This document shows positions 1 through 64,000 of a stretch of DNA of 64,000 bases, one piece after another. Where the stretch lies: assembly GCF_000376445.1 (NCBI RefSeq), contig NZ_AQXI01000004.1, positions 186,001 to 250,000 of the forward strand, read 5' to 3'. Every line of letters starts with the position of its first letter. Position 1 is the first letter of the stretch. The notes beneath the pieces were generated by a model. It saw only the letters and a program-made list of their open reading frames with translations. It was not told the DNA's origin and searched no databases. The stretch comes from Haladaptatus paucihalophilus DX253 (GTDB lineage Archaea; Halobacteriota; Halobacteria; Halobacteriales; Haladaptataceae). Both the position numbers and the translations under genes were made by a program.

Positions 1-97
1 ACTCTGGATCGTCGGCAAGAAACTCAAGGATGTACCGTCCATTCGTGTTTTCATTCGGTAGCTCTGTTGGGTGATAGCTCTCGAAGTCAACGGGCAT
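1..97 (-). CDS. N-terminal part of a small protein, possibly a winged-helix regulator (runs off the window)
   Basis: The minus strand opens with ATG at 95-97 and stays open to the window edge, giving about 32 residues that begin MPVDFESYHPTELP and end near ILEFLADDP. This opening resembles small haloarchaeal MarR-like winged-helix proteins, in which a short acidic leader precedes the first helix; such proteins are often partners of PIN-domain toxins. That likeness is from memory of the family. The DNA just upstream (98-140) is AT-rich, as expected of an archaeal promoter. The rest of the gene lies outside the window, so the function is not established. Confidence 0.45.
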   Translation of the reverse strand, partial: MPVDFESYHPTELPNENTNGRYILEFLADDPE

Positions 98-199
98 ACG
101 TAACAGTATGTAATAGATAGTAATAAGAGTAGTGTCGCAGACGAGACCGCCTGCATATTCTGCTACCGGTGATTATTCTCTCCTATCCTACACACTCTC

Positions 200-1570
200 G
201 CCCTGTGGACAGTCAGCCAGGCAGAAACAGGGTGCCCCCCTGACGTGAAACACCCCGTCTTTCAAGTGAAATTCAACAGCACAGCCAACCAGCACCAGCC
301 ACCCTGACAGTCCACTACTCTCACACCGGATTTCCGGAGTAACTCAGCTATACACTACTGGGGGACGCTCTCTCCTTCCGCAATCACTCTCGCCCCCCCA
401 TAGACAGTCCCATAGACCCATACCAATGACAGTCCAGGGGCTGATTCACAGAGGACAGTCTGTTGGCTGCAACCAGTCACGTCACAACTCGTCCCAACAC
501 ACTGGACAGTCCTCCGGTCGTCACCAGATATGACCATCACCCGCTGGTGCCGGGATGACAGTCCCACGGGTTGTAACACTACCAATGTCTATTTTGCTGG
601 TCGGGAATGGACAGTCAAGAGTCCATCTGTCCCCCCTCTGGGTTTGTTGCGCTCATCTCTCGTGGACAGTCTCGTAGCGTGGATCAATACCGGTCACTGG
701 TACGTTCATTGAAACCTCGGTGTCTCTCCTAGTGGCACCCCCACCATAGCACCCGTGTTGGCATCCAGATCTGCGTGAAGTCAGTGGGCACCCCAACCAA
801 TGCATCCACTGGCACCCCACTCTCGTCGCTCATCGGATTTTGTCGTCCTGTCCCGGTAGAGGGACTGTCAGAACTCGTCGCGCTTGGTGACTGTCCTGTA
901 CTGTCTCACAGCCTCTGTGTCTCGCACTTCCTCACTCGGTGTTTGGGGTGGATCGTTTCTCGAGGTCATCTCATCCTGGTGGCTGTCGGTACTCCGGCTA
1001 GCTCCTCATCGCACTGCTCATCCCTTGTTTTCAGCCACCTTTCTCGCTCCCTCTCCACTGTCCGTGGCTGTCTCGTTCTCATTGACTGTCCACTGATCTC
1101 AGTCTAATCACCTCTCTACCTCGTGTTGTCGGTATGCCCTTCGGGAAGCTAGATCTGTCTCTATTTCTGTCTTCTATCCGCATTGTCGGACTGTCCCATC
1201 TCACGGTATTCTCTATTCTATGGCTGCTGTTTCTACATCATGGGACTGTCCCTCTGTGCTCGCACTGGCCTCTCTCGTTGTCTCGTCGTGGTGGACTGTC
1301 GTCCAGTCCCTACACACCAATCTGCAGAAATATTGTTTTTGGGGGGACTGTCCACACACCACTTTTCATCTGTTCGCCATGCCTCATTCGGGCGCGGATT
1401 TCCATCCACTTCTCAGAAGTTTGACTATCAGCATCTTCGTGTATTTCGTGACTGTCGGCCCTGTCTTTCGGCCTCATTGTCTCAGAAAATTTAGATTCAT
1501 TCTGGGTGCCCACTCTATCTGTCTCGCATAGTGGGGGTGCCCTCCTCACTACGCTCATCTGGGGTGCCCA
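200..1570. repeat. Two-armed interspersed heptamer array (GACAGTC left arm, GACTGTC right arm)
   Basis: The heptamer GACAGTC occurs nine times in one orientation, starting at 208, 306, 403, 428, 454, 505, 557, 610 and 665. Its reverse complement GACTGTC then occurs eight times, starting at 863, 889, 1084, 1189, 1244, 1294, 1346 and 1450. No copy of the wrong orientation was seen in either arm. Spacings cluster at 25-26 and 50-55 bp, with longer steps near 97 and 104. A second motif, GGGCACCC / GGGTGCCC, lies near the centre (734, 786, 811) and at the outer ends (230, 1504, 1535, 1562). The sequence between motifs is not repeated. The left arm is rich in A+C and the right arm in T+G on the plus strand, so the arms look like diverged inverted copies. 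The short open frames here show no recognisable protein. Function unknown; a protein-binding array is one possibility. Confidence 0.8.
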
Positions 1571-1845
1571 TTTGTCGTTACTCAGTTCGTTATCAGTCTC
1601 TCTTCAGTCGTGGGTTTCGTTGGTCGCACTTCGGTTGCTTTTCCAGTGTGTTTCTGCAGGGATGTTGCCGTCGGTTTTCTCTCTTTTTTCTTATACGTTG
1701 TTTCTCTCGGTGGTTGGTTTGTCTGCTGTTGTTTGGGGTGTGTTTCAGCTATATGTGTCGGGGTGTTCTGAAAAGGCCTTATTACAGGCGTAGAAATTAA
1801 GGCCTTGGAGTGAATACAGCCTATAGAAACACAGTATGGAAAATG
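1571..1845. other. Non-coding stretch between the array and the IS-like unit
   Basis: This stretch is T-rich on the plus strand and has no open frame with recognisable protein character. A near-duplicate word, aaggcctt, occurs twice (1774 and 1799 region). I see nothing else that can be interpreted. Confidence 0.4.
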
Positions 1846-1890
1846 GGCTCTGTTGAAACCCTATTAGTCAGATATCTTTCCTGCTGAAAC
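1846..1890 (+). repeat. IS end sequence shared with 19088
   Basis: About 43 bp starting GGCTCTGTTGAAACCCTATT and ending near TCTTTCCTGCTG is repeated with a few differences at 19088-19130. The shared part is longer than the terminal inverted repeat, so this is a genuine IS end and not a chance match. Confidence 0.6.
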
Positions 1891-2023
1891 AGCTGCTACG
1901 GAGACGTGCTTACCTCACACGGATGAAGAGTGGCCTCAAGTTCGTCGAGTCGGTCAACATACTCTTTTCGTGCAGGCTGAGTCAAAAAGAATATTTTAGC
2001 GTATCTGCACTCTACTCGTAAGG

Positions 2024-2569
2024 ATGAGAGGCCCTGAGGAAGATGAAGAAATCGAACGAGCGATCCAGTATTTAGTCCATTCGTTCGAAATGTCAGGGAA
2101 TAATCCAAAACCGGTGATACTCCATAGTACACGAGTCGGGATGAATCTTTACGACAGAGGATACGAGAAGCCCATCGTCATCTCCGGATTTCTCCACGAT
2201 CTAATAGAGGATACGGATGTGACTGCTGCTGAGATTCGCTCGGAGTTCGGAGACGACGTTGGAAATATTGTGGCAGCCACTAGTTTCGACGAGAGTATAG
2301 ACGACTATCTTGAACAACACTACGATATCTATGAAAGATGCTTCGAACTTGGACGACCTGCTGTCGTCGTGAAAGCTGTGGATATCCTCGATAACAGTGA
2401 TTACTACCATTTGGGGGGGTCAGAGGAACTACGAAAGAACCTGATCGAGAAAATGGACTACTTCATCGGGCATTCTGAACCGTATATTGGAGACGAAGAC
2501 GTCTATCAGGAACTCAAGAACAAGTTCCCCATCGTGAAGGAGCGATTGGAAATAAAACCCGACAGTTGA
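2024..2569 (+). CDS. HD-domain phosphohydrolase, SpoT/Mesh1-like
   Basis: This 181-residue protein has the HD signature of the RelA/SpoT/Mesh1 branch: an early histidine (HSTRVG, near residue 34) followed by LHDLIEDTDVT (near residues 57-68), the HDxxEDT form typical of (p)ppGpp or NADPH pyrophosphohydrolases. A later KAVDILDNSDYY segment (near residue 117) would supply the further metal-binding Asp in a KxxDxxxN context. There is no synthetase or TGS domain, so by family it would act as a stand-alone hydrolase in the cytoplasm; the substrate is not proven. A TATA-like AATATTTTAG lies about 27 nt upstream of the ATG, consistent with a leaderless transcript. It sits inside the inverted repeats of the IS-like unit, as a passenger or as an older resident. 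Confidence 0.7.
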   Translation: MRGPEEDEEIERAIQYLVHSFEMSGNNPKPVILHSTRVGMNLYDRGYEKPIVISGFLHDLIEDTDVTAAEIRSEFGDDVGNIVAATSFDESIDDYLEQHYDIYERCFELGRPAVVVKAVDILDNSDYYHLGGSEELRKNLIEKMDYFIGHSEPYIGDEDVYQELKNKFPIVKERLEIKPDS

Positions 2570-2643
2570 TTTATGATTTGTTTGCACCGTGTTCCGGCTG
2601 CTATCGAGTCAGAAGTGGCACGTTGTTGTTCTACATCTAACGT

Positions 2644-3465
2644 TTAGAGTGTCTTGTCGATATTGTGAGTGAGGCAGCCGACGACGAGTTCACGGAACTG
2701 CTTCCACCAATGTCGTGAGCGGACGAATGCACCATATTTGCGTTTGAGACGGGAGTTTACCGTCTCGTTCTGACTGCGTTGGCCGTAGAGGTCGGTGTCC
2801 AGTCGAGCATTCCATGCCTTGTGGAGCGACAAAAATTCGCGGTACTTGATGAGAGGACGAACACCATCTTCACGGGCTAACAAGCGAATCTTCCGGTCGT
2901 CGTATCCTTTGTCGCCAAGGAGAATCGCTACCTCTCCGATATTTCGCTTGATGAGCGACGGTGCGATCTTCGAGTCGTGTTTTCTGGTCGTCGTTACGTG
3001 CAGATCAAGAATCGCATTCGCTCTCGTGTCCACGAGTAGTGTGACTTTCAACTGCTGAATCGTCAACTTTGTTCGCTTCGTGTAGTGCTTCGAGGCGTGA
3101 CTACGGTCGAATCCGGAGGCGTCGATCCCGACGACACCGTTAGTCGGGAGGAGCGTGATCGAGAGGTTAAGAAGGACACGCCAGACAGCCATATCGAGTC
3201 GATCGAACGCCTTACACAACGTCGAAGGTGACGGGAGTTCCTCAAGATCGATGGCGCTCCGAATGCGAGGCATCTCGATCAGCTCGTCAAGCAGGGTTCG
3301 GTACGTTGTATTCTTCCGCACCTTGAGACAGAGCAGAACGATGTGCTGGTGGAGTGTGTACCGTCGTTTCGAGAACTTTGAGGAGTAGCAAGCGACAGCT
3401 CGTCGAGCCAAGTTATACGCTTGCTCAACGAACCGGAGCAACCGCGACTTCGGGAGGGCCTGCAT
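2644..3465 (-). CDS. IS5-family transposase
   Basis: A 273-residue DDE transposase. The three acidic residues are visible as VGIDASGF (first Asp, near residue 115), ILLGDKGYDDRKI (second Asp, near residue 183) and RSQNETVNSRLKRKYG (Glu, near residue 233) with the usual following R and K. The length and the SxxETxxSxxKRxYG-type C-terminus fit the haloarchaeal IS5 group. The frame is intact, so the enzyme may still be functional. It reads leftward from the right-hand inverted repeat at 3501-3517. Confidence 0.88.
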   Translation of the reverse strand: MQALPKSRLLRFVEQAYNLARRAVACYSSKFSKRRYTLHQHIVLLCLKVRKNTTYRTLLDELIEMPRIRSAIDLEELPSPSTLCKAFDRLDMAVWRVLLNLSITLLPTNGVVGIDASGFDRSHASKHYTKRTKLTIQQLKVTLLVDTRANAILDLHVTTTRKHDSKIAPSLIKRNIGEVAILLGDKGYDDRKIRLLAREDGVRPLIKYREFLSLHKAWNARLDTDLYGQRSQNETVNSRLKRKYGAFVRSRHWWKQFRELVVGCLTHNIDKTL

Positions 3466-3641
3466 TTAGTCAAACTACTGGATGAACCTGTAACTCCCTG
3501 AGGATTTCAACAGAGCCGAATGAGACTATTAGAGTTTAGACTATAATAGTTTCACCACTAACTTCGAAGCACATACATACCCGGTGTATCTACAACTAAA
3601 GCGGTATCTGTTGGTGGAAGCAGTGGATATGATTTCTCTGG

Positions 3642-3896
3642 TCACAGGAATGCTACATATCCACAGTTTCGGCAGTAAATCCTGTCTCCATCATGGAAGA
3701 GGATCCCATCGGCACACTGTGCACACTTTCCTTCGATGGTCCCGTCGGTAGCTGATTCTGACCGAGATTTGTATATCACTCGTTCCAACGCGGCGAGGCG
3801 GCGACGTTGCTCATTGAGTTGCTTCTGCAGACGTTTTGTGTTGTGTCGCTGATGTGCTAGCGGACCACGTCGCCGTCTCCGCTGGTGATACAGCAT
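3642..3896 (-). CDS. Small zinc-ribbon protein
   Basis: An 84-residue protein. The basic N-terminal half (YHQRRRRRGPLAHQRH) leads into a predicted helix (KQLNEQRRRLAALERVI), and the C-terminal half has two knuckles, CAQC (near residues 58-61) and CRNC (near residues 75-78), giving a CxxC-x13-CxxC zinc ribbon. Such proteins are common in haloarchaea, where most are unstudied; nucleic-acid or protein binding is the usual guess. It stands alone between the IS-like unit and the phosphate transporter gene. The 260 bp downstream (3897-4158) hold no recognisable gene. Confidence 0.6.
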   Translation of the reverse strand: MLYHQRRRRRGPLAHQRHNTKRLQKQLNEQRRRLAALERVIYKSRSESATDGTIEGKCAQCADGILFHDGDRIYCRNCGYVAFL

Positions 3897-4158
3897 GATT
3901 AATCATACCTAATCTACAAGCATGGTTGTTGTGCGTGCTCTCGCAAGGATCACTCATTCCCTGAAAAGGGGAGATGACCCTTTAATCGGGAATCTGCAGC
4001 ACTCGAAGATGGCAGCTTCGGACCAACACTCATACTGACTCGTTCTGATCGGGACTTCGAATCCCGGTGTTCAATTAGAACCTGGCTAACGACGGCACGG
4101 AAATAGTGTACTCGCCAGCTTTCTCGGTAGGCAGTCCTCCTTTTATTTTTAATTCTGT

Positions 4159-5364
4159 TTACAGAATTACGGCAAATATCCGATACAATATAAATCCCGT
4201 GACTCCTGCACCAAAGAGCGTGAGCAGCCAAATTGCGACTGTATAACTTGTTTTTCGGACGGAGATACTTTCTGTCCCTTCAGTTAGGCCACTTCCAATG
4301 ATACTCCAGAGGATAATATTGTTGAATGAGATCGGGTAGCCGAGAATTATCGCGGTTTGAGCGATGATAAACGCCGGAATCAGCGCTGCAATTGATCGTA
4401 GAACGCCAAGCGACGAATAATCACGGGCAACTGCTTGGAGAATACGTGGCGACCCCATCCATGCTCCTAACAGAATCCCAATTGCTCCGATCGATAGCAA
4501 AATCGTCCCTGGAAGACGCAGCTGTGATTCAAACAGAGGTTCCAATGGACCGGTCGCTAAGCCGACTTGACTGCCACCGCTCGAAAAAGCGACTAAACTT
4601 CCGAGACCAATCAAAAAGAGCCGAACTCCATGGTCGATCGAACGATTGAGTATTCGTCGAAGTAACCCGACTGCGAATAGTCCCAGAATCAAACTCGTAG
4701 ACACCATCACGAGATCATACGCCCCGATTATCGTCGGGACGCTCATTTCTAGTGAGTTAGAGACGTAACTCGCGATGGTTCCCTGTGCAGTACCAGGAGC
4801 AGGAATCAGTGCCGAGGGCATATTCGCAACGATAATACCAACGATTCCACCGAGGATCGGGAGCGTAATTTGTTCGGAGAGACTGGTGCGACGGAGCAAG
4901 TAGCCCGTTGTATAGGCGATTGTGATCGACATCACCGGCACTGCTGCCCAGAATGTTACAATCTCACGATAGGTCCCATATGCAGGCTCTCCACCAAGTG
5001 CCAGTCCCGCGCCAACGATAGACGCCGTGGTTGCAAACGCAGCTGGAATCGGATATCCTGTCCGAACTCCAAGTGCAATAAAGCCTGCTGCTGTCAGTAG
5101 ACCTGCAATCGCTGCGAGTGGTGTTAATTGAACGCCCGCTATCAGCCCTTCTCCCACCGTTTTCGAAATATTGCCACCTTGTGTGATCGCTCCTAAAGCA
5201 GCAAGTATTCCCAGAAGAAATGCGGCGCGCATCGTCGATAGGGCATTTGCACCAACCGCTGGTGCAAAAGGGGGAGAATTACTACTCGCGCCTAGTGCCC
5301 ACGCCATCGCTAGACTCGTGGCGATCGCACCAGCCACAACAATGAATGATGTCAGGATAGCCAT
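4159..5364 (-). CDS. PiT-family inorganic phosphate transporter
   Basis: A highly hydrophobic 401-residue protein with two copies of the PiT signature region: an N-terminal stretch MAWALGASSNSPPFAPAVGA and a second half with SLVAFSSGGSQVGLATGPL. PiT proteins carry phosphate (or metal phosphate) into the cell in symport with a cation, using an inverted-repeat membrane fold of 10-12 helices. I chose the ATG at 5364 because the alignment with known family members starts there. The frame continues up to an ATG at 5448, but that adds a hydrophilic leader not typical of the family, and an AT-rich TATA-like stretch (5450-5460) suits transcription starting between the two. A SWIM-gene relic lies immediately upstream. 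Confidence 0.85.
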   Translation of the reverse strand: MAILTSFIVVAGAIATSLAMAWALGASSNSPPFAPAVGANALSTMRAAFLLGILAALGAITQGGNISKTVGEGLIAGVQLTPLAAIAGLLTAAGFIALGVRTGYPIPAAFATTASIVGAGLALGGEPAYGTYREIVTFWAAVPVMSITIAYTTGYLLRRTSLSEQITLPILGGIVGIIVANMPSALIPAPGTAQGTIASYVSNSLEMSVPTIIGAYDLVMVSTSLILGLFAVGLLRRILNRSIDHGVRLFLIGLGSLVAFSSGGSQVGLATGPLEPLFESQLRLPGTILLSIGAIGILLGAWMGSPRILQAVARDYSSLGVLRSIAALIPAFIIAQTAIILGYPISFNNIILWSIIGSGLTEGTESISVRKTSYTVAIWLLTLFGAGVTGFILYRIFAVIL

Positions 5365-5489
5365 CTGCTCTTTGTAATGTAACCTCGTGCCATATTCATC
5401 GTCAATAACAATAGCTCCGCTGCTTGAATGAGCGCCCTGAACCATCATTCAAATATTTTTTGAGAAATCGCCCCGTGATATTCGATCAG

Positions 5490-5562
5490 AAGTTCATGTA
5501 CTATCGTCCGCTGTAACGCCGACTGCAAACACATGGCTGCCTTCGAGAACACAACTAATGAC
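5490..5562 (+). pseudogene. Fragment of a SWIM zinc-finger gene
   Basis: The plus strand reads approximately HRNADCKHMAAFENTTND, matching the core of the SWIM protein encoded at 19932 (HRNAFCKHIAAVETATDD). Only about 70 bp survive. The similarity stops right after the NTTND codons, the same position at which the copy at 45898 stops and the piece at 21602 starts. It lies between the start of the phosphate transporter and the VapBC pair. Confidence 0.65.
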
Positions 5563-5679
5563 TTTTGACGAGCAGTTCGTGCAGATAGTTGAGACGGTGT
5601 TAGAATCCGAGTCGCAGGGTGGGTCCAGCGAACGCTCACGGAGGGTGTAAATGTGGCGACTAACGACTTCCCAAGAGAC

Positions 5680-6078
5680 TTATCGGTACTCTTCGACGTC
5701 AATCACTTTCTGTGTCTCTTCATGAGTCAGGTCACCATCTCCAGAAACAATTGGTGCATCGAGTTCACGACCAACCGCAGCAATAAGAGCATCAGGTCCG
5801 TCGAGATACGGACCATCGGGAGCGATCTCGTCTGCAATTTCCCCGGCGGCAATCGCTGTCCGCTTGTCGGTAGTATATACTTCTCCCCAGGAGAGATCAG
5901 CACGCACTCCGTCGACGTCACCATTTGGAAGGTTGCCCGCTCCGACAAGCACCTCGGTATACGTAACGAGAGGGATGATCCACTGCTCTTCGGCACCACC
6001 TGCTTCCTTGTAGAACGTCTTAGTGGACTCAACACCTGCGAGGTAGTCGATTAGAAACGATGTGTCGAGAACCTTCAC
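5680..6078 (-). CDS. vapC: VapC-type PIN-domain toxin
   Basis: A 132-residue PIN-domain protein. The acidic residues of the nuclease centre are visible: Asp in MKVLDTSFLIDY (residue 5), Glu in TYTEVLVG (near residue 41), Asp in DGPDALIAA (near residue 96) and Asp in VSGDGDL (near residue 115). PIN toxins cut RNA, often tRNA or rRNA, with Mg2+ or Mn2+. It overlaps the upstream antitoxin gene by 4 bp, the standard arrangement for translationally coupled vapBC operons. The frame is intact and all key acidic residues are present, so the toxin is probably functional. Confidence 0.88.
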   Translation of the reverse strand: MKVLDTSFLIDYLAGVESTKTFYKEAGGAEEQWIIPLVTYTEVLVGAGNLPNGDVDGVRADLSWGEVYTTDKRTAIAAGEIADEIAPDGPYLDGPDALIAAVGRELDAPIVSGDGDLTHEETQKVIDVEEYR

Positions 6079-6320
6079 GCGTCGCCTCTACCGAGTTGTT
6101 GCATCCGTGCCTTTCGCTCCTCTTTAGCCTCTTTGCGACCCTCACGGACGCGTTCAGCTTCTTCGTCCGACCAGCGACCAAATCCATCAGCGAAATCGCC
6201 GCTATTGTCGCCGAGCATACGCTCAAGAACGTCATTGTAGCTCTCACCTTCCCGCTTCCGGCGTTCTAATTCCCGCTTCACAGTATCGCTAACGCGAATC
6301 TGCTCGTTTGCCGTTCCCAT
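6075..6320 (-). CDS. vapB: VapB-type antitoxin
   Basis: An 81-residue, strongly charged protein. The N-terminal IRVSDTVKRELERRKREGES is a ribbon-helix-helix-like DNA-binding start common in haloarchaeal VapB, and the acidic-basic tail (WSDEEAERVREGRKEAKEER) would wrap the toxin. It is encoded immediately before the PIN toxin and overlaps it by 4 bp. By family it should neutralise the toxin and repress its own operon. The following ~130 bp up to the Usp gene hold no gene and would contain the promoter. Confidence 0.82.
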   Translation of the reverse strand: MGTANEQIRVSDTVKRELERRKREGESYNDVLERMLGDNSGDFADGFGRWSDEEAERVREGRKEAKEERKARMQQLGRGDA

Positions 6321-6450
6321 CGGACGTTGACATTCGTGTTGACGCTACTTCGTCTTTGTGTTTGTGGGATCCGATTCAGGCACATTCGTTGTCGTTCGAT
6401 AGGGGCAAGAGGTGTCAGACCACTACCTTAACAGCCAGCTCTTTGCGCCT

Positions 6451-6903
6451 CTATTCGCCGTCGTCGATCGCAGACACAACAGGACAAGACGCATTCAACA
6501 ACAGCCTCTGGGCCGTGCTCCCGAAGACTGCTTTCCCAACTGGAGACCGTTGCCGTCCACCAATCACCAGATATTTGGGGTCGCTGTACTCGGCTTCGGC
6601 CAGTATCTTGTCGGCAGGGTCGCCGACACGACCTCGAGTTTCGATTCGATCCATGTCGTAGTCGTCGAGTAATTCGTGGATGGCCTGACGGGCGACTTCA
6701 GCCCCACTTTGCTCCTCCTTACTGATGGCAACGTTATCGTACGCTGGCGTGCCTTTGACCGCTTCTTTGTGTTTGTTGAAGTTCTCTTTCGGGACCACGT
6801 GCAGGACGACTAACTGCTCGTCGTAGGTCGTCGCGAGGTCGTACCCGACCGTGAGCGGCTTGTTCGAGTGCAGTACCTCTCCGACAGCTGTGAGTATCGA
6901 CAT
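6451..6903 (-). CDS. Universal stress protein (UspA family)
   Basis: A 150-residue single Usp domain. The C-terminal GGRQRSPVGKAVFGSTAQRL (near residues 114-133) carries the GxxGxxxxGS-type ATP/phosphate-binding loop, and the LVVLHVVP strand follows the first helix. Haloarchaea carry many such proteins and their exact roles are mostly unknown. The first strand is somewhat degenerate (MSILTAVGEVLHSN, without the usual Asp of VAVDGS), so nucleotide binding may be altered. It is transcribed leftward; about 125 bp without a gene separate it from the transporter operon on its right. Confidence 0.8.
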   Translation of the reverse strand: MSILTAVGEVLHSNKPLTVGYDLATTYDEQLVVLHVVPKENFNKHKEAVKGTPAYDNVAISKEEQSGAEVARQAIHELLDDYDMDRIETRGRVGDPADKILAEAEYSDPKYLVIGGRQRSPVGKAVFGSTAQRLLLNASCPVVSAIDDGE

Positions 6904-7029
6904 GTGTAGTCTCCGTGAATGGTTCGCCGTGAGACCACCGGCGGATTCAGCTTCGCACCGCCACCGATGGACTACCGGATGGTTGCTCGCGCTGTTCCGT
7001 GATTCGAACGCGGGTGACGCGGGTATCGT

Positions 7030-9123
7030 CTACGCCTCCTTGGCGGACTCACGCTCGCGTCGCTCGCGTTCGCGTGCGTAGTGGGCCAGCAGTTCGCTTT
7101 CGATGTCTTCGACGGGGAAGTGACACGCCGCCTCGTGCTCGCCGTCCTCGAACGTCGAACGGGCGGGGTCTTCTTGTCGACACTCCTCGGTGGCTTTCGG
7201 ACAGCGGGGGGCGAAGTTACAGCCACCCGGAAGCTCGATCGGGTTCGGCGGTTCACCAGGGAGCAACACCCGTTGACGGTCGATCTGCGGGTCGGCCTTC
7301 GGTGACGCTGAAAGGAGAGACGCCGCGTACGGGTGCCTGGGGTTCTCGACGACCTCGTCAGTGGTACCCATCTCGACGATTTCGCCGAGGTACATCACCG
7401 CCAGCCGGTCGGTGATCTGCGAGAGGCTCGCCAAGTCGTGGGAGATGTAGACGATGCCGATGTTTCGCTCGTCGGCCATCTCGCGCAGGATGTTGAGGAT
7501 GTTCGCCTTCAACGAGACGTCGAGCATCGAGGCGGGTTCGTCACAGATGAGCAGTTTGGGCTCAAGCACCAGCGCCTGTGCAATTGCTACACGTTGGCGC
7601 TCGCCCCCCGAGAGCTGGTCGGGGTGCTGGTCGAGGTACTTCTCGGGGGGATTGAGCCCCACGTCTGCGAGCGTCTGGCGGACTCTCCGATCGATCTCGT
7701 CGGGGGTGTGTCCTTGAATCTTCAGTGGTTCGCTGACCGCGGCCCGCACCCGCTGTCTGGGGTTCAACGAGTCGAACGGGTCCTGAAAGATGAACTGGAC
7801 CTGCGAGCGGAACTCCTGGGCATCCTCCTCCAGCAGGTCGTCAACCGGGTCGCCGTCGATGAGGATATCCCCACCAGACTGCGACTGGAGCGCCGAGATT
7901 ACTTCGGCAAGTGTCGATTTCCCGCAGCCGGACTCGCCGGCGACTCCCACGATTTCGCTTTCACGGACATCGAGGTCGACGCCGTTGACGGCTTTGACGT
8001 AATCCGGTTCCTCGCCGAGAAGGTCCTCGATGATGGGCTGTGACTGCTCGAACCACTTCTCCAGACCGTCGGTCTCGACGATAACCTCGCCCAGATCACG
8101 CGACTCGGATTCTTCGGGCACGTCGATGCCCCACGTTTCGGGATCACTCGCCTGCTCCTGCATCTCGTCCGCCTTGTCGGCGTAGTAACAAGCGGACACC
8201 TGTTCGCCGCTTCCGACGAGGGGCGGGTGCTCGCTCTCACACTGCTCGGTCGCGAACGGACACCGGTTACGGAAGACACACCCCGTCGGTTCCTCGGTGA
8301 GGTCCGGAAGCGAACCCGGGATGGATATCGCCTGTTCATCGAACTCGTCGACCTCCGGGAAGGCGTTCTTTAGCCCCATTGTGTACGGATTCCGGGGGTC
8401 GTGGAAGACGTCGAACGTGTCTCCCTGCTCCATTACCTTCCCGCCGTACAGCACTGACACCTCGTCACAGGTTTCCGCGACGACGCCGACCTCGTGGGTG
8501 ATCAACAGTAGTGAACTGTCGATCTCCTCTTGAATCTCCATGAGCTTGTGGACGATCTTGTCCTGGACGATGACGTCCAGCCCGGTCGTTGGCTCGTCCG
8601 CAATGATGAGGTCTGGGTCGAGTGCGAGCGCCATCGCGATTGTGACGCGCTGGCGCATGCCACCGGAGAACTCGTGAGGATACTCGCTCGTCCGAGCCGG
8701 GTCGAGGCCGACGATCTCGAAGACTTCTGCCACTCGTTCGTTGGCTTTGGCCTTCGATATGTTCTTGTGCTTGTGAATCGCCTGGCGTATCTGTGCACCG
8801 ACATCCATCACCGGGTCGAGCGAGTCCATCGCACTCTGGGGAATGTAGGCGATTTCCTCCCAGCGGACGTCCCGCCACTCCTCTTCGGACAGGCCGACGA
8901 GGTCGCGGCCTTTGAACGTGACACTCCCAGATCGGACCGCACCGTTGTCGTCGAGCAGTCCAAGAACGGCCTTCGCGAGAGTCGACTTCCCGGAGCCGGA
9001 CTCGCCAACGAGGCCATAGTTATCTCCCTCCTCGATGGAGAAGGAGGCGTTGTTAACGGCGTGGACTTCGCTGTCTGGGGTCTGGTACGTGATCTTGAGG
9101 TCGTTGACTTCGAGTAGACTCAT
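7030..9123 (-). CDS. Fused double ATP-binding subunit of a peptide-type ABC transporter (DppD-DppF fusion)
   Basis: A 697-residue protein with two complete ABC ATPase domains. Domain 1 shows Walker [10 protein letters not shown] (near residue 39), signature SGGMRQR (near residue 153) and Walker [13 protein letters not shown]. Domain 2 shows GESGCGKST (near 395), LSGGERQR (near 508) and [12 protein letters not shown]. Each is followed by the Cys-bearing oligopeptide-transport tail (CVFRNRCPF and CNFAPRCPK). Two-in-one ATPases of this kind serve peptide/nickel-type importers in haloarchaea. The start overlaps the permease gene stop by 4 bp. About 100 bp of domain 2 (7513-7614) are nearly identical to the second fused ATPase at 16966-17067, indicating exchange between the two. 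Confidence 0.9.
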
Positions 9124-10040
9124 TCTTGTTCAGTCTTGAGTTCGGGGTTGACGATCTCCTCAAGCGCACGGCCGACGAGGAAGACCGCGGTAGTCACTGC
9201 AGCGATACCGAACGCTGGCGGGAGAACCCACCACCAGGCGACCCGGATCGCGCCCGAGCGGAACACCTGCTGGAGCATTCGCCCCCACGAGGTCGTCGTC
9301 GGGTCGCCGAAACCGAGGAACGCGAGCGACGCCCCGACCACGATGGACCACCCGACTGCGTACGCCGTGTACAGGAACCCGATGCCCAGTACGTTCGGTG
9401 CAACGTGTAGGAACATCGTGCGGAGGTGGCCCGCCCCTCTCGCCCGGGCCGACTTCACGAACGTTCGCTCTTTGACTGTCATCACCTCTGAACGGATGAC
9501 TCGCGCAGGCATTTTCCAGAGGAAGATCACGAGGATAGCGGTGATGAGCCAGACATTCGGCGTCACGAACGACAGTATCACCAGAGCCATTGGTAGCAGC
9601 GGGAGCGCGAAGGTGAGGTCGGTCAGCCGCATCAGGCCCTCGTCGACCCGGCCACCGAAGTAGCCGCTCGTGAGTCCGACGAGGAAGCCCAACACGCCGG
9701 TCCCGACGCCACCGAAGAATCCCATGATGAGCGTTGGACGGGCACCAGCCAGAAACTGACTCAGGACGTCCTTGCCGAAGGCCGTCGTCCCGAAGAGCGC
9801 CTTCGAGTTCGGGCTCTGCAGTTTCATAATCGAGTAATCCTGGCGGAGCGTGTCCTCGATCGGATGGTGCGGGGCGATGTGTGGGCCGAACAGTCCCATG
9901 AACACGAAGACCATGAGGATGATGAGTCCGACCTTCGCGGCGGTGTCCTGCCAGATAACACTCATGAGGTGGTAGGAACGGTCGAGCTCGGTACGGAGAC
10001 GGTCTCTCAGGGTATCGGCGTCGAGCGAATATCCAGACAT
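9120..10040 (-). CDS. ABC transporter permease, DppC type
   Basis: A 306-residue inner-membrane protein with about six membrane segments. The cytoplasmic coupling motif is seen as VKSARARGAGHLRTMFLHVAPN, cut here to VKSARARGAGHLRTMFLHV, matching the EAA loop of the BPD_transp_1 family. The N-terminal soluble part with GLFGPHIAPHHP is typical of DppC/OppC. It forms the channel together with the DppB-type protein encoded next to it. It overlaps the upstream permease gene by 1 bp and the ATPase gene by 4 bp, so the operon is tightly coupled. Confidence 0.9.
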   Translation of the reverse strand: MSGYSLDADTLRDRLRTELDRSYHLMSVIWQDTAAKVGLIILMVFVFMGLFGPHIAPHHPIEDTLRQDYSIMKLQSPNSKALFGTTAFGKDVLSQFLAGARPTLIMGFFGGVGTGVLGFLVGLTSGYFGGRVDEGLMRLTDLTFALPLLPMALVILSFVTPNVWLITAILVIFLWKMPARVIRSEVMTVKERTFVKSARARGAGHLRTMFLHVAPNVLGIGFLYTAYAVGWSIVVGASLAFLGFGDPTTTSWGRMLQQVFRSGAIRVAWWWVLPPAFGIAAVTTAVFLVGRALEEIVNPELKTEQE

Positions 10041-11023
10041 CAGACATCACCTGCTTCGATGGTCGGGTCAAGTTTCGCGTACGCTAAGTCGGCAGTGAGA
10101 TTCATCACGATAACCGCCAGCGCCATGATGAACACGGCCGCTTGGACGGTCGGATAGTCCTGGTTGAGTATCGCCTGGACGAGTGCGCGACCGATACCCG
10201 GCCACGCGAAGACCACTTCCAGGGTGATGACACCCTGGAAGATCATCCCCGTCCGAAGAGCGAAGTAGGTCACCAGCGGAAGCAGAGAGTTGCGACCGGC
10301 ACGGGCGAGCTGCTCTCGCTCCGAGAGGCCCTTAGCACGATGGAGCTTGAGGAACTCGGAACCCTTTCTCTCGACGATAGAGTTGCGGGCCAGCATCAAG
10401 AAGTCGCCGCTGAAAAACAGCACCGACGCCGTGAAGGGGAGGATGTAGTGTTTCAGGAAGTCGACGGAGAGGAACGTTTCTGCGTAGCCCTGTGGGTTCG
10501 CCATCGGGCTGCGCATCCCGAAGGCGGGCAGCCAGTTCAGTCCGTACGAGAAAATGATGAGCAGGAAGATGCCGGTGACGAAAATCGGGGTCGCGCGGAA
10601 GAACGTGGTCGTCACGATAGACCACTGTTCGAACCACGACCCGCGGTTCCAGCCGGCGTACATGCCAGCGATGGAACTGACGATCGCCGTGACGACGAGC
10701 GCCGGCAACAGCAGGACGAGCGTGTTGACCAGTGCGGGGACGACGATGGTTCCGACCGGCCGTTGCTGCGTGAGAGAGACCCCGAACTGGAACGTGAACA
10801 GGTTTCTGACGTACTTCAGGTACTGCACGTATATCGGTTCGTCGAGGCCGTACATCGCGCGCAGCTTTGTGACCTGATCCGCCGTCAGCGAGCCGGAAGC
10901 GACCAGACCGCTGAACGGGTCGCTCGGAAGGAGCCGAAGCGTCGCGAAGATGATACTGACCGACACCAGGGTTAGTATCGCCGCGATCACGGTCCGTTTG
11001 ATGAGGAATCTTCGAAAACTCAT
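10040..11023 (-). CDS. ABC transporter permease, DppB type
   Basis: A 327-residue inner-membrane permease. The N-terminal helix (LIKRTVIAAILTLVSVSIIF) and the following periplasmic-side segment with LRAMYGLDEPIYVQYLKYV are hallmarks of the DppB/OppB branch; the EAA-type loop reads LHRAKGLSEREQLARAG. It lies 6 bp downstream of the binding-protein gene and shares one base with the DppC-type gene. With the fused ATPase and binding protein the set is complete. The substrate is likely a peptide or a comparable small solute, but sequence alone does not fix it. Confidence 0.9.
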   Translation of the reverse strand: MSFRRFLIKRTVIAAILTLVSVSIIFATLRLLPSDPFSGLVASGSLTADQVTKLRAMYGLDEPIYVQYLKYVRNLFTFQFGVSLTQQRPVGTIVVPALVNTLVLLLPALVVTAIVSSIAGMYAGWNRGSWFEQWSIVTTTFFRATPIFVTGIFLLIIFSYGLNWLPAFGMRSPMANPQGYAETFLSVDFLKHYILPFTASVLFFSGDFLMLARNSIVERKGSEFLKLHRAKGLSEREQLARAGRNSLLPLVTYFALRTGMIFQGVITLEVVFAWPGIGRALVQAILNQDYPTVQAAVFIMALAVIVMNLTADLAYAKLDPTIEAGDV

Positions 11024-11029
11024 GGATGA

Positions 11030-12940
11030 TCAGGAGAAGTCGGGCTGGTCGAGCCCTGTGTGGGTGGCGTGACCGTGCTCAACACGCTTGGCAAAGGCGT
11101 CCCAGGCATCACCCTCCGGCCAGACGAGGGTGTCCTCGCCTTCGAACGTGTATCCCGCCTTCTGGAGCATCGTCTTGGCCTTGCCGACGTTGTACTTGTA
11201 CGGGTCCGTCTCGGCAGCGAAGGGCGTCAACAGGCTCGTAATCAGACGCTGCCCCTCGATGGCGGTACCCCGCCCGCCGAGCACATTCTCGACGAATCCT
11301 TCCTTGTCGACCGCGTGGCTGAGCGCCACGCGGAACGTTTTGTCCCGGAACAGAGGGACGATGTGGTTGAGGTGAACGTCCGTCGGAACGTAGTTCTTAG
11401 CGGTCTGCTTCTCGACCCCGTTGGCCTTGGCCGCGCGGTCGGCTTGCTGGTTCGAGACGGTCGTCCCGATAGCGTCGATATCGCCGGATTGCATCGCGCC
11501 GATGAGGGTCGAGATGTTCCCAACATTGGTCTCAACCAGTTTGTCGATACCGTCACCGGGGACGAAGTGCTTGCCGAGCATCTCCTTGCGGATGTCGTCG
11601 TCCCAGAGCCAGTGGTCCTCGTGCTTCTCAAGCCTGAACTCGGTTCCTTGCTCCCAGTTGACGAACTTGAATGGGCCGGTCCCGATGGGGTTCTTCGGGT
11701 TGTGCTGGCCAGGGCTGTCGATATCCTTCCAGCGGTGTTTGGGGATGATAGCGCTGCGGACGGCCCGTTGAGTGAGGAAAGATGCGTCGGGTTCGGTGAG
11801 ATTGAACCGGACGCGGCCGCCGCCGCTGTTCGACACGACTTCCACGCTGTCGATGGTCCGGTAGAACGGTCCCTGCTGGGGTGCCGTGTGCTGCTTGTAT
11901 TTCTCGACGCTGAACTTCACGTCCTCGGGACTGAACGATTTGCCATCGTGCCAGGTGACGCCTTCACGGAGGTCCATCTCGACGGTAGTCTCGTCTACGA
12001 CCTCGTGCTTTGTCGCGAGACCTGGGACGATCTCCAGTTGTGGGGACGCGTCGTAGAGGCCGTCGTAGACGTTCAACAGACGCTTCTCCTCCATTCCCCC
12101 GGTCGACCAGGGCAGATTTGTTCCTTGCATTCCGGTGAGAACGCCTTTGACCCACGTAGTCGAGTTGCCCTGGGGCTGGAGGTTCACTTGCGTCCAGATG
12201 AACGAGTCACGTGTCGTCCCGTTCCCCGGCGTCGGAACGTATCCCTTCCAGTCGGTGGTGTTGGCCACCGTGATCACGTCGGGAAAGTTCGAGGCGATAA
12301 CGTACGCGTCCTTGCTGAGTTTCTTCTGGATCTTCTTACAGAGCTCGGCGCGTTTTTCCACATTGCCAATCGTCGCAGCCTGTTCGTCCAGCAGTTCGGT
12401 AATCTCGTCGTTCTTGTAGTTGTAGTAGTTCCCTCCCGTCTCAGGATGGGCGCGCATTAGGAACGGATTCGGGTCGAGTCCCCGCTGTGGGTCCGGTCCG
12501 TGGAGATTCATAACGACGGGCGTCGGGTGTCCGATGTCGGCACGCCAGTACTCGCCGTACCGGGTGCTCGGCTGGACGTTGACGAGGTTCGTCGGGACAC
12601 CGAGCGAGTTGAACGAATCCTTGATCATCAACGCGTGCTCGCGCATCCACGGCGTCTCCGACTGCGCGAAGTGTATATCCACGGCGGACACCGGCTGCCC
12701 CTCGACCGCGTTGTACTCGAACTTGACGGCTTTGTCGTTGACCGATTTCCCCTTTGTCTCGACTGGCCACTCCTCCCAGAACTTGGTCTTTATGGTGCGA
12801 CCATCGCCACCGCTACCGTCGCTGTTGTTTTTGCTCTGGCACCCGGCCAATCCAGCGATTCCAGCTGTGCCTGAGATCCGGATGAATCTGCGCCGAGAAA
12901 CAGAACCTGTCTCAATCTCGAATTGTTTTCCCTGCGTCAT
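11030..12940 (-). CDS. Tat-exported lipoprotein, solute-binding protein family 5
   Basis: About 636 residues. The N-terminus carries a twin-arginine signal SRRRFIRISGTAGIAGLAGC ending in a lipobox cysteine, so the protein should be exported folded and lipid-anchored outside the membrane. The body matches SBP_bac_5 proteins (LREGVTWHDGKSFSPEDVKF, NPIGTGPFKF, FRVALSHAVDK). I placed the start at the ATG at 12940 because a purine-rich GGAAAGGATGG precedes it; the frame remains open to an ATG at 12994. It is the first gene of the transporter operon. AT-rich TATA-like stretches at 13005-13020 and 13070-13100 suit a promoter. Confidence 0.9.
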   Translation of the reverse strand: MTQGKQFEIETGSVSRRRFIRISGTAGIAGLAGCQSKNNSDGSGGDGRTIKTKFWEEWPVETKGKSVNDKAVKFEYNAVEGQPVSAVDIHFAQSETPWMREHALMIKDSFNSLGVPTNLVNVQPSTRYGEYWRADIGHPTPVVMNLHGPDPQRGLDPNPFLMRAHPETGGNYYNYKNDEITELLDEQAATIGNVEKRAELCKKIQKKLSKDAYVIASNFPDVITVANTTDWKGYVPTPGNGTTRDSFIWTQVNLQPQGNSTTWVKGVLTGMQGTNLPWSTGGMEEKRLLNVYDGLYDASPQLEIVPGLATKHEVVDETTVEMDLREGVTWHDGKSFSPEDVKFSVEKYKQHTAPQQGPFYRTIDSVEVVSNSGGGRVRFNLTEPDASFLTQRAVRSAIIPKHRWKDIDSPGQHNPKNPIGTGPFKFVNWEQGTEFRLEKHEDHWLWDDDIRKEMLGKHFVPGDGIDKLVETNVGNISTLIGAMQSGDIDAIGTTVSNQQADRAAKANGVEKQTAKNYVPTDVHLNHIVPLFRDKTFRVALSHAVDKEGFVENVLGGRGTAIEGQRLITSLLTPFAAETDPYKYNVGKAKTMLQKAGYTFEGEDTLVWPEGDAWDAFAKRVEHGHATHTGLDQPDFS

Positions 12941-13144
12941 TGCATGCCATCCTTTCCCACTTACTGGCGTGAATCTACTCCCGATGCCGGCCAATCATCA
13001 TCATTTTTTATATGGACACCCGTACACACCGGATTCACCCGACCCGCGACCACAGTATGAATGATAATTGTAAATATATATTGTTGGATTAGTAACCTTA
13101 TATATGTATTCGGGAGGAGTGCGCTTCAGGCAGGGTCCAGCCGA

Positions 13145-13870
13145 TTATTTGTCGTCTGACTCAGCGTTCGACGACTCTTCTTCGGTGGAGAAGACGAGGT
13201 CGAAGAGTTGCTTCTCGGCGAACCGGAGACGTTCGCTGAGCGTCGACTGGGCGATGTCCAGTTCCTCTGCAATGTCGTCCGCCGACGCCTGTCGTGGCAC
13301 GTCAAAATAGCCCATAGAGTGGGCAGCCCTGAGGACGGTTAACTGTTGCTGCGAAAGTTCATTCCGGAGGACGCGGCCGAGCTGTCCGCTTCCGAGCGGT
13401 TCGCCTGTCGTCTCTACCTGATTCACGCTCAGGAGTTCGAACCGACTGAACTGCTCCTGAATTCGGTCCGCCAGCCGCCGGAAGTCTTCCCATACATTCA
13501 CCGTGACGACCCCATCGAAGTGGTCTCCGTGCAGTTTCAGCCGGTTCGGCACACCCTTCTCTCGTAGAATTACACCAAGGATGAACGGGTATGGCTCGTG
13601 AGCGACGATGGTCAACCGGTACGTCGGCTGTTCGGAGGTGTCCGTCGACACCTTTTCGTGGTGGAACAGTTCTGCCCGGGAGAGCGATTCAATCGCCGCT
13701 TCCAGGTCACGCTCACTATCAGTCGTGACCAGAAGCGACTCGATCCAGTCGCCTTCGTCGGCGTAGAAGGCGTTCTCAAATTCGATTCGGCGAACGTCAG
13801 GGACCAGCGTCCTGAAGTCGTCGATGACGCCGGACGGGGTGGTCTGGAACTCGATGCGTAGAATCTTGAA
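13145..13870 (-). CDS. HTH_10 (bacterio-opsin-activator type) transcriptional regulator with unclear start
   Basis: The C-terminal part (ASADDIAEELDIAQSTLSER) is the HTH_10 DNA-binding helix-turn-helix, and the N-terminal part resembles the sensor half of haloarchaeal Bat-like regulators. A GTG at 13651 would give only 168 residues. However, the same frame is clearly protein-like for another 73 codons upstream (FKILRIEFQTTPSGVIDD...), reaching 13870, where it meets a TGA with no ATG, GTG or TTG near the expected start. Either an uncommon start codon is used, or the start was mutated, or a shorter protein is made. It is likely to regulate the neighbouring transporter and acyl-CoA genes, all on the same strand. 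Confidence 0.75.
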   Translation of the reverse strand, partial: FKILRIEFQTTPSGVIDDFRTLVPDVRRIEFENAFYADEGDWIESLLVTTDSERDLEAAIESLSRAELFHHEKVSTDTSEQPTYRLTIVAHEPYPFILGVILREKGVPNRLKLHGDHFDGVVTVNVWEDFRRLADRIQEQFSRFELLSVNQVETTGEPLGSGQLGRVLRNELSQQQLTVLRAAHSMGYFDVPRQASADDIAEELDIAQSTLSERLRFAEKQLFDLVFSTEEESSNAESDDK

Positions 13871-13956
13871 TCACCCTGGTCAGATGTACACTCCCTTTGA
13901 GTGTACTATATAAAACGTTGGTCACTTAGTTAAGATTCGCCTCTGGCTGTGTCAGC

Positions 13957-16131
13957 TCACTCACCAGTGCGAACGAGTGCGTCGACGGCGATGGGGCCGT
14001 CTTCAGTGACGACGACAGGGTTCAAGTCGAGTTCGACGACGCTGTCCACGGAGTGAGCTAGGCCCCCGACGTTCACGAGCAGGTCGACGACCCGATCGAC
14101 CGGCAGAGAGTCACCATCTCGTCGGTCGATGAGCAGATCCTCAAGGACCGTCTCTTTGACCGCTCGCCGTGCGTCCGATCGCGAGAACGGCGGGACCAGT
14201 GTCGCGCTATCGTCCAGTGCTTCCACGAGGACACCACCGGCGCCGACGGTGACGAGTGAGTCGAACACGTCCCCGGGGGCAACCCCCACCATCGTCTCGA
14301 CACCGTCGTCGACCATGGGCTGAACCAGCACGCCTTCGATGTCGCTATCGTCAACGTGGGACTGTGCTGCCGAAACCACGTCGTCATAGGCCTCGCGTGC
14401 ATCCATGGGGGAGTCGACACCGAGCATGACGGCACCGGCGTCGGTCCTGTGTGGGAGTTCCGGCGAGTCGATTTTGAGGACGGCGGATCCAGGTATCGAC
14501 GCCACGCTAGCGGCTGCCTCGTCAGCGTCGGTGGCCAGTCGAGTCTCGACCGTCGGGACGTCGAACGCGGAGAGCAGCGACTCGGCCTCCGTCCACGTGA
14601 GGACCCGTCCTCGCGGCAGGTCGCCATCAAGTACGTCGGTATCGGGGTTCCCTGAACCGCTTTCACTGTGTGCGGGGGGAAGCGAGTGCCGTGGCGGCCG
14701 GTCGGCGAGGCGGTCGCGGTCGGCGGCGAAGTCACACGTCGACGCAACGGCGTCGAGACACCGGCTCGGGTCCTCATAGACCGGCACCGACTGGCGCAGC
14801 CGAGCGTAGGGTGGCGTCTCGGTCGGGTCATCGGGTTCCTTGCGTCCAGTCCAGAGCACGTACACCGGGTCCTCGGCCCGGTCGGTGATATCTTTCAGAT
14901 CGGCGGCGATGTCGGCTGCGCGGTCATCGACCCCCGAGAGACCGATGGCGAAGACGTACGCGTCGAAATCGTCGTCAGCGAAGAGTGCATCGGCGATTTC
15001 GAGGATCGAATCGGCACCGTACCCCCGAATGTCAGCGGGATTGTGTAGTTCGCCATAGGTCAGGAGTTCGTCCATCTCCAGTAGCACACGTTCGGTCTCC
15101 CCATCGATGTCAGGGAGGGCGAGGCCACGCTCAGCAGCCATGTCGGCGAGCAAGCTCGCGAGACCACCGCTGGTCGAGGCAATACAGACGCGGACACCGT
15201 CCGGGGCGTCGTAGGCGGTATGCGCGTTCGCACGGCAGAGGAGGTCGGGGATGTCAGGGACACGCTGGACCCCCGCCTGGTCGAAGACCGTCGCCCAGGC
15301 GTCGTCATCGCCGGTGAGCGATCCCGTGTGCGAGAGTGTGGCTTCCTCCGCAAGGTCGGACTGGCCGATCTTCACCGTCAGGACAGGCGTGCCGTTGCGG
15401 ACTGCAGCTTCGGCGACCTGCATGAACCGTTCCGGGTCGTCGATTCCCTCGACGTACGTGCAGACGACGTCAACGCTCTCCTGTTCGGCGAGATACGCGA
15501 CGTAATCCGTGAGCGTCAGGTCGGTCTCGTTCCCAGTGGAGACGATGTGACTGAAGTGCAGGTCCTGGTCAGTCGCCCGCTCGAAGAACGTCGTGAACGC
15601 CAGCGCCCCTGACTGGCTGACGAGACCGATTCCACCCGGCCCAGGTTTGCGTGAACACGTCGAGGTGAGCGTCGCACCCCGGGCGGCCATCACGCCGATA
15701 CAATTCGGCCCGACCACCCGGATTCCGACCTCGGCAGCCGTCGCGGCGAGGTCCCGTTCCAGTTCGGAGCCCGTCTCGTCCGCCTCGGCGAATCCCGCCG
15801 TGAGGACGAGCGCGATAGGGACACCTCGCTCGCCTGCAGCACGGACGACATCGACGACGTACTCGCGCGGGACACTCACGACAACGAGGTCGACGGTCTC
15901 CGGCACGTCTTCGATGGTGTCGAAACACGGGCGGTTCCAGGCTTCTTCCCGGTTCGGATTGACGGGGTAAAGGGTCCCATCGAAGCCGTAGTTGAGGAGG
16001 TTGTCGACGAGGTTGCCCGAGTAGAACGATTCCGGGCTCGCGCCGACGACCGCGACGGAGTCGGGATCAAACAGCGATCCCAGTTCCGGCGTCGTTCGTG
16101 ACTCTGTGCTTTCGGTTCCGATTGTCGTCAT
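13957..16131 (-). CDS. ADP-forming acyl-CoA (acetate-CoA type) synthetase, fused alpha-beta form
   Basis: A 724-residue protein. It starts with a CoA-binding Rossmann domain (LFDPDSVAVVGASPESFYSG), followed by the ligase-CoA domain containing the phosphohistidine loop ATLSHTGSLTGDD (near residue 262), and ends with an ATP-grasp domain (LKIDSPELPHRTDAGAVMLG). The enzyme family interconverts acyl-CoA, ADP and phosphate with free acid, CoA and ATP. In haloarchaea it yields ATP from acetyl- or other acyl-CoA, or activates acids. The substrate cannot be read from sequence. Its position between an HTH_10 regulator and a CitE-like relic suggests an organic-acid or amino-acid degradation locus. Confidence 0.88.
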   Translation of the reverse strand: MTTIGTESTESRTTPELGSLFDPDSVAVVGASPESFYSGNLVDNLLNYGFDGTLYPVNPNREEAWNRPCFDTIEDVPETVDLVVVSVPREYVVDVVRAAGERGVPIALVLTAGFAEADETGSELERDLAATAAEVGIRVVGPNCIGVMAARGATLTSTCSRKPGPGGIGLVSQSGALAFTTFFERATDQDLHFSHIVSTGNETDLTLTDYVAYLAEQESVDVVCTYVEGIDDPERFMQVAEAAVRNGTPVLTVKIGQSDLAEEATLSHTGSLTGDDDAWATVFDQAGVQRVPDIPDLLCRANAHTAYDAPDGVRVCIASTSGGLASLLADMAAERGLALPDIDGETERVLLEMDELLTYGELHNPADIRGYGADSILEIADALFADDDFDAYVFAIGLSGVDDRAADIAADLKDITDRAEDPVYVLWTGRKEPDDPTETPPYARLRQSVPVYEDPSRCLDAVASTCDFAADRDRLADRPPRHSLPPAHSESGSGNPDTDVLDGDLPRGRVLTWTEAESLLSAFDVPTVETRLATDADEAAASVASIPGSAVLKIDSPELPHRTDAGAVMLGVDSPMDAREAYDDVVSAAQSHVDDSDIEGVLVQPMVDDGVETMVGVAPGDVFDSLVTVGAGGVLVEALDDSATLVPPFSRSDARRAVKETVLEDLLIDRRDGDSLPVDRVVDLLVNVGGLAHSVDSVVELDLNPVVVTEDGPIAVDALVRTGE

Positions 16132-16244
16132 GGCACTGAGTCGGTTCCTCCAGCACCCGCGTGAACCTGTCCCCGATGGGGGTCGATTATCTTCACCCTA
16201 TAAGTACCACTCCACGATCACACCGCGATTCTCTGGGTGAGGTG

Positions 16245-16468
16245 TCACCGAATCCCCGTGGCCGCTGTGCGGTCGAGAATCCTCTCGGCCCAGTCTATCT
16301 CGTCCGGGCTCGGGGTGTAGGCTTCGTTGATTACGGGGGTCTGGTTGGGATGGACGGCGAGTTTGCCGTCGAAGCCGAAATCCACGACCGTCTCGGTGGA
16401 TGTCTCGATGGCCTTTTCCAGCATCCCGGGGTCGTCGCTCGGACAGTACAGGAATGAACTTTGACCAT
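16245..16468 (-). pseudogene. HpcH/HpaI (CitE-like) lyase, internally deleted
   Basis: The frame carries the N-terminal hallmark SFLYCPSDDPGMLEKAIE of CitE-like lyases joined directly to the C-terminal hallmark DFGFDGKLAVHPNQTPVIN. Intact members are about 270-300 residues, so roughly 190 central residues are gone. The likely start (ATG at 16468) is also one base out of frame with the conserved part. It is a relic of a citryl/malyl-CoA-type lyase that fits beside the acyl-CoA synthetase. Confidence 0.78.
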
Positions 16469-16509
16469 ACGGACAGGCATGTAGCCTGCTAGAAAAACCC
16501 GAGGGGAGC

Positions 16510-18666
16510 TCAATCGCTGCCGATATCCTGGTCGACCCGGTTCGGTTCGTCTGACTCGTCGTTAGCCGGGTGGAAACACGCTGCTGAGTGATGGTCACCT
16601 GTCCACTCGGTCAAACCGAGCTCTTGATCCCAGCAGCGGTCGGTCGATTTCGGACAGCGCGGGGCGAACCGACAGCCAGTGGTCGCCCGTGAGGGGAGCG
16701 CCGGCTTCCTGTCGAGAGTTATGCGCTCGCGGTTCCCTTTCGGGTCCGTCTCCGGGACCGCTTCGAGCAGGGCCTCTGTGTAGGGGTGTTGTGGGTCGCT
16801 CACGATTCGTTCTGTTCGTCCGCGTTCGACGAACTTGCCGAGGTACATGATCGCCATTCGATCGGCGATCTTCGAGAGACTGGTGAGGTCGTGAGAAATG
16901 TACAGCACACCGATACCCTCGGTGTTGGCTAGCCCACGAAGGAGATTGAGCACCTCTGCCTGCAGCGAGACGTCGAGCATCGAGGCGGGTTCGTCACAGA
17001 TGAGCAGTTTGGGCTCGAGCACCAGCGCCTGTGCAATTGCCACGCGCTGGCGCTCGCCCCCCGAGAGTTCGTTCGGGTACATGTCCAGATACCGTCCGGC
17101 CGGTGCCAGTCCCACCTTTTCGAGTGTCTCCTCGACAACCGTCTCACGTTCGTCGAGTCGATACTCGTGGATAGTCAGCGGTTCTTTGACGAGCTGTTCG
17201 ACCGTCAACCGGGGATTCAGTGATTCGTACGGATTCTGAAAAATTATCTGTAACTTCCGCCGGAACGACTGGAGGTTCTCCTGGTGGTAGTCGTGTGAGT
17301 GACCGTCGAACATGAACTGGTCCACCGTGGGCTCCTCCAAGAGTGCAAGCGTCTCTCCGAGCGTCGACTTGCCACACCCCGACTCGCCGACGACGCCGAG
17401 GATTTCGCCGCGCGCGACGCTCAACGAGACGCCGTCGACCGCGCGGACGTGGGACTCCTCCTGCCCAAACATCTCTTTGATCACATCGCCACGTCGGTCG
17501 TACCACTCGCGGATATTGCCCGTGAGTCCTGTGATGGAGGGTTCGATACTCTCGAACGGCAGGCGTCCCAGCAACGAGTCCCCGCGCTCGTACCACTTGC
17601 GAAGCCCCTCGACTTCGAGTAACACTTTGCCGTCCGGCGTGCGTGACCCTTCCACGGCACCACCCCACGTCGAGGAGTCCTCGGCCTCGGACCGCATCCG
17701 ATTCGATTGTTCCACGTGATGACACGCGATCCAGTGGTTTCGGTACGGGAGTTTCTCGAGGTCCGGAACTGTCTCGGAACACGTGTCGGTGGCGAACGGA
17801 CACCGCGGCTCGAAGACACACCCGGTCGGTTTCGAATCCAGATTCGGTGGCTCTCCCGGGACCGAGACGAGGTCCCCATCGTGTTCGACGTCAAGGGCCG
17901 GATACGCGTTTCTGAGCCCCATCGTGTACGGATGCGACGGGTTGAGAAGGAGGTTGTCGATGCGGCCCTGTTCCATGACCGTCCCACCATACAGCATCGA
18001 CATCTCGTCGCAAGTCTCCGCGATGACACTGAGGTCATGGGTGATCAACAGTAGCGAACTGTCCGTTTCTTCCTGAATCTGGAGGATGTTGTCGATTATC
18101 TCATCCTGGACGACGACGTCTAGCCCCGTTGTCGGCTCGTCCGCGATGATGAGTTTCGGGTCGAGTGCGAGCGCCATCGCGATGACAACCCGTTGGCGCA
18201 TCCCGTCCGAGAACTGATGGGGGTAGTCCTCGGTCCGGCCGGGGTTGAGTCCGACGGTTTCGAACAACTCGCGAGTGCGTCGGCTGGCGCGCTCTTCGGA
18301 AACCGTCCTGTGGATCTGAACGGCCTGCCGTATCTGTCCACCGACGGTCATCATCGGGTCGAGCGCGTCGATGGCAGTCTGTGGGATGAAGGCGATTTCC
18401 TCCCAGAGAAGGTCTTGTCGCTCCCCTGGAGTCATTGTCCGTAAATCTCGACCCTCGAATTCTATTGTCCCCGACTCTATCACCGCATGGTTCGGTAACA
18501 GGCCAAGAATCGCCTTCGCAGTCGTCGATTTGCCCGATGCTGACTCCCCTGAGAGCGCGTAGTTGACACCGTCCTCGATCGTGAATGAGACACCGTTGAC
18601 GCTGTGGATTGGTCCGTCACCCGTATCGTACCGCACCACGAGGTCTTTGACATCGAGGAGTGTCAT
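16510..18666 (-). CDS. Second fused double ABC ATPase (DppD-DppF fusion), without adjacent permeases
   Basis: About 718 residues with two ABC domains. Domain 1 has [16 protein letters not shown] (signature with Asp in place of the usual second Gly) and [12 protein letters not shown]; domain 2 has [17 protein letters not shown] and [12 protein letters not shown]. Both Cys-rich tails ([18 protein letters not shown]) are present. I chose the ATG at 18666 (MTLLDVKD) because it matches the start of the paralogue at 9123; the frame stays open to 18738. No permease or binding-protein gene lies next to it. It may serve a transporter elsewhere, share permeases with the operon at 7-13 kb, or be an orphan left by deletion. 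Confidence 0.87.
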
Positions 18667-18924
18667 TCTCGTCCACCTATGAGAAACATCCAGAACACAA
18701 CTGTGGTTCCACGCCACTCCATATTTCCGAGTGTGCACCGGATCCTACGGTCAAGCCAGACCATTCTGTGACGGAATATTCCGGTTATTGGTTATAAATC
18801 TCCGTTTGTGATACATCCCCAACACGAGTCCCCATATTGCCGCATTCCGTCAACGCTACCGAGATCAAACAGGGCGCGTTCACCGACCAGATGACAGACT
18901 CTCCGCTGATGCGGAACGATTGTG

Positions 18925-18966
18925 GTTAACCAACGACCCGGCCAAACCTGACTGGTGTTGGTTAAC
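18925..18966. repeat. Inverted repeat GTTAACCAAC / GTTGGTTAAC
   Basis: Two perfect 10-bp arms (18925-18934 and 18957-18966) are separated by 22 bp. The left arm sits inside the palindrome GGTTAACC (18924-18931). It may be an operator or an IS relic; no gene follows directly. Confidence 0.5.
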
Positions 18967-19087
18967 GCCGTCAGACGTATCGTTCCCGTCCGTCGTCACA
19001 GAGGTTTTCCGGTCACTTCGACGAGATCCGCAAACAGGACCGTCCCTCCTGATCGAACAGCTCGAAGACGCTGTCTTGCATCCAGCC

Positions 19088-19130
19088 GGCTCTGTTGAAA
19101 CCCTATTGTCTTACCATCTTTCCTGCTGGA
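19088..19130 (+). repeat. Solo IS end, same family as at 1846
   Basis: GGCTCTGTTGAAACCCTATT and a downstream TCTTTCCTGCTG match the left end of the unit at 1846. No transposase or opposite end is nearby, so this is a leftover of a lost or deleted element. Confidence 0.6.
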
Positions 19131-19931
19131 ATATCCGTTAGGTAGGTGTGCAAGCTGATTGATAGAGAAACTACCAATGGCGATGATAATTATGCGATCC
19201 TTCTGCATACACAGCGCTTATCCAGCATATCAGACGAGCCGGTCGGACATTGAGTAATCTCCGAAACAGCGAGACGACCAGTGAAGATCGAGAGTCGAAT
19301 ACAGACCGCGATATTCCACAAAGCGAATAGTTTCTATTTTGCCAGTAATCGGCGTTCAGTAACCCGATCCCACGACTGATTACAAGGCCTCATATCATGA
19401 TAATATGGATGTCTGGTAATGGGAAGCGCGGGATTTGAGTAACCCAATCACGAGTGAACATAGTGGCATTCACGTCCAGAAATCCTTCCAGCCACGAAAA
19501 TACTCCCTTCCCGCGATTCAATTCCAAATCCGATCGACTCGCAGTGAACCTGGTCAACTCTCTCTGACCGGCTATCTTCAAATTGGTGCGGTTTCTTCAC
19601 ACAAAAGAGCAATAGCACCAGTAATATGCCGACTTAGTGTTTTTCATCACTTAAGGTACGGCAGCTATCTGTCCCACTCCAATGGCGAATAATAGGAGTC
19701 CAGCAATGAATAGGAGACGATGCACTGTGATGTGTGACTCAATGACATTCATGATACATCCAAACACTGCATCCACTATTGTTATGCACAACCTGACCGA
19801 GTATAATTGTAATTCCCGAACTATTTTGAACGCTGGTGTAGGCACTCGATCTGTCCGGCTGGACGATTGTCGATAAGGCTAGTCATGACTATCTTGTCCC
19901 GTCCGGAGTCACAGTACCACCAGGAAAAACA

Positions 19932-20480
19932 GTGTCATTCAATACTGAGAGTGGGTCCAATTCAGCCTCGAAATTATACTGGGGATCCAGGTGTGCTGTC
20001 TGGAACAACGCTGCCAAGACGGCACAGAACCGCGCACAGGCCGAACAATGTGCCTATGACGTCGATGCTCTTGGACTCATCGACATCACTAACGAGAGTT
20101 ACGAGAACCCCACAGCCCACCAGTACACCGTCTCCACCGACGACGTGACCGACGAACTGATGGCCTGCACGTGCCCGCACCACGTCCACCGAAACGCCTT
20201 TTGCAAACACATAGCCGCCGTCGAAACCGCAACCGACGATGGGACGCACGAGGCGTTCCCCTCCGAGGACGACAACGAGTCCGAACCCGACAACTGTGAC
20301 TGCGCTGGTCTCGGTGACTTCCCGTGTTGGCCGTGGGGAATCCAGAGGGGAGAAATCAAAGACCATCACCTTGCACTACGTTTCACAACAGTACAACACA
20401 TTAAGTATCTGATTCAATATTGGACAGCGAGAATAGAGAGGAACTTTTTAAACAATACCTTCAACGGTATGAGCAAGTAA
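19932..20480 (+). CDS. SWIM zinc-finger protein with replaced C-terminus
   Basis: A 182-residue frame from a GTG start. The SWIM motif CTCPHHVHRNAFCKH (CxCx9CxH, near residues 79-93) is intact, preceded by the typical strand segment YTVSTDD. The acidic linker and the start of the second cysteine cluster (CDCAGLGDFPCWP) are also present. After that the family sequence stops, and a different tail (WGIQRGEIKDHHL...) runs on to the next gene. The normal end of this gene family (FPCWPCARTGRKELPN) is found in the separate piece at 21602-21745. SWIM domains bind nucleic acid or protein; the cellular role here is unknown. Whether this chimeric version works is uncertain. Confidence 0.65.
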   Translation: MSFNTESGSNSASKLYWGSRCAVWNNAAKTAQNRAQAEQCAYDVDALGLIDITNESYENPTAHQYTVSTDDVTDELMACTCPHHVHRNAFCKHIAAVETATDDGTHEAFPSEDDNESEPDNCDCAGLGDFPCWPWGIQRGEIKDHHLALRFTTVQHIKYLIQYWTARIERNFLNNTFNGMSK

Positions 20481-21566
20481 ATGGTTGATACGGGTACCAT
20501 CGGTCGGCTAACAGCTGGCTTGATTCTCCTGCTCGGTAATGGCTATTTTGTCACAATCGAATTCGCGATGACGCGTGTTCGCCAGTTCACACAAGACGAA
20601 TTCCAAGGGTCACGTGGTCTTGAACGTGCCTGGAAGATGACCGAACGATTGGAAATTTTCCTCTCTGGGTGTCAACTCGGGATTACTATCTGCAGTGTTG
20701 GTCTTGGTGTCGTCGCTGAACCCGCACTTGCCGCAGTGGTCGATCCACTCATTATTGCGCTTGGACTCGAAGGAATACTTGGAACGGGTGAGGGTGGACA
20801 CACAGCGCTTGCGGCAATCACTTCGTTGGCAATCATCAACCTCCTTCATCTTACGGTTGGAGAACAGGCACCGACGTACCTCGGTATCGAACGATCCAAA
20901 CAAGTCGCAAAATACGGTGCTCCCGTCCTTTACTGGTGGACACGTATCTTCTCGCCAATCATTCGTCTTGCCGATTGGACAGCAAAAGCATTGCTTTCGT
21001 TCTTTGGAGTCGAAATGACCCGGTCCTGGGCTGAAGAGGAGATTGAGGAAGGTGCAGACACGCGTCAGGGGTTAATTAATCAGATGGGATCGACCATGGC
21101 GAATATGGACATTCCTGCTGATCGACGGGAAGAAATCATCAACGCAATTGCAATCGATCATATCCATGCATCTGATCTTATGGTCGATCGAGATGCAATT
21201 ATCACGGTGTCAACGGAAGAGTCATTTGAGAGAAATCTCGAAACAATCCGCTCACATCCACATACGCGCTTTCCCCTCGTTGGAGAGAGCGTAGACGACA
21301 TTATCGGAACAATTTATCTTCCTGCTGTTGTCCAGTCACAGGAGGCACTCGAACAGAAGGAGTCAAACCTTGCTGACATAGCGTCCCCCGCATTGACCGT
21401 TGCACCGGATATTCCGATTAGCGACCTAATCGACACGTTCCAAGAAGCAGATCAAGAGATTGCACTTGTAATAGATAATGGTCGAACAGCGGGAGCCATA
21501 ACTGCAACCGACGCGTTTGAAGCGATTGCTGGTGAACTCAAAGATCCACTCGACAGGTCGAAGTAA
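20481..21566 (+). CDS. CNNM/CorC-like membrane protein (DUF21 plus CBS pair)
   Basis: A 361-residue protein. The DUF21 transmembrane domain (NGYFVTIEFAMTRVRQF, LSGCQLGITICSVGLG, VGEQAPTYLGIERSK) spans roughly residues 1-180 with about four membrane segments. It is followed by a CBS-domain pair (around 220-350) in which HTRFPLVGESVDDIIGTIYL and ALVIDNGRTAGAIT are typical. Family members bind Mg2+-ATP and act in Mg2+ or Co2+ efflux or homeostasis. The ATG abuts the stop of the SWIM frame. The gene is enclosed by two direct pieces of a SWIM gene, which suggests it was inserted into, or carried by, that gene. Confidence 0.85.
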   Translation: MVDTGTIGRLTAGLILLLGNGYFVTIEFAMTRVRQFTQDEFQGSRGLERAWKMTERLEIFLSGCQLGITICSVGLGVVAEPALAAVVDPLIIALGLEGILGTGEGGHTALAAITSLAIINLLHLTVGEQAPTYLGIERSKQVAKYGAPVLYWWTRIFSPIIRLADWTAKALLSFFGVEMTRSWAEEEIEEGADTRQGLINQMGSTMANMDIPADRREEIINAIAIDHIHASDLMVDRDAIITVSTEESFERNLETIRSHPHTRFPLVGESVDDIIGTIYLPAVVQSQEALEQKESNLADIASPALTVAPDIPISDLIDTFQEADQEIALVIDNGRTAGAITATDAFEAIAGELKDPLDRSK

Positions 21567-21601
21567 TTTTCGGACTGGTAATAGTTCTCGTCTCTCCTAA
21601 G

Positions 21602-21745
21602 AACGCAACCGACGACGGCACACTCAATGCCTTCCCCTCCGAGGACGAAGATGATTCCGAACTAGACGACTGCGACTGTGACGGCCTCGGTGGCTTCCCG
21701 TGTTGGCCGTGCGCGAGAACGGGACGGAAGGAATTGCCGAACTAG
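21602..21745 (+). pseudogene. C-terminal piece of a SWIM zinc-finger gene
   Basis: In frame from 21602 the sequence reads NATDDGTLNAFPSEDEDD... and ends CWPCARTGRKELPN at TAG 21743-21745. It corresponds to the last ~47 residues of the SWIM family and overlaps in content with the end of the copy at 19932, so the two are not halves of a single gene. It begins exactly at the NATDD codons where two other relics end. Confidence 0.75.
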
Positions 21746-21800
21746 CTTATTCCCCCTTTGTTTATGATGCGTCCCTAAGGTCGAAATCTACCTCAGAGGA

Positions 21801-21860
21801 AAACCACCACTAGTAACAGTGCGTGGATACCGAGTAACCATTACAGTTACCTCGTGGTTT
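21801..21860. repeat. Long imperfect hairpin
   Basis: The outer arms AAAACCAC (about 21801-21808) and GTGGTTTT (about 21853-21860) are complementary, and an inner arm pair CGAGTAAC / GTTACCTCG closes with one bulge. It lies after the SWIM piece. It could be an RNA structure, a terminator or the end of a small mobile element. Confidence 0.4.
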
Positions 21861-22237
21861 TGCTTTCGTGTCCGGTCACAACGGGTGTGACTCATAAACC
21901 CCGTGATAATTTGTCGCGGGTCAGCCGCGTCTGTGTGTTCAAGGATGTCTCTGTTTCAGCAGTTATCGGTCAAGGACCCATGCCGCGAATCTCCTGATTT
22001 GTTATCAGCGGGGGGTTCTTACTTCGATTGAGTTCTTTTCAAATATTCGGATCTCCAGACATACTTCTCCCTACTTCAGCAGTAATCTCGACCACCCCGA
22101 GGTTGCCGACGACGCATGCGAGGTGAGTATCTTTTCGACAGAACAAATTTTCCATTTCCTCTATTTTGGCCCTGTATGAGAACTAGAACACCTAGTATAC
22201 CTTGCACATACGAATTCTATATTCAGAAATAAAGGTT

Positions 22238-22255
22238 GGACGTATTCATATGTCC
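22238..22255. promoter_or_regulatory. Imperfect palindrome upstream of nirA, possible operator
   Basis: GGACgTATtcATAtGTCC is an 18-bp near-perfect palindrome about 100 bp upstream of nirA. Nitrate and ammonium control of this operon type is known in haloarchaea, so a repressor or activator site here is reasonable. The protein that would bind it is unknown. Confidence 0.3.
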
Positions 22256-22358
22256 ACCACCCTTATTTGATGGGCATTTGTTTGGTGTTAGTGGAAAGAA
22301 ACAGATGTCCATCGTCATCTCAGGAACATAGTTGACAATTCCAGGAAAATTAGAAGAC

Positions 22359-24125
22359 ATGGTTCATAAAAAGGAAAAGTGGAAGCGAGAGAAGTACGGT
22401 GACGATATCCGAGCAAAGATACTCGAGTTCGCCGAGAACGGGTGGGAAACCATTCCGGAGGACGAACGTGAGGCGTGGTTCTGCCGGTTCAAATTCTGGG
22501 GCGTGTTCCACCAGCGAACCGGACAGGAGAGTTATTTCATGATGCGACTAACCAACTGTGGCGGTATCCTCGAACCGGGACAACTCCGTGCCATCGGTGA
22601 GGTCGCACGCGATTACGCAACCGGCCCGGCCGAAAACCCAGAATTCGGGAACGGATTCGTGGATTTCACGACGCGCCAGTCGATTCAACTTCACTGGATA
22701 AACCTGGAGGACGTTCCCGAAATCTGGGACAAGCTAGAATCCGTCGGCGTCTCGACCCGCTCGGCTGGCGGGGACACGATGCGGAACATCTCCGGGTGTC
22801 CCGTCGCGGGCAAGGACAAACACGAGTACGTCGAAACTCGGGGGCTGCTCGACCGAATTCAGGCGCAGTTACGCGACGACGATGTCCTGTGTAACATGCC
22901 GCGAAAGTTCAATATCTCTGTAACCGGATGTCGCGAAGGTTGTGCACAGGACTCTATCAACGACGTTGCGCTTGAACCCGCTCGAAAACTTGTCGACGGG
23001 ACGCAGGTCAAGGGATTTAATATGCGAGCGGGGGGCGGTCTCGGTGGGCGCGAACCCCGTCGTGCCCGCTCGCTGGACATTTTTGTCACGCCCGACGACG
23101 CCTACCAAATTGTTCGTGCTTTCGTCGAACTGTACCACGAAGAAGGAAACCGCCAAAACCGGCGGAAGAATCGAGGCCGGTTCTTCGTCGATGACTGGGG
23201 GACAGACGCCATCCGCGAAGAACTCGCCGAACGGGTCGAGTTCCCGCTTCTCCACGCAGGAACGGATTTACGCGCCCAGTATACGTTCAACGCTGGGAGA
23301 CCCGATGAACGGGGAAAACACGACCACGTTGGCATTCACGAACAGGCAGACGGTGATTACTACGTCGGTCTGAACGTCCCCGTCGGCCGCGTTACCGCCG
23401 ACGAGGCCATCGAACTCGCCGATCTCGCGGACGAGTACGGTAGCGGCGAACTCAGGCTTACCCGCCGACAGAATCCAATCATCATCGACGTGGACGGTGC
23501 GCGACTTGACGACCTGCTCGCCGAACCACTGTTGGAAACCCACGCACCCGAACCGTCTCCGTTCACTCAAGGGGCGATGGCATGTACGGGGACCGAGTTC
23601 TGCTCGCTTGCGCTTACCGAGACGAAGGTAAGGGCGACAATGATGCTTCGCTGGCTTAGGGACAACGTCGACCTCCCGGACGACATCTCCCAACTGAAGA
23701 TTCATTTCTCGGGGTGCACCGCAGACTGCGGGCAAGCGATGACTGCCGATATAGGTTTGCAGGGGATGCGTGCTCGCAAGAACGACCAGATGGTCGAGGC
23801 GATGGACGTCGGCGTCGGCGGCGGTATCGGCGACGGACCGGCGTTCATTGAATGGGTTCACCAACGAGTTCCGGCCGACGAAGTTCCGGGACTCATCAAG
23901 AACCTCGTCGAAGCTTTCGCCGCGCTCCGGGAAGAGGGACAGACATTCCGTGAATGGGTGGACGCGACCGGCCATGAGTCGATCATCGAACTGGCCGTCG
24001 CCGAGGAAACCAGCTACGAAGACCCCTGCCTCCATGATGCGAAACAGTCGTGGTACCCGTTCTCGACTGGCGATGGCCCCGCACCGACCGCTCCCGACGG
24101 CACCCCCATTACGAGCAATGACTGA
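22359..24125 (+). CDS. nirA: Ferredoxin-dependent assimilatory nitrite reductase
   Basis: About 588 residues with two ferredoxin-like half domains and the siroheme/[4Fe-4S] domains of the nitrite/sulfite reductase family. The cluster-binding cysteines are visible as CTGTEFC (near residue 410) and CTADC (near residue 455). RNISGCPVAG and NISVTGCREGCAQD belong to the substrate and siroheme region. It reduces nitrite to ammonium with six electrons from ferredoxin in the cytoplasm. I favour the ATG at 22359 (MVHKKEKWKRE), where haloarchaeal homologues start; a TTG at 22332 in the same frame would add nine residues. It is the first gene of the nitrate cluster, and siroheme is presumably supplied through the methyltransferase at 27642. 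Confidence 0.9.
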   Translation: MVHKKEKWKREKYGDDIRAKILEFAENGWETIPEDEREAWFCRFKFWGVFHQRTGQESYFMMRLTNCGGILEPGQLRAIGEVARDYATGPAENPEFGNGFVDFTTRQSIQLHWINLEDVPEIWDKLESVGVSTRSAGGDTMRNISGCPVAGKDKHEYVETRGLLDRIQAQLRDDDVLCNMPRKFNISVTGCREGCAQDSINDVALEPARKLVDGTQVKGFNMRAGGGLGGREPRRARSLDIFVTPDDAYQIVRAFVELYHEEGNRQNRRKNRGRFFVDDWGTDAIREELAERVEFPLLHAGTDLRAQYTFNAGRPDERGKHDHVGIHEQADGDYYVGLNVPVGRVTADEAIELADLADEYGSGELRLTRRQNPIIIDVDGARLDDLLAEPLLETHAPEPSPFTQGAMACTGTEFCSLALTETKVRATMMLRWLRDNVDLPDDISQLKIHFSGCTADCGQAMTADIGLQGMRARKNDQMVEAMDVGVGGGIGDGPAFIEWVHQRVPADEVPGLIKNLVEAFAALREEGQTFREWVDATGHESIIELAVAEETSYEDPCLHDAKQSWYPFSTGDGPAPTAPDGTPITSND

Positions 24126-24173
24126 GTACGGCGCCCGACATTCGACCGTCGTTCTGTCCGGCACTGATCATCC

Positions 24174-26153
24174 ATGAGAAACACCGTCCCGACGACGTGC
24201 ATGCGCTGTGCGGTCGGCTGCGGACACATCAACCAGAGTCTCGACGTCGGCTACGGTATCGACATCGTTCGTGGCGACGTTACTCATCCAGTGAATCAGG
24301 GACTCGCCTGTCAGCGTGGCATCAGGGAGAGCAAATCTCCTGAGGGAAAATGGCTGACGCGCCCGCTGATTCGTGAAGGTGATCGACTTCTCCCGACGAC
24401 GTGGGACGTCGCCCTCGGCCGCGTGGTGGAACAGTTCACGTTGACCGTCGAACGCGACCCGGACGGCCTCGCCGTCCTCGGGAGCGGACAGCAGACGAAC
24501 GAGGCCGCGTACGTCCTCGGGAAACTGGCTCGTGGCGGATTCGGTACCCGTTACTATGATGCCAACACGACACTCTGTATGGCCAGCGCGGTGACGGCCT
24601 ACTACGACGCGTTCGGGAGCGACGCGCCACCATGCACGTACGACGACATTCCTGATGCACGCACCCACCTCGTCTGGGGAGCGAACCCCGCTGTCGCCGA
24701 CACGCACGTTTCGCCCGCCCCCGGCGGTGACCTCGCCCTCGCTCGCGCGGTGTTGGCCCGCCTTGTCGAACGGGACGCGATAGATGACGCGTTCATCGCC
24801 ACAGTGACAACCGGTTTCGATGCACTCCGCGCCGAACTCCCGACCGCGGAGGACGGAGCGGCAACGGCTGGTGTTGATCTCGACACAGTCGACGAACTGG
24901 TCGACTCGATCGCCGACCCGACGCTGCTCTACTGGGGGATGGGCATCAATCAGAGCACGCAAGGAACAGCGACTGCGGGCGCCCTGATAGACCTCTGTCT
25001 CGCAACCGGAAACCTCGGTCCCGGAACGGGGCCGTTCTCTCTGACCGGACAGGCGAACTCCATGGGAACGCGCGTCTGTTCGTCCAAGGGTACGTGGCCT
25101 GGCCATCGGTCGTTCGACGATCCGAATGAACGCGCGGTCGTCGCGGAAGCGTGGAATGTTCCCGCGGAGCGATTGCCCAAAGATTCCGGACCCGGACCGG
25201 TCGGAATCGTCGAGGCCATCGACGGCGGTCCGGTCGAGGCGGTCTGGACGGTCGCGACGAATCCCGTCGCCGGGTTGCCCAACTCGTCCGCGGTCCGCGA
25301 CCGACTCAACGAGGCGTTCCTCGTCGTGCAGGACGCCTTCCGCACTGAGACCGTCGAACTGGCCGACGTCGTCCTTCCCGCCGCGACGTGGGGCGAGTCG
25401 GACGGGACGACGATGAACATGGAACGACGCGTCTCCCGCGTTCGGTCCGTGATGGACACACCGACCGGTGTCCGAACCGACCTCGACATAATCACCGCCA
25501 TCGCCGAAGGGATGGTCCCCGGACTGATGGAACGACCCGACCCGCGGACCGTCTTCGAGGAGCTGGCCGAGATCACGGCAGGCACATCTGCGGACCTCTC
25601 CGGAATCGGCTACCCTCGCCTCGAAGAGGAGAAGGCCGTTCATTGGCCCGCGCCCGATCCGAAATCGAGCGGTGGCTACCGGTACTACGACGACGGGAAC
25701 TGGTCATTCGAGACGGCATCTGGTCGCGCTCGATTTTCGACTGGGACTCATCGAGGCGTCCCGGAGCCCACGAACGAAGAGTACCCTCTCACGCTTACGA
25801 CGGCACGAACCGCGGACGGGTACAACACTGGCGTCCGCTCCCGCTCCCTTGACCCGTCTAGTCCGACCGCGCGGATCCATCCGGAAACGCTCGAATGCCT
25901 CGGTATTGACGGAACGGATGCCATCTTCGCGTCCCGACGAAGCGAGGTTCCGGTTCGAATCGATCCGGATTCGGCGGTTCCACGGGATGTCGTCTGGCTC
26001 CCGGTTCACCATCCACGGACGAACGAACTGACGCTTCCCGACAGGGACCCGCGGTCCGACGAACCGAACTACAAGCAGTGTGCGGTGCGACTCGTGCCGG
26101 GTTCGCCCGACCGAACCGCGGCCGCCGGAGCGGAGGTGGCGAGCGATGACTAA
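24174..26153 (+). CDS. nasA: Assimilatory nitrate reductase catalytic subunit
   Basis: A 659-residue molybdopterin oxidoreductase. Its N-terminus carries four cysteines for a [4Fe-4S] cluster (CMRCAVGCG and, about 30 residues on, CQRG), followed by the bis-MGD binding domains (GSGQQTNEAAYVLGKLAR, NTTLCMASAV, GMGINQSTQGT) and a C-terminal molybdopterin-dinucleotide domain (YPLTLTTARTADGYNTGVRS). It reduces nitrate to nitrite in the cytoplasm with reduced ferredoxin as the likely donor. The product feeds NirA, encoded 48 bp upstream. Its last codons overlap the narK start by 8 bp, so the genes are translationally coupled. Confidence 0.9.
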   Translation: MRNTVPTTCMRCAVGCGHINQSLDVGYGIDIVRGDVTHPVNQGLACQRGIRESKSPEGKWLTRPLIREGDRLLPTTWDVALGRVVEQFTLTVERDPDGLAVLGSGQQTNEAAYVLGKLARGGFGTRYYDANTTLCMASAVTAYYDAFGSDAPPCTYDDIPDARTHLVWGANPAVADTHVSPAPGGDLALARAVLARLVERDAIDDAFIATVTTGFDALRAELPTAEDGAATAGVDLDTVDELVDSIADPTLLYWGMGINQSTQGTATAGALIDLCLATGNLGPGTGPFSLTGQANSMGTRVCSSKGTWPGHRSFDDPNERAVVAEAWNVPAERLPKDSGPGPVGIVEAIDGGPVEAVWTVATNPVAGLPNSSAVRDRLNEAFLVVQDAFRTETVELADVVLPAATWGESDGTTMNMERRVSRVRSVMDTPTGVRTDLDIITAIAEGMVPGLMERPDPRTVFEELAEITAGTSADLSGIGYPRLEEEKAVHWPAPDPKSSGGYRYYDDGNWSFETASGRARFSTGTHRGVPEPTNEEYPLTLTTARTADGYNTGVRSRSLDPSSPTARIHPETLECLGIDGTDAIFASRRSEVPVRIDPDSAVPRDVVWLPVHHPRTNELTLPDRDPRSDEPNYKQCAVRLVPGSPDRTAAAGAEVASDD

Positions 26154-27477
26154 CAAGGTCGAACAGCTGTTAATCGCGACCGTCGGGTTCTTCTGGGCGT
26201 TCCTGATGTGGTTCTCGACCGCCGCGTTCAGCACGAGCATCGGGGATTTCTACGGTCTCACCACCGGCCAACTCGCCCTGCTTGCCAGTTCGGCCATTTG
26301 GCTCGCGCCGCCCGGCCGCGTCGTCGCCGGGTGGGCGGCTGACCGGCTCGGCGCGCACAACACCTTCGCCATCATCCTCGCGTACTCCGGCGTGGTAAGC
26401 ATCGCGTCCTCGTTCGCCGCGAGCTACGAGATTTTGTTCATCGAACGACTCGTCGTCGCCTCGGCGGGAATCAGCTTCGTCGTCGGCATCCAGCACGTCG
26501 CACAGTGGTTCGACGAACACGAAATCGGCACGGCAGAGGGGTTGTATGCTGGAACCGGAAATGTGGGTGCAGGCGTCGGCGCGCTGGTACTCCCGCGGCT
26601 CTACGGAACGCACTTCGGCGACGCTTTCCTCCATCTCGGGATCGGCGCGCTCGTCATTGCGGCCGTCTATAAGTGGCGTGGTCAACCGGCAAAGGACCAG
26701 GCGATGGCCGAAGCCGCACGGAGCAATACGTCTTTCAGCGACATGATGTATGTTTGGACGCGGTACGTCGCCATCGGGCTCATGCTCGCCTACGCGATGT
26801 CCTTTGGATTGGAAATCGCGATGAACTCGTGGCTACCCACGTACTACACGGATGGTTTCGACGAGTCCATTCGACAACTCGGATTCACCGATACGGCGTC
26901 CATCCAGGTCGCGGCCGGAACGTTCGCCGCCGTCCAGTCGTTCAACGCGTCGCTGTGGCGGCCGTTCTCGGGATACATGTCCGACCTCTGGCAGCGAAAG
27001 GGGTGGACGCCGTACCCCATCCTCGAGAAAGACCAACCATTCTCGCCGCGTATTCACTGGCTACTCACCGCGCTTATACTCATCTCGATACTAATGATCG
27101 CTCTCACCGCCGTGGGCCTCCTTCCGTTATCGGTTGTCGTCTTGGCTTGCTCCGGAATCGCAGTGAGTTTCGGTACCGGTGGCGTGTTCGCCATCGTTCC
27201 GCTCGTTTTCCCTGACCGACCGGGGACGGCGTCCGGGTTCATCGGCGGCATCTCCACGATGGGCGGCATCGTCTACCCGCTCATGTTTGGCTTCATGCCC
27301 AACATTCACACGGGGTACGCCTTCATCGCCGTCGTGTTCTTCGTTCCCATCATGCTGTTTTACCTGTGGGCGATGCACTCACAGAAGGGAATCGGCGACC
27401 ACGGCATTGGTTCGAGGGAACGCTGGCTCGGCAAGAAACGGACATCCGGTGCATCGACAGGAGGTGATGACTGGTGA
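26146..27477 (+). CDS. narK: NarK-type nitrate/nitrite transporter (MFS)
   Basis: About 443 residues with 12 predicted membrane segments. The first helix (LLIATVGFFWAFLMWFSTAA) and the signature loop after helix 2 (IWLAPPGRVVAGWAADRLG) fit the nitrate/nitrite porter branch of the major facilitator superfamily; the second signature is GTASGFIGGISTMGGIVYPL. I chose the ATG at 26146 (MTNKVEQLL), which overlaps the end of nasA; an upstream ATG at 26080 would add a hydrophilic leader encoded inside nasA. It probably imports nitrate for NasA. Its stop overlaps the start of the 42-aa gene behind it. Confidence 0.9.
   Translation: MTNKVEQLLIATVGFFWAFLMWFSTAAFSTSIGDFYGLTTGQLALLASSAIWLAPPGRVVAGWAADRLGAHNTFAIILAYSGVVSIASSFAASYEILFIERLVVASAGISFVVGIQHVAQWFDEHEIGTAEGLYAGTGNVGAGVGALVLPRLYGTHFGDAFLHLGIGALVIAAVYKWRGQPAKDQAMAEAARSNTSFSDMMYVWTRYVAIGLMLAYAMSFGLEIAMNSWLPTYYTDGFDESIRQLGFTDTASIQVAAGTFAAVQSFNASLWRPFSGYMSDLWQRKGWTPYPILEKDQPFSPRIHWLLTALILISILMIALTAVGLLPLSVVVLACSGIAVSFGTGGVFAIVPLVFPDRPGTASGFIGGISTMGGIVYPLMFGFMPNIHTGYAFIAVVFFVPIMLFYLWAMHSQKGIGDHGIGSRERWLGKKRTSGASTGGDDW
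27459..27468 (+). promoter_or_regulatory. Strong Shine-Dalgarno site for the 42-aa gene
   Basis: AGGAGGTGAT lies inside the end of narK, five bases before the GTG start at 27474. It matches the 3' end of archaeal 16S rRNA over its full length. In a genome where many genes are leaderless, it is good evidence that the tiny downstream frame is translated. Confidence 0.75.
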
Positions 27478-27602
27478 CGGAGTACGATTCGTGGTACAAG
27501 TGGGGGAAGACCGTGCTGTACGTCGAGATGCTGATCGCAGTGCTCGTAACAGTGTTTTCCCTGTACATGGCGTTCAACGGCCAAGCGAGATGGTTGATCT
27601 AA
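27474..27602 (+). CDS. 42-residue single-span membrane peptide in the nitrate operon
   Basis: The GTG start at 27474 gives 42 residues: a polar start VTEYDSWYKWGKTVLYVEM, then a hydrophobic helix (LIAVLVTVFSLYMAFNG), ending ARWLI. It overlaps the narK stop, has a full Shine-Dalgarno site, and is followed 40 bp later by the methyltransferase gene. It would insert as a single membrane helix and could be a small partner of NarK. I know of no characterised homologue. Confidence 0.7.
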   Translation: MTEYDSWYKWGKTVLYVEMLIAVLVTVFSLYMAFNGQARWLI

Positions 27603-27641
27603 CATGAACGTCACCCGGACCGTATTGGAGGAAGTGGAACC

Positions 27642-28484
27642 ATGAGTACAACCACGGGTATAGTCTCACTCGTCGGTGCCGGGCCGGGCGACCCGGAACT
27701 CCTCACGGTCAAAGCCCGACGCCTACTCGATGAGGCTGACGTAGTCCTCCACGCCTCACTCGTGGGCGACGATATCGTCGAGTCACTACCGGACCACGCG
27801 ACCGTCATTCACACCGGCAAACGGGCAGGGGGCGAACGCACTCCACAGCCGGAAATCAACGCTCGGATGGTCCGAGAGGCCCGGGCCGGCAACGACGTCG
27901 TCCGCTTGAAGGGCGGCGACCCGACTGTCTTCGGGCGCGGCGGTGAGGAAGCCGAACATCTGGCCCGTCACGGTGTCCGGTTCGAAGTCGTTCCCGGCGT
28001 GACGAGCGCCGTCGTCGCCGGCGAAGTTGCTGGTATTCCTGCTACCCATCGCAATTGTGCGTCCAGCATCACCATCGTCACCGGACACGAGAACCCCACG
28101 AAGGACGGTACGTCCCTAGACTGGAAGGCCCTCGCCAGGAACGTCGAGGCTGGCGGAACGCTCGTTATTCTCATGGGTGTCGGTCGACTCCCCGACAACA
28201 TCGCCGCGCTCTGTTCGAATGGCCTCGACGCCGAAACACCCATCGCGATGGTCGAGCGTGCAACGCTGCCCGACGAACGAGTCGTCACCGGGACACTGAA
28301 CACGGTCGTCGAACGCGCGAAAACTGCCAACGTGAGTCCTCCGGCGGTCACCATCGTCGGTGACGTCGTCAACACCTACGATATCGTCGAACATTGCTTG
28401 GCCAACTCTGCGGGTTCGATGGTCACCTCATGGTCATCTTCGTTCACCACCGACGGGATCGGGGAGGCAACTCACAGCGAGTAG
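27642..28484 (+). CDS. cobA: Uroporphyrinogen-III C-methyltransferase (siroheme/cobalamin pathway)
   Basis: A 280-residue tetrapyrrole methylase. Glycine-rich SAM-site motifs GAGPGDPELLT (near residue 11) and RLKGGDPTVFGRGGEE (near residue 86) are intact, as is PGVTSAVVAGEVAGIP. It transfers two methyl groups from S-adenosylmethionine to uroporphyrinogen III, giving precorrin-2, the precursor of siroheme. Placement directly behind nirA-nasA-narK indicates that it supplies siroheme for nitrite reductase. A purine-rich GGAGGAAGTGG precedes the ATG. The ~225 bp after it, up to 28708, hold no gene apart from a promoter for the next one. Confidence 0.9.
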   Translation: MSTTTGIVSLVGAGPGDPELLTVKARRLLDEADVVLHASLVGDDIVESLPDHATVIHTGKRAGGERTPQPEINARMVREARAGNDVVRLKGGDPTVFGRGGEEAEHLARHGVRFEVVPGVTSAVVAGEVAGIPATHRNCASSITIVTGHENPTKDGTSLDWKALARNVEAGGTLVILMGVGRLPDNIAALCSNGLDAETPIAMVERATLPDERVVTGTLNTVVERAKTANVSPPAVTIVGDVVNTYDIVEHCLANSAGSMVTSWSSSFTTDGIGEATHSE

Positions 28485-28708
28485 TAAGATCGCTTTCGCC
28501 GTCCATTTCTACGAACTCTCGCTGAACATCCCGACGAGCGTTCAGTGAACTAACGCTACTCGACCGTACTTGCGACGTCCCTTACCAGACAAAACGTCTA
28601 TCCTGTCCTCTCGCATAGTCGTGACTCGCATAGGGTGATCCACGCGAATATATTATTGGAAAGTTCTGTACAATAGTTTTAAACAGAAAGATAGTTGAAT
28701 AATCAACT

Positions 28709-29683
28709 ATGGACCTCCTAGAACGGTTTCGTATGGCACAAAGGATGATGGCGAATCCATTTATGCGGAGACAGCAGTTCCTATCATCTGTTATCGGTCC
28801 GGTTCAGAGTCGAATTCATGGGAACGACGGCGAATACGTTATGGATGCTGACTGGGACAACCTCCTCATCTTGGACGCCTGTCGATACGACCTATTTACC
28901 CAGATTTGCGCCAAATTATCGCTTGACGGTAAGTTGACCAAGTTCCAATCTCGGGGGAGTTCCTCATCGGAATTTTTACTGGAGAATTTCGGCGGTCGAT
29001 CGTACAACGACACCGTCTATGTAACCGCCAATCCACACGAGAAACGAGTTCTCGACGATTCGTTCTACTTCACGGACCGTGTCTGGATCGACGGATGGAG
29101 CGATGATGACGGAATCGTCCCCCCGGAAGTACTCTCGGAACGTGCGCTCTCGGTCCACGAAGAATTCCCAAACAAACGTCAGATAGTCCATTTCATGCAA
29201 CCACACACCCCTTTTATCGGCGAGACGCAGCTCGATATCGATAGCCGATTAACCGGCGGACTCCGGGACATGATGCTCGATGAGTCATCGGAGATGGACT
29301 TCGGATTCGCTTGGGAAGCATTGCAGGATGGTGAAATCGAAGACGGGATCTTTTGGGAGGCGTATCGAGATAATTTGATCCGTGTACTCGAGGAAGCGAT
29401 CCCGCTCGCCGAAGAGCTTCCGGGAAAAACAGTGATCACGGCCGATCACGGAAACGCAATCGGCGAGTGGGCGACACCATTCCCGATTCCGGTCTACTTC
29501 CATCCGAGTAAAATACGGATGCCGGTACTCAACACCGTTCCGTGGTTCGTGCCTCCGTACTCGAAACGAAAGCAGATCGTCAGGTCAGGGAAGTCGGGGT
29601 CGGCAGATATCTCCGACGAAGCGGCTGAATCAGGCGATGACACGATCGAGGAACGCTTGTCTGCGTTGGGTTACGTCGATTAA
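28709..29683 (+). CDS. Alkaline-phosphatase/sulfatase-fold protein
   Basis: A 324-residue protein with the metal-hydrolase fold of the sulfatase superfamily. The first metal-binding motif is DNLLILDACRYDLF (near residues 51-64), a histidine-bearing HFMQPHTPFIG lies near residue 157, and the second metal motif TVITADHGNAIGEW lies near residue 245. The usual Cys/Ser nucleophile position reads DACRYD, as in haloarchaeal and LTA-synthase-like relatives found in surface glycan loci. It might handle phosphate or sulfate esters on lipids or glycans; the substrate is unknown. TTTTAAA sits about 28 nt before the ATG, so the transcript is probably leaderless. No signal peptide is evident. Confidence 0.72.
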   Translation: MDLLERFRMAQRMMANPFMRRQQFLSSVIGPVQSRIHGNDGEYVMDADWDNLLILDACRYDLFTQICAKLSLDGKLTKFQSRGSSSSEFLLENFGGRSYNDTVYVTANPHEKRVLDDSFYFTDRVWIDGWSDDDGIVPPEVLSERALSVHEEFPNKRQIVHFMQPHTPFIGETQLDIDSRLTGGLRDMMLDESSEMDFGFAWEALQDGEIEDGIFWEAYRDNLIRVLEEAIPLAEELPGKTVITADHGNAIGEWATPFPIPVYFHPSKIRMPVLNTVPWFVPPYSKRKQIVRSGKSGSADISDEAAESGDDTIEERLSALGYVD

Positions 29684-29839
29684 CACCGATCCGAAATATT
29701 CAACATCATTGGTAGCCGAGTCGCGTCGCTGGCGGGGGGACTCGTCGCCGAAGTCGAGTCGGTATTTGGTCGAGGTTCGTTGATTTTCGATGACTGGTCG
29801 TTTAATCGCCGCGGGCGATTTACACGCGTATAGGAGAAT

Positions 29840-29862
29840 GCCTCGAGGCTTGACCTCGAGGC
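29840..29862. repeat. Perfect hairpin between converging genes
   Basis: GCCTCGAGG (29840-29848) and CCTCGAGGC (29854-29862) form a 9-bp GC-rich stem with a 5-base loop. It lies between the phosphatase-fold gene and the oppositely oriented esterase relic. It could help end transcription from both sides or be an IS200/IS605-type element end; no transposase is nearby. Confidence 0.5.
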
Positions 29863-29919
29863 GATTCACGTGGTCGTGGAACGGATTCACCGTGCCCGCG
29901 AAGCGGATCCACACATCGC

Positions 29920-30954
29920 TCAAAAATGGTCGTCGACGAACGGCCAAACGCCGTCAGGATAATACTCGTGCCCACCATCACCGATATATAACGTACACTG
30001 CTCCGGCGCACCAGCCGCCGTGTATATCGATTGCAAACGTTCGAAGGCGCGTTTCGTTCCTTCGATCGGAAAGATGTCGTCTTCGACGCCATTTGTGGCA
30101 ACGAACGGGCGTGGTGCGATGAGCCCGGCGATGTCGTACTGTTCACCCAACTCCGCAATCCCCGGAACGTAATTACACTCGCAGTGATCGATTGCAGCGA
30201 TAGACTCTTCGAACGTACAGAAATACGACGATATCGCAACTGCATCGATTCGCTCATCGATAGCTGCACTGAACAGTGCAACGGCTCCACCGCTAGAGTG
30301 GCCAGTAACGAGAATACGGTCATCGTCGATATCCGACCTCTCTTCGATGAAATCGAGTAGACAAGTGACATCCCAAACCCTGTCACCCACGAGCGACCGA
30401 CCGAAGAGTTGTGCATGTAGTTGCAAGGTGTGACAGGTTCGGTAGCCGAGCGCTTCATCGGAGCGGTTCGCTAGTTCGGCTAGCCCACGCATGGCAGGTA
30501 CAATTACTGCATAGCCCCAATCGATGGCATGGAGCGCGATATCACGCCGTTCATCAGTTATCTGAGTACGCTGCTCAGTAGTTTCTGGACGGCCGACACT
30601 CACATCGCGACCACCTGCTCCGTGTCCGTGAAGTGTGATTGCAACGGGGTACGGTGGGTCCTGTTCGTCGGGAATCAGTAAATAGAACGGTAGTTGAAAA
30701 TCAACTTCCGTATGGGCTCGCCAATCCTGTCGTTCGTGATCGTCCTCTGCCGCCGTGTCAATACAATAGGGTTTCAGGTCAGGGGCATCGCTATTCCCGA
30801 TAACGGAAAAACCGAACAGTGACCGGAGGTCGGTTCGAAATTCATCCTACCACGAGCACAACGCGGCTGCTGTCTGTCCCGTATATGCATGTCGAGGGTT
30901 GTGGCTCTGGAATAGTCGTCGTGTCCACCGGTCAGGATATCGGGAGTTGGTCAC
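29920..30954 (-). pseudogene. Alpha/beta-hydrolase (acetyl-xylan-esterase/dienelactone-hydrolase-like) interrupted by one amber codon
   Basis: The downstream part shows the oxyanion loop LHGHGAGG, the nucleophile elbow GHSSGG, a likely acid in ATNGVEDDIFP and the catalytic His in DGGHEYYP. Reading upstream in the same frame, homologous-looking sequence continues (DEFRTDLRSLFGF) to a single TAG at 30847-30849. Before that it runs on (NPRHAYTGQTAAALCSW) to a GTG at 30952-30954. One substitution of a Tyr codon to TAG would explain the break; the whole is 344 codons, a usual length for the family. A short product starting at the GTG at 30603 lacks the N-terminal strands, so function is doubtful. 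Confidence 0.78.
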
Positions 30955-31344
30955 GGGTTCCGACTACACGAAGTGTGCTAATAAGAACTCCCTCTGATTC
31001 GATATCACGACGGTTGTCCACTCTAACCGTAACGGTCAGCAGATCGGGTCAGGTAAGTGGGCAATTCGACATAGAAGCATCTGATCAGCACGTCTTCGAC
31101 TCCGGTTGATTTGCTGAAAAACGAGATTTCCACGACGCTACAGTTCTTATCGATAGTTACAACTAGCGGACTTTCAGTTTTCAAACTGGATTATCGGACA
31201 GTTCGACGATACGGAACAAACCCTGATAGGATGTTTCACACGTCCAAATTCCAGATTGACACCTTAAAGTGTGGAGTCACTGGATCCTCGCTCGACAGGA
31301 AATAGAAGCGCTATTGCTGGAAATTCATTTACACCATAGTTCCG

Positions 31345-31465
31345 AAGTAAATCACCCACACACTACCGTGAGACCTCCTCCTCCCACAATCACCTCACTC
31401 TTACAGACAGTCCCATTGCTGATTCACAGAAGACAGTCCGGTGGTCTCAACCAGTCCACTTCACA
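31345..31465 (+). repeat. Second, diverged copy of part of the heptamer array
   Basis: This segment aligns with 341-500 of the first array. Shared words include CAATCAC, AGACAGTCCCAT, CTGATTCACAGA, CAACCAGTC and CACAACT in the same order. GACAGTC occurs at 31406 and 31432, 26 bp apart. Relative to the first array the copy lacks one ~25-bp unit between the homologues of 403 and 454. It ends directly against a broken SRAP gene. Confidence 0.75.
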
Positions 31466-31724
31466 ACTGACGACCGAACCCAATGACGTGATGAAACCAA
31501 TCCATAATCGGATGCCCGTGGTGCTATCGAGTGAGGACAAAGATCGGTGGCTTTCGGGTGATCCAGAAGAACGTGAAGCGTTGTGTCAACCGTATTCTCG
31601 TGATGATTTGGCTGCCTACGAGATCTCGACGCGAGTCAACAACCCAGTCATGACGATCCGTCGGTCATTGATCCAGAGGATCACGAACAATCGGGACTTG
31701 GTGAGTTCTCCTCGGAGTGAATAG
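31466..31724 (+). pseudogene. C-terminal fragment of an SRAP (HMCES/YedK-like) gene
   Basis: The frame reads TTEPNDVMKPIHNRMPVVLS and then YEISTRVNNP, which are C-terminal hallmarks of SOS-response-associated peptidase proteins; the conserved His of IHNRMPVVL is present. The N-terminal part with the catalytic Cys is missing. After NNP the family sequence continues only in another frame (DDPSVIDPEDHEQSGLGEF), so there is also a frameshift near 31650. The break at the 5' side coincides with the end of the array copy. Confidence 0.8.
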
Positions 31725-31987
31725 GTGAGGAAGGAGTAGTGATATCGGACAGATAGTGCTTCTCAAAGAGTTGTGATTTGAGCGGTGCTACCGTCTGTTA
31801 GTGAATTGGGGAAAGTGAACCGAGACTTACTCGCACATGAAGAGTAGTTAGTTGAGATTCTGTTGCTTCACTACCGGTTGTTGCACTAAGCAGTTGTGGA
31901 CACACCAGACGTCAAGTTAAATATATAAGACGGTAGCGGCTACTATTCTAAAAACTTTGTGGACATTTTGTCTACACTGCTTTTCAA
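31725..31987. other. Gene-free stretch with a small IS relic
   Basis: No protein is recognisable. The word GTTGCACTAAGCAG near 31878 recurs near 56627 and is probably a common IS end. The rest is AT-rich and carries TATA-like sequence (AAATATATAAG near 31919). Confidence 0.4.
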
Positions 31988-32203
31988 TTAAATATTAAGA
32001 ACTATCAAAATATATGCACCTAGGGTGAAAGAGATTGTCAGAGTCAACCAAGTACCAATGATAAACACCCATAAAACTGGACTCATGAGAAATTTATCGA
32101 CTTGGGTGGGAAAGAGTATTAGTACCCACATTGGAAGACCAATTACTACGATTACGAAGAAGAAAAGAGATGCACGTACAGTTCGGCTATCGAAAGCACC
32201 CAT
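31988..32203 (-). CDS. Small membrane protein with two predicted helices
   Basis: A 71-residue protein with two hydrophobic stretches, LFFFVIVVIGLPMWVLILFP (near residues 13-32) and VLWVFIIGTWLTLTISFTLG (near residues 43-62). It has no recognised domain. The very AT-rich codon use differs from neighbouring genes. It could be a genuine small membrane protein of unknown role. Confidence 0.5.
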   Translation of the reverse strand: MGAFDSRTVRASLFFFVIVVIGLPMWVLILFPTQVDKFLMSPVLWVFIIGTWLTLTISFTLGAYILIVLNI

Positions 32204-32817
32204 GAATATAATACTAGGTGCAATGATATCAAATTTAGATAGTAATTAAAACATAATCCCTAGATATCAAATCGCGTCATTACACTTTAAAGCAGATAAA
32301 AGTGGTCCGTGTCACACTGGAACTGGGATGGGGAGTGTCCAGTGATGATGACGCGAACACAAATAACAAGTACTGCCAAAAGTCGCATTACATCCTCGTT
32401 GTTTCTGGAGCACTCGGTCTGACTCGATGACGGGTCCAAAATTGAAATCGCTAGCGGGAGCGGAGCAGCGATACCGCCGGGTCACCATGGTTGGACGGTT
32501 GGCGATGAAGAGCTCGTCTATCTTGAATTCCAGCGAGGGACTCCGTCCACCCTGAAGTAATTCGCCAAGATCCCAATATATTGGTCCGACACAGCTCCAT
32601 CACACAACACCTCAACTGTGCGCCAGCACCCGTCGCCAGCGCCAATAAAAACACTCTGAAAGAGGGGTAGATTCACACGTGACTCGCACTACGCTTCGAG
32701 GAGATCGTGTCGACTTGACCGTACACAGGGTCAACACGGAAAGCCACCAAGCCCATCTCAGTCACAGTTCGCTGGTTGGTCGGTATCGCTGGCTTGTGCA
32801 TAGGGTTCCGGTTATTG
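32204..32817. other. Gene-poor stretch with a possible cupin fragment
   Basis: The plus strand at about 32446-32560 reads SGAAIPPGHHGWTVGDEELV followed by YLEFQRG, which resembles the second half of a small cupin domain (histidines before a Gly-Trp turn, then an LxxLEFQ strand). No start is present and a stop follows soon. It is probably a remnant. Nothing else in the 600 bp is recognisable. Confidence 0.35.
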
Positions 32818-35235
32818 CTAGATTTGTGTTCCACCGTCCGCGACAGCGGAAGCGTTCGGTATCTCCAAGTGTACTTCGGTCTGTTCGGACATTGGTATCC
32901 ACTCTAAATCCTCCCCGTAGTGGAAGGTGCGGTGGTCCTGGGTCGGGTCGACGACCGTCAGCGAGAGCCAGTCGTTGTCCAGCAGTTCGGTCAACTCCTC
33001 GTGGTCGGCCAAGATGCCGGTAACGCGCTCGACCGGCGCATGGACGACCGTCGAGAGGCGGAGCGGCTGGTGATACGGTTTGTCATCGGCGGCCATCAGC
33101 GACTGGAGGGGGAGACCGGTCATCAAGTCGCCGCCGGTTCCCTGGTAGACACCGACGTTGCCGACAGGGTTCTGCGTCACCTTCGACCCGCTGCCATAGA
33201 CTGCGTTGTCGACTGTCGAAAAGTAGTACTGAGTATTGATCCACTGTGTGACGACCATGGGGCCAGTGAGGATCGCTTCGAGCGCGTCACCATCCGGGTC
33301 GGTCGACCAGTCGTAGGAGTGGAGGAAGGCCCGGCCGTCGAGATTGAGGTTGCTCGTCAGTTCGCGAGGGGCGACGACGAAGCCAGCGTTGCCGGCCAGT
33401 CCCCACTCGGGACGCGTTTCGGCCCAGTCGGCGGCACGGCGTTCCGTCTCACTGACCCCCATCGAGCTGTCGGCACCCATCGACTCGGCGCGCTCGGCTG
33501 TCGCGTTCTCGCGAGCGATAGCCAGGTCTGCACGCAACCGGTCGATATCCCCCGCGTGACTTTCGGGGATGTCGTCATCGTACAGTTCCACCTCGTCGGT
33601 CGTGGTGTTGTGCTGGCCAGCGACGAAGACGGTGTCCTCGGGGATGTCGAAGCCGCGGTCGCGGAGTGCCGTCTTGACATCCTCGTCGTTACAGATTGCT
33701 GCAAGTACGCGGGCATTCGGGCCGCTGGGGTTACCAGCACAGGCGCCACAGTCTAGACTCGTCTCGTACGGGTTGTTAGTCGTCTCGCTGGCGTGCCCGG
33801 CGAAGACGACGAGGCGGCCGAACTCCTCCCAGCCCATCAGGTCGAAGGCGGTCGCGGCGTACTCGACTTTTTCATCGTGGGTCAGTCCCACCGGGAGGTC
33901 ACCGACATAGGTGTGCTGGTGGTGGATCAGCGGCTCACAGAACTCGTGTTCGTCGGGTACCGACGCTTCAACAGCGTCTAACAAGTCGTGGACGCGCCCG
34001 GGAACGAGCGTGCGGGCCGCGAGTGCGAGGCCGTAGCCGCTGCCAGCGTTTTCGACGTAGCCGTAGGCTGTGGCGGCGTTGGCCTCTAGCGTCTTGATAA
34101 TCTCATCGGCGGCCTCGCGGATGCCCCACCAGCGGTCGTGGCTCGCCTGCGTGTCGTTGTCGGTCGGAAAGTCGTGGATGTAGTGCTGTGGTTCGAGGAT
34201 CGGTGGACAGGCCTCGACCGCTACATCGGTGTCGTATCCCCGGTACTCGATCGGGATGCCGAAAAAGCCAGCGTACCCGTGAGTCTCATAATCTCCCCCC
34301 GCCTCGATGTGACGGCGAATGACTTCCGAACGAGTGTCGATACAAAAGACAAGCTGGGCGTCTGGACGGCTCGACGGATCGCTATCGGCCATCGACTCAC
34401 TCTCCTCGGCGATCGCCTCGACGAGATCGTCACGGTATGTCGCTTCCCACGCACGCAGGAACGCCTGAGCGAGTTCGTCGGCTGGCTCCATGTCGGTGCC
34501 CTCGTTCGAGGGCTCGAGGTCAACACCAGTCGCATCTGACAGTGCCAGACGCACCGCGAGGTACTCCTCCAGCGAAATCGGGTATTTCGACTGCCACTCT
34601 CTCCCGTCATCGACACGCTGCTTGATCAACCCCGTCCAGCCCGGGAGGGCAGCTAGTTGCTCCTCGAAGATAGACACCCACTGGCTCTGCGGGTACGGCT
34701 CCAGCACCGTCTCGATCGTCTCGATCGGCGTCTCGGGAAGGTCAGTGATGAGCCCTTCGTCTGGGATTTCGCCGTCGTATTCGACCACCCCACGAAAAGC
34801 GGCGTAGAACCCTTCTTCGCGGTTCGGCATCGACCAGTGGGCACTCCCCTCGTCGAGGAAGTTCGATAGCCACTTCGTCAGCACTTGGTCAACATGGTTT
34901 GGGGCGGTATCGGTGACACCTTCCACGACGTCGGTCGCGTCGGAAATGCGGTCCAACAACGTATGGGGTTCCTCCTCGTAGCCTGCCTCGGCAAGTTCCG
35001 ATTCGAGTATCTCCGGGTCTATCTGGCCACGTTCCAGTGCCGTCTCGAACGTCTCGGGGTTGGGGTAGCCGCGACCACCTAGTAGGTCGGTTGCCCGTTT
35101 GACCGCCTCGCCGAACGGCTGGTCCTCGAACCCCGAGAGCGGGTTGGCCGTCACGAACGAGTGGATGGGCCAGAGGGACCCGATGCTAGTCGCTGCTTCA
35201 TCGATGCTATCGTGGATGATGGATTCAGTACTCAT
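32818..35235 (-). CDS. dabA: DabA-type inorganic-carbon transporter subunit (DUF2309)
   Basis: An 805-residue soluble subunit of the DAB dissolved-inorganic-carbon system. The beta-carbonic-anhydrase-like zinc site is complete: Cys298 and Asp300 in VFCIDTRSE, His481 in FAGHASETTNNP and Cys496 in SLDCGACAG. The His-to-Cys spacing of 15 equals that of the studied bacterial protein. The N-terminal LWPIHSFVTANPLSGFE motif is also typical. By family it binds the membrane partner DabB and takes up CO2/bicarbonate energised by the cation gradient. It overlaps dabB by 11 bp. A beta-CA-like gene lies on the same strand beyond dabB. Confidence 0.92.
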   Translation of the reverse strand: MSTESIIHDSIDEAATSIGSLWPIHSFVTANPLSGFEDQPFGEAVKRATDLLGGRGYPNPETFETALERGQIDPEILESELAEAGYEEEPHTLLDRISDATDVVEGVTDTAPNHVDQVLTKWLSNFLDEGSAHWSMPNREEGFYAAFRGVVEYDGEIPDEGLITDLPETPIETIETVLEPYPQSQWVSIFEEQLAALPGWTGLIKQRVDDGREWQSKYPISLEEYLAVRLALSDATGVDLEPSNEGTDMEPADELAQAFLRAWEATYRDDLVEAIAEESESMADSDPSSRPDAQLVFCIDTRSEVIRRHIEAGGDYETHGYAGFFGIPIEYRGYDTDVAVEACPPILEPQHYIHDFPTDNDTQASHDRWWGIREAADEIIKTLEANAATAYGYVENAGSGYGLALAARTLVPGRVHDLLDAVEASVPDEHEFCEPLIHHQHTYVGDLPVGLTHDEKVEYAATAFDLMGWEEFGRLVVFAGHASETTNNPYETSLDCGACAGNPSGPNARVLAAICNDEDVKTALRDRGFDIPEDTVFVAGQHNTTTDEVELYDDDIPESHAGDIDRLRADLAIARENATAERAESMGADSSMGVSETERRAADWAETRPEWGLAGNAGFVVAPRELTSNLNLDGRAFLHSYDWSTDPDGDALEAILTGPMVVTQWINTQYYFSTVDNAVYGSGSKVTQNPVGNVGVYQGTGGDLMTGLPLQSLMAADDKPYHQPLRLSTVVHAPVERVTGILADHEELTELLDNDWLSLTVVDPTQDHRTFHYGEDLEWIPMSEQTEVHLEIPNASAVADGGTQI

Positions 35236-36721
35236 TATATTCCTCTGTGGAGGTCAGGAGGGTGTCCGACGCGGGTTGGCTGGCGTTAATCAGTGCGACG
35301 TAGAGACGCTGGCTGCGCTCGTGGATACCGGTCTCGATCCCAACGTAGATGCCAACGAAGATGACGGCAATGACGCCGTGGAGCAGAGTCAGTTCAGTCG
35401 GGGCTGTGACCATCGGAAGTCCGAATAGGAGTCCGGATATCGTCTCGTAGACGGCGGCGTAGATGACGATGGCTGGGAAGAAGACCAGGGGGACGGCTCC
35501 GTAGCGGGCCGACCGCGAAAGTGAGGTGGTCTGGACCGCATTGCGGGCCGCGTGGAGCGTGGTGAACACGACGAAGAAGGTCAGCAGGAGTCCGGCGTCC
35601 ATGTTCGTCCCTTTTCCGGTCAGCGCCGCGAACAGTATACCGCCGGCTAGTCCGGTCAGCAGCGTCACCGCGAAGGTGACGACGCTCGTTGGGTACCCCA
35701 CCGTGTGCGAGGGCTCCTCGCTCGGACTGGTATGTTCAATCTGCCCCCCGGAGGAGAGGAATTGGTATGCCTTGTAGAAGCCGTGCAGGATGAGGTGGGT
35801 GATGGCGGCCCCGAAGAACCCGAGGCCAGCCTGCATGATCATGAATCCCATCTGGCCGACCGTTGAACAACCGAGTTTGCGCTTGACGTCCGTCTGGACC
35901 GACTTCAGGAGTTTCCCACCAATCGCGCTGGCCGCGCCGACGGCGACCACTGCCAGCATGAAGGTGGTATCGACGGTGACGACCGGGGCAAAGCGGACCA
36001 GCAAGATGCCACCCGCATTGACGAACCCGGCGTGCATCAGTGCCGATGCCGGTGTCGGAGCGGTCATCGAGGAGAGGAGCCAGCCGTGGAAGGGAACGAG
36101 CGCCGACTGGATTATCGCCGCGAGGACGAGGGTCCCGGCAGCCACGAGCCACACCGCTCCGTCGAGCGAATCAGACGCCGCGGCGATCCCGGAGATCGTC
36201 GTCGCACCGGTCGTCCACCACAATACGGTCAGCGCGACCCCGAGTAGCGCGCTGCTGGCGAGGAAGTACCGGCGAGCGACCGTCGCGGCCGCCCGTGCCT
36301 GGCGCCAACCGTCGACAAGACCGACGAGTTTCGCCATCACAAGCCCCATCGCCAGCCATAGGAGCCAGAACAAGGCGATAAGGTCGGCGGCCACGAGCCC
36401 CATCACAGCAGCCGTGAAACCGAACACGGCGAGGAAGAAGTCGGTCTCATGGGCGCTACCAGCCATGTAGCGGCGAGAGTAACTGTGAACAATCCCGCTA
36501 AAGAAGGTGACGACCACCCACATCAGAATGGTCAGGCCATCGATGGCGACCACGCCGGGGATCTCCCACGACCCACCGAACCGGACTCGGGCGATGAGGA
36601 CGGCGATACTCGCGGCGAACAACGTCCACACGAGCCACGTTAGTACAATGGGCACGGACGGCGATTCCACCGTCGTGTCCGGGAGCGCTCCGATCGTCGG
36701 TTTCGAACTACGTCCTGACAT
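35225..36721 (-). CDS. dabB: DabB-type membrane subunit (NADH dehydrogenase subunit 5-like)
   Basis: A 498-residue membrane protein with about 13 helices, related to the antiporter-like subunits of complex I. Typical segments are YSRRYMAGS, PFHGWLLSSMTAPTPASALM with the channel residues, and HLILHGFYKAYQFLSSG. With DabA it forms the cation-driven inorganic-carbon uptake pair; complex I genes are not present here, which supports the Dab assignment. It is transcribed before dabA and overlaps it. About 190 bp of AT-rich DNA upstream (36722-36909) separates it from the carbonic-anhydrase-like gene. Confidence 0.9.
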   Translation of the reverse strand: MSGRSSKPTIGALPDTTVESPSVPIVLTWLVWTLFAASIAVLIARVRFGGSWEIPGVVAIDGLTILMWVVVTFFSGIVHSYSRRYMAGSAHETDFFLAVFGFTAAVMGLVAADLIALFWLLWLAMGLVMAKLVGLVDGWRQARAAATVARRYFLASSALLGVALTVLWWTTGATTISGIAAASDSLDGAVWLVAAGTLVLAAIIQSALVPFHGWLLSSMTAPTPASALMHAGFVNAGGILLVRFAPVVTVDTTFMLAVVAVGAASAIGGKLLKSVQTDVKRKLGCSTVGQMGFMIMQAGLGFFGAAITHLILHGFYKAYQFLSSGGQIEHTSPSEEPSHTVGYPTSVVTFAVTLLTGLAGGILFAALTGKGTNMDAGLLLTFFVVFTTLHAARNAVQTTSLSRSARYGAVPLVFFPAIVIYAAVYETISGLLFGLPMVTAPTELTLLHGVIAVIFVGIYVGIETGIHERSQRLYVALINASQPASDTLLTSTEEYNEY

Positions 36722-36909
36722 CGTTCATCCTATTGTCCGACCATCCCACGTACCGAGACGAACTCGGAATCCGCTTCTGGTCGTATTCAACACAATAGAG
36801 AACAAAATGACTATTAAAACTATCTATATTCACAAAACGTTCGTAAATTGGCCATTATAGAACAGTATGGTTTTGTTGAGTCTGTATTTAAACACCCGGT
36901 ATAGGAGGG

Positions 36910-37602
36910 TCAGGTCAGGAGATTTGTGACCTGTACCGACGAGTCGTCGGGGAGACGAGCCCGGATTGTGGTTGGTTCTGTCTCGCCGTCGAGGGCGACC
37001 AGATACTGCTTGTCAGGAAACGAATTGTACGCCCCATCTTGGTCGTGTACGTAGCCAGCGACCGTGACCGACGACGGGAGTGCCTGCTTGAGAAACACAA
37101 CCTGGCGACAGACGTTGTACTCGACAAGTCGATTCTGTCTCGTCTGAGGTGGCATCGAGTCAGTCAGGAGCCCCTCCTCAAACGCATCTCCGACGAGCGA
37201 ACGGAGCGGCTTCAACCGCGCTTCGATACCTGCAGGTGACCCTGAATCGGGTGCAATCCACCGGTCGTACGCGTCTTCGAGAACCTGACACCTCGTGTGT
37301 CCGACGATGAGTACTGCTGTAATGTCGTGCTGCGTTTCGAGGAGTTCGATATCGCTGTCCAGTACCACCTGACCTTCGTACTGATCCCAGGTCTGATTCC
37401 CGAGCGTCTGCACTCCGATGACGTTCCAGGTAGCATCGACCGGCCACAGCGGTTTCCAACTGCAGTCGCTCATCGAGCACGAGACGACGAGGGCCGTCTG
37501 GGTGGCCGAGCCATCTTCCCGGTTTCTCCGAGAACCGGTCCATTCTTGAACTGACTCGATAGCAGATTTGAGATCGTCCCCGCTCATCGTAAACCACGCC
37601 AC
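36910..37602 (-). CDS. Beta-carbonic-anhydrase-like protein with altered active-site dyad
   Basis: A 230-residue protein with the layout of a beta-carbonic anhydrase. A first Cys motif VVSCSMSDCSW (near residue 42) is followed by VIGVQTLGNQTW where active enzymes have an RNAGN-like strand, and by VLIVGHTRCQVLEDAY (near residue 97-112), the H-x2-C zinc pair. The canonical CxDxR catalytic dyad reads C-S-M-S-D, so both the Asp and Arg positions are changed. It may therefore bind zinc without normal hydration activity, or use another residue. Its place just upstream of dabB-dabA on the same strand suggests a shared role in inorganic carbon. An ATG at 37587 is a possible alternative start. Confidence 0.72.
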   Translation of the reverse strand: MAWFTMSGDDLKSAIESVQEWTGSRRNREDGSATQTALVVSCSMSDCSWKPLWPVDATWNVIGVQTLGNQTWDQYEGQVVLDSDIELLETQHDITAVLIVGHTRCQVLEDAYDRWIAPDSGSPAGIEARLKPLRSLVGDAFEEGLLTDSMPPQTRQNRLVEYNVCRQVVFLKQALPSSVTVAGYVHDQDGAYNSFPDKQYLVALDGETEPTTIRARLPDDSSVQVTNLLT

Positions 37603-37980
37603 CTCTGTTCAGACGCATTAGTGTCGGCCATTAGCTCTCAGTAACAGATTTGAACCTGAAACGAGATAGGGTTACCGAAACGTTCGAAATGTTCGTCACG
37701 AGGAACAGTTCGTTATTGATGCGAGGTGGTATGGAAGATCTCCCAGGGACGCCCTTGTTAAGCAGTCGTTCGAACCGATCGGTGGACGTACGGTCGTTGA
37801 GGACGATAGGATTGAGAACATCGAGGGGGACAGAAACGACATCGATTAACGTCATACTGCTGGCGTTCGACAACGACACGCGTCTGGGGATTCCCTTGCA
37901 GAAGAAGTGGTTCGACGTCACCGTCCGGGGAGTGTTACGGATAGCTACCACGGCTTGAGCCGAAATCGACGAACTCAATT
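37603..37980. other. Intergenic stretch without a recognised gene
   Basis: Open frames exist on both strands (for example about 100 codons at 37650-37958 on the plus strand), but none has features of a known protein and neither strand is clearly favoured. It may contain decayed coding sequence. Confidence 0.3.
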
Positions 37981-38118
37981 GCGGTGTCAGCTCCCGACCG
38001 AGAGGCAGCACTTGCTGTCCTTGCGGGATACTCGGATAATCTAGCTGGCCCGATCGGTTCGGTACGGGCCGCCGTCCGTCGCGCGACCGAGCCAGACGTC
38101 AAACACGTCGTCGTTTAG
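37981..38118 (+). pseudogene. Possible 3' end of an unrecognised gene
   Basis: One plus frame reads like haloarchaeal coding sequence (APDREAALAVLAGYSDNLAG, then RAAVRRATEPDVKHVVV) and ends at TAG 38116-38118. There is no plausible start upstream, and the frame is lost before 37981. I do not recognise the family. It overlaps the end of the oppositely oriented Lrp gene by 4 bp. Confidence 0.35.
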
Positions 38119-38600
38119 GAATCGTCCCCCGTGTGAGTATTGGAATTGAACTTGCCGAAAGGTGTCGTCTCGTGGGTTCGAACGAGAACTTCATCAGCAA
38201 CGGTAAGCCCCATATCGAGGAGTGCCTGTGCGACGGGTGTGATGTCGCTGTCCGACTCGCCGACAGCAGTCACGAGGAGATTTTGTTCCCCGGTGACCAG
38301 TTCTTGAACAGAGACGACACCATCGATTTCTAGAATATCGGGGATAAGGTCACCACGTTCGACTATCGAAGCGGTGCAGTAGAGCAACATTTGGAGCGGA
38401 TAGCCCGATTTTTGATAATCGACATTGGCACTGTATCCTTTAATTACCCCATCGGATTCGAGACGCTGGATGCGCTTGCGGACGGTACTGTCCGAGGTAT
38501 CGGTTCGCTCTGTGATGTCTCCAGAAGACATGTTTCGAGCGTCTTCCTGGAGTGCATACAGAATTGCTCTGTCGACGTCGTCGATCTCTCCTTCAACCAT
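38115..38600 (-). CDS. Lrp/AsnC-family transcriptional regulator
   Basis: About 161 residues. It has an N-terminal winged helix (DDVDRAILYALQEDARN with the recognition helix TDTSDSTVRKRIQRLESDG), followed by an RAM-like ligand-binding half (LQMLLYCTASIVERGDLIPD and GEQNLLVTAVGES). I chose the ATG at 38600 (MVEGEIDDVDRA), where Lrp proteins begin; the frame is open to 38750. These proteins sense amino acids or other small molecules and bind near promoters as multimers. The gene is not closely coupled to a neighbour, so its target is not evident. Confidence 0.82.
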   Translation of the reverse strand: MVEGEIDDVDRAILYALQEDARNMSSGDITERTDTSDSTVRKRIQRLESDGVIKGYSANVDYQKSGYPLQMLLYCTASIVERGDLIPDILEIDGVVSVQELVTGEQNLLVTAVGESDSDITPVAQALLDMGLTVADEVLVRTHETTPFGKFNSNTHTGDDS

Positions 38601-38808
38601 ACCCGTGTGTCCGCGACAAAGCCACTTTACCTTTGTATGTTGCTCGAGATCCTCACCGATATCTATATTTTCGTCTCCTCTCTTTGGACTATTCTCGATA
38701 ACAGAAAGACAACTACAACGACAACTACAGATGGGGACTTCACTAGTCAACGGGAGAGTTCATTAATAAAACGACTACGATAAATACCGAAGGCATTTCA
38801 GGTTGGTT

Positions 38809-38973
38809 CTACTCCTTTGCAAGCTTATCGTACGTTTCGGCATGCTCTTTCCGCTCGAGTGCTGCCATTGTACGCATCACTTCGCGGCGTTCTTGTGCTG
38901 TCTCCGCTGCTTGCAGCTGTTTCCGGAGATTGGCACGTTCAGCCGCGGAGTTAGATGGCTTGTCCGAGTTCAT
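38809..38973 (-). CDS. 54-residue helical protein coupled to a PIN-gene relic
   Basis: The ATG at 38971-38973 overlaps the stop of the PIN-domain frame (ATGA junction). The product (NSDKPSNSAAERANLRKQL, then RREVMRTMAALERKEHAETY) is a charged helix ending DKLAKE. The tight coupling suggests that it was cotranscribed with the toxin gene. I know of no named family. It may be a third component or a passenger of the decayed module. Confidence 0.5.
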   Translation of the reverse strand: MNSDKPSNSAAERANLRKQLQAAETAQERREVMRTMAALERKEHAETYDKLAKE

Positions 38974-39258
38974 TCGATATCAACTGGCACCCGCTCGAAC
39001 TCCTCACACGCCGCATCAAACGTCGCTTTGCCCACTGGTAGGATGTTGAACGTCCGTGATTGGCGAACCGTCGAAAGCGCCTCAACGGCTGCTATGTTCC
39101 CGATCTGGTACAACATCAAAGTCGCAAACTCCGAGAGCACATAGTGACTCGTAAACACCGACCAATACTCACGGCTTCCATGCCATCGAACACACCATTC
39201 GCTGCGTCGTGATTCACATCGTCCTCGTCAAAGGCAGCGTACAACCCACCAGTATCGA
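38970..39258 (-). pseudogene. PIN-domain toxin gene, frameshifted
   Basis: The N-terminal part (LFVDTGGLYAAFDEDD, with the first catalytic Asp) and the middle part (FTSHYVLSEFATLMLYQIGN, with the conserved Glu) are in different frames, joined near 39170 around a DGMEA codon run. The C-terminal end FERVPVDIE is intact. The very start is fused into the end of the upstream regulator frame, so the start codon is missing. It is a broken VapC relative. Confidence 0.65.
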
Positions 39259-39410
39259 CGAACAGCGGCAGTCTGGCGACTCTTCACTTTGCCCTGGTCC
39301 TCAAGCTGTCCAAGCTTCCGTCGAGCAGTCTCTCGTGAACACTCAAGCGCATCTGCGACATCACCAGAGGTCACAACGGGCCCCTCTACTTCCTCGAAAA
39401 TGGCGAGCAC
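39228..39410 (-). pseudogene. Winged-helix antitoxin/regulator remnant
   Basis: The frame contains a clear winged helix (TSGDVADALECSRETARRKL, then GQLEDQGKVKSRQTAA). Protein-like sequence extends upstream of the GTG at 39410 (DTGRYVETVTLTD) to a TAG without a good start. The C-terminus after QTAA runs into DNA that, in another frame, encodes the first residues of the PIN protein, so the junction between the two genes has been deleted. It is probably the partner of the PIN relic. Confidence 0.55.
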
Positions 39411-39844
39411 GTCGGTGAGCGTTACCGTCTCGACGTACCGCCCTGTATCACCGAGATCTTTGGACAGTCTCCACAGTACACACTACCGAAGTATACTCCT
39501 ATTGGTGTATGCCATGTGGTGAATACCAACCTTCATCACCATATGGCGGGTACAAAATCGTAGAAAGAACGGTGCCCTCGGGCGTGTGTAGAAACGCGCC
39601 GGGTGCTCTAACATCCGGCACCGGTCTTCCGAAATCCAAGGCGGACTTTTCCTTTGTGTGCGCGGGACAATCAGGGCCAACGTGTTTGCGTATTGCAAAG
39701 TACGGTCGTCATGTTGTTAGGTTACTGCCTATGGTGTTGCGTTGTGTCCTTTAGGACCATATATTGAAAGAAATAAAGGTTCCAAGATGGGTCGGCTTAG
39801 TTGGACACAAAACAATAATATCAATAGCCTTCTAACTGAGTTCT

Positions 39845-40339
39845 ATGGACGATAAGGATCTTCGAATTCTTAAAGCGATCGGGATACTCGAATCGGGAAG
39901 CCCTGACAAAATAGCCGACGAGACTAGGATTCCGAAATCAACCGTTCACTATCGTCTCGAGAAGTTACAAGAAGAGGGGATCATAAAGAACGAAATCTTC
40001 GATATCGACTTCGAACAAGCAGGATTAAATCTCACCCTCATCACGGAAGTCTGGGCCGAATACGACTCTGGGTACCACAAACAAGTCGGAGACAAACTCG
40101 GTAACGTAAATGGCGTTAACCAGGTGTATTTTACCCTCGGTGACACTGACTTCATACTGGTTTCGCACCTTGCATCTCGTGGAATGGTCGAGGATCTCAT
40201 CTCGGAATTCGAAGAAGTAGACGAAATCTCGAGGACGAGTTCGAAGTTCGTTATCACGACAATCAAGGACGAGTCAAATCCACTCAATGACTACGACATT
40301 GAGAGCCTAAAAGACGCGCTTCTTCCGGACCTCTCGTAA
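39845..40339 (+). CDS. Lrp/AsnC-family transcriptional regulator next to amino-compound genes
   Basis: A 164-residue protein. The winged helix MDDKDLRILKAIGILESG with the recognition helix IPKSTVHYRLEKLQEEG is followed by a RAM-type domain (GVNQVYFTLGDTDFILVSHL). An AATAATATC TATA-like box lies about 27 nt before the ATG, consistent with a leaderless mRNA. It sits tail to tail with the APC permease gene and in the same locus as GABA-type aminotransferase and semialdehyde dehydrogenase genes, so it is the best candidate for their regulator. Confidence 0.85.
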   Translation: MDDKDLRILKAIGILESGSPDKIADETRIPKSTVHYRLEKLQEEGIIKNEIFDIDFEQAGLNLTLITEVWAEYDSGYHKQVGDKLGNVNGVNQVYFTLGDTDFILVSHLASRGMVEDLISEFEEVDEISRTSSKFVITTIKDESNPLNDYDIESLKDALLPDLS

Positions 40340-40388
40340 CGAACACGTACCTCAAAGACCACTGAGGAAAGCTGAATTCGATGGGACA

Positions 40389-41801
40389 CTACTCGTCCAA
40401 GTCGGGAACACTCATGTGGGCATCTGCTTCCCTTTGCGTGGGAAGCCCCCCAGCGATCGCGAGTAGAACAGCGCCGAGCAGACACCATATGCCTACAATA
40501 GCCCATTCGTAGGGCCACGTGAGTGCCGAGGGTGACCCGGGAAGGTAGAGACCGATAAAGAAGACGGTTAACACCAACCCTAGTCCACCGACGATGTATC
40601 CAGCTGGGAGCTTAAAGGGTCTGTTGAGTTCGGCGTTGCGATATCGAAGAGTCAAGAAAGAAACAACAACGAGGAACCACGCCGTGACCATTCCGAGTCC
40701 GCCCGCATTCACGATCCACACCAGCATCTGCTTGCCGAACAGCGGTGCGAGTGCAGCGAGCGCTCCGACGAGTACGATTGCAGTCGATGGGGTGCTGTAT
40801 TCGGAGTGAATCGTCCCAAGCGAGTCAGGCAGCATGTTCGACTCGGCGAGCGCATAAATCGCTCTGCTAGCGCCGAGCACGAAGCCGTTCCAACTTGTGA
40901 GGATACCTGCGAGACCGGCGAGTGCCATGATTCGTCCGATGATTTTGCTGTTGAACGCGATTTCCATCGCGGTTGCAGCAGGGAGTGAACTTTCGACGAG
41001 CGTCGTCCCTGAAGCAACCTGTCCTGCTGCCCAAATCACTGCAATGTAGAACGTGGCAGCACAGGCTACAGAGAGGACGATAAGTCCTCCGAGCGTTTTC
41101 GGGGAAACGTCGGCTTCGCCCGCTGCTTGAGGAATCACGTCGAATCCAACGAACATGAATGGCGTCATTATTGCTACGGTAAACACGCCCTCAATTCCGG
41201 CATTCGCGAAGGGCGGGGAGGATGGTGAGCCCCCGTTGAACAGCGCTCCGAGCAAGAGCGTTACACCGGAAACCGTGATTATGAGCGCGAGAATCGCTTG
41301 GAACTGCGCCGCCGGGCGGACGCCCCGATAGTTGAGGTAAGTAACGACTATCGAGCCAACGACCCCCGTGAGGACCCACGTTGCGTAGACGGGTTGACCG
41401 GCGACCGTCCACAGTTGGAAGACGTTGAACCCGGGGACGATGTACGCAAGTGCGCTCGGGAGTGCAACTGCTTCGAATGCGACGACGCTAACGTAGCCGA
41501 AAATAATCGCCCACGTGCAGGCGAACGAGCCTGCTGGTCCTAAGGCACGCATGCTATAGGCGTGTTCCCCGCCGACAACGGGCATCGCCGATGCGAGTTC
41601 ACCATAGATGAGCGAAACGACACCCACCATGAACCCGCCAAGAACGAATGCCGATATCGCTCCATTAACACCGCTTTTGTCGATGAAATAGCCTGTCTGA
41701 ACGATCCAACCCCATCCAATCATTGCGCCAAGTGCGAGTACGAACACATCGCGTTTCGAGAGGATGCGTGAGAGTTCATCTGTCATGGTTATGTGCGACA
41801 C
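40389..41801 (-). CDS. APC-family amino acid/GABA-type permease
   Basis: A 470-residue membrane protein with about 12 helices. The first helix carries the consensus ALGAMIGWGWIVQTG of the amino acid-polyamine-organocation family, and helix 3 has FGYVSVVAFEAVALPSAL. The conserved PFMFVGFDVIPQAAGE in the middle fits the YfnA/GabP-like groups. It would import an amino acid or GABA with a cation. It is separated by 180 bp from the semialdehyde dehydrogenase gene on the same strand, and the promoter region in between is AT-rich. Confidence 0.87.
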   Translation of the reverse strand: MSHITMTDELSRILSKRDVFVLALGAMIGWGWIVQTGYFIDKSGVNGAISAFVLGGFMVGVVSLIYGELASAMPVVGGEHAYSMRALGPAGSFACTWAIIFGYVSVVAFEAVALPSALAYIVPGFNVFQLWTVAGQPVYATWVLTGVVGSIVVTYLNYRGVRPAAQFQAILALIITVSGVTLLLGALFNGGSPSSPPFANAGIEGVFTVAIMTPFMFVGFDVIPQAAGEADVSPKTLGGLIVLSVACAATFYIAVIWAAGQVASGTTLVESSLPAATAMEIAFNSKIIGRIMALAGLAGILTSWNGFVLGASRAIYALAESNMLPDSLGTIHSEYSTPSTAIVLVGALAALAPLFGKQMLVWIVNAGGLGMVTAWFLVVVSFLTLRYRNAELNRPFKLPAGYIVGGLGLVLTVFFIGLYLPGSPSALTWPYEWAIVGIWCLLGAVLLAIAGGLPTQREADAHMSVPDLDE

Positions 41802-41983
41802 TCACATAGTCAAACTTTCCCACCATATATCTTTCTGTGTTCAATTTCCATTCAAATTCATAAACACAGTCCAATAATAAGGTCAGTTAGGGAACCTTAA
41901 TCAACTGGAACCTCTCGATGTCCGTGGGTTCTTTCTCGATGCGGTGGGCTAAAGCAGGCGAATGGAAGGACGGAGTTCACTAC

Positions 41984-43363
41984 CTAGACGCTGTCCGACA
42001 CCTCGTCGATCCAGATCGTTTTCTTCGTGACGAACTCTTGGATTCCGTGGTGGGAGAGTTCTGTTCCGTGGCCCGAGGCCTTCGTACCACTGAATGGAAC
42101 TCGTGGATCCGATGCGACGACTTGGTTGACAAAGACATTGCCAGCGGTGATCTTCTGGGTGAGTGCTTCGCCGCGTTCGGTATCTCCCGTCCAGATACTT
42201 GCACCGAGTCCGTATGGGGTATCGTTCGCCACGCGAATTGCCTCCTGTTCGGTTTCGACTTTGAGAACGGTGGCAACCGGGCCGAACAGTTCCTCAGTCG
42301 CTGCCGGTGCATCATCCGGGACATCGGTGAGGATCGTCGGTGGATAATAGTAACCGGCCTGATCGAGCGGTTTACCTCCGAGGTGAAGTGTCGCACCAGA
42401 CACGACGGACCGCGTAACTTGTTCATGGAGCGACTCTAACAGATCCGCTCGTGCTTGCGGCCCGATATCGGTTTGCGCTTTCGATGGATCTCCGACCGTG
42501 AGTGCGTTCATCTCCTCGGTAAACCGTTCGAGGAACTCATCGTAGACTGTTTCGTGTACCAGAAACCGTTTGGCGGCAATACAGGACTGTCCGTTGTTCT
42601 GTGTTCGAGCTTTGGCCCCTTGTTTGGCAGCACGTTCAATCGGCGCGTCATCGAGTACGATGAATGGGTCGCTCCCCCCGAGTTCGAGTACGGTCGGTTT
42701 GAGTTCGTGGCCGGACGTCTCCGCAACCGCTCGCCCCGCCCGCGTACTGCCTGTCAGGCTCACCCCCTTGATTCGGTCGTCTTCGATGAGCGTCGACACT
42801 CGTTCGGCGGGAATTTGAAGGGAGGTGAAAACGCCGCTGGGGTATCCGGCGCGTTCGAAGACCGATTCGATGGCTCGTGCACAGCCGAAGACGTTCGGTG
42901 CATGTTTGAGCACTGCAACGTTTCCTGCAGTGATGTGGGGCGCAGCAAATCTGAAAACCTGCCAAAATGGATAGTTCCAGGGCATTACTGCGAGGACCGG
43001 TCCGATCGGTTCATACGAGACGTACGTTTTCGAACCGGGAACGGTACCGATCCGATCGTTCTGTAGAAACTCCGCGGCGTGCTCAGCGTAGTACTCACAG
43101 ACCCACGCACACTTTTCGACCTCGGCAACCGCCTGTTCGATGGGTTTTCCCATTTCGGTGGTCATCCGAGTCGCGTACTCGTCGGCGTTCTCGCGCAGCA
43201 CGTCAGCCACATCCGCCAGCAGCGCTTCGCGACGTTCGATCGGCTTGGTCCGCCACGATTCGAATTCTCTCCATGCCTCGTCCAATCGGGCGCTGACCGT
43301 TGGCTCGTCGTGTTCGTCGTACGTTTCGATGACGTCTTCGGTTGCTGGGTTGATCGATCTCAT
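41984..43363 (-). CDS. gabD: NAD(P)-dependent succinate-semialdehyde-type dehydrogenase
   Basis: A 459-residue aldehyde dehydrogenase. The catalytic Cys is in NNGQSCIAAKRF (near residue 261), the general base Glu in VLELGGSDPFIV (near residue 228), and the cofactor-binding strand in SLTGSTRAG. PWNYPFWQVFR and EELFGPVATV are also intact. The closest known group is the short succinate-semialdehyde dehydrogenase branch. Divergently placed from a GABA-type aminotransferase, it would oxidise the semialdehyde product to an acid that enters the TCA cycle. Substrate assignment rests on context. Confidence 0.85.
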   Translation of the reverse strand: MRSINPATEDVIETYDEHDEPTVSARLDEAWREFESWRTKPIERREALLADVADVLRENADEYATRMTTEMGKPIEQAVAEVEKCAWVCEYYAEHAAEFLQNDRIGTVPGSKTYVSYEPIGPVLAVMPWNYPFWQVFRFAAPHITAGNVAVLKHAPNVFGCARAIESVFERAGYPSGVFTSLQIPAERVSTLIEDDRIKGVSLTGSTRAGRAVAETSGHELKPTVLELGGSDPFIVLDDAPIERAAKQGAKARTQNNGQSCIAAKRFLVHETVYDEFLERFTEEMNALTVGDPSKAQTDIGPQARADLLESLHEQVTRSVVSGATLHLGGKPLDQAGYYYPPTILTDVPDDAPAATEELFGPVATVLKVETEQEAIRVANDTPYGLGASIWTGDTERGEALTQKITAGNVFVNQVVASDPRVPFSGTKASGHGTELSHHGIQEFVTKKTIWIDEVSDSV

Positions 43364-43673
43364 TTTCGTCTGTTTGAGGTGGACGGGCTGTGACCCCCGT
43401 ATATCTCAACGGTCCCGCCACCCACTGATAAGTGTTCCACTTTTCGTAGGACAGTAGAATTGAGTCCCACTCACATCCTGATTTTGGGACCTAGTTTGAT
43501 TCATACTCTCGGTGCGAATTGTCGAGGATGCCAATTGATTCGTTCTGTTTTGTTCCAGTTTCGAAAATTCGCCGCACTATTCTCCTATTGTTTATGGACC
43601 AGCAATATCTACAATTTCTGGATTGTGTCTCATTAGGAATGATTTATTAGGATTCAATCTCAATAATCACGTA

Positions 43674-44984
43674 ATGCAGAAACAGGAGACAAATAGGTCG
43701 ATCGAATCCTCTTACGACGACCACGTCATGCCTATCTGGAAATCACTGAACGTCCCGGTCAAGCGAGCATCCGGTTGTACCCTCGAAGACTTCGATGGGA
43801 ACGAGTATCTCGACGTGTTTTCGGGAATCTCGGTGACGAACGTCGGCCATGGTAACGAAGCTGTCGTCAAGGCTGCGAAAGCCCAGCTTGAAGAGTTTAT
43901 CCACGGCTGCTCGTACGTACACCCGAATGAGCCAGTAGCTGACCTCGCCGAAACGATCGCTGACATCACACCGGGAGACTTGGAGAAGAGCTTCTTCTGT
44001 AACTCCGGGACGGAAGCAGTCGAAGGAGCGATCAAGCTCGCGCGAAAGTACACCGGGTCCAAGGAGGTCATCGCACTCGAGATGGGGTTCCATGGGCGCA
44101 CGCTTGGAAGCCTTGCACTCACGGGGAACAACGCGTACAAACAGGATATGGCCCCAACGATCAACGATGTCTCCCATACTGCGCCACCGTATGCGTACCG
44201 ATGTCCCCGTTGTAACGGCGCTCAGTGTAATGCTAGCTGTGCCGACCAACTCGAACGGGTCATTGGCTCGCATACGAGCGGTGACCTTGCGGCAGTTGTC
44301 GTCGAACCCGTTATGGGTGAAGCCGGTATTATCGTTCCCTCGGATGCATGGCTCAAACGTGTCCAAGAGATAGCTCACGACCACGGTGCACTACTCATTG
44401 CAGATGAGGTCCAGACCGGCTACGGGCGTACCGGAAAATTGTTTGCGAGCAGCCATTTCGATATCGAGCCGGATATCCTGACACAGGCGAAAGGAATCGC
44501 AAACGGACTCCCGCTTGGCGCGTTCACCGCATCGAAGGAGGTTGCGGACGCGTTCGAGGCTGGAGACCATCTTTCGACGTTCGGCGGTAACCCCGTCGCC
44601 TGCGCAGCAGCGCTAGCGACTATCGATGAATTACGAGACGAGATCATTACGAAAGCACACCAAAACGGTGAGTGGCTCGCATCGAAGCTTGAAACGCTCG
44701 AAGCAGACTACGACGTGGTTGGTGAGACGCGTGGCCTTGGATTGATGCAGGGCATCGAACTCGTTGAGCCTGGGACGATGGGGCCGCAGAATATCGCCCC
44801 TCGGCCGGATAGTAAACTTGCTTCTGCTACTAGTGAATTCCTCCGGAAAGAGTCGAATGTCGTCATAGGCGTCGGTGGATACTACAAAAACGTCATGCGC
44901 TTCCAGCCACCGCTGACAATTTCGCGCGATCAACTTGGAGACGCAGTCGAAGCGCTTCGAAAGGCACTTGAAAACGTTGCCTGA
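43674..44984 (+). CDS. gabT: Class-III aminotransferase, GABA transaminase-like
   Basis: A 436-residue PLP enzyme. The PLP lysine is in LTQAKGIANGLPLGA, the cofactor Asp in LLIADEVQTGYGRTG, and the phosphate-binding SG in FFCNSGTEAVEGAIKLARKY. A cysteine cluster CPRCNGAQCNASC (near residue 180) lies in a loop seen in some alanine-glyoxylate/GABA-type relatives. I chose the ATG at 43674 (MQKQETNRS); a TTATTAG box about 30 nt upstream suggests a leaderless transcript. It is divergent from the semialdehyde dehydrogenase gene with a shared 310-bp control region. It likely moves the amino group of GABA or a similar omega-amino acid to 2-oxoglutarate. Confidence 0.85.
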   Translation: MQKQETNRSIESSYDDHVMPIWKSLNVPVKRASGCTLEDFDGNEYLDVFSGISVTNVGHGNEAVVKAAKAQLEEFIHGCSYVHPNEPVADLAETIADITPGDLEKSFFCNSGTEAVEGAIKLARKYTGSKEVIALEMGFHGRTLGSLALTGNNAYKQDMAPTINDVSHTAPPYAYRCPRCNGAQCNASCADQLERVIGSHTSGDLAAVVVEPVMGEAGIIVPSDAWLKRVQEIAHDHGALLIADEVQTGYGRTGKLFASSHFDIEPDILTQAKGIANGLPLGAFTASKEVADAFEAGDHLSTFGGNPVACAAALATIDELRDEIITKAHQNGEWLASKLETLEADYDVVGETRGLGLMQGIELVEPGTMGPQNIAPRPDSKLASATSEFLRKESNVVIGVGGYYKNVMRFQPPLTISRDQLGDAVEALRKALENVA

Positions 44985-45230
44985 AATCACCGGTGATACA
45001 TTCAACAACCCAATAGCTGTTGGCCTCTTATCGAGTGAGGGCAGTGGCAGATGGGCAATAGCGTCTGGATGACTCCGATCGAAGGAGAAGAACAGACCTC
45101 ACTGTCTGCACTTGTCTCGGGGATTGTTCGAGGAGGCGAAGATTCGGTTTGAACACGAAGCCCACTACGACTGGATTGCGTTCCCTTACGTGATTCGGAC
45201 GCTGGCGCGTTAACGAAGTACTTCGGGAAA

Positions 45231-45756
45231 GTGGCTGGTGAAGATGAGTACAAATATTGGGGCATTGAGGGCCGTCAACGGAGTACGCCGACGTATATCG
45301 ATGCGGCGCAGAAAGCGTTGGTTCGAGAATGTTCCGCGCCAGATCTGTCGGTCGAAACGATCGACTGTGAAGTCTCACATCAAGCGCAACGACAGGCAGG
45401 CGTCACAGAGTACGATCCGACAACAGGGGTGATTACGATTGCGCTGACCTGGACGGCCTACGAACGACACGGGTGGGAGCAATTCAGTTCCACTGTCCGG
45501 CATGAACTGATTCACGCGTGGCAGTACCACGAGTTCGGTGAGGCAGATCACGGGCGAACGTTCACCCGCTGGACGGACCATCTCGATACTTCGAAACACT
45601 GCGAACGCTTCGCTACACCAAAGTGGTGGCCCGTGTGAGAGGACTGTGGCGGTCGGATTGCCCGGTATCGACACTCGAAGACCGTCCGAAACCCGGCAGT
45701 ACAGCTGTAGCAAGTGCAGCGGTGCAATTCGCGTCGAGGAGAGTGAGGGCCACTGA
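45231..45756 (+). pseudogene. SprT-like zinc metalloprotease-fold gene, broken
   Basis: The motif HELIHAWQYHEFGEADHGRT carries the SprT/Spartan HExxH zinc site and its third ligand. The frame stops at 45636-45638 where a conserved Cys codon of the C-terminal zinc ribbon has become TGA (WWPV* instead of WWVIC). After one more frameshift the ribbon continues (YSCSKCSGAIRVEESEGH) to 45756. Upstream of about 45300 the sequence belongs to something else, also decayed (45050-45230). The intact end of the same gene family is at 47568-47810. Confidence 0.78.
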
Positions 45757-45875
45757 CCGATTTCCGTTTAAGTAGTTCTCGAGATAAGCAATAGATACGA
45801 GGAAGATTTTTGCGGACTACTGGTTTCTGCGTGACTCTGTTCTATCGCTCCTAGTTCACATAAGAGCCTGTTCTG

Positions 45876-45894
45876 GTTAGTATCATATACTAAC
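45876..45894. repeat. Perfect 19-bp palindrome GTTAGTAT-CAT-ATACTAAC
   Basis: Two perfect 8-bp arms are separated by CAT. It lies immediately before the start of the SWIM relic at 45898, so it may mark a recombination or insertion point, or be an operator left from a lost gene. Confidence 0.55.
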
Positions 45895-45897
45895 ACG

Positions 45898-46130
45898 CGG
45901 TTTGAGACGGCACAGCAACGCGCACAATGGGAACAATGTGCCTTCGACGTCGATGCCCCGGACTCATCGACGTCACCAACGAGAGCCACGAGAATCCCGC
46001 AGACCACCAATACGTGGTCTCCATCGACGACGTGACTGAAGAATTAATGGCCTGCACGTGCCCGCACCACGTCCACCGGAACGCATTCTGCAAACACATG
46101 GCTGCTGTCGAAAATGCAACCGACGACTGA
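45898..46130 (+). pseudogene. SWIM zinc-finger gene, frameshifted and truncated
   Basis: It begins RFETAQQRAQWEQCAFDVDA. After a frame change near 45958 it continues as GLIDVTNESHENPADHQYVV and CTCPHHVHRNAFCKHMAAVE with an intact SWIM motif, and stops right after NATDD (TGA 46128-46130). The acidic linker and C-terminal cysteine cluster of the family are missing. The oxidoreductase gene begins 85 bp later. Confidence 0.75.
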
Positions 46131-46214
46131 GCGCGATCTGCTCGGCCACTTCCACCGCTCGTGGACTCATTTGTTGGGAGTAAACTTATGCGAAAACCAA
46201 CCGTGCTATAGTCC

Positions 46215-46772
46215 ATGTCCGATGTTACAATCGTCGGTGGCGGTCCAGCCGGACTCAGTGCAGCACTGTTCACAGCAAAGAATGGCCTTGATGCAACCGT
46301 GTTCGATACTGATAAGACGTGGATGCACAAAGCACACCTCTTCAATTACTTGGGAATTGAGAGTATCGATGGAACTGAATTCCTGGAGAAAGCCCGCGAA
46401 CAGGCCGACGAGTTTGATGTAGTCCAGCACATGGACACAGCGGTAACAGGTATCGAAACGGACGACGATGGGTTCCAAATCACGACTGATGATGGCGACC
46501 ATCACGCAACATATGTCGTCTTAGCGACCGGGGCAGATCGCGATATTGCTGAGCAACTCGGCTGTGAATTCACCGGTTCGGGGACTGTTTCAGTCAACTT
46601 GAGCATGGAAACGAGTATCGAGAACGCATACGCTACCGGTGCAATGGTCCGTGATCAAGAGTGGCAAGCAGTCATCTCCGCTGGTGATGGTGGTGCAGCT
46701 GCCCTCGACATCTTGAGCAAAGAGAAAGGTGAACACTTCCATGACTTCGATACGCCGGCAGACGCTGAATAA
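46215..46772 (+). CDS. Small FAD/NAD(P)-binding oxidoreductase (thioredoxin-reductase-like half)
   Basis: A 185-residue protein with an N-terminal dinucleotide-binding motif VTIVGGGPAGLSAALF, a mid ATG motif YVVLATGADRD and a C-terminal FAD segment NAYATGAMVRDQEWQAVISA that resembles thioredoxin reductases. The NAD(P)H domain and redox CxxC are absent, so it matches the short, single-domain members common in haloarchaea. The physiological partner is unknown. It lies between two SWIM-gene relics (45898-46130 and 47030-47170). Confidence 0.8.
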   Translation: MSDVTIVGGGPAGLSAALFTAKNGLDATVFDTDKTWMHKAHLFNYLGIESIDGTEFLEKAREQADEFDVVQHMDTAVTGIETDDDGFQITTDDGDHHATYVVLATGADRDIAEQLGCEFTGSGTVSVNLSMETSIENAYATGAMVRDQEWQAVISAGDGGAAALDILSKEKGEHFHDFDTPADAE

Positions 46773-46810
46773 GTGAACAACGTCGGAGTTTATCTTATAC
46801 AAATTTCTCA

Positions 46811-46972
46811 TCATGAATTTCCCCGAGAAGCGCGAGCTTGCCGTATCTCATTCCCATCCCGAACTAAATCTTCACAATATGGACAGACACGAGGTTTCTC
46901 AACCTCATCCGGTGTGAACACACGGACGTATTGCTGAGTCACAAACGACCCGCAATTATCACAGCGAGGCAT
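46811..46972 (-). CDS. 53-residue double-CxxC zinc protein (DUF7563-like)
   Basis: A short protein reading MPRCDNCGSFVTQQYVRVF and then KPRVCPYCEDLVRDG. The two CxxC pairs form a zinc ribbon. The pattern MPxCxxCGxxVtxxyvRVF...CPxCxD is a widespread haloarchaeal small-protein family of unknown role. It runs opposite to the oxidoreductase gene, with only 38 bp between the two ends. Confidence 0.7.
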   Translation of the reverse strand: MPRCDNCGSFVTQQYVRVFTPDEVEKPRVCPYCEDLVRDGNEIRQARASRGNS

Positions 46973-47029
46973 ATCTGTTCCATTCTTTAATACTCTAACA
47001 TATTTCGCTTATCCAGATTTTACGCAGCT

Positions 47030-47170
47030 CGTGACGCTACCGAGACAGCACACAACGCGTACAGATCGAACAGTTTCTTCTTCGATCGATATCCCTGGAC
47101 CCATCGACGTCGCCAACAAGGGCCACGAAAACCCGGAAGACCACCAGTACACCGTCTCCATCGACAATGT
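47030..47170 (+). pseudogene. SWIM zinc-finger gene fragment (N-terminal part)
   Basis: The DNA matches the region before the SWIM motif of the other copies (for example ACGCTACCGAGACAGCACA, CATCGACGTCGCCAACA, CCACCAGTACACCGTCTCC). The frame is broken and it stops at a GACAATGTG codon run before the CxC motif. It is the fifth member of the family in this window. Confidence 0.7.
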
Positions 47171-47267
47171 GTGTGTATGGAGACAGCAATCGACAAATGC
47201 AACGTAACTCCGGTGACGGAGAGAGTACTACTTGATGTCGTCAAGTACTGACAGTGCGTGACCGAGG

Positions 47268-47450
47268 TCATCCACTACGCGTTACATATCTTGGGAGACC
47301 AACGCCAACAACAAGCAGTACGAAAAACGAGATCATGAAGGCCGTATCTTGAGCGATACCGTTTGATTCCAGTAAGATGTTGGCAGCGTACGCTGCGGGG
47401 AGGGCTACGACGACGAAGGAGATCGTTATCCAATTTTCACGGCTTACCAT
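47268..47450 (-). CDS. 60-residue membrane protein with two helices
   Basis: From the ATG at 47450 the protein reads MVSRENWITISFVVVALPAA, then a short loop, then FMISFFVLLVVGVGLPRYVT. Two membrane spans are clear. Such tiny two-helix proteins are frequent in haloarchaea and have no assigned role. It lies between two relics of the SWIM/SprT duplication. Confidence 0.5.
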   Translation of the reverse strand: MVSRENWITISFVVVALPAAYAANILLESNGIAQDTAFMISFFVLLVVGVGLPRYVTRSG

Positions 47451-47567
47451 CGATAGTTTCGGATACACACTCTGTTCAGAAACAATTTGTGCGTAGTAGC
47501 GATCACGCCGCAGAACTGCTTCTTGTCGATTCTACTCAAAACAATTGCAGAGTAAAGGGTGCAACAG

Positions 47568-47810
47568 AAGTGCCTGGTAGTACACGAGTCCGGGGAAGCG
47601 GACCACGGGCGAACGTTCGAACGGAGGACGGATGCGCTCGACACTTCACAGTACTGCGAACGGTTCACGTCGCCGAACTGGTGGGTCATTTGCGAAGCGT
47701 GCGGTGAACGAATCCCGCGCTACCAGCGCTCGAAGGTCGTGAAACACCCGGAGCAGTACAACTGTGGCGACTGCGGTGGGTCACTGCGCATCGGGGAGGT
47801 CACCGAATGA
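47568..47810 (+). pseudogene. C-terminal fragment of a SprT-like gene
   Basis: The fragment starts at AWQYHESGEADHGRTF (part of the zinc site, with a stop codon inside the first codons) and continues through NWWVICEACGERIPRYQRSK and YNCGDCGGSLRIGEVTE. The C-terminal zinc ribbon is intact here, unlike the copy at 45231. The N-terminal half with HExxH is missing. It ends overlapping the next small gene by 4 bp. Confidence 0.72.
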
Positions 47811-47998
47811 CGCAGAAGTACCGCTGTCCGCACTGTCTGCGGCTTGTTGGGACCATGACGGTGGCGGGCCCGTCGCGGGTCCATGTGAGTCCATGCGGGC
47901 ACCGCCCCGCTACTCCTGATGTCGTACTTGCAATGGGCGATTTGCACCCACCGCGCTCTGATGTGTGGGTGACGGACTTCCTCGCTGACTCAAACTAA
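47807..47998 (+). CDS. 63-residue zinc-knuckle protein behind SprT
   Basis: MTQKYRCPHCLRLVGTMTVA is followed by VHVSPCGHRPATPDVVLAMG; the CPHC and CGH groups could hold one zinc. The start overlaps the SprT stop (ATGA), so in the ancestral operon it was translated with SprT. The role is unknown. Confidence 0.6.
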   Translation: MTQKYRCPHCLRLVGTMTVAGPSRVHVSPCGHRPATPDVVLAMGDLHPPRSDVWVTDFLADSN

Positions 47999-48237
47999 CT
48001 CACCATCGGTTTCGTCCTTCTCTTGTTCATTTATCGTTCGTTTTTGTTTGGTACAGGTATTTACATAGGTTAGTAGAGTATACTATCTCGACATGTATTC
48101 ACGTGCGGTCTGGCTGGCATTGTTTACAGTGGGTTCGAGCGAAGTCAGTGTATATTCCGTAGATGGCCCTAATCGATACGTCCAAGTCGTCTGAAGGTAC
48201 AGGTATTTTGAATGGTTCGCCACAATACTAAGAAGAT

Positions 48238-48432
48238 ATGAGTGACCAAGTTGCATTTGATCTTCGCCGTGCCTTGCTCTATATCGCTGCCGCTACCGGA
48301 TTGGCGGTCATCATTGGTAGTCTCAGATATGGCACAATTGGGGACGGTATAGCACTCGGACTGGCAATCGGGATTGGCGCAACAATCGGTATTGGTTTTC
48401 TCGAAGGAGTTTCTCGCTACCGAAACAGATAG
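48238..48432 (+). CDS. 64-residue membrane protein
   Basis: A short cytoplasmic start (MSDQVAFDLRRA) precedes two glycine-rich membrane helices (LLYIAAATGLAVIIGSL and IALGLAIGIGATIGIGFLEG). It has no recognised domain. It is the first of four small membrane-protein genes at 48.2-49.6 kb. Confidence 0.6.
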   Translation: MSDQVAFDLRRALLYIAAATGLAVIIGSLRYGTIGDGIALGLAIGIGATIGIGFLEGVSRYRNR

Positions 48433-48514
48433 AGAATCCGCTATTACACTGACGTAGCCACCCGATCTCGAGTACAGAATGGCAACTGAAACGGGGTTAC
48501 TAACTACAGAGCAT

Positions 48515-48745
48515 CTACGTATCGACGGTCCGCAGAAACAGTGCCTGTAGAACGCCGAAGAACACACCAAACGCGAGCGCGAACCCGAGATTTTCACTGA
48601 TTGGGCCGCCGAAGCGCACACTCAATGGGAGCAGTATCACTGCGGTACCGAACAGCACCATGAGACCAACCCATTTGATGGGGTGTGATTCAGCCCATCT
48701 AGTAAGTCGTTTGTTGTACGAACGAACCGAAGCGAGAGGACCCAT
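48515..48745 (-). CDS. Small two-helix membrane protein
   Basis: From the ATG at 48745 it gives about 76 residues: MGPLASVRSYNKRLTRWAES, then hydrophobic helices VGLMVLFGTAVILLPLSV and LGFALAFGVFFGVLQALFL. The pattern resembles small haloarchaeal hypothetical membrane proteins. The frame is open up to 48772, but the extra start is less likely. Confidence 0.6.
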   Translation of the reverse strand: MGPLASVRSYNKRLTRWAESHPIKWVGLMVLFGTAVILLPLSVRFGGPISENLGFALAFGVFFGVLQALFLRTVDT

Positions 48746-48907
48746 ATCTCTAGTAGGATGTAGAATTCGCATAATGGTTAGGATGCTGTTCGACTTACGG
48801 CACGAATTGCGGGTAGATTGGCTCCTTGGTATCGGAGGTAGACTTTTCCCACTTAGAGATTAGAGAGTAGAAATCAGCTTCGTGTTGGAGAGAGGGTCCG
48901 CCTTGTA

Positions 48908-49150
48908 CTACTGATGGTTCGAATCTGAAAACCATTTCCAGAGGTCGATCCCAGTCCAGCATGTGTACACGAGTGAGAGCGAGATCAGGAGATAGAATAG
49001 ATCGAGATGAGTAACGATCACATCGAGACTGTTTGTTCCGGGTGGAGAGTAGAGCAGTGTCGCAACGAAGACCGCGATTCCAACACCAACGTTACTGATG
49101 TGCCAGAGAAGGGCATCGGCTTGGATAATCTTCTCACCGAGTGCATCCAT
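48908..49150 (-). CDS. Small three-helix membrane protein
   Basis: From the ATG at 49150 (MDALGEKIIQADALLWHISN) it gives about 80 residues with hydrophobic stretches VGVGIAVFVATLLY and LDLFYLLISLSLVYTCW. No domain is recognised. It belongs to the run of small membrane proteins at 48.2-49.6 kb. Confidence 0.55.
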   Translation of the reverse strand: MDALGEKIIQADALLWHISNVGVGIAVFVATLLYSPPGTNSLDVIVTHLDLFYLLISLSLVYTCWTGIDLWKWFSDSNHQ

Positions 49151-49228
49151 GTGTGTTAGTAGACTCCTTGTATTCTGATCGTATCTCCACAACTTGTCGC
49201 TGTATACGGTAGCATGTATCAGGAGAAG

Positions 49229-49624
49229 TTACCCGACGGACATTCGTTGTGAATCAGTCGTTCCTGCCAGCCACCGACCGACCTTCGCGCCCAGAATTCC
49301 AATGAACGCGGAGATGAGAAAGCCGATCACAATGAAAACAAGGACTGTCATGGTCGCTATGACACGGAACCAAAGCGGGCCAACTGGCCCAAGAGTGGTT
49401 CGAAATAAATCGAGGGAAAGCCACAACACTGGTGCCCCACCGATAACGCCTGCGCGGAACCCCGCATTCGTTTCGCCTGATTGCCGTCTGTGGGAGAGGT
49501 ACCCAGCTAGTAGGCCGCCGAAAAAGACCATGCTGAGAGACAGATTGTTCCCCATCCCTGACTGCCAATACAGCAATACGGTGAGTGGGATCGAAGCGAG
49601 GCCACCGATGGTAGAATACTTCAT
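49229..49624 (-). CDS. DUF5518-like membrane protein
   Basis: About 131 residues from the ATG at 49624 (MKYSTIGGLASIPLTVLLYW). The second helix ends in FFGGLLAGYLSHRRQSGETN followed by AGFRAGVIGGAP, a pattern of the haloarchaeal DUF5518 family: small proteins with four helices whose glycine-rich turn follows helix 2. The function is unknown. The region 49625-49980 upstream has no convincing gene; an open frame of 78 codons from 49698 has no recognisable features. Confidence 0.68.
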   Translation of the reverse strand: MKYSTIGGLASIPLTVLLYWQSGMGNNLSLSMVFFGGLLAGYLSHRRQSGETNAGFRAGVIGGAPVLWLSLDLFRTTLGPVGPLWFRVIATMTVLVFIVIGFLISAFIGILGAKVGRWLAGTTDSQRMSVG

Positions 49625-49980
49625 AGGAAATGTACGTGCAGAATACGTTAATAGGTTTTGATGGATTATCTTCGTACATTCTCGTCGAAGCACCTCCATG
49701 AACCTCCAATTCTTAGTAGCGAAAATTCACGAGCACAGTGTTAACCATAGTTATACACACGCACCACATATTGCCCACAGATTGGCTCGGAGGTACTGTA
49801 AGGATCCTACTGTCTCTTATCATGAAGTAGAAAAATCACTTCAAGCTGAATGTCGGGACTGTACTGCACGATCGTACAGTCGTTACTTGGCGTGCGAGAT
49901 TCGTTTCACGAGGTTTAATTACCACCCATATTAGTTAGATGACTACTATTATTGTGCGGTCCCACGAAATAATATAGCAT

Positions 49981-51378
49981 ATGAATGGCTCCGACTCAAA
50001 CCCGGTTCGCACGTTCAAATCGCTCGACAGTACGGTTCCTCGGTACGAATCGTTTCTCACAGTCGACGAGCACCGCGAACGCAACCAGGCGCTCGCGCGC
50101 ACCCACGATCACGTCGCGTACGAGGAACTCGGCGAGAGCAAGGGCGGAGAGACGATCTGGACGGTCACTATCGGCACGGGTGGCCGAAGTGCACTTTTGT
50201 TTGGTGCGCCTCACCCAAACGAGCCGATTGGCTCAATGACAATCGACTTTCTTATCCACGAGCTCGCGACAAACGACGAGCTACGGGCGTCTTTAGACTA
50301 CAAATTCGTCTGTATGCCGATTGCCGACATAGACGGTGTCCGTCTCAATGAAGGATGGTTCGACGGGCCGTTCACGCTCTCGAACTATATCCAGAACTTC
50401 TACCGTCCACCGCCAGATGAGCAGGTCGAAGCAACGTTCCCAGTCGAATATGAGAACTACTCGTTCGATGAGCCGATATCAGCGACTCGTGTATTGGCAG
50501 ATCTAATCGAAGCCCACCAGCCAGACTTCATCTATAGTTTCCACAATCTCGAATTCGGTGGCTGCTACTACTATCTTACCGAGCCCCTCGAACCGCTTCA
50601 CGATGTCCTGTCATCACTCCCTGAAGAGTATGGAGTCCCGCTCCATCACGGTGAGCCAGAGTGGTTCGAGAACGAAGCGTTCGATGATGCCATCTATCGC
50701 CTTCGAACCTTCGAAGATCAATACGAGATGGCACACGAGGATGATAACGTCGAACCCGAAGAGGTGCTGCTGGGTGGCAATGCCTATGACTACGCCAGCC
50801 GGTTCGATGACGATGTCGTTGAATTCATCGTTGAATTACCGTATTTCTACGACCCACAGATTCAGGACCAAACTGAACTGAATCGCACCCGTGAAGAAGT
50901 CATTCGAGAGGGTGTCGAGAGTCGGCGGAGATTCCTCGAAGAGATGAGGAATGTCGTCGAGTCCGTCGGTGAGTACCTGCCGGACACGCCGATGGCACGC
51001 GAGGCGATGGGTGTCGTCGCTCATTTCGAGGATGAAGGTGAGTCAAAAGTCGAATGGGCGGAATCAATCCCCGAGACGGACGAACCAGCAACGGTTGCAC
51101 AGTATGTCGACGAGCGGTTTCTCAGACAGTGTCATCTATTGAGATATGCCGGAATGTTGTTGCGGTCGATCGATCACACCGCAATGAGTGTTGACGAGGA
51201 AACGCACGAGCAGCTCATGGAGGCAAAGGCAGTGCTCGAGGACATCCTGCACGCCCGAACCGGTGAGATACGGGAGCGCCTCGATTACGAGACGATTCCG
51301 ATTTGGAAGCTCGTCGCGATTCAGGCTCGTGCGGGCTTGGTATGTTTGGACTATCGGCAGAGTGCCTCTGATGAATGA
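49981..51378 (+). CDS. M14-family zinc carboxypeptidase-like protein
   Basis: A 465-residue protein. The zinc ligands of the M14 fold are visible: HPNEP (H-x2-E, near residue 77), and a later His in YSFHNLEFGG (near residue 187). A further acidic motif EFIVELPYFY (near residue 282) is a plausible place for the catalytic Glu. There is no signal peptide, so it acts in the cytoplasm. The family includes peptidases and amidohydrolases such as succinylglutamate desuccinylases; the substrate is unknown. An AT-rich promoter (AATAATATAG) precedes the ATG. Confidence 0.78.
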   Translation: MNGSDSNPVRTFKSLDSTVPRYESFLTVDEHRERNQALARTHDHVAYEELGESKGGETIWTVTIGTGGRSALLFGAPHPNEPIGSMTIDFLIHELATNDELRASLDYKFVCMPIADIDGVRLNEGWFDGPFTLSNYIQNFYRPPPDEQVEATFPVEYENYSFDEPISATRVLADLIEAHQPDFIYSFHNLEFGGCYYYLTEPLEPLHDVLSSLPEEYGVPLHHGEPEWFENEAFDDAIYRLRTFEDQYEMAHEDDNVEPEEVLLGGNAYDYASRFDDDVVEFIVELPYFYDPQIQDQTELNRTREEVIREGVESRRRFLEEMRNVVESVGEYLPDTPMAREAMGVVAHFEDEGESKVEWAESIPETDEPATVAQYVDERFLRQCHLLRYAGMLLRSIDHTAMSVDEETHEQLMEAKAVLEDILHARTGEIRERLDYETIPIWKLVAIQARAGLVCLDYRQSASDE

Positions 51379-51542
51379 CTCGGTACGTTTGGCAAGAGCC
51401 AGACATGCAGATACTACATCGTCGATCAAAACATCGAAGTCTCTGGATCGTAGAAATGCTCCATTGTCGATTCAGAACTCAACCACATTCATACGAATCA
51501 GTTCAGAAAACATATACGCTGTTCTGACTCCTTTTTGAATAG

Positions 51543-52286
51543 ATGCCCTCTCGACGACACTTCCTCCATGGGGTTGGGGGAACCGCTCTCCTTGGTACGG
51601 CTGCCGGCAGTGCTGCCTATCTCGATCTCGGATTCGTTCGAACGAAAGCTGGCGGAGGTGGCACCCATACAATTGATCTTGATTCACCGAACAGAGAGGT
51701 CTTCATTCCTCCGGAGGATTTCGATGCATACGCAACCCAAATGCATGAGCAGTATGGTGATGCCACTATCCCGTGGACCAACCCCGAGTCACTCGCTGGT
51801 GAGTTTGTTGGTGCATACATGCGGCAGGAGACAATCGTGCCAACAGAGCAGTATGCGATGCAGGACGCCACCATTCTCGCTCATCGCCTTGGTAGCCGTC
51901 GCTACAAGATACGGCTGTGGAGTGCTGGTCGGTTACTGGGCAAAAAATATGACGTCGATCCATGGGGACTCTATCAGGAAGAAACCGCCTTTACATGGCT
52001 TAAGCAGGAAATTTCGGTAGATTACGATGGGCAGCTGTCGACTGATACAACCCAGTCAAGTAGTGGTCGTGCTTCGGTTGCTGGAGGGGCAGTGACAGTT
52101 CCCGACGGCTCGTATGAGATGGGACTCAGCCCTGGAAATGAAGCCAGTTACCGATCGCGCTGGGAAGGGTTTGCGACAACCGACGTCCCACTCATTGGTG
52201 CATGTGAAGTGCAATTTGAGACCGGTACGAAGCCACGATTCGATTGGTCGTTATCGTATGGGGTTGGAATTCGTACGCCGTTCTAA
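51543..52286 (+). CDS. Tat-exported protein of unknown function
   Basis: A 247-residue protein. The N-terminal PSRRHFLHGVGGTALLGTAA is a twin-arginine signal; no lipobox Cys follows, so the protein may be cleaved and secreted or remain anchored by the signal. The mature part has no domain I can name and is rich in Tyr, Trp and Ser. It follows the M14 peptidase gene on the same strand after 165 bp. After it, 52287-52463 contains no gene. Confidence 0.6.
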   Translation: MPSRRHFLHGVGGTALLGTAAGSAAYLDLGFVRTKAGGGGTHTIDLDSPNREVFIPPEDFDAYATQMHEQYGDATIPWTNPESLAGEFVGAYMRQETIVPTEQYAMQDATILAHRLGSRRYKIRLWSAGRLLGKKYDVDPWGLYQEETAFTWLKQEISVDYDGQLSTDTTQSSSGRASVAGGAVTVPDGSYEMGLSPGNEASYRSRWEGFATTDVPLIGACEVQFETGTKPRFDWSLSYGVGIRTPF

Positions 52287-52463
52287 TATGAGTACACGCT
52301 CATCTCATCTCGTAATCGCTTAGAGAGGAATAATGGGACTGTTCTCATTCAATTCATCCGAGACTTACTGAGAAAAGGGATAAATCGCTGCTAATACACA
52401 AGCACACGCTATCCAACTCCGTTTGGCAAATACATTTATTCTATCAGCGCGGAAGGGATGAAT

Positions 52464-52922
52464 TCAACACCGTGGAACAACGTGTTTTGTATCTTCTCGA
52501 ATGAGTCGGAGGAGACCGTCCGGATACAGTGGGTCATCTTCATGATCAAACTCGGAGAGTGATTTCCACTCTCCGGTAAAGGTCACGTCGCCATCATCGT
52601 GGCCTTCCAACTGTGCCACACTCCAGAGGTCGTCGGTCGGCTCAATTTCATAGATAAAAATGACTTCGTGTCCAGCTGTGCCAGCAAACGAAAACACGTT
52701 CTCAATGGAACCGAGGTAGTCACCGACCTTGACGGAGATATCAAGTTCCTCATCGAACTCTCTTACAATCGCAGCGGGGCTATACTCACCAAATTCAATG
52801 CCGCCTCCAATTGGTCGATAGAATCGCTCGTCATTATCGGTATCGTATAGTCTTGCAACAAAGATTTCGTCGTTACGATGAGGGAGGCCAAGAGCCATTG
52901 GCCGGACTCTATCTGAAGACAT
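52464..52922 (-). CDS. Nudix hydrolase
   Basis: A 152-residue protein with a nearly canonical Nudix box: GGGIEFGEYSPAAIVREFDE, then ELDI (near residues 38-61), matching Gx5Ex7REUxEExGU apart from the final Gly. Nudix enzymes hydrolyse nucleoside diphosphates linked to other groups, using Mg2+ held by the Glu residues. The C-terminal half is short and gives no hint of substrate. It is transcribed away from the DUF6176 gene. Confidence 0.85.
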   Translation of the reverse strand: MSSDRVRPMALGLPHRNDEIFVARLYDTDNDERFYRPIGGGIEFGEYSPAAIVREFDEELDISVKVGDYLGSIENVFSFAGTAGHEVIFIYEIEPTDDLWSVAQLEGHDDGDVTFTGEWKSLSEFDHEDDPLYPDGLLRLIREDTKHVVPRC

Positions 52923-53156
52923 AGCTAGGTGTGAACAAGCCGTCTGGAAATTCTTTTCTGAATATGAACAAAATTATAGAACTCTCTCCCGTCTCACCGC
53001 TAATTACGCACCACAAACTGCGCACAGATCGATTTGGGATTATGGGATAGTCTATATCTTGGCCCAGTTGAAACCAGCCAAATGTGTTTTTTAGATAACT
53101 CTGACCGTTTCCCATTATCCCAAACGTATTTATCACAAATAATAAATATATAACCA

Positions 53157-53501
53157 ATGGCTGAGACTACGCTATTTCGATATCGACTCAAACCAGGGCG
53201 AATAGAGCGACTCCGCGAGTGGGTAGAAGAAGTGGATTCCAGACGGGACGAAGCCATCGAAACATTGCAAGATGAAAGCGTCTTTTCTGAGGCGGCATTC
53301 CTCAACTCGACAGAGGATGGGGATTACGTCATGTTCTACATGGAGGCAGAGGATCTCGAGACGGCTCATGATGTTTTCGAGTCTTCCCAGCATGACCTCG
53401 ATCTAGAGTTCAAACAACTTCTCGGAGATATCGTAGCCGAAGACCAACCAGAGCAGAGTATCGAACCCCTGTATCATTTAGCCAATCCAGACCGTCCCTG
53501 A
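53157..53501 (+). CDS. DUF6176-family protein
   Basis: A 114-residue acidic protein: FRYRLKPGRIERLREWVEEV, then YVMFYMEAEDLETAHDVFES. This alternation fits the ferredoxin-like fold of DUF6176, a haloarchaeal and bacterial family with no known function. An AT-rich TATA box (AATAATAAATATATAA) precedes the ATG. The gene stands alone. Confidence 0.72.
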   Translation: MAETTLFRYRLKPGRIERLREWVEEVDSRRDEAIETLQDESVFSEAAFLNSTEDGDYVMFYMEAEDLETAHDVFESSQHDLDLEFKQLLGDIVAEDQPEQSIEPLYHLANPDRP

Positions 53502-53697
53502 TTGCACGACGTGTGGATCTAACTGGTCGCTATATTTTATTCGAGCGGGCCAGACTGGCTTCTGAAGCACTTCTCATGGCAAGGTTTCACGCTTCTCCCA
53601 GGGTCGCAGTGGTGGGTAAATCGACTTCCGCTTATTAGAAGGGCCGTTGGCACACGCATAACCAATAGTTGTGGTTTCAAAAACAGACGAACAGTGG

Positions 53698-53811
53698 TTA
53701 TTTGAATAGCTCACTATTGAGTCCATCATACCCCTTCCAATAGCCGCGAAGCCACACATATCCAAGGACGAGGAAAATGGCACCCGCGACGACTGACCCA
53801 ATTACATCCAT
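53698..53811 (-). CDS. 37-residue single-helix membrane peptide
   Basis: It starts at the ATG at 53809-53811 and reads MDVIGSVVAGAIFLVLGYVW, then LRGYWKGYDGLNSELFK. There is one clear membrane helix with a positively charged end, which would sit inside by the positive-inside rule. Its role is unknown; the surrounding DNA (53502-53697 and 53812-54040) has no other gene. Confidence 0.5.
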   Translation of the reverse strand: MDVIGSVVAGAIFLVLGYVWLRGYWKGYDGLNSELFK

Positions 53812-54040
53812 AGTAAGAATTACAATTTAAATCGCTAAGAAGTTACCGCTCGTGAGAGTCCACTGCTGCTTGTACGATTATTGGGTAAAGCCTGGCTTCA
53901 TGCTGAATAGAGAGGATGCATCCAGCAGACCGCCATTGTGACAATCGTTAACATTGTATGGGTCGTAACACAAGTAGCACTCTCCGTACTCTGCATCAAG
54001 GATGAAGAGGTAACGAGGGAGATGCAAAACGGACTGTAAA

Positions 54041-55447
54041 ATGACACCAACGGTAAGAGACGCTGACCAAACAGCCGTTGAAGACCTTCGAGAAACGCTT
54101 CGGGGCACCCTGATTCGGCCCACCGACGAGGACTATGACGAGGCCCGGGGCGTCTGGAACGGGATGATCGATCGTCACCCAGCACTCATCGTCCAGTGTT
54201 CAGGCACTGCAGACGTGATTGTAGCTGTAAATTTCGCACGGGAGTACGACCTCGAGATCGCAGTGCGCGGCGGCGGTCATAACGTCGCCGGCACCGCCGT
54301 CTGCGACGACGGTATCGTCATTGATCTCTCTGCGATGCGAGCCGTGTGGGTCGACCCTCTCGCACGGATAGCCCGAGTGCAGGGTGGCGCCCTGTGGGGC
54401 GACGTTGACCATGAGGCCCAGGCCCACGGACTTGCGACCCCGGGCGGCATCGTCAGCCACACCGGCGTCGCCGGGCTTACCCTCGGCGGGGGGATCGGCT
54501 GGCTGATGCGCAAGCATGGCCTCACTGTCGACAACCTGCTCTCCGCCGATATGGTAACCGCCGATGGCGAGTTCATCCGTGCCTCGGAAGACGAGCACTC
54601 CGAGCTGTTTTGGGCGTTGCGGGGCGGTGGTGGAAACTTCGGGATCGTGACCTCCTTCGAGTTTGCCCTCTACCCTGTCGGACCCACTGTGCTCGCCGGC
54701 CCCGTGATCTGGGCGGCGGACGACACCGCCGCCGCGCTGCGCTTCTACCGCGACTTCGTGCAGGATGCTCCCGACGAGCTTGGCACCGTCGTCAGGTTGG
54801 GACCCATCCCTCCCCTCTCAGTCGTCCCCGAGGAGCTTCACTGGCGACCCGCTGTGGCCATCAACGCCTGCTACACAGGTCCGGTTGAGGAGGGTGAGAG
54901 CGTCCTCCGCCCGCTGCGCGAGCACGGCACACCGCTTCTCGACTTGGTCTCCCCCAAGCGGTATGTGGCCCACCAGAGCGGGCTCGACAGCACCGTTCTC
55001 CATGGATGGCACTATTATTGGAAGTCGACCGACCTTCCTGAGCTGTCCGACGACTTGATTGAAGTTCTCGTCAACCACGCCTTTTCGACGAAGTCACCCC
55101 GCTCATACGTGGTGCTATTCCACCTGGGCGGAGCGGTGAGCCGCGTCCCTGGTGACGCCACCGCCTACGCCAGTCGGAACGCACCACACAACATCAACAT
55201 CAATGGCGTGTGGCGTCCCGACGAAGATTTTGCCGAGTCGGAGACCACGTGGGCCCGTCGATTCTTCGATGCTCTCGAACCCTATCGAGAGGGCGTCTAC
55301 GTGAACTTCCTTGACGTTGACGACGACACACGACGGGTCCGCGAAGCTTATGATGAGCAGACCTACCAGCGACTCGCCGAGATCAAAGCCGAATACGATC
55401 CCGATAACGTGTTTCACCTCAACCAGAACATCGAGCCGGCAGGCTGA
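54041..55447 (+). CDS. FAD-linked oxidase with BBE domain
   Basis: A 468-residue PCMH-type FAD protein. The N-terminal FAD domain contains AVRGGGHNVAGTAVCDDGIV (near residue 75), whose His is the usual site of covalent FAD attachment, and VSHTGVAGLTLGGGIGWLMR (near residue 140), where bicovalent relatives have a Cys; this one has Ser-His. It is therefore probably mono-covalent. The C-terminal berberine-bridge segment (YDPDNVFHLNQNI) is present. Such enzymes oxidise sugars, alcohols or aromatic amines with O2. The composition is more GC-rich than its neighbours and the sequence resembles actinobacterial proteins, which suggests transfer. Confidence 0.85.
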   Translation: MTPTVRDADQTAVEDLRETLRGTLIRPTDEDYDEARGVWNGMIDRHPALIVQCSGTADVIVAVNFAREYDLEIAVRGGGHNVAGTAVCDDGIVIDLSAMRAVWVDPLARIARVQGGALWGDVDHEAQAHGLATPGGIVSHTGVAGLTLGGGIGWLMRKHGLTVDNLLSADMVTADGEFIRASEDEHSELFWALRGGGGNFGIVTSFEFALYPVGPTVLAGPVIWAADDTAAALRFYRDFVQDAPDELGTVVRLGPIPPLSVVPEELHWRPAVAINACYTGPVEEGESVLRPLREHGTPLLDLVSPKRYVAHQSGLDSTVLHGWHYYWKSTDLPELSDDLIEVLVNHAFSTKSPRSYVVLFHLGGAVSRVPGDATAYASRNAPHNININGVWRPDEDFAESETTWARRFFDALEPYREGVYVNFLDVDDDTRRVREAYDEQTYQRLAEIKAEYDPDNVFHLNQNIEPAG

Positions 55448-55667
55448 ACATCTCTCGTTATTTGTTGAGATGGTAGTTTGTGAACGGTGAGAACGCGAAG
55501 TTACGATCTATTCAAAATGGACACCCGACAATCTATAGAGATGATTAAGGAGTCAGAATAGCTTTTATATTTCAACAAGAGGCGTTATCCATCTTAGACG
55601 GAATTCATCGACCGCAGGAGCAATCGTTATACTGTAATGTAGTGTTCCCTCAGTTCCCGCCAACCAA

Positions 55668-56139
55668 CTAGCCGTCCTGTTCGACGAATGCCGCGAGATT
55701 GTCGAGTGTTGATTTTATTCCTGCCTTGTGGTCCTCCGACTGGATGCCTGCTGGCACGTTCTCGGCGCGAACGGTCACAATTACTCCATTCCCTTCGGAC
55801 TCAAATGTCCAGATCATACGCATGGTACCCGCGAACGCCAGGTCGTCGCTCTCGAAGAGGACTTCCTGCTCGATTCGATGGTTTGGTTCAAGTCGAGGAA
55901 AGCGTACTTCCATCTCGTCGGATGTCTCTGATGTCTTGCCTTGCCCAGCTTGTTTGTCCTTGTAGGTGAGCCGCATTCGGTACGAGCCCCCCTTCGCGGA
56001 AATCGAAATCGAGCATTTCGCCGGTCATGTTGCTCGGAGGAAGCCAACGTTCCATGGCACCGGGCTCTGCGAACGCTTGGTAGATGGCTTCTGGAGAAGC
56101 CTGCATTCTTTTCCTCACGGACTCTACTCTCTCAACCAT
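55668..56139 (-). pseudogene. SRPBCC (AHSA1-like) gene with a one-base frameshift in a G run
   Basis: The N-terminal half (SPEAIYQAFAEPGAMERWLP) and the C-terminal half (YKDKQAGQGKTSETSDEMEV ... DHKAGIKSTLDNLAAFVEQDG, shortened here) are in different frames. They meet at a run of six G on the minus strand (plus-strand CCCCCC near 55989-55994). With five G the frame would read REGGSYRMRLTY through the join. The combined length, about 156 residues, is normal. Homologues bind small hydrophobic molecules or assist Hsp90-like proteins. It is a frameshift mutation, a sequencing error, or slippage-controlled expression. Confidence 0.78.
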
Positions 56140-56281
56140 ACATCCAGTAACGCACCAAGGATGGTGGATGTTGCGCCGCGTGCGCTTGCGCTCGGTCGAA
56201 CCAGCCGCACACTCGGTCAGCGTTCGCTGGGCACCATCGGACAGCGTTGCTTGGCGTGACATAGCTGAAAAAGGAGCAGGA

Positions 56282-56627
56282 TTAGCAACAGTCGGTGAGA
56301 GCGCCCTTTCGGGTGGCTGCCGCGCCACAGTCTGCACACGTCCAGTCGGTGTGATCGACGTTGCCGTATTTGTCGTAGCCAGTGTACGGGCCACTGATAC
56401 ACTCGTCTTCGTTGTCCTCGGGGGGAATGCGTTGAGCGAGCCGTCGTCGATTGCGTTTTCGACGGCGGCCATGTGTTTGCAGAAGGCGTTCCGGTGGACG
56501 TGATGCGGCACGTGCAGGCCATCAGTTCCTCGGTCACGTCGTCGATGGAGACCACGTATTGGTGGTTTGCGGGGTTCTCGTGGCTCTCATTGGTGACGTC
56601 GATGAGTTCGGACCTACTGCCTCATGT
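56282..56627 (-). pseudogene. SWIM zinc-finger gene, frameshifted, with a different C-terminal ribbon
   Basis: It reads ELIDVTNESHENPANHQYVV and then loses one base inside CTCP, shifting the SWIM motif (HHVHRNAFCKHMAAVENAID) into another frame. A second shift in the acidic linker restores a tail ISGPYTGYDKYGNVDHTDW followed by CADCGAAATRKGALTDCC. This tail, with CxxC and CC, differs from the CWPC tail at 21602, so two subfamilies are present. The TAA is at 56282-56284. Confidence 0.72.
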
Positions 56628-57142
56628 TGCACTAAGCAGAACTAAGAGAGTCTGGCAAGCGTATCGGATTTGTGTGCTGGCGTCTCGATTTCATAGAGAC
56701 TCGGCCGCATCGCCCGAGCCAAAGAGTCGTCTCATTTGATATCAATAGGAATTTCGACAAGACAAAATAGATCGCCACATAGGGCTTAGAGCCACTCATC
56801 GGAGAGTTCGTTCGAATGAGTGTACATCAATTCGAGGAGTGGTTGAACTTCGGCAAAGTGTGGAACGTTTCACATATATAACAATAATATCCTTTGAGAG
56901 TGTGCCTCATCCTGCCAGCGCAACCAATACACCAGTCGTAACAAAATCAATGGTAGTAGCTGCCCGCAGAGTGACCTCGCGTATCTTCTGGAGGGGATTT
57001 TGGTAGAGAGCTGTGGAGTTCGAATATCCTCGTTGAGTGCCCCCAAAAACTACGGTCGTACTTTTCACATGAGGGATTTTATTGTTACTGACCATCATTT
57101 GTGAAAGGTGGGAAATAGGGGATAGACGTAAACCATAGTACA
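56628..57142. other. Gene-free stretch
   Basis: About 515 bp with no recognisable protein. It begins with the IS-end word GTTGCACTAAGCAG shared with 31878 and ends with AT-rich promoter-like DNA. I see nothing else in it. Confidence 0.4.
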
Positions 57143-57337
57143 ATGTCGCTATATGAGCAACAGCGGTATAATGGCTACTTTCCAAGCAGACAATATAAGA
57201 ATTTTACTCTCCTTTCATTCGCTGTCGTTGGATTTTGGAGCTACTGGGCGTTTTCCCGTGGTATTGTCTTCGCAACGATGTATATCGTTATGTTCGGTTT
57301 CCTGGGACTTTTGTTCGTACTACTGTGGGAATGGTGA
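57143..57337 (+). CDS. 64-residue two-helix membrane protein
   Basis: A polar, tyrosine-rich start (MSLYEQQRYNGYFPSRQYKN) precedes two membrane helices (LLSFAVVGFWSYWAF and VFATMYIVMFGFLGLLFVLL). No family is recognised. It is followed after 32 bp by the next small gene, with which it may form an operon. Confidence 0.55.
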   Translation: MSLYEQQRYNGYFPSRQYKNFTLLSFAVVGFWSYWAFSRGIVFATMYIVMFGFLGLLFVLLWEW

Positions 57338-57369
57338 CGGTCACGTTCGATCAAATAATAATCTGATTC

Positions 57370-57603
57370 ATGACTGTGATCGAATTAGACGTCAAGGTAC
57401 CTCCTCAAGAAGCACTCAATGCGCTCGCGACCGCACTCCCGGATGAGAGAGGATTTACGTACGAGCAAGCGTATACGATTCTGAAGAACGAAGAAGATCT
57501 TGAGCGTCCTGCTGCTGAGGACATCGTTGAACGGCTCTACATGAAGGGACATCTCTATGAGGTCGAGGGGAAGCTTCGACTCACTGATTACGAAGCTGAA
57601 TAG
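57370..57603 (+). CDS. 77-residue acidic protein of unknown function
   Basis: VKVPPQEALNALATALPDER, then TYEQAYTILKNEEDLERPAA and DIVERLYMKGHLYEVEGKLR. The helix-turn-helix-strand order with the final GHLYEVEGKLRLTDY is like a small winged-helix fold, but no family is certain. The amino-acid composition is typically haloarchaeal, so it is a real gene. Nothing is found between it and the PhoD gene (57604-57740). Confidence 0.65.
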   Translation: MTVIELDVKVPPQEALNALATALPDERGFTYEQAYTILKNEEDLERPAAEDIVERLYMKGHLYEVEGKLRLTDYEAE

Positions 57604-57740
57604 TGAGGGGTAGTCGGCGATCTCAACCGAATCTCCCCACCAGGACTGAATCGCCGTAATGACTTCTCCAAGAACGTCACAGAAATCGTTGGGATATCGT
57701 TGATTACCTGCATCATCGGTGGTCCTGCTGGCGCCGTTGA

Positions 57741-59324
57741 TCAGCAGTTGACGGGAGTAAGCTCCTTCGTATACAGTGAATCGTTGTTCATATCTTTGAG
57801 AGTTACCGTCAAGACGTCCGACTGACCATCGACGTCGACCTGTCCGAAGAATTGAAATCCGTCACTTGGTGGGAGGTTCGCTTCACCCTCTGGCGGACTC
57901 TTCTCGAAGACGACCGTCGGTCCGAAAGTGTCATCGAGTTCGTTCGGTCCGAACGTCCCGGCGTGAAGCGGTCCGGAGACGAACTCCCAGAATGGATCGA
58001 ACTCGGAGAACGACGCTCGCTTTGGGTGATAATGGTGGGCAGCGGTGTAGTGAACGTCCGCCGTTACCCAGACCACATTCCGGATATTTTCCGATTGCAT
58101 GAATGAGAGTAATTCCTTGATTTCGATCTCCCTTCCCTTCGGTATCCCACTGTCTGCGTTTGCGACGGCTTCATACTTATCACCGTCAGTGACCACGAGT
58201 CCGATCGGCATGTCCGCCGCGATGATTTTCCACGTTGCCTCGGATTCCGAGAGCGCGTCTTTGAGCCAGCTCATTTGCGTATCGCCGAGGAAGTCCGTTT
58301 TCGGACCCGATTCCGTTTGCGTGTTTTCTGTATTCGGGCCTCGATAGCTTCGCATATCGAGCCGAAATACCTCTAACGAAGGCCCATATGGGAAATTTTG
58401 ATAAATCGCATCATCCACATCATCTCGAGGGCGAATGGGCATATAGTCGAGAAACGCCTGCTGACCACGTGCAGCGAGTAAATTCACGCTTTTAACGTCG
58501 TGCGGGTCGTCTGCCGGTAGCTTCTCGTTTGGATACCAATTGTTGAGGATTTCGTGGTCGTCCCACTGTGGAATCATCGGCACTTCGGAGACGAATGCTC
58601 GATAGTGGTCATCTCGGAGATTGTATCGATAGTTTCCACGGAACTCCGCAAGGGTGTCGGCAACGTCGGACATCGCTTCGGTAACGACGTTCTGCCAAAC
58701 GCTACCATCATCAAGTTCGACACGTTCTTCGAGCGGCCCGTCAGCGTATATCGCGTCACCGGAGTGGATGAAAAAGTCCGGGTCCGTTTCACGCATCGAT
58801 TCGAACGTCCTCATACCTCCGAAATCGGGGTCGATTCCCCACCCCTGTCCGGCAACATCTCCACCCCAAACGAAGCGGATATCGGTTCGGTCGGTCGGAG
58901 GCGTTCGAAACGACCCTCCTACTGGATCGCTTCGAGTCCCTGGATTTCGAAGACTTTCGAACGTCACTCGGTAATAAATTTCTTCGCCTCGAGGGAGTCC
59001 CTCGATGTCCATCGTTGCAGTATAGTTACTGTCTGCCAACGCCGTCGGCCCACGGATCGTCCGTTTCTCGGAGAAGTCCTGCTCGGTTGAGAGATGAAGG
59101 AACATCCGTGCTGGCTCACTCGCCCGGCTCCAGATGAGGGCTCTATCCTCGACAACGTCCCCGATTTGTGCACCGGATGGTGCTTCGATTACGTCCGTAG
59201 AATTGAGGTCTTCACGCGTGTCTCTCGGCTGTTCGGCTATCGTTGATTCGGTTATCATCGCTCCGCCGAAGGCTGCAGCAGCGGTCGTCCGCATTGCATC
59301 TCTTCTAGTTACGTTGTCCAGCAT
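57741..59324 (-). CDS. phoD: PhoD-family alkaline phosphatase/phosphodiesterase
   Basis: A 527-residue secreted enzyme. The N-terminus has a twin-arginine signal (VTRRDAMRTTAAAAFGGA). Metal-site motifs of the PhoD family follow: FVWGGDVAGQGWG (near residue 150), FIHSGDAIYADGP (near residue 184), IPQWDDHEILNN (near residue 247) and WVTADVHYTAAHHY (near residue 420). It hydrolyses phosphate esters outside the cell with Ca2+ and Fe3+. TATA-like sequence (TTATAAAG, near 59360) lies about 30 nt upstream of the start. It complements the phosphate transporter at the left of the window, though the two are not linked in an operon. Confidence 0.9.
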   Translation of the reverse strand: MLDNVTRRDAMRTTAAAAFGGAMITESTIAEQPRDTREDLNSTDVIEAPSGAQIGDVVEDRALIWSRASEPARMFLHLSTEQDFSEKRTIRGPTALADSNYTATMDIEGLPRGEEIYYRVTFESLRNPGTRSDPVGGSFRTPPTDRTDIRFVWGGDVAGQGWGIDPDFGGMRTFESMRETDPDFFIHSGDAIYADGPLEERVELDDGSVWQNVVTEAMSDVADTLAEFRGNYRYNLRDDHYRAFVSEVPMIPQWDDHEILNNWYPNEKLPADDPHDVKSVNLLAARGQQAFLDYMPIRPRDDVDDAIYQNFPYGPSLEVFRLDMRSYRGPNTENTQTESGPKTDFLGDTQMSWLKDALSESEATWKIIAADMPIGLVVTDGDKYEAVANADSGIPKGREIEIKELLSFMQSENIRNVVWVTADVHYTAAHHYHPKRASFSEFDPFWEFVSGPLHAGTFGPNELDDTFGPTVVFEKSPPEGEANLPPSDGFQFFGQVDVDGQSDVLTVTLKDMNNDSLYTKELTPVNC

Positions 59325-59592
59325 CGTTATTTGACATAATGTGAGATTATAATATAGTTCTTTATAAGTGTGAACAATACACCTATGTTACCCACCGAAG
59401 CTGTATGAGCGTTTGCTTCGCGCCGTCGTTTTTTGAATCCAGTTCTACGATCTGTTTTCGGTAGTTCACCGTCCAGAAGTACGGCGATTCGCCGGTTATG
59501 ACTGGAGGAGATTTTCGGAGCGTGTCAAAAATCGTGGTCCGAAGCGGTCGTCGGAGCCCGAACGTTAAGTCGTCATTTCGCGAAGTCGGACT

Positions 59593-59694
59593 ATGGTGGG
59601 GAAAGCGAACTACGATTTCACCGGCGAATCGGCCATCGTAACGGGGGCGACAAAGGGAATCGGCCGCGGAATCGCGGCCGACGTCGCCGCATCC
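59593..59694 (+). pseudogene. N-terminal fragment of a short-chain dehydrogenase gene
   Basis: The ATG at 59593 opens MVGKANYDFTGESAIVTGAT, then KGIGRGIAADVAAS, the TGxxxGIG cofactor loop of an SDR enzyme. After about 34 residues the similarity ends and the frame enters antisense sequence of another gene. It is a truncated relic. Confidence 0.78.
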
Positions 59695-59884
59695 ACGACG
59701 TGTCGATGGTGGAGAAACGACGGCGTACCGACCGAAACGACGTCGAGGTCCTCGGCCGCCAGCATCGATTCGTGGGCCGCGTATCGACGGTCCGGCGGAA
59801 TCTCCCACGCTTCGCCGAACGTCCGTAGTTTTTCCTCGTCGACGGTCGAGCAGAGGCCGACGGACGGGTCCGGGTCGGTGGGTA
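59695..59884 (-). pseudogene. Internal fragment of a Gfo/Idh/MocA-type oxidoreductase gene
   Basis: The minus strand reads TFGEAWEIPPDRRYAAHESM, then LAAEDLDVVSVGTPSFLHH, which resembles the stretch after the first strand pair of Gfo/Idh/MocA dehydrogenases (the D-V-V-x-V-x-T-P-x-x-x-H motif). Both ends are missing: the SDR fragment abuts one side, uxuA the other. Confidence 0.65.
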
Positions 59885-59888
59885 TCCC

Positions 59889-60848
59889 TCAGTCCGTGGT
59901 CGCTTCGAGCAACCCTTTCATGTAGCCGATGGCGAACAGCCGTCCGTTCGTGTGATAGCCGGGATTGTGGTTGTCCTCGCCCGCCATCGTGGGAACGTGG
60001 TCCGGTCGCATCGGACCGTCAAAGCCGACGTCTCTGTATGCGCGAATCGCCGCCGCCATGTCGGTCGGGCCGTCGTCGTGCCACGTCTCGACGAACCGAT
60101 CGGCGTCGCCCTCGACGTCGCGGAAGTGGACGAAGTTGATGCGGTCGCCGAAGTGGCGAATCGCGTCCGGGATGTCCGCACCCATCGCCGCGAAGTTCCC
60201 TTGGCAGAACGTGATGCCGTTGTACTCGCTGTCGTAGGCGTCGAGAACGCGGTCGTAGGCTTCGACGCTCGTTGCGATGCGGGGGATGCCCCGTAGGTCG
60301 GAGCGCGGCGGGTCGTCCGGGTGGAGCGCGAGTTTGACGCCCGCTTCCTCGGCGACCGGACCCACCTCCCCGATGAAGTATTCGAACGCGTCCCAGAGGT
60401 CCTCGTGCGTCGCTTCGGTCGCGACCGACTCCGGACCGCCGCGGACCTTTCGCTCGTCGAATCCGGTGACGAGCGACCCGCCCCGTGATTCGATGTGCGC
60501 CTCGGTGCGCGCCCAACGAACGCCCGCCATCCAGTCGTAGGCCACGACCGGAACGTCAAGTTCGCCGCAATCACGGAGGAACCGCTCGAACTCGGCGATG
60601 TCGTCGTCGCGGCCGTCGAGTCCGAGGCGAATCCGGTCGGTGAGGGGAACGCTTCCCTCGATGACCGACAGGGAGAGGCCGTCGGCTTCGAGCCAATTTA
60701 TGAGCCCCCGTAGGTCGTCGTACGTCCACCGAGTTCGGCCGTCACCGATTTCGAGCGGGTGGATCACGGCGTCGGTGACACCGACCTGTTTCGCGAGCTC
60801 CCATCGTTCGTCAGGTTCCGGCGGTAGAACGAGCGCTGGTCGTACCAT
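59889..60848 (-). CDS. uxuA: D-mannonate dehydratase
   Basis: A 319-residue TIM-barrel enzyme. Metal and substrate motifs of the UxuA family are visible: LALHPDDPPRSDLRGIPRI (near residue 174), GITFCQGNFAAMG (near residue 213), INFVHFRDVEG (near residue 238) and MRPDHVPTMAGED (near residue 282). It converts D-mannonate to 2-keto-3-deoxygluconate in hexuronate breakdown. It looks intact, but the neighbouring genes of the pathway (short-chain dehydrogenase, Gfo/Idh/MocA, a binding protein) are only fragments, so the pathway may be incomplete at this locus. Confidence 0.87.
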   Translation of the reverse strand: MVRPALVLPPEPDERWELAKQVGVTDAVIHPLEIGDGRTRWTYDDLRGLINWLEADGLSLSVIEGSVPLTDRIRLGLDGRDDDIAEFERFLRDCGELDVPVVAYDWMAGVRWARTEAHIESRGGSLVTGFDERKVRGGPESVATEATHEDLWDAFEYFIGEVGPVAEEAGVKLALHPDDPPRSDLRGIPRIATSVEAYDRVLDAYDSEYNGITFCQGNFAAMGADIPDAIRHFGDRINFVHFRDVEGDADRFVETWHDDGPTDMAAAIRAYRDVGFDGPMRPDHVPTMAGEDNHNPGYHTNGRLFAIGYMKGLLEATTD

Positions 60849-61049
60849 CTTTGACGGTTCGATACTCGTCAGTAATAGGATTATGGGTCACCGTCGCACG
60901 AGAGATAATATTTATTATCATTCAATATTCAGTGGTCGGATTTATTTTCAGGATTTTTAATACATGGTTGTAAACATACATATCTGTTCAGAATGTTTAT
61001 CTATGGCCCTCACAACAAATGATGCAGACCATGAGAGGCGGTAGCACGA

Positions 61050-61138
61050 CTCGCGGAAGGAGAGACGAATATATCTGAAAGCTGTAGGGGCGGGCGTTGC
61101 GGTCGGCCTCGCGGGATGCACCGGCAGTCGGTCACGCC
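61050..61138 (+). pseudogene. Signal-peptide remnant of a Tat lipoprotein
   Basis: One plus frame reads RRIYLKAVGAGVAVGLAGC, followed by TGSRSR. This is the end of a twin-arginine signal with a lipobox cysteine, as in haloarchaeal sugar-binding proteins. No start and no mature protein follow in frame; after 61140 other frames take over, one of them (HVHCSLAETLSVAREPCEPW, 61170-61290) protein-like but unidentified. It is probably the rest of a sugar ABC transporter gene. Confidence 0.5.
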
Positions 61139-61462
61139 AAACAACCTGAAGAAACTCGGGTTCACGTCGGCGTGGAAAAGTCCGAATGGAACGACTCGCT
61201 GGACGACGTTGAGAAGACGGTGCACGTTCACTGCTCGCTCGCGGAAACGCTCTCGGTGGCACGCGAACCGTGCGAACCGTGGCGCGTGACGCCCCTCCCG
61301 ATGGTCAATCTGTCATAAATACCAGCCCTCGTCGGAGTCAATACTGATATTCGTCTGTGAATTCATTGCAATCACACCTGGTAGTAGGTAGAGTGCAAGC
61401 CTGAGTCTATGTAGGAACAGGTTTCTTCCTTTAAGTACATCGAGCGTCGATTCTTTGCTGAG

Positions 61463-62098
61463 ATGCCTCAAATTCAGGTGAAGCTCGATGGAACAGCGGT
61501 GGACGGTTGGTTGGCGATGATTTCGAGCGAGTTTCCCGATGCCGAGTTCAAACTGAAGGCCACCCAGCTACGGGACGAAGGTGCGTTCGTCATTCTTGAA
61601 GTACTGACCTCGAAGGGAAATACACTCATCCGCCGATTCGAGAACACACCCGAAGTAGACGCAGTTGAAGTCTATCATGCCGATGAGCGGATGGTGTTGC
61701 TCCAGTTCCAGACAACAGCAACGAAGTCGTACGATCCACTCCGACGGTCGAAAAACATCTCAATATATCCGACAATTCTTCGAGATGGATGGTTCTCCGT
61801 CAAGCTAGAGGCCTCACACGAACAGCTATCGGAATATACCGATGAATTAGCGGCGGCAGGTATTCCGTATGAGATCGTCTCATTAGTCCAATCTCACACT
61901 GCAAGCGAGGTGCTCACGGATCGTCAATGGGAGTTCATTCTCGAAGCAGTTGAACGCGGGTTCTACGATACTCCTCGCGACTGTACGCTCGCTGAGTTGG
62001 GAGAAATTCTCGACATTCACAAATCTTCGGTAAGTCGATTGCGCCATCGGGCTGAAGGTCGAATCATCAAGAATTTCGCCGCAGAAGCGGCACAATAG
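61463..62098 (+). CDS. HTH_10 (bacterio-opsin-activator type) transcriptional regulator
   Basis: A 211-residue protein. The C-terminal domain (RQWEFILEAVERGFYDTPRD, then TLAELGEILDIHKSSVSRLR) is the HTH_10 DNA-binding domain, and the N-terminal ~140 residues form the variable sensory half. TTTAAGTA lies about 27 nt before the ATG, consistent with a leaderless transcript. No operon partner is evident; it could once have controlled the sugar-acid genes to its left. Confidence 0.85.
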   Translation: MPQIQVKLDGTAVDGWLAMISSEFPDAEFKLKATQLRDEGAFVILEVLTSKGNTLIRRFENTPEVDAVEVYHADERMVLLQFQTTATKSYDPLRRSKNISIYPTILRDGWFSVKLEASHEQLSEYTDELAAAGIPYEIVSLVQSHTASEVLTDRQWEFILEAVERGFYDTPRDCTLAELGEILDIHKSSVSRLRHRAEGRIIKNFAAEAAQ

Positions 62099-62278
62099 GA
62101 GATAGATAACGATTAGGTCTAGGTCTTCAGCATAATGCGAGGTAGAGCCTTCGACCTCAAGCAGCGTACGAAGTGAGCAAGTAGGCCGGAGATGAAACCG
62201 ACAGAGGATTTCACAACCACAGTACGGGCGCTACCCAACCCTCGTATATGTAAGTACCGTCGGATGGTAATCTGGACC

Positions 62279-63126
62279 ATGGAGGTGCGTCGAACTGCAG
62301 CGGTTAAACTCACCGTTCTTGACGAACGGCGCGACGACCTCCACGAATCCGCCCGCCAGTTCCTTCACTGTGCAAACCGTGCGAGTGAGTTCTGCTGGGA
62401 CGAAACCAGTTACAAAAACTGCATCACTGCCAACACAACGGCACGAAACGCACTCTACACGGAACTCCGGGCAGAAACAGACCTCACCGCGAATCTTGTT
62501 CAAGAAGCCATCCGACGTGCCGTGCAAGCAACAAAAGGCGTCGTCGAACGATGGAAACAAGGCAAACGAGTGAACCGACCAGAGTTCACTTCGTGGAGTA
62601 TGGTCTACGACAAGCGAAGTGCAACCTTCTACCGCGACCGTATTTCCCTTTCGACCGTCAACGGACGTGTCGAGTGCGACTTTGAACTTCCGGCGAATAG
62701 TCCGACACCCTACGAACGATACGTTCTCTCGGAAGAATACGAGTTCCGAGCGAGTACTCTTCAATACGACAAGGAGACCGACGGGTTCTACTTCCACATC
62801 ACCACACGAAAGTACGACGGGGAAGACGAAGACGGTCCCAAGGTTTCGGCAGATACCGAGCACCAAACAGTTCTCGGTATCGATCTTGGCATTAACAGTC
62901 TCGCGGTCGCTTCAACCGGTATGTTCTGGCAAGGCGATAACTACGACCACTGGTGCCGTGAGTTCGAAAAACGGCGTGGTGAGATACAACAGCGCGGAAC
63001 GCAAGCCGCGCACGATGCGCTCCTTCGCCTCGGAAAACGCGAAGAGGCATGGCGAAAGCAGTACACCACACGGTCGCCAACGAAATCGTCACGAAAGCCG
63101 TCGAGAACGGCTGCGACGTAATCGTG
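62279..63126 (+). pseudogene. tnpB: TnpB (IS200/IS605, IS1341 type), frameshifted and truncated
   Basis: The frame from the ATG at 62279 carries the TnpB N-terminal domain and the first RuvC-like motif GIDLGINSLAVASTG with its catalytic Asp (near residue 205). Near 63080 one base is missing: the family sequence HTVANEIVTKAVENGCDVIV continues in the next frame and is then cut at about 63126 by the oppositely oriented hydrolase gene. The second RuvC motif, zinc finger and right end are lost, so neither nuclease activity nor a guide RNA from the right end is expected. A small GAGGT/ACCTC hairpin near 62140-62160 may be the left end. Confidence 0.85.
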
Positions 63127-63132
63127 TGTAGT

Positions 63133-63927
63133 TTACTTACTGAAGTCACGGACTGCCTCGTTGAATTTCTCTGGATGTTCCCAGAACAGCATATGGCCAG
63201 CGTCCTCGAAGAACACAGTATCAGCAGTTGGTATTTGGTCACCAACGTACGCACTCTCTTCCGGGGGCGTTGCTCGGCTATCTCTGCCGACGAACACCAG
63301 CGTCGGAATTTCAATCTCGGGGAGGAATGTTCGCCAATCGAGATTGAGAAGATCACGCATGAGTTCGATTTTCGCCGTCTTCGAGCAGTTCACCATCTCG
63401 TCCACAAACCCTGACTCACCAAGCGTTACTGAATCGTATCGACCAGCCATGCGAGTGAAGACCTCCTCTTCCGCAAACTCGATGTCCTTTGCGAGTTTGG
63501 TGAATGCCTCGACGTTAAAGCAGCTTTGCCGATCCCAGTCTTGTGGGACAAGATCTTCTTTTGGGGATTGATCGACACAGACCAGTTTCGAAATGCGATC
63601 ACTCCCGAATAACTCCAAATACGACCACAACACATCTGCCCCCATTGACCATCCGACCGCGGTTACATTAGTGAGGTTCAAGTGGTCTAATAGCTCTTTA
63701 AGATCCATCGCAAGTCGAGCGATGCGATAACCGTGGCCGGGGGACTCGGATTTGCCGTGGCCACGGTGATCATATGCGATCACTTGGTAGTCCTCGGCGA
63801 GGTCGGGAATGTTTTTCTCGAAGAATTGTAACGTGCTGGACCACGCACTGACGAACACGATCGGTTTCCCTTCTCCGTGTGTTTCATAGTATAGCTCGAC
63901 GCCATCGTTCGTTGTGAGAAACGACAT
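63133..63927 (-). CDS. Alpha/beta hydrolase
   Basis: A 264-residue protein of the alpha/beta-hydrolase fold. The nucleophile elbow GWSMGAD (Ser near residue 94), the acid in VFVGRDSRATPP (near residue 215) and the catalytic His in EDAGHMLFWEHPE (near residue 243) make a full triad. YDHRGHGKSESP precedes the nucleophile as in the haloperoxidase/esterase group. The substrate is unknown. Its stop lies 7 bp from the truncated TnpB, whose 3' end was lost at this junction. The last 73 bp of the window hold only its promoter region. Confidence 0.85.
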   Translation of the reverse strand: MSFLTTNDGVELYYETHGEGKPIVFVSAWSSTLQFFEKNIPDLAEDYQVIAYDHRGHGKSESPGHGYRIARLAMDLKELLDHLNLTNVTAVGWSMGADVLWSYLELFGSDRISKLVCVDQSPKEDLVPQDWDRQSCFNVEAFTKLAKDIEFAEEEVFTRMAGRYDSVTLGESGFVDEMVNCSKTAKIELMRDLLNLDWRTFLPEIEIPTLVFVGRDSRATPPEESAYVGDQIPTADTVFFEDAGHMLFWEHPEKFNEAVRDFSK

Positions 63928-64000
63928 CAGAATAGACTTTGATCGGAATCAGCATGGTTTCGAACAGAAACATAGTTCTATCTTTAAGTGCATGACCAGT

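Follow-up and report, generated by a model that had tools for sequence, protein, structure and literature searches.

What purpose is served by a dense cluster of short, oriented DNA words in a haloarchaeal genome, and what reads them? The 64-kb stretch analysed here (the window) is part of contig C4 of a 4.3-Mb Haladaptatus genome and contains 25 copies of the heptamer GACAGTC (motif A) against 13.9 expected; 17 of these fall within 1.25 kb. An earlier note on the sequence had reported these 17 exact copies and listed possible roles for them, a partition site and a replication origin included. A site for a transfer system, the role to which the neighbouring genes point, was absent from that list.

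Two heptamers in alternating blocks

All 17 heptamers were recovered, nine forward and then eight reverse, and in the window array their orientation is indeed free of exceptions (Table 1). The claimed spacing groups of 25–26 and 50–55 bp were found too, along with one at ~97–105 bp. Across 51 arrays, same-orientation spacings group at 26, 49–53, 78 and 95–97 bp. The best periods are 24.7 bp for motif A and 24.5 bp for motif B, in place of the 26/52-bp lattice first suggested. Degenerate copies of GACAGTC were looked for in the empty lattice slots and none were found. The proposal that the sites share one face of the DNA fails because phasing at 10.5 bp is weak in these 51 arrays (R = 0.13 for motif A, 0.22 for motif B).

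The single-motif picture was incomplete, as it overlooked a second heptamer, GGCACCC (motif B), which fills the ends and the centre of the array and lies on the same ~25-bp lattice. Read outward from F0, the gene that adjoins most arrays of the genus, the blocks follow the order B> (one to four copies), A> (three to eight), <B (two to seven) and <A (two to nine), often with B> again, and few F0-linked loci depart from it. Anatomically, this alternation of A and B blocks is the main finding. In reverse complement, the window array reads B>3 A>8 <B3 <A8 B>1 <A1, which follows that order apart from one outlying A, its outer motif B block being the counterpart of the block that adjoins F0 in intact loci. 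Among 454 motifs in the 51 arrays, which are partly related by descent, three violate the expected polarity.

Table 1. Features of the array and its surroundings in the window
Feature	Position	Strand	Details
Motif A arm 1	208..671	+	9 exact GACAGTC; starts 208, 306, 403, 428, 454, 505, 557, 610, 665; spacings 98, 97, 25, 26, 51, 52, 53, 55
Lone motif B, far array end	230..236	-	
Central motif B block	734..817	+	GGCACCC at 734-740, 787-793, 811-817
Motif A arm 2	863..1456	-	8 exact GACAGTC; starts 863, 889, 1084, 1189, 1244, 1294, 1346, 1450; spacings 26, 195, 105, 55, 50, 52, 104
Outer motif B block	1504..1568	-	GGGTGCC at 1504-1510, 1535-1541, 1562-1568
Two AAGGCCTT palindromes, 26 bp apart	1773-1780, 1799-1806		Same site upstream of F0 in L038
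F0 remnant	1836..1844	+	ATG and two codons, aligned to the F0 start of L038
HD-domain gene	2024-2569		Inside IS-like unit
IS5-like transposase gene	2644-3465	-	Inside IS-like unit
Fragment of a second array, same family	31331..31485	+	2 GACAGTC; homologous to 323-413 and 428-504

Measured against the criterion used for CRISPR (identical repeats of at least 21 bp, one direction, unique spacers), the array is rejected as such: its words are 7 bp long, their polarity inverts and the inserts are homologous between copies. The description of a polar, non-CRISPR array resembling a set of protein sites stands. The inserts had also been called unique and, at ~44 bp, potential carriers of information, an idea left unsupported because they are homologous to those of other arrays at 70–83% identity. 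Mirrored base skew between the arms is a property of the window copy but not of the second array of the same genome, whose left arm is A+G-rich and whose right arm is not mirrored.

A family of arrays and the orphan copy in the window

The expectation that haloarchaeal relatives carry the array was borne out. At least 39 arrays are spread over all nine Haladaptatus genomes searched, the tally per genome being a lower bound; more arrays were detected than these 39, and others occur in further genera. Every one of the nine Haladaptatus genomes has pairs of GACAGTC 25 or 26 bp apart, most of them more than one pair, and such pairs are rare outside the genus; the loci around such pairs hold convergent arrays nearly everywhere. 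Several arrays may reside on one replicon, and chromosomal copies are also present. Two chromosomal loci (L049 and L050, at ~1.648 Mb and 2.200 Mb of contig C1 of genome G006) share 100% identity for 8.3 kb or more, reflecting either a recent large duplication or a feature of the assembly. A search of the literature on haloarchaea for this motif returned incidental matches only.

In a BLAST comparison with plasmids, the array itself matched only Haladaptatus plasmids (69–83% identity), almost always in stretches without an annotated gene. On this ground the reading as a decayed gene was rejected; that as an insertion sequence (IS) was rejected because the array is fixed in place beside F0. Pairwise alignments of the window array with three other loci suggest selective retention of the words: motif A is fully conserved at 14 of 17 sites in L058 (binomial p 1.7e-6), 14 of 16 in L047 (p 9e-8) and 11 of 11 in L053 (p 1e-6), against 23–29% of background heptamers in the same alignments, with p values that are approximate given that heptamers overlap and loci are related. 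In these alignments, the A motifs are conserved far above the surrounding sequence.

Outside Haladaptatus, a profile search with F0 led to loci in other families, where the best-scoring F0 genes mostly come with an A/B array. The same A/B order beside F0 is seen in Haloterrigena and relatives (L114, L126, L130), Actinarchaeum and relatives (L116, L117, L118/L137), Natrinema zhouii (L139) and other haloarchaeal genera, with L115 and L120 among the array loci. More distant F0/F1 pairs (L119, L121, L123, L124, L125, L127, L128, L131, L132, L136, L138) have no GACAGTC array. Two variants, noticed post hoc, are suggestive of an order that is kept while the letters drift: L115 has GGCATCC in place of motif B with the block order unchanged, and L134 of Halococcus dombrowskii has blocks of GGACCCC and of GGATGTC arranged likewise, more sparsely. 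Separately, a palindromic GAACTCGAGTTC-like word (CTCGAG) is enriched upstream of F0 in Natrialbaceae-type arrays (L114, L126, L130, L139), and CTCGAG clusters without GACAGTC occur at L125 and L129.

Aligned with the F0-bearing locus L038, the window array is an orphan copy in which only the first three codons of F0 are left. Homology runs through the two AAGGCCTT palindromes and the F0 start codon as far as 1844/1845; right after the remnant, at 1846, comes an IS-like end (GGCTCTGTTGAAA), and the remainder of F0 was not found in the 64-kb window. The motifs of the window copy are kept despite this loss. The pair of AAGGCCTT palindromes ahead of the remnant is likely the operator/promoter region of F0; F0 may bind this operator, perhaps exclusively, so that its adjacency to the array does not imply binding to motif A or B.

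Two further observations concern this junction. A 48-bp stretch containing the palindromes (1747–1794) is 83–92% conserved in plasmids from Natrinema, Halobaculum, Natribaculum and Halomicrobium, with no annotated F0 beside it in the records examined. The IS-like unit spans 1846–3513, with GGCTCTGTTGAAA at 1846 and an inverted copy ending near 3513, and a similar operator adjoins an HD-domain gene on Haloferax mediterranei pHME505.

Genes linked to the array

A conserved neighbour gene, for which the earlier note had suggested looking, does exist. Clustering of ORFs around 30 loci placed F0 at 17 of them, a second family (F1) at 11 and a gene for a thermonuclease with an SNase domain at nine; in the genus-wide tally, F0 lies beside the array at 27 of 39 loci and is missing from 12. 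F0 is a protein of ~158 aa with a winged helix and a coiled coil (L009 3332–3808), and F1 is a VirD4/TraG-type coupling protein of ~900–1400 aa (L009 617–3325). The two genes are convergent, F1 following F0, and the array is upstream of F0. This linkage was also seen starting from the proteins: among ten F0 loci with enough flank, found by genus-wide F0/F1 searches and not selected by motif, nine have a convergent array in the same place (L068–L076) and one has a decayed array (L077), while no array was found at F1 homologues or fragments lacking F0 (L079–L083). A further search gave 19 loci, almost all already in the set. Many arrays have the thermonuclease gene next to them, on the flank opposite F0 (L009 5378–6199, L066 18812–19525); the L009 protein has a lipoprotein-like N-terminus, and the copy of L140 (38809–39552) lies elsewhere on the plasmid.

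F1 stands at the end of an operon whose other products include a VirB4-like ATPase, a polytopic protein and a small pilin-like protein with several TM segments. The assignments of type IV secretion system (T4SS) components other than VirD4, including T4SS_pilin and VirB4, rely on weak Pfam matches. The operon thus combines a VirD4-type coupling protein with a VirB4-like ATPase and ends by F0 and the array. In the window's own genome, a T4SS-like operon is present on contig C5, adjoining the second array. F1 itself matches TrwB_AAD_bind and TraG-D_C, with FtsK_SpoIIIE matching only at E 0.09; its sole match in phage records, a weak one, is to Bacillus phage G. Its C-terminal region (residues ~480–830 in L009) is highly conserved between subtypes, belongs to no Pfam family and carries an invariant PD...ExE, suggesting a lead towards PD-(D/E)XK nucleases, whose signature it resembles. 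A structural model of this region (pLDDT 39.6 from one sequence, 79.8 with 29 sequences) includes a helical segment that may be a winged helix; because Foldseek found no match to it in the PDB at E <= 0.001, the nuclease idea draws on the sequence signature only.

Do these neighbours fit a plasmid-maintenance site? F0 could coat the array and hold or segregate the plasmid independently of ParA, at a partition/centromere-like or other maintenance site. Its winged helix and coiled coil are built like a centromere binder, and convergent multi-site arrays beside a gene for a DNA-binding protein occur on many replicons. In archaeal AspA/ParB/ParA and bacterial TubR-type centromeres, a winged-helix protein is likewise encoded beside multi-site DNA; the neighbour of F0, however, is a VirD4-like ATPase rather than a partition NTPase. 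On the complete 80-kb circular plasmid NZ_CP111039, ParA, its partner and orc1/cdc6 lie together at 96–2587 (orc1/cdc6 at 1379–2587), ~30–50 kb from the array, which extends over ~52.5–54 kb beyond F0 (51630–52148). The array is therefore neither the orc1 origin of that replicon nor a ParA centromere with its ParA gene adjacent, and both proposals of the earlier note are disfavoured in these forms. ParA is ~10 kb away on NZ_CP071310, and no partition ATPase gene was found beside the other arrays with annotation examined. Since several arrays can also share a replicon, others are chromosomal and the close association is with the coupling protein of a T4SS, we consider a maintenance role rather unlikely.

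Much of this bears on an origin with iterons as well, with F0 as initiator or accessory. The repeats are iteron-like and the F0 profile matches Pfam Replic_Relax weakly (E 2.9e-5, below the cut-off), but the separate orc1/cdc6 locus and the multiple copies per replicon, chromosomal ones included, make it highly improbable.

The position of the array directly upstream of F0, with an extra AAGGCCTT palindrome pair at the F0 start, would suit a regulatory region, one governing F0 and the transfer operon or keeping the element silent through a nucleoprotein filament. However, the array cannot be the promoter region of the T4SS operon because that operon and F0 are convergent; more than 12 sites of alternating polarity over 1.2 kb would be excessive for an operator, and copies without F0 retain exact motifs. 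A regulatory role is accordingly judged unlikely. Least credible of all is a non-autonomous mobile element whose transposase binds subterminal inverted motif arrays: the arrays are dispersed, multi-copy and built of inverted arms, yet copies are fixed in place beside F0/F1, and the identity of L049 and L050 extends over at least 8.3 kb, beyond the array.

A candidate recognition site for a transfer system

The reading that we prefer, with about even confidence, is that the array is the cis recognition site, akin to an oriT or clt, of a haloarchaeal conjugation-type T4SS, favoured because the linked genes resemble a DNA-transfer machine. The winged-helix/coiled-coil protein F0 would load onto heptamer blocks, and the C-terminal part of F1 and/or another factor would supply a second DNA-binding activity on the heptamers. 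Two such activities, acting on blocks of opposite polarity along the ~25-bp lattice, could build a large nucleoprotein complex through which the plasmid is offered to the motor of the T4SS; the point of loading or processing would lie at the centre, where the polarities converge. An array that lacks F0, as in the window, would be an orphan site, either a relic or one usable in trans. Protein binding, the assignment of motifs to proteins, DNA processing and transfer are all steps that we infer. Weighing against this reading are the 12 of 39 arrays without F0, the more distant F0/F1 pairs without GACAGTC arrays, the MOB-suite calls given below and the weak Pfam basis of the T4SS assignments other than VirD4.

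Several known systems offer parallels. FtsK KOPS and SpoIIIE SRS are short, non-palindromic, polar octamers that converge on a centre, KOPS doing so over chromosome arms. The array shares these properties of its words, but is packed on a 25-bp lattice within ~1 kb and has a second motif of opposite polarity. In Streptomyces, the 8-bp repeats of clt/TRS are read by the hexameric FtsK-like TraB, through the winged-helix domain of this translocase, in relaxase-free plasmid transfer (PMC4170104). Here, too, short repeated words lie on plasmids, and a motor reading short polar words would fit the clt/TraB pattern. In contrast to clt, two different heptamers are involved, in four to five blocks whose polarity alternates across 1.2 kb, together with a VirD4/VirB4-type system and a separate winged-helix protein, and the domain matches of F1 are not those of an FtsK/TraB-type translocase.

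At staphylococcal oriT sites of the pWBG749 type, the smpO gene adjoins the site, and orphan oriT mimics occur on elements without transfer genes (PMC8136818). An adjoining small DNA-binding gene, subtypes with drifted motifs and copies without transfer genes are common to both, and arrays lacking F0 would fit the orphan pattern. SmpO is a ribbon-helix-helix protein, whereas F0 has a winged helix, and the pWBG749-type system includes a relaxase gene, whereas relaxases of families PF03432 and PF08751 were absent from the nine Haladaptatus genomes in searches with positive controls. MOB-suite calls most array plasmids non-mobilizable.

VirB4/VirD4 systems of archaea have long been known, with no relaxase recognised in them (PMC3158045, PMC9905601), and archaeal conjugative plasmids are likewise reported to be devoid of recognisable ones (PMC9905601; PMC3158045). 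A T4SS without a relaxase is possibly devoted to protein export (PMC3158045). If so here, the array would serve an unrelated role of a hitch-hiking plasmid backbone; given the DNA-binding-domain match of the VirD4-type F1 (TrwB_AAD_bind) and the linkage of F0, array and F1 in several families, we regard this as very unlikely. A bolder form of the transfer-site reading, possible though doubtful, would make the array, with its two words of alternating polarity, the first cis site to be identified for archaeal relaxase-independent conjugation. A VirD4-type motor, whose fused C-terminal domain has the nuclease-like PD...ExE signature, would recognise and process it together with F0, in place of a relaxosome.

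No defined transfer origin for archaeal VirB4/VirD4 systems was found in the literature searched. With a conserved, recognisable site linked to the genes of a coupling protein and of a small DNA-binding protein, this gap becomes testable, and a sequence marker is available for potentially mobile haloarchaeal plasmids, most of them non-mobilizable according to MOB-suite. If the preferred reading is true, the array would be the missing site at which archaeal plasmids are handed over from cell to cell.
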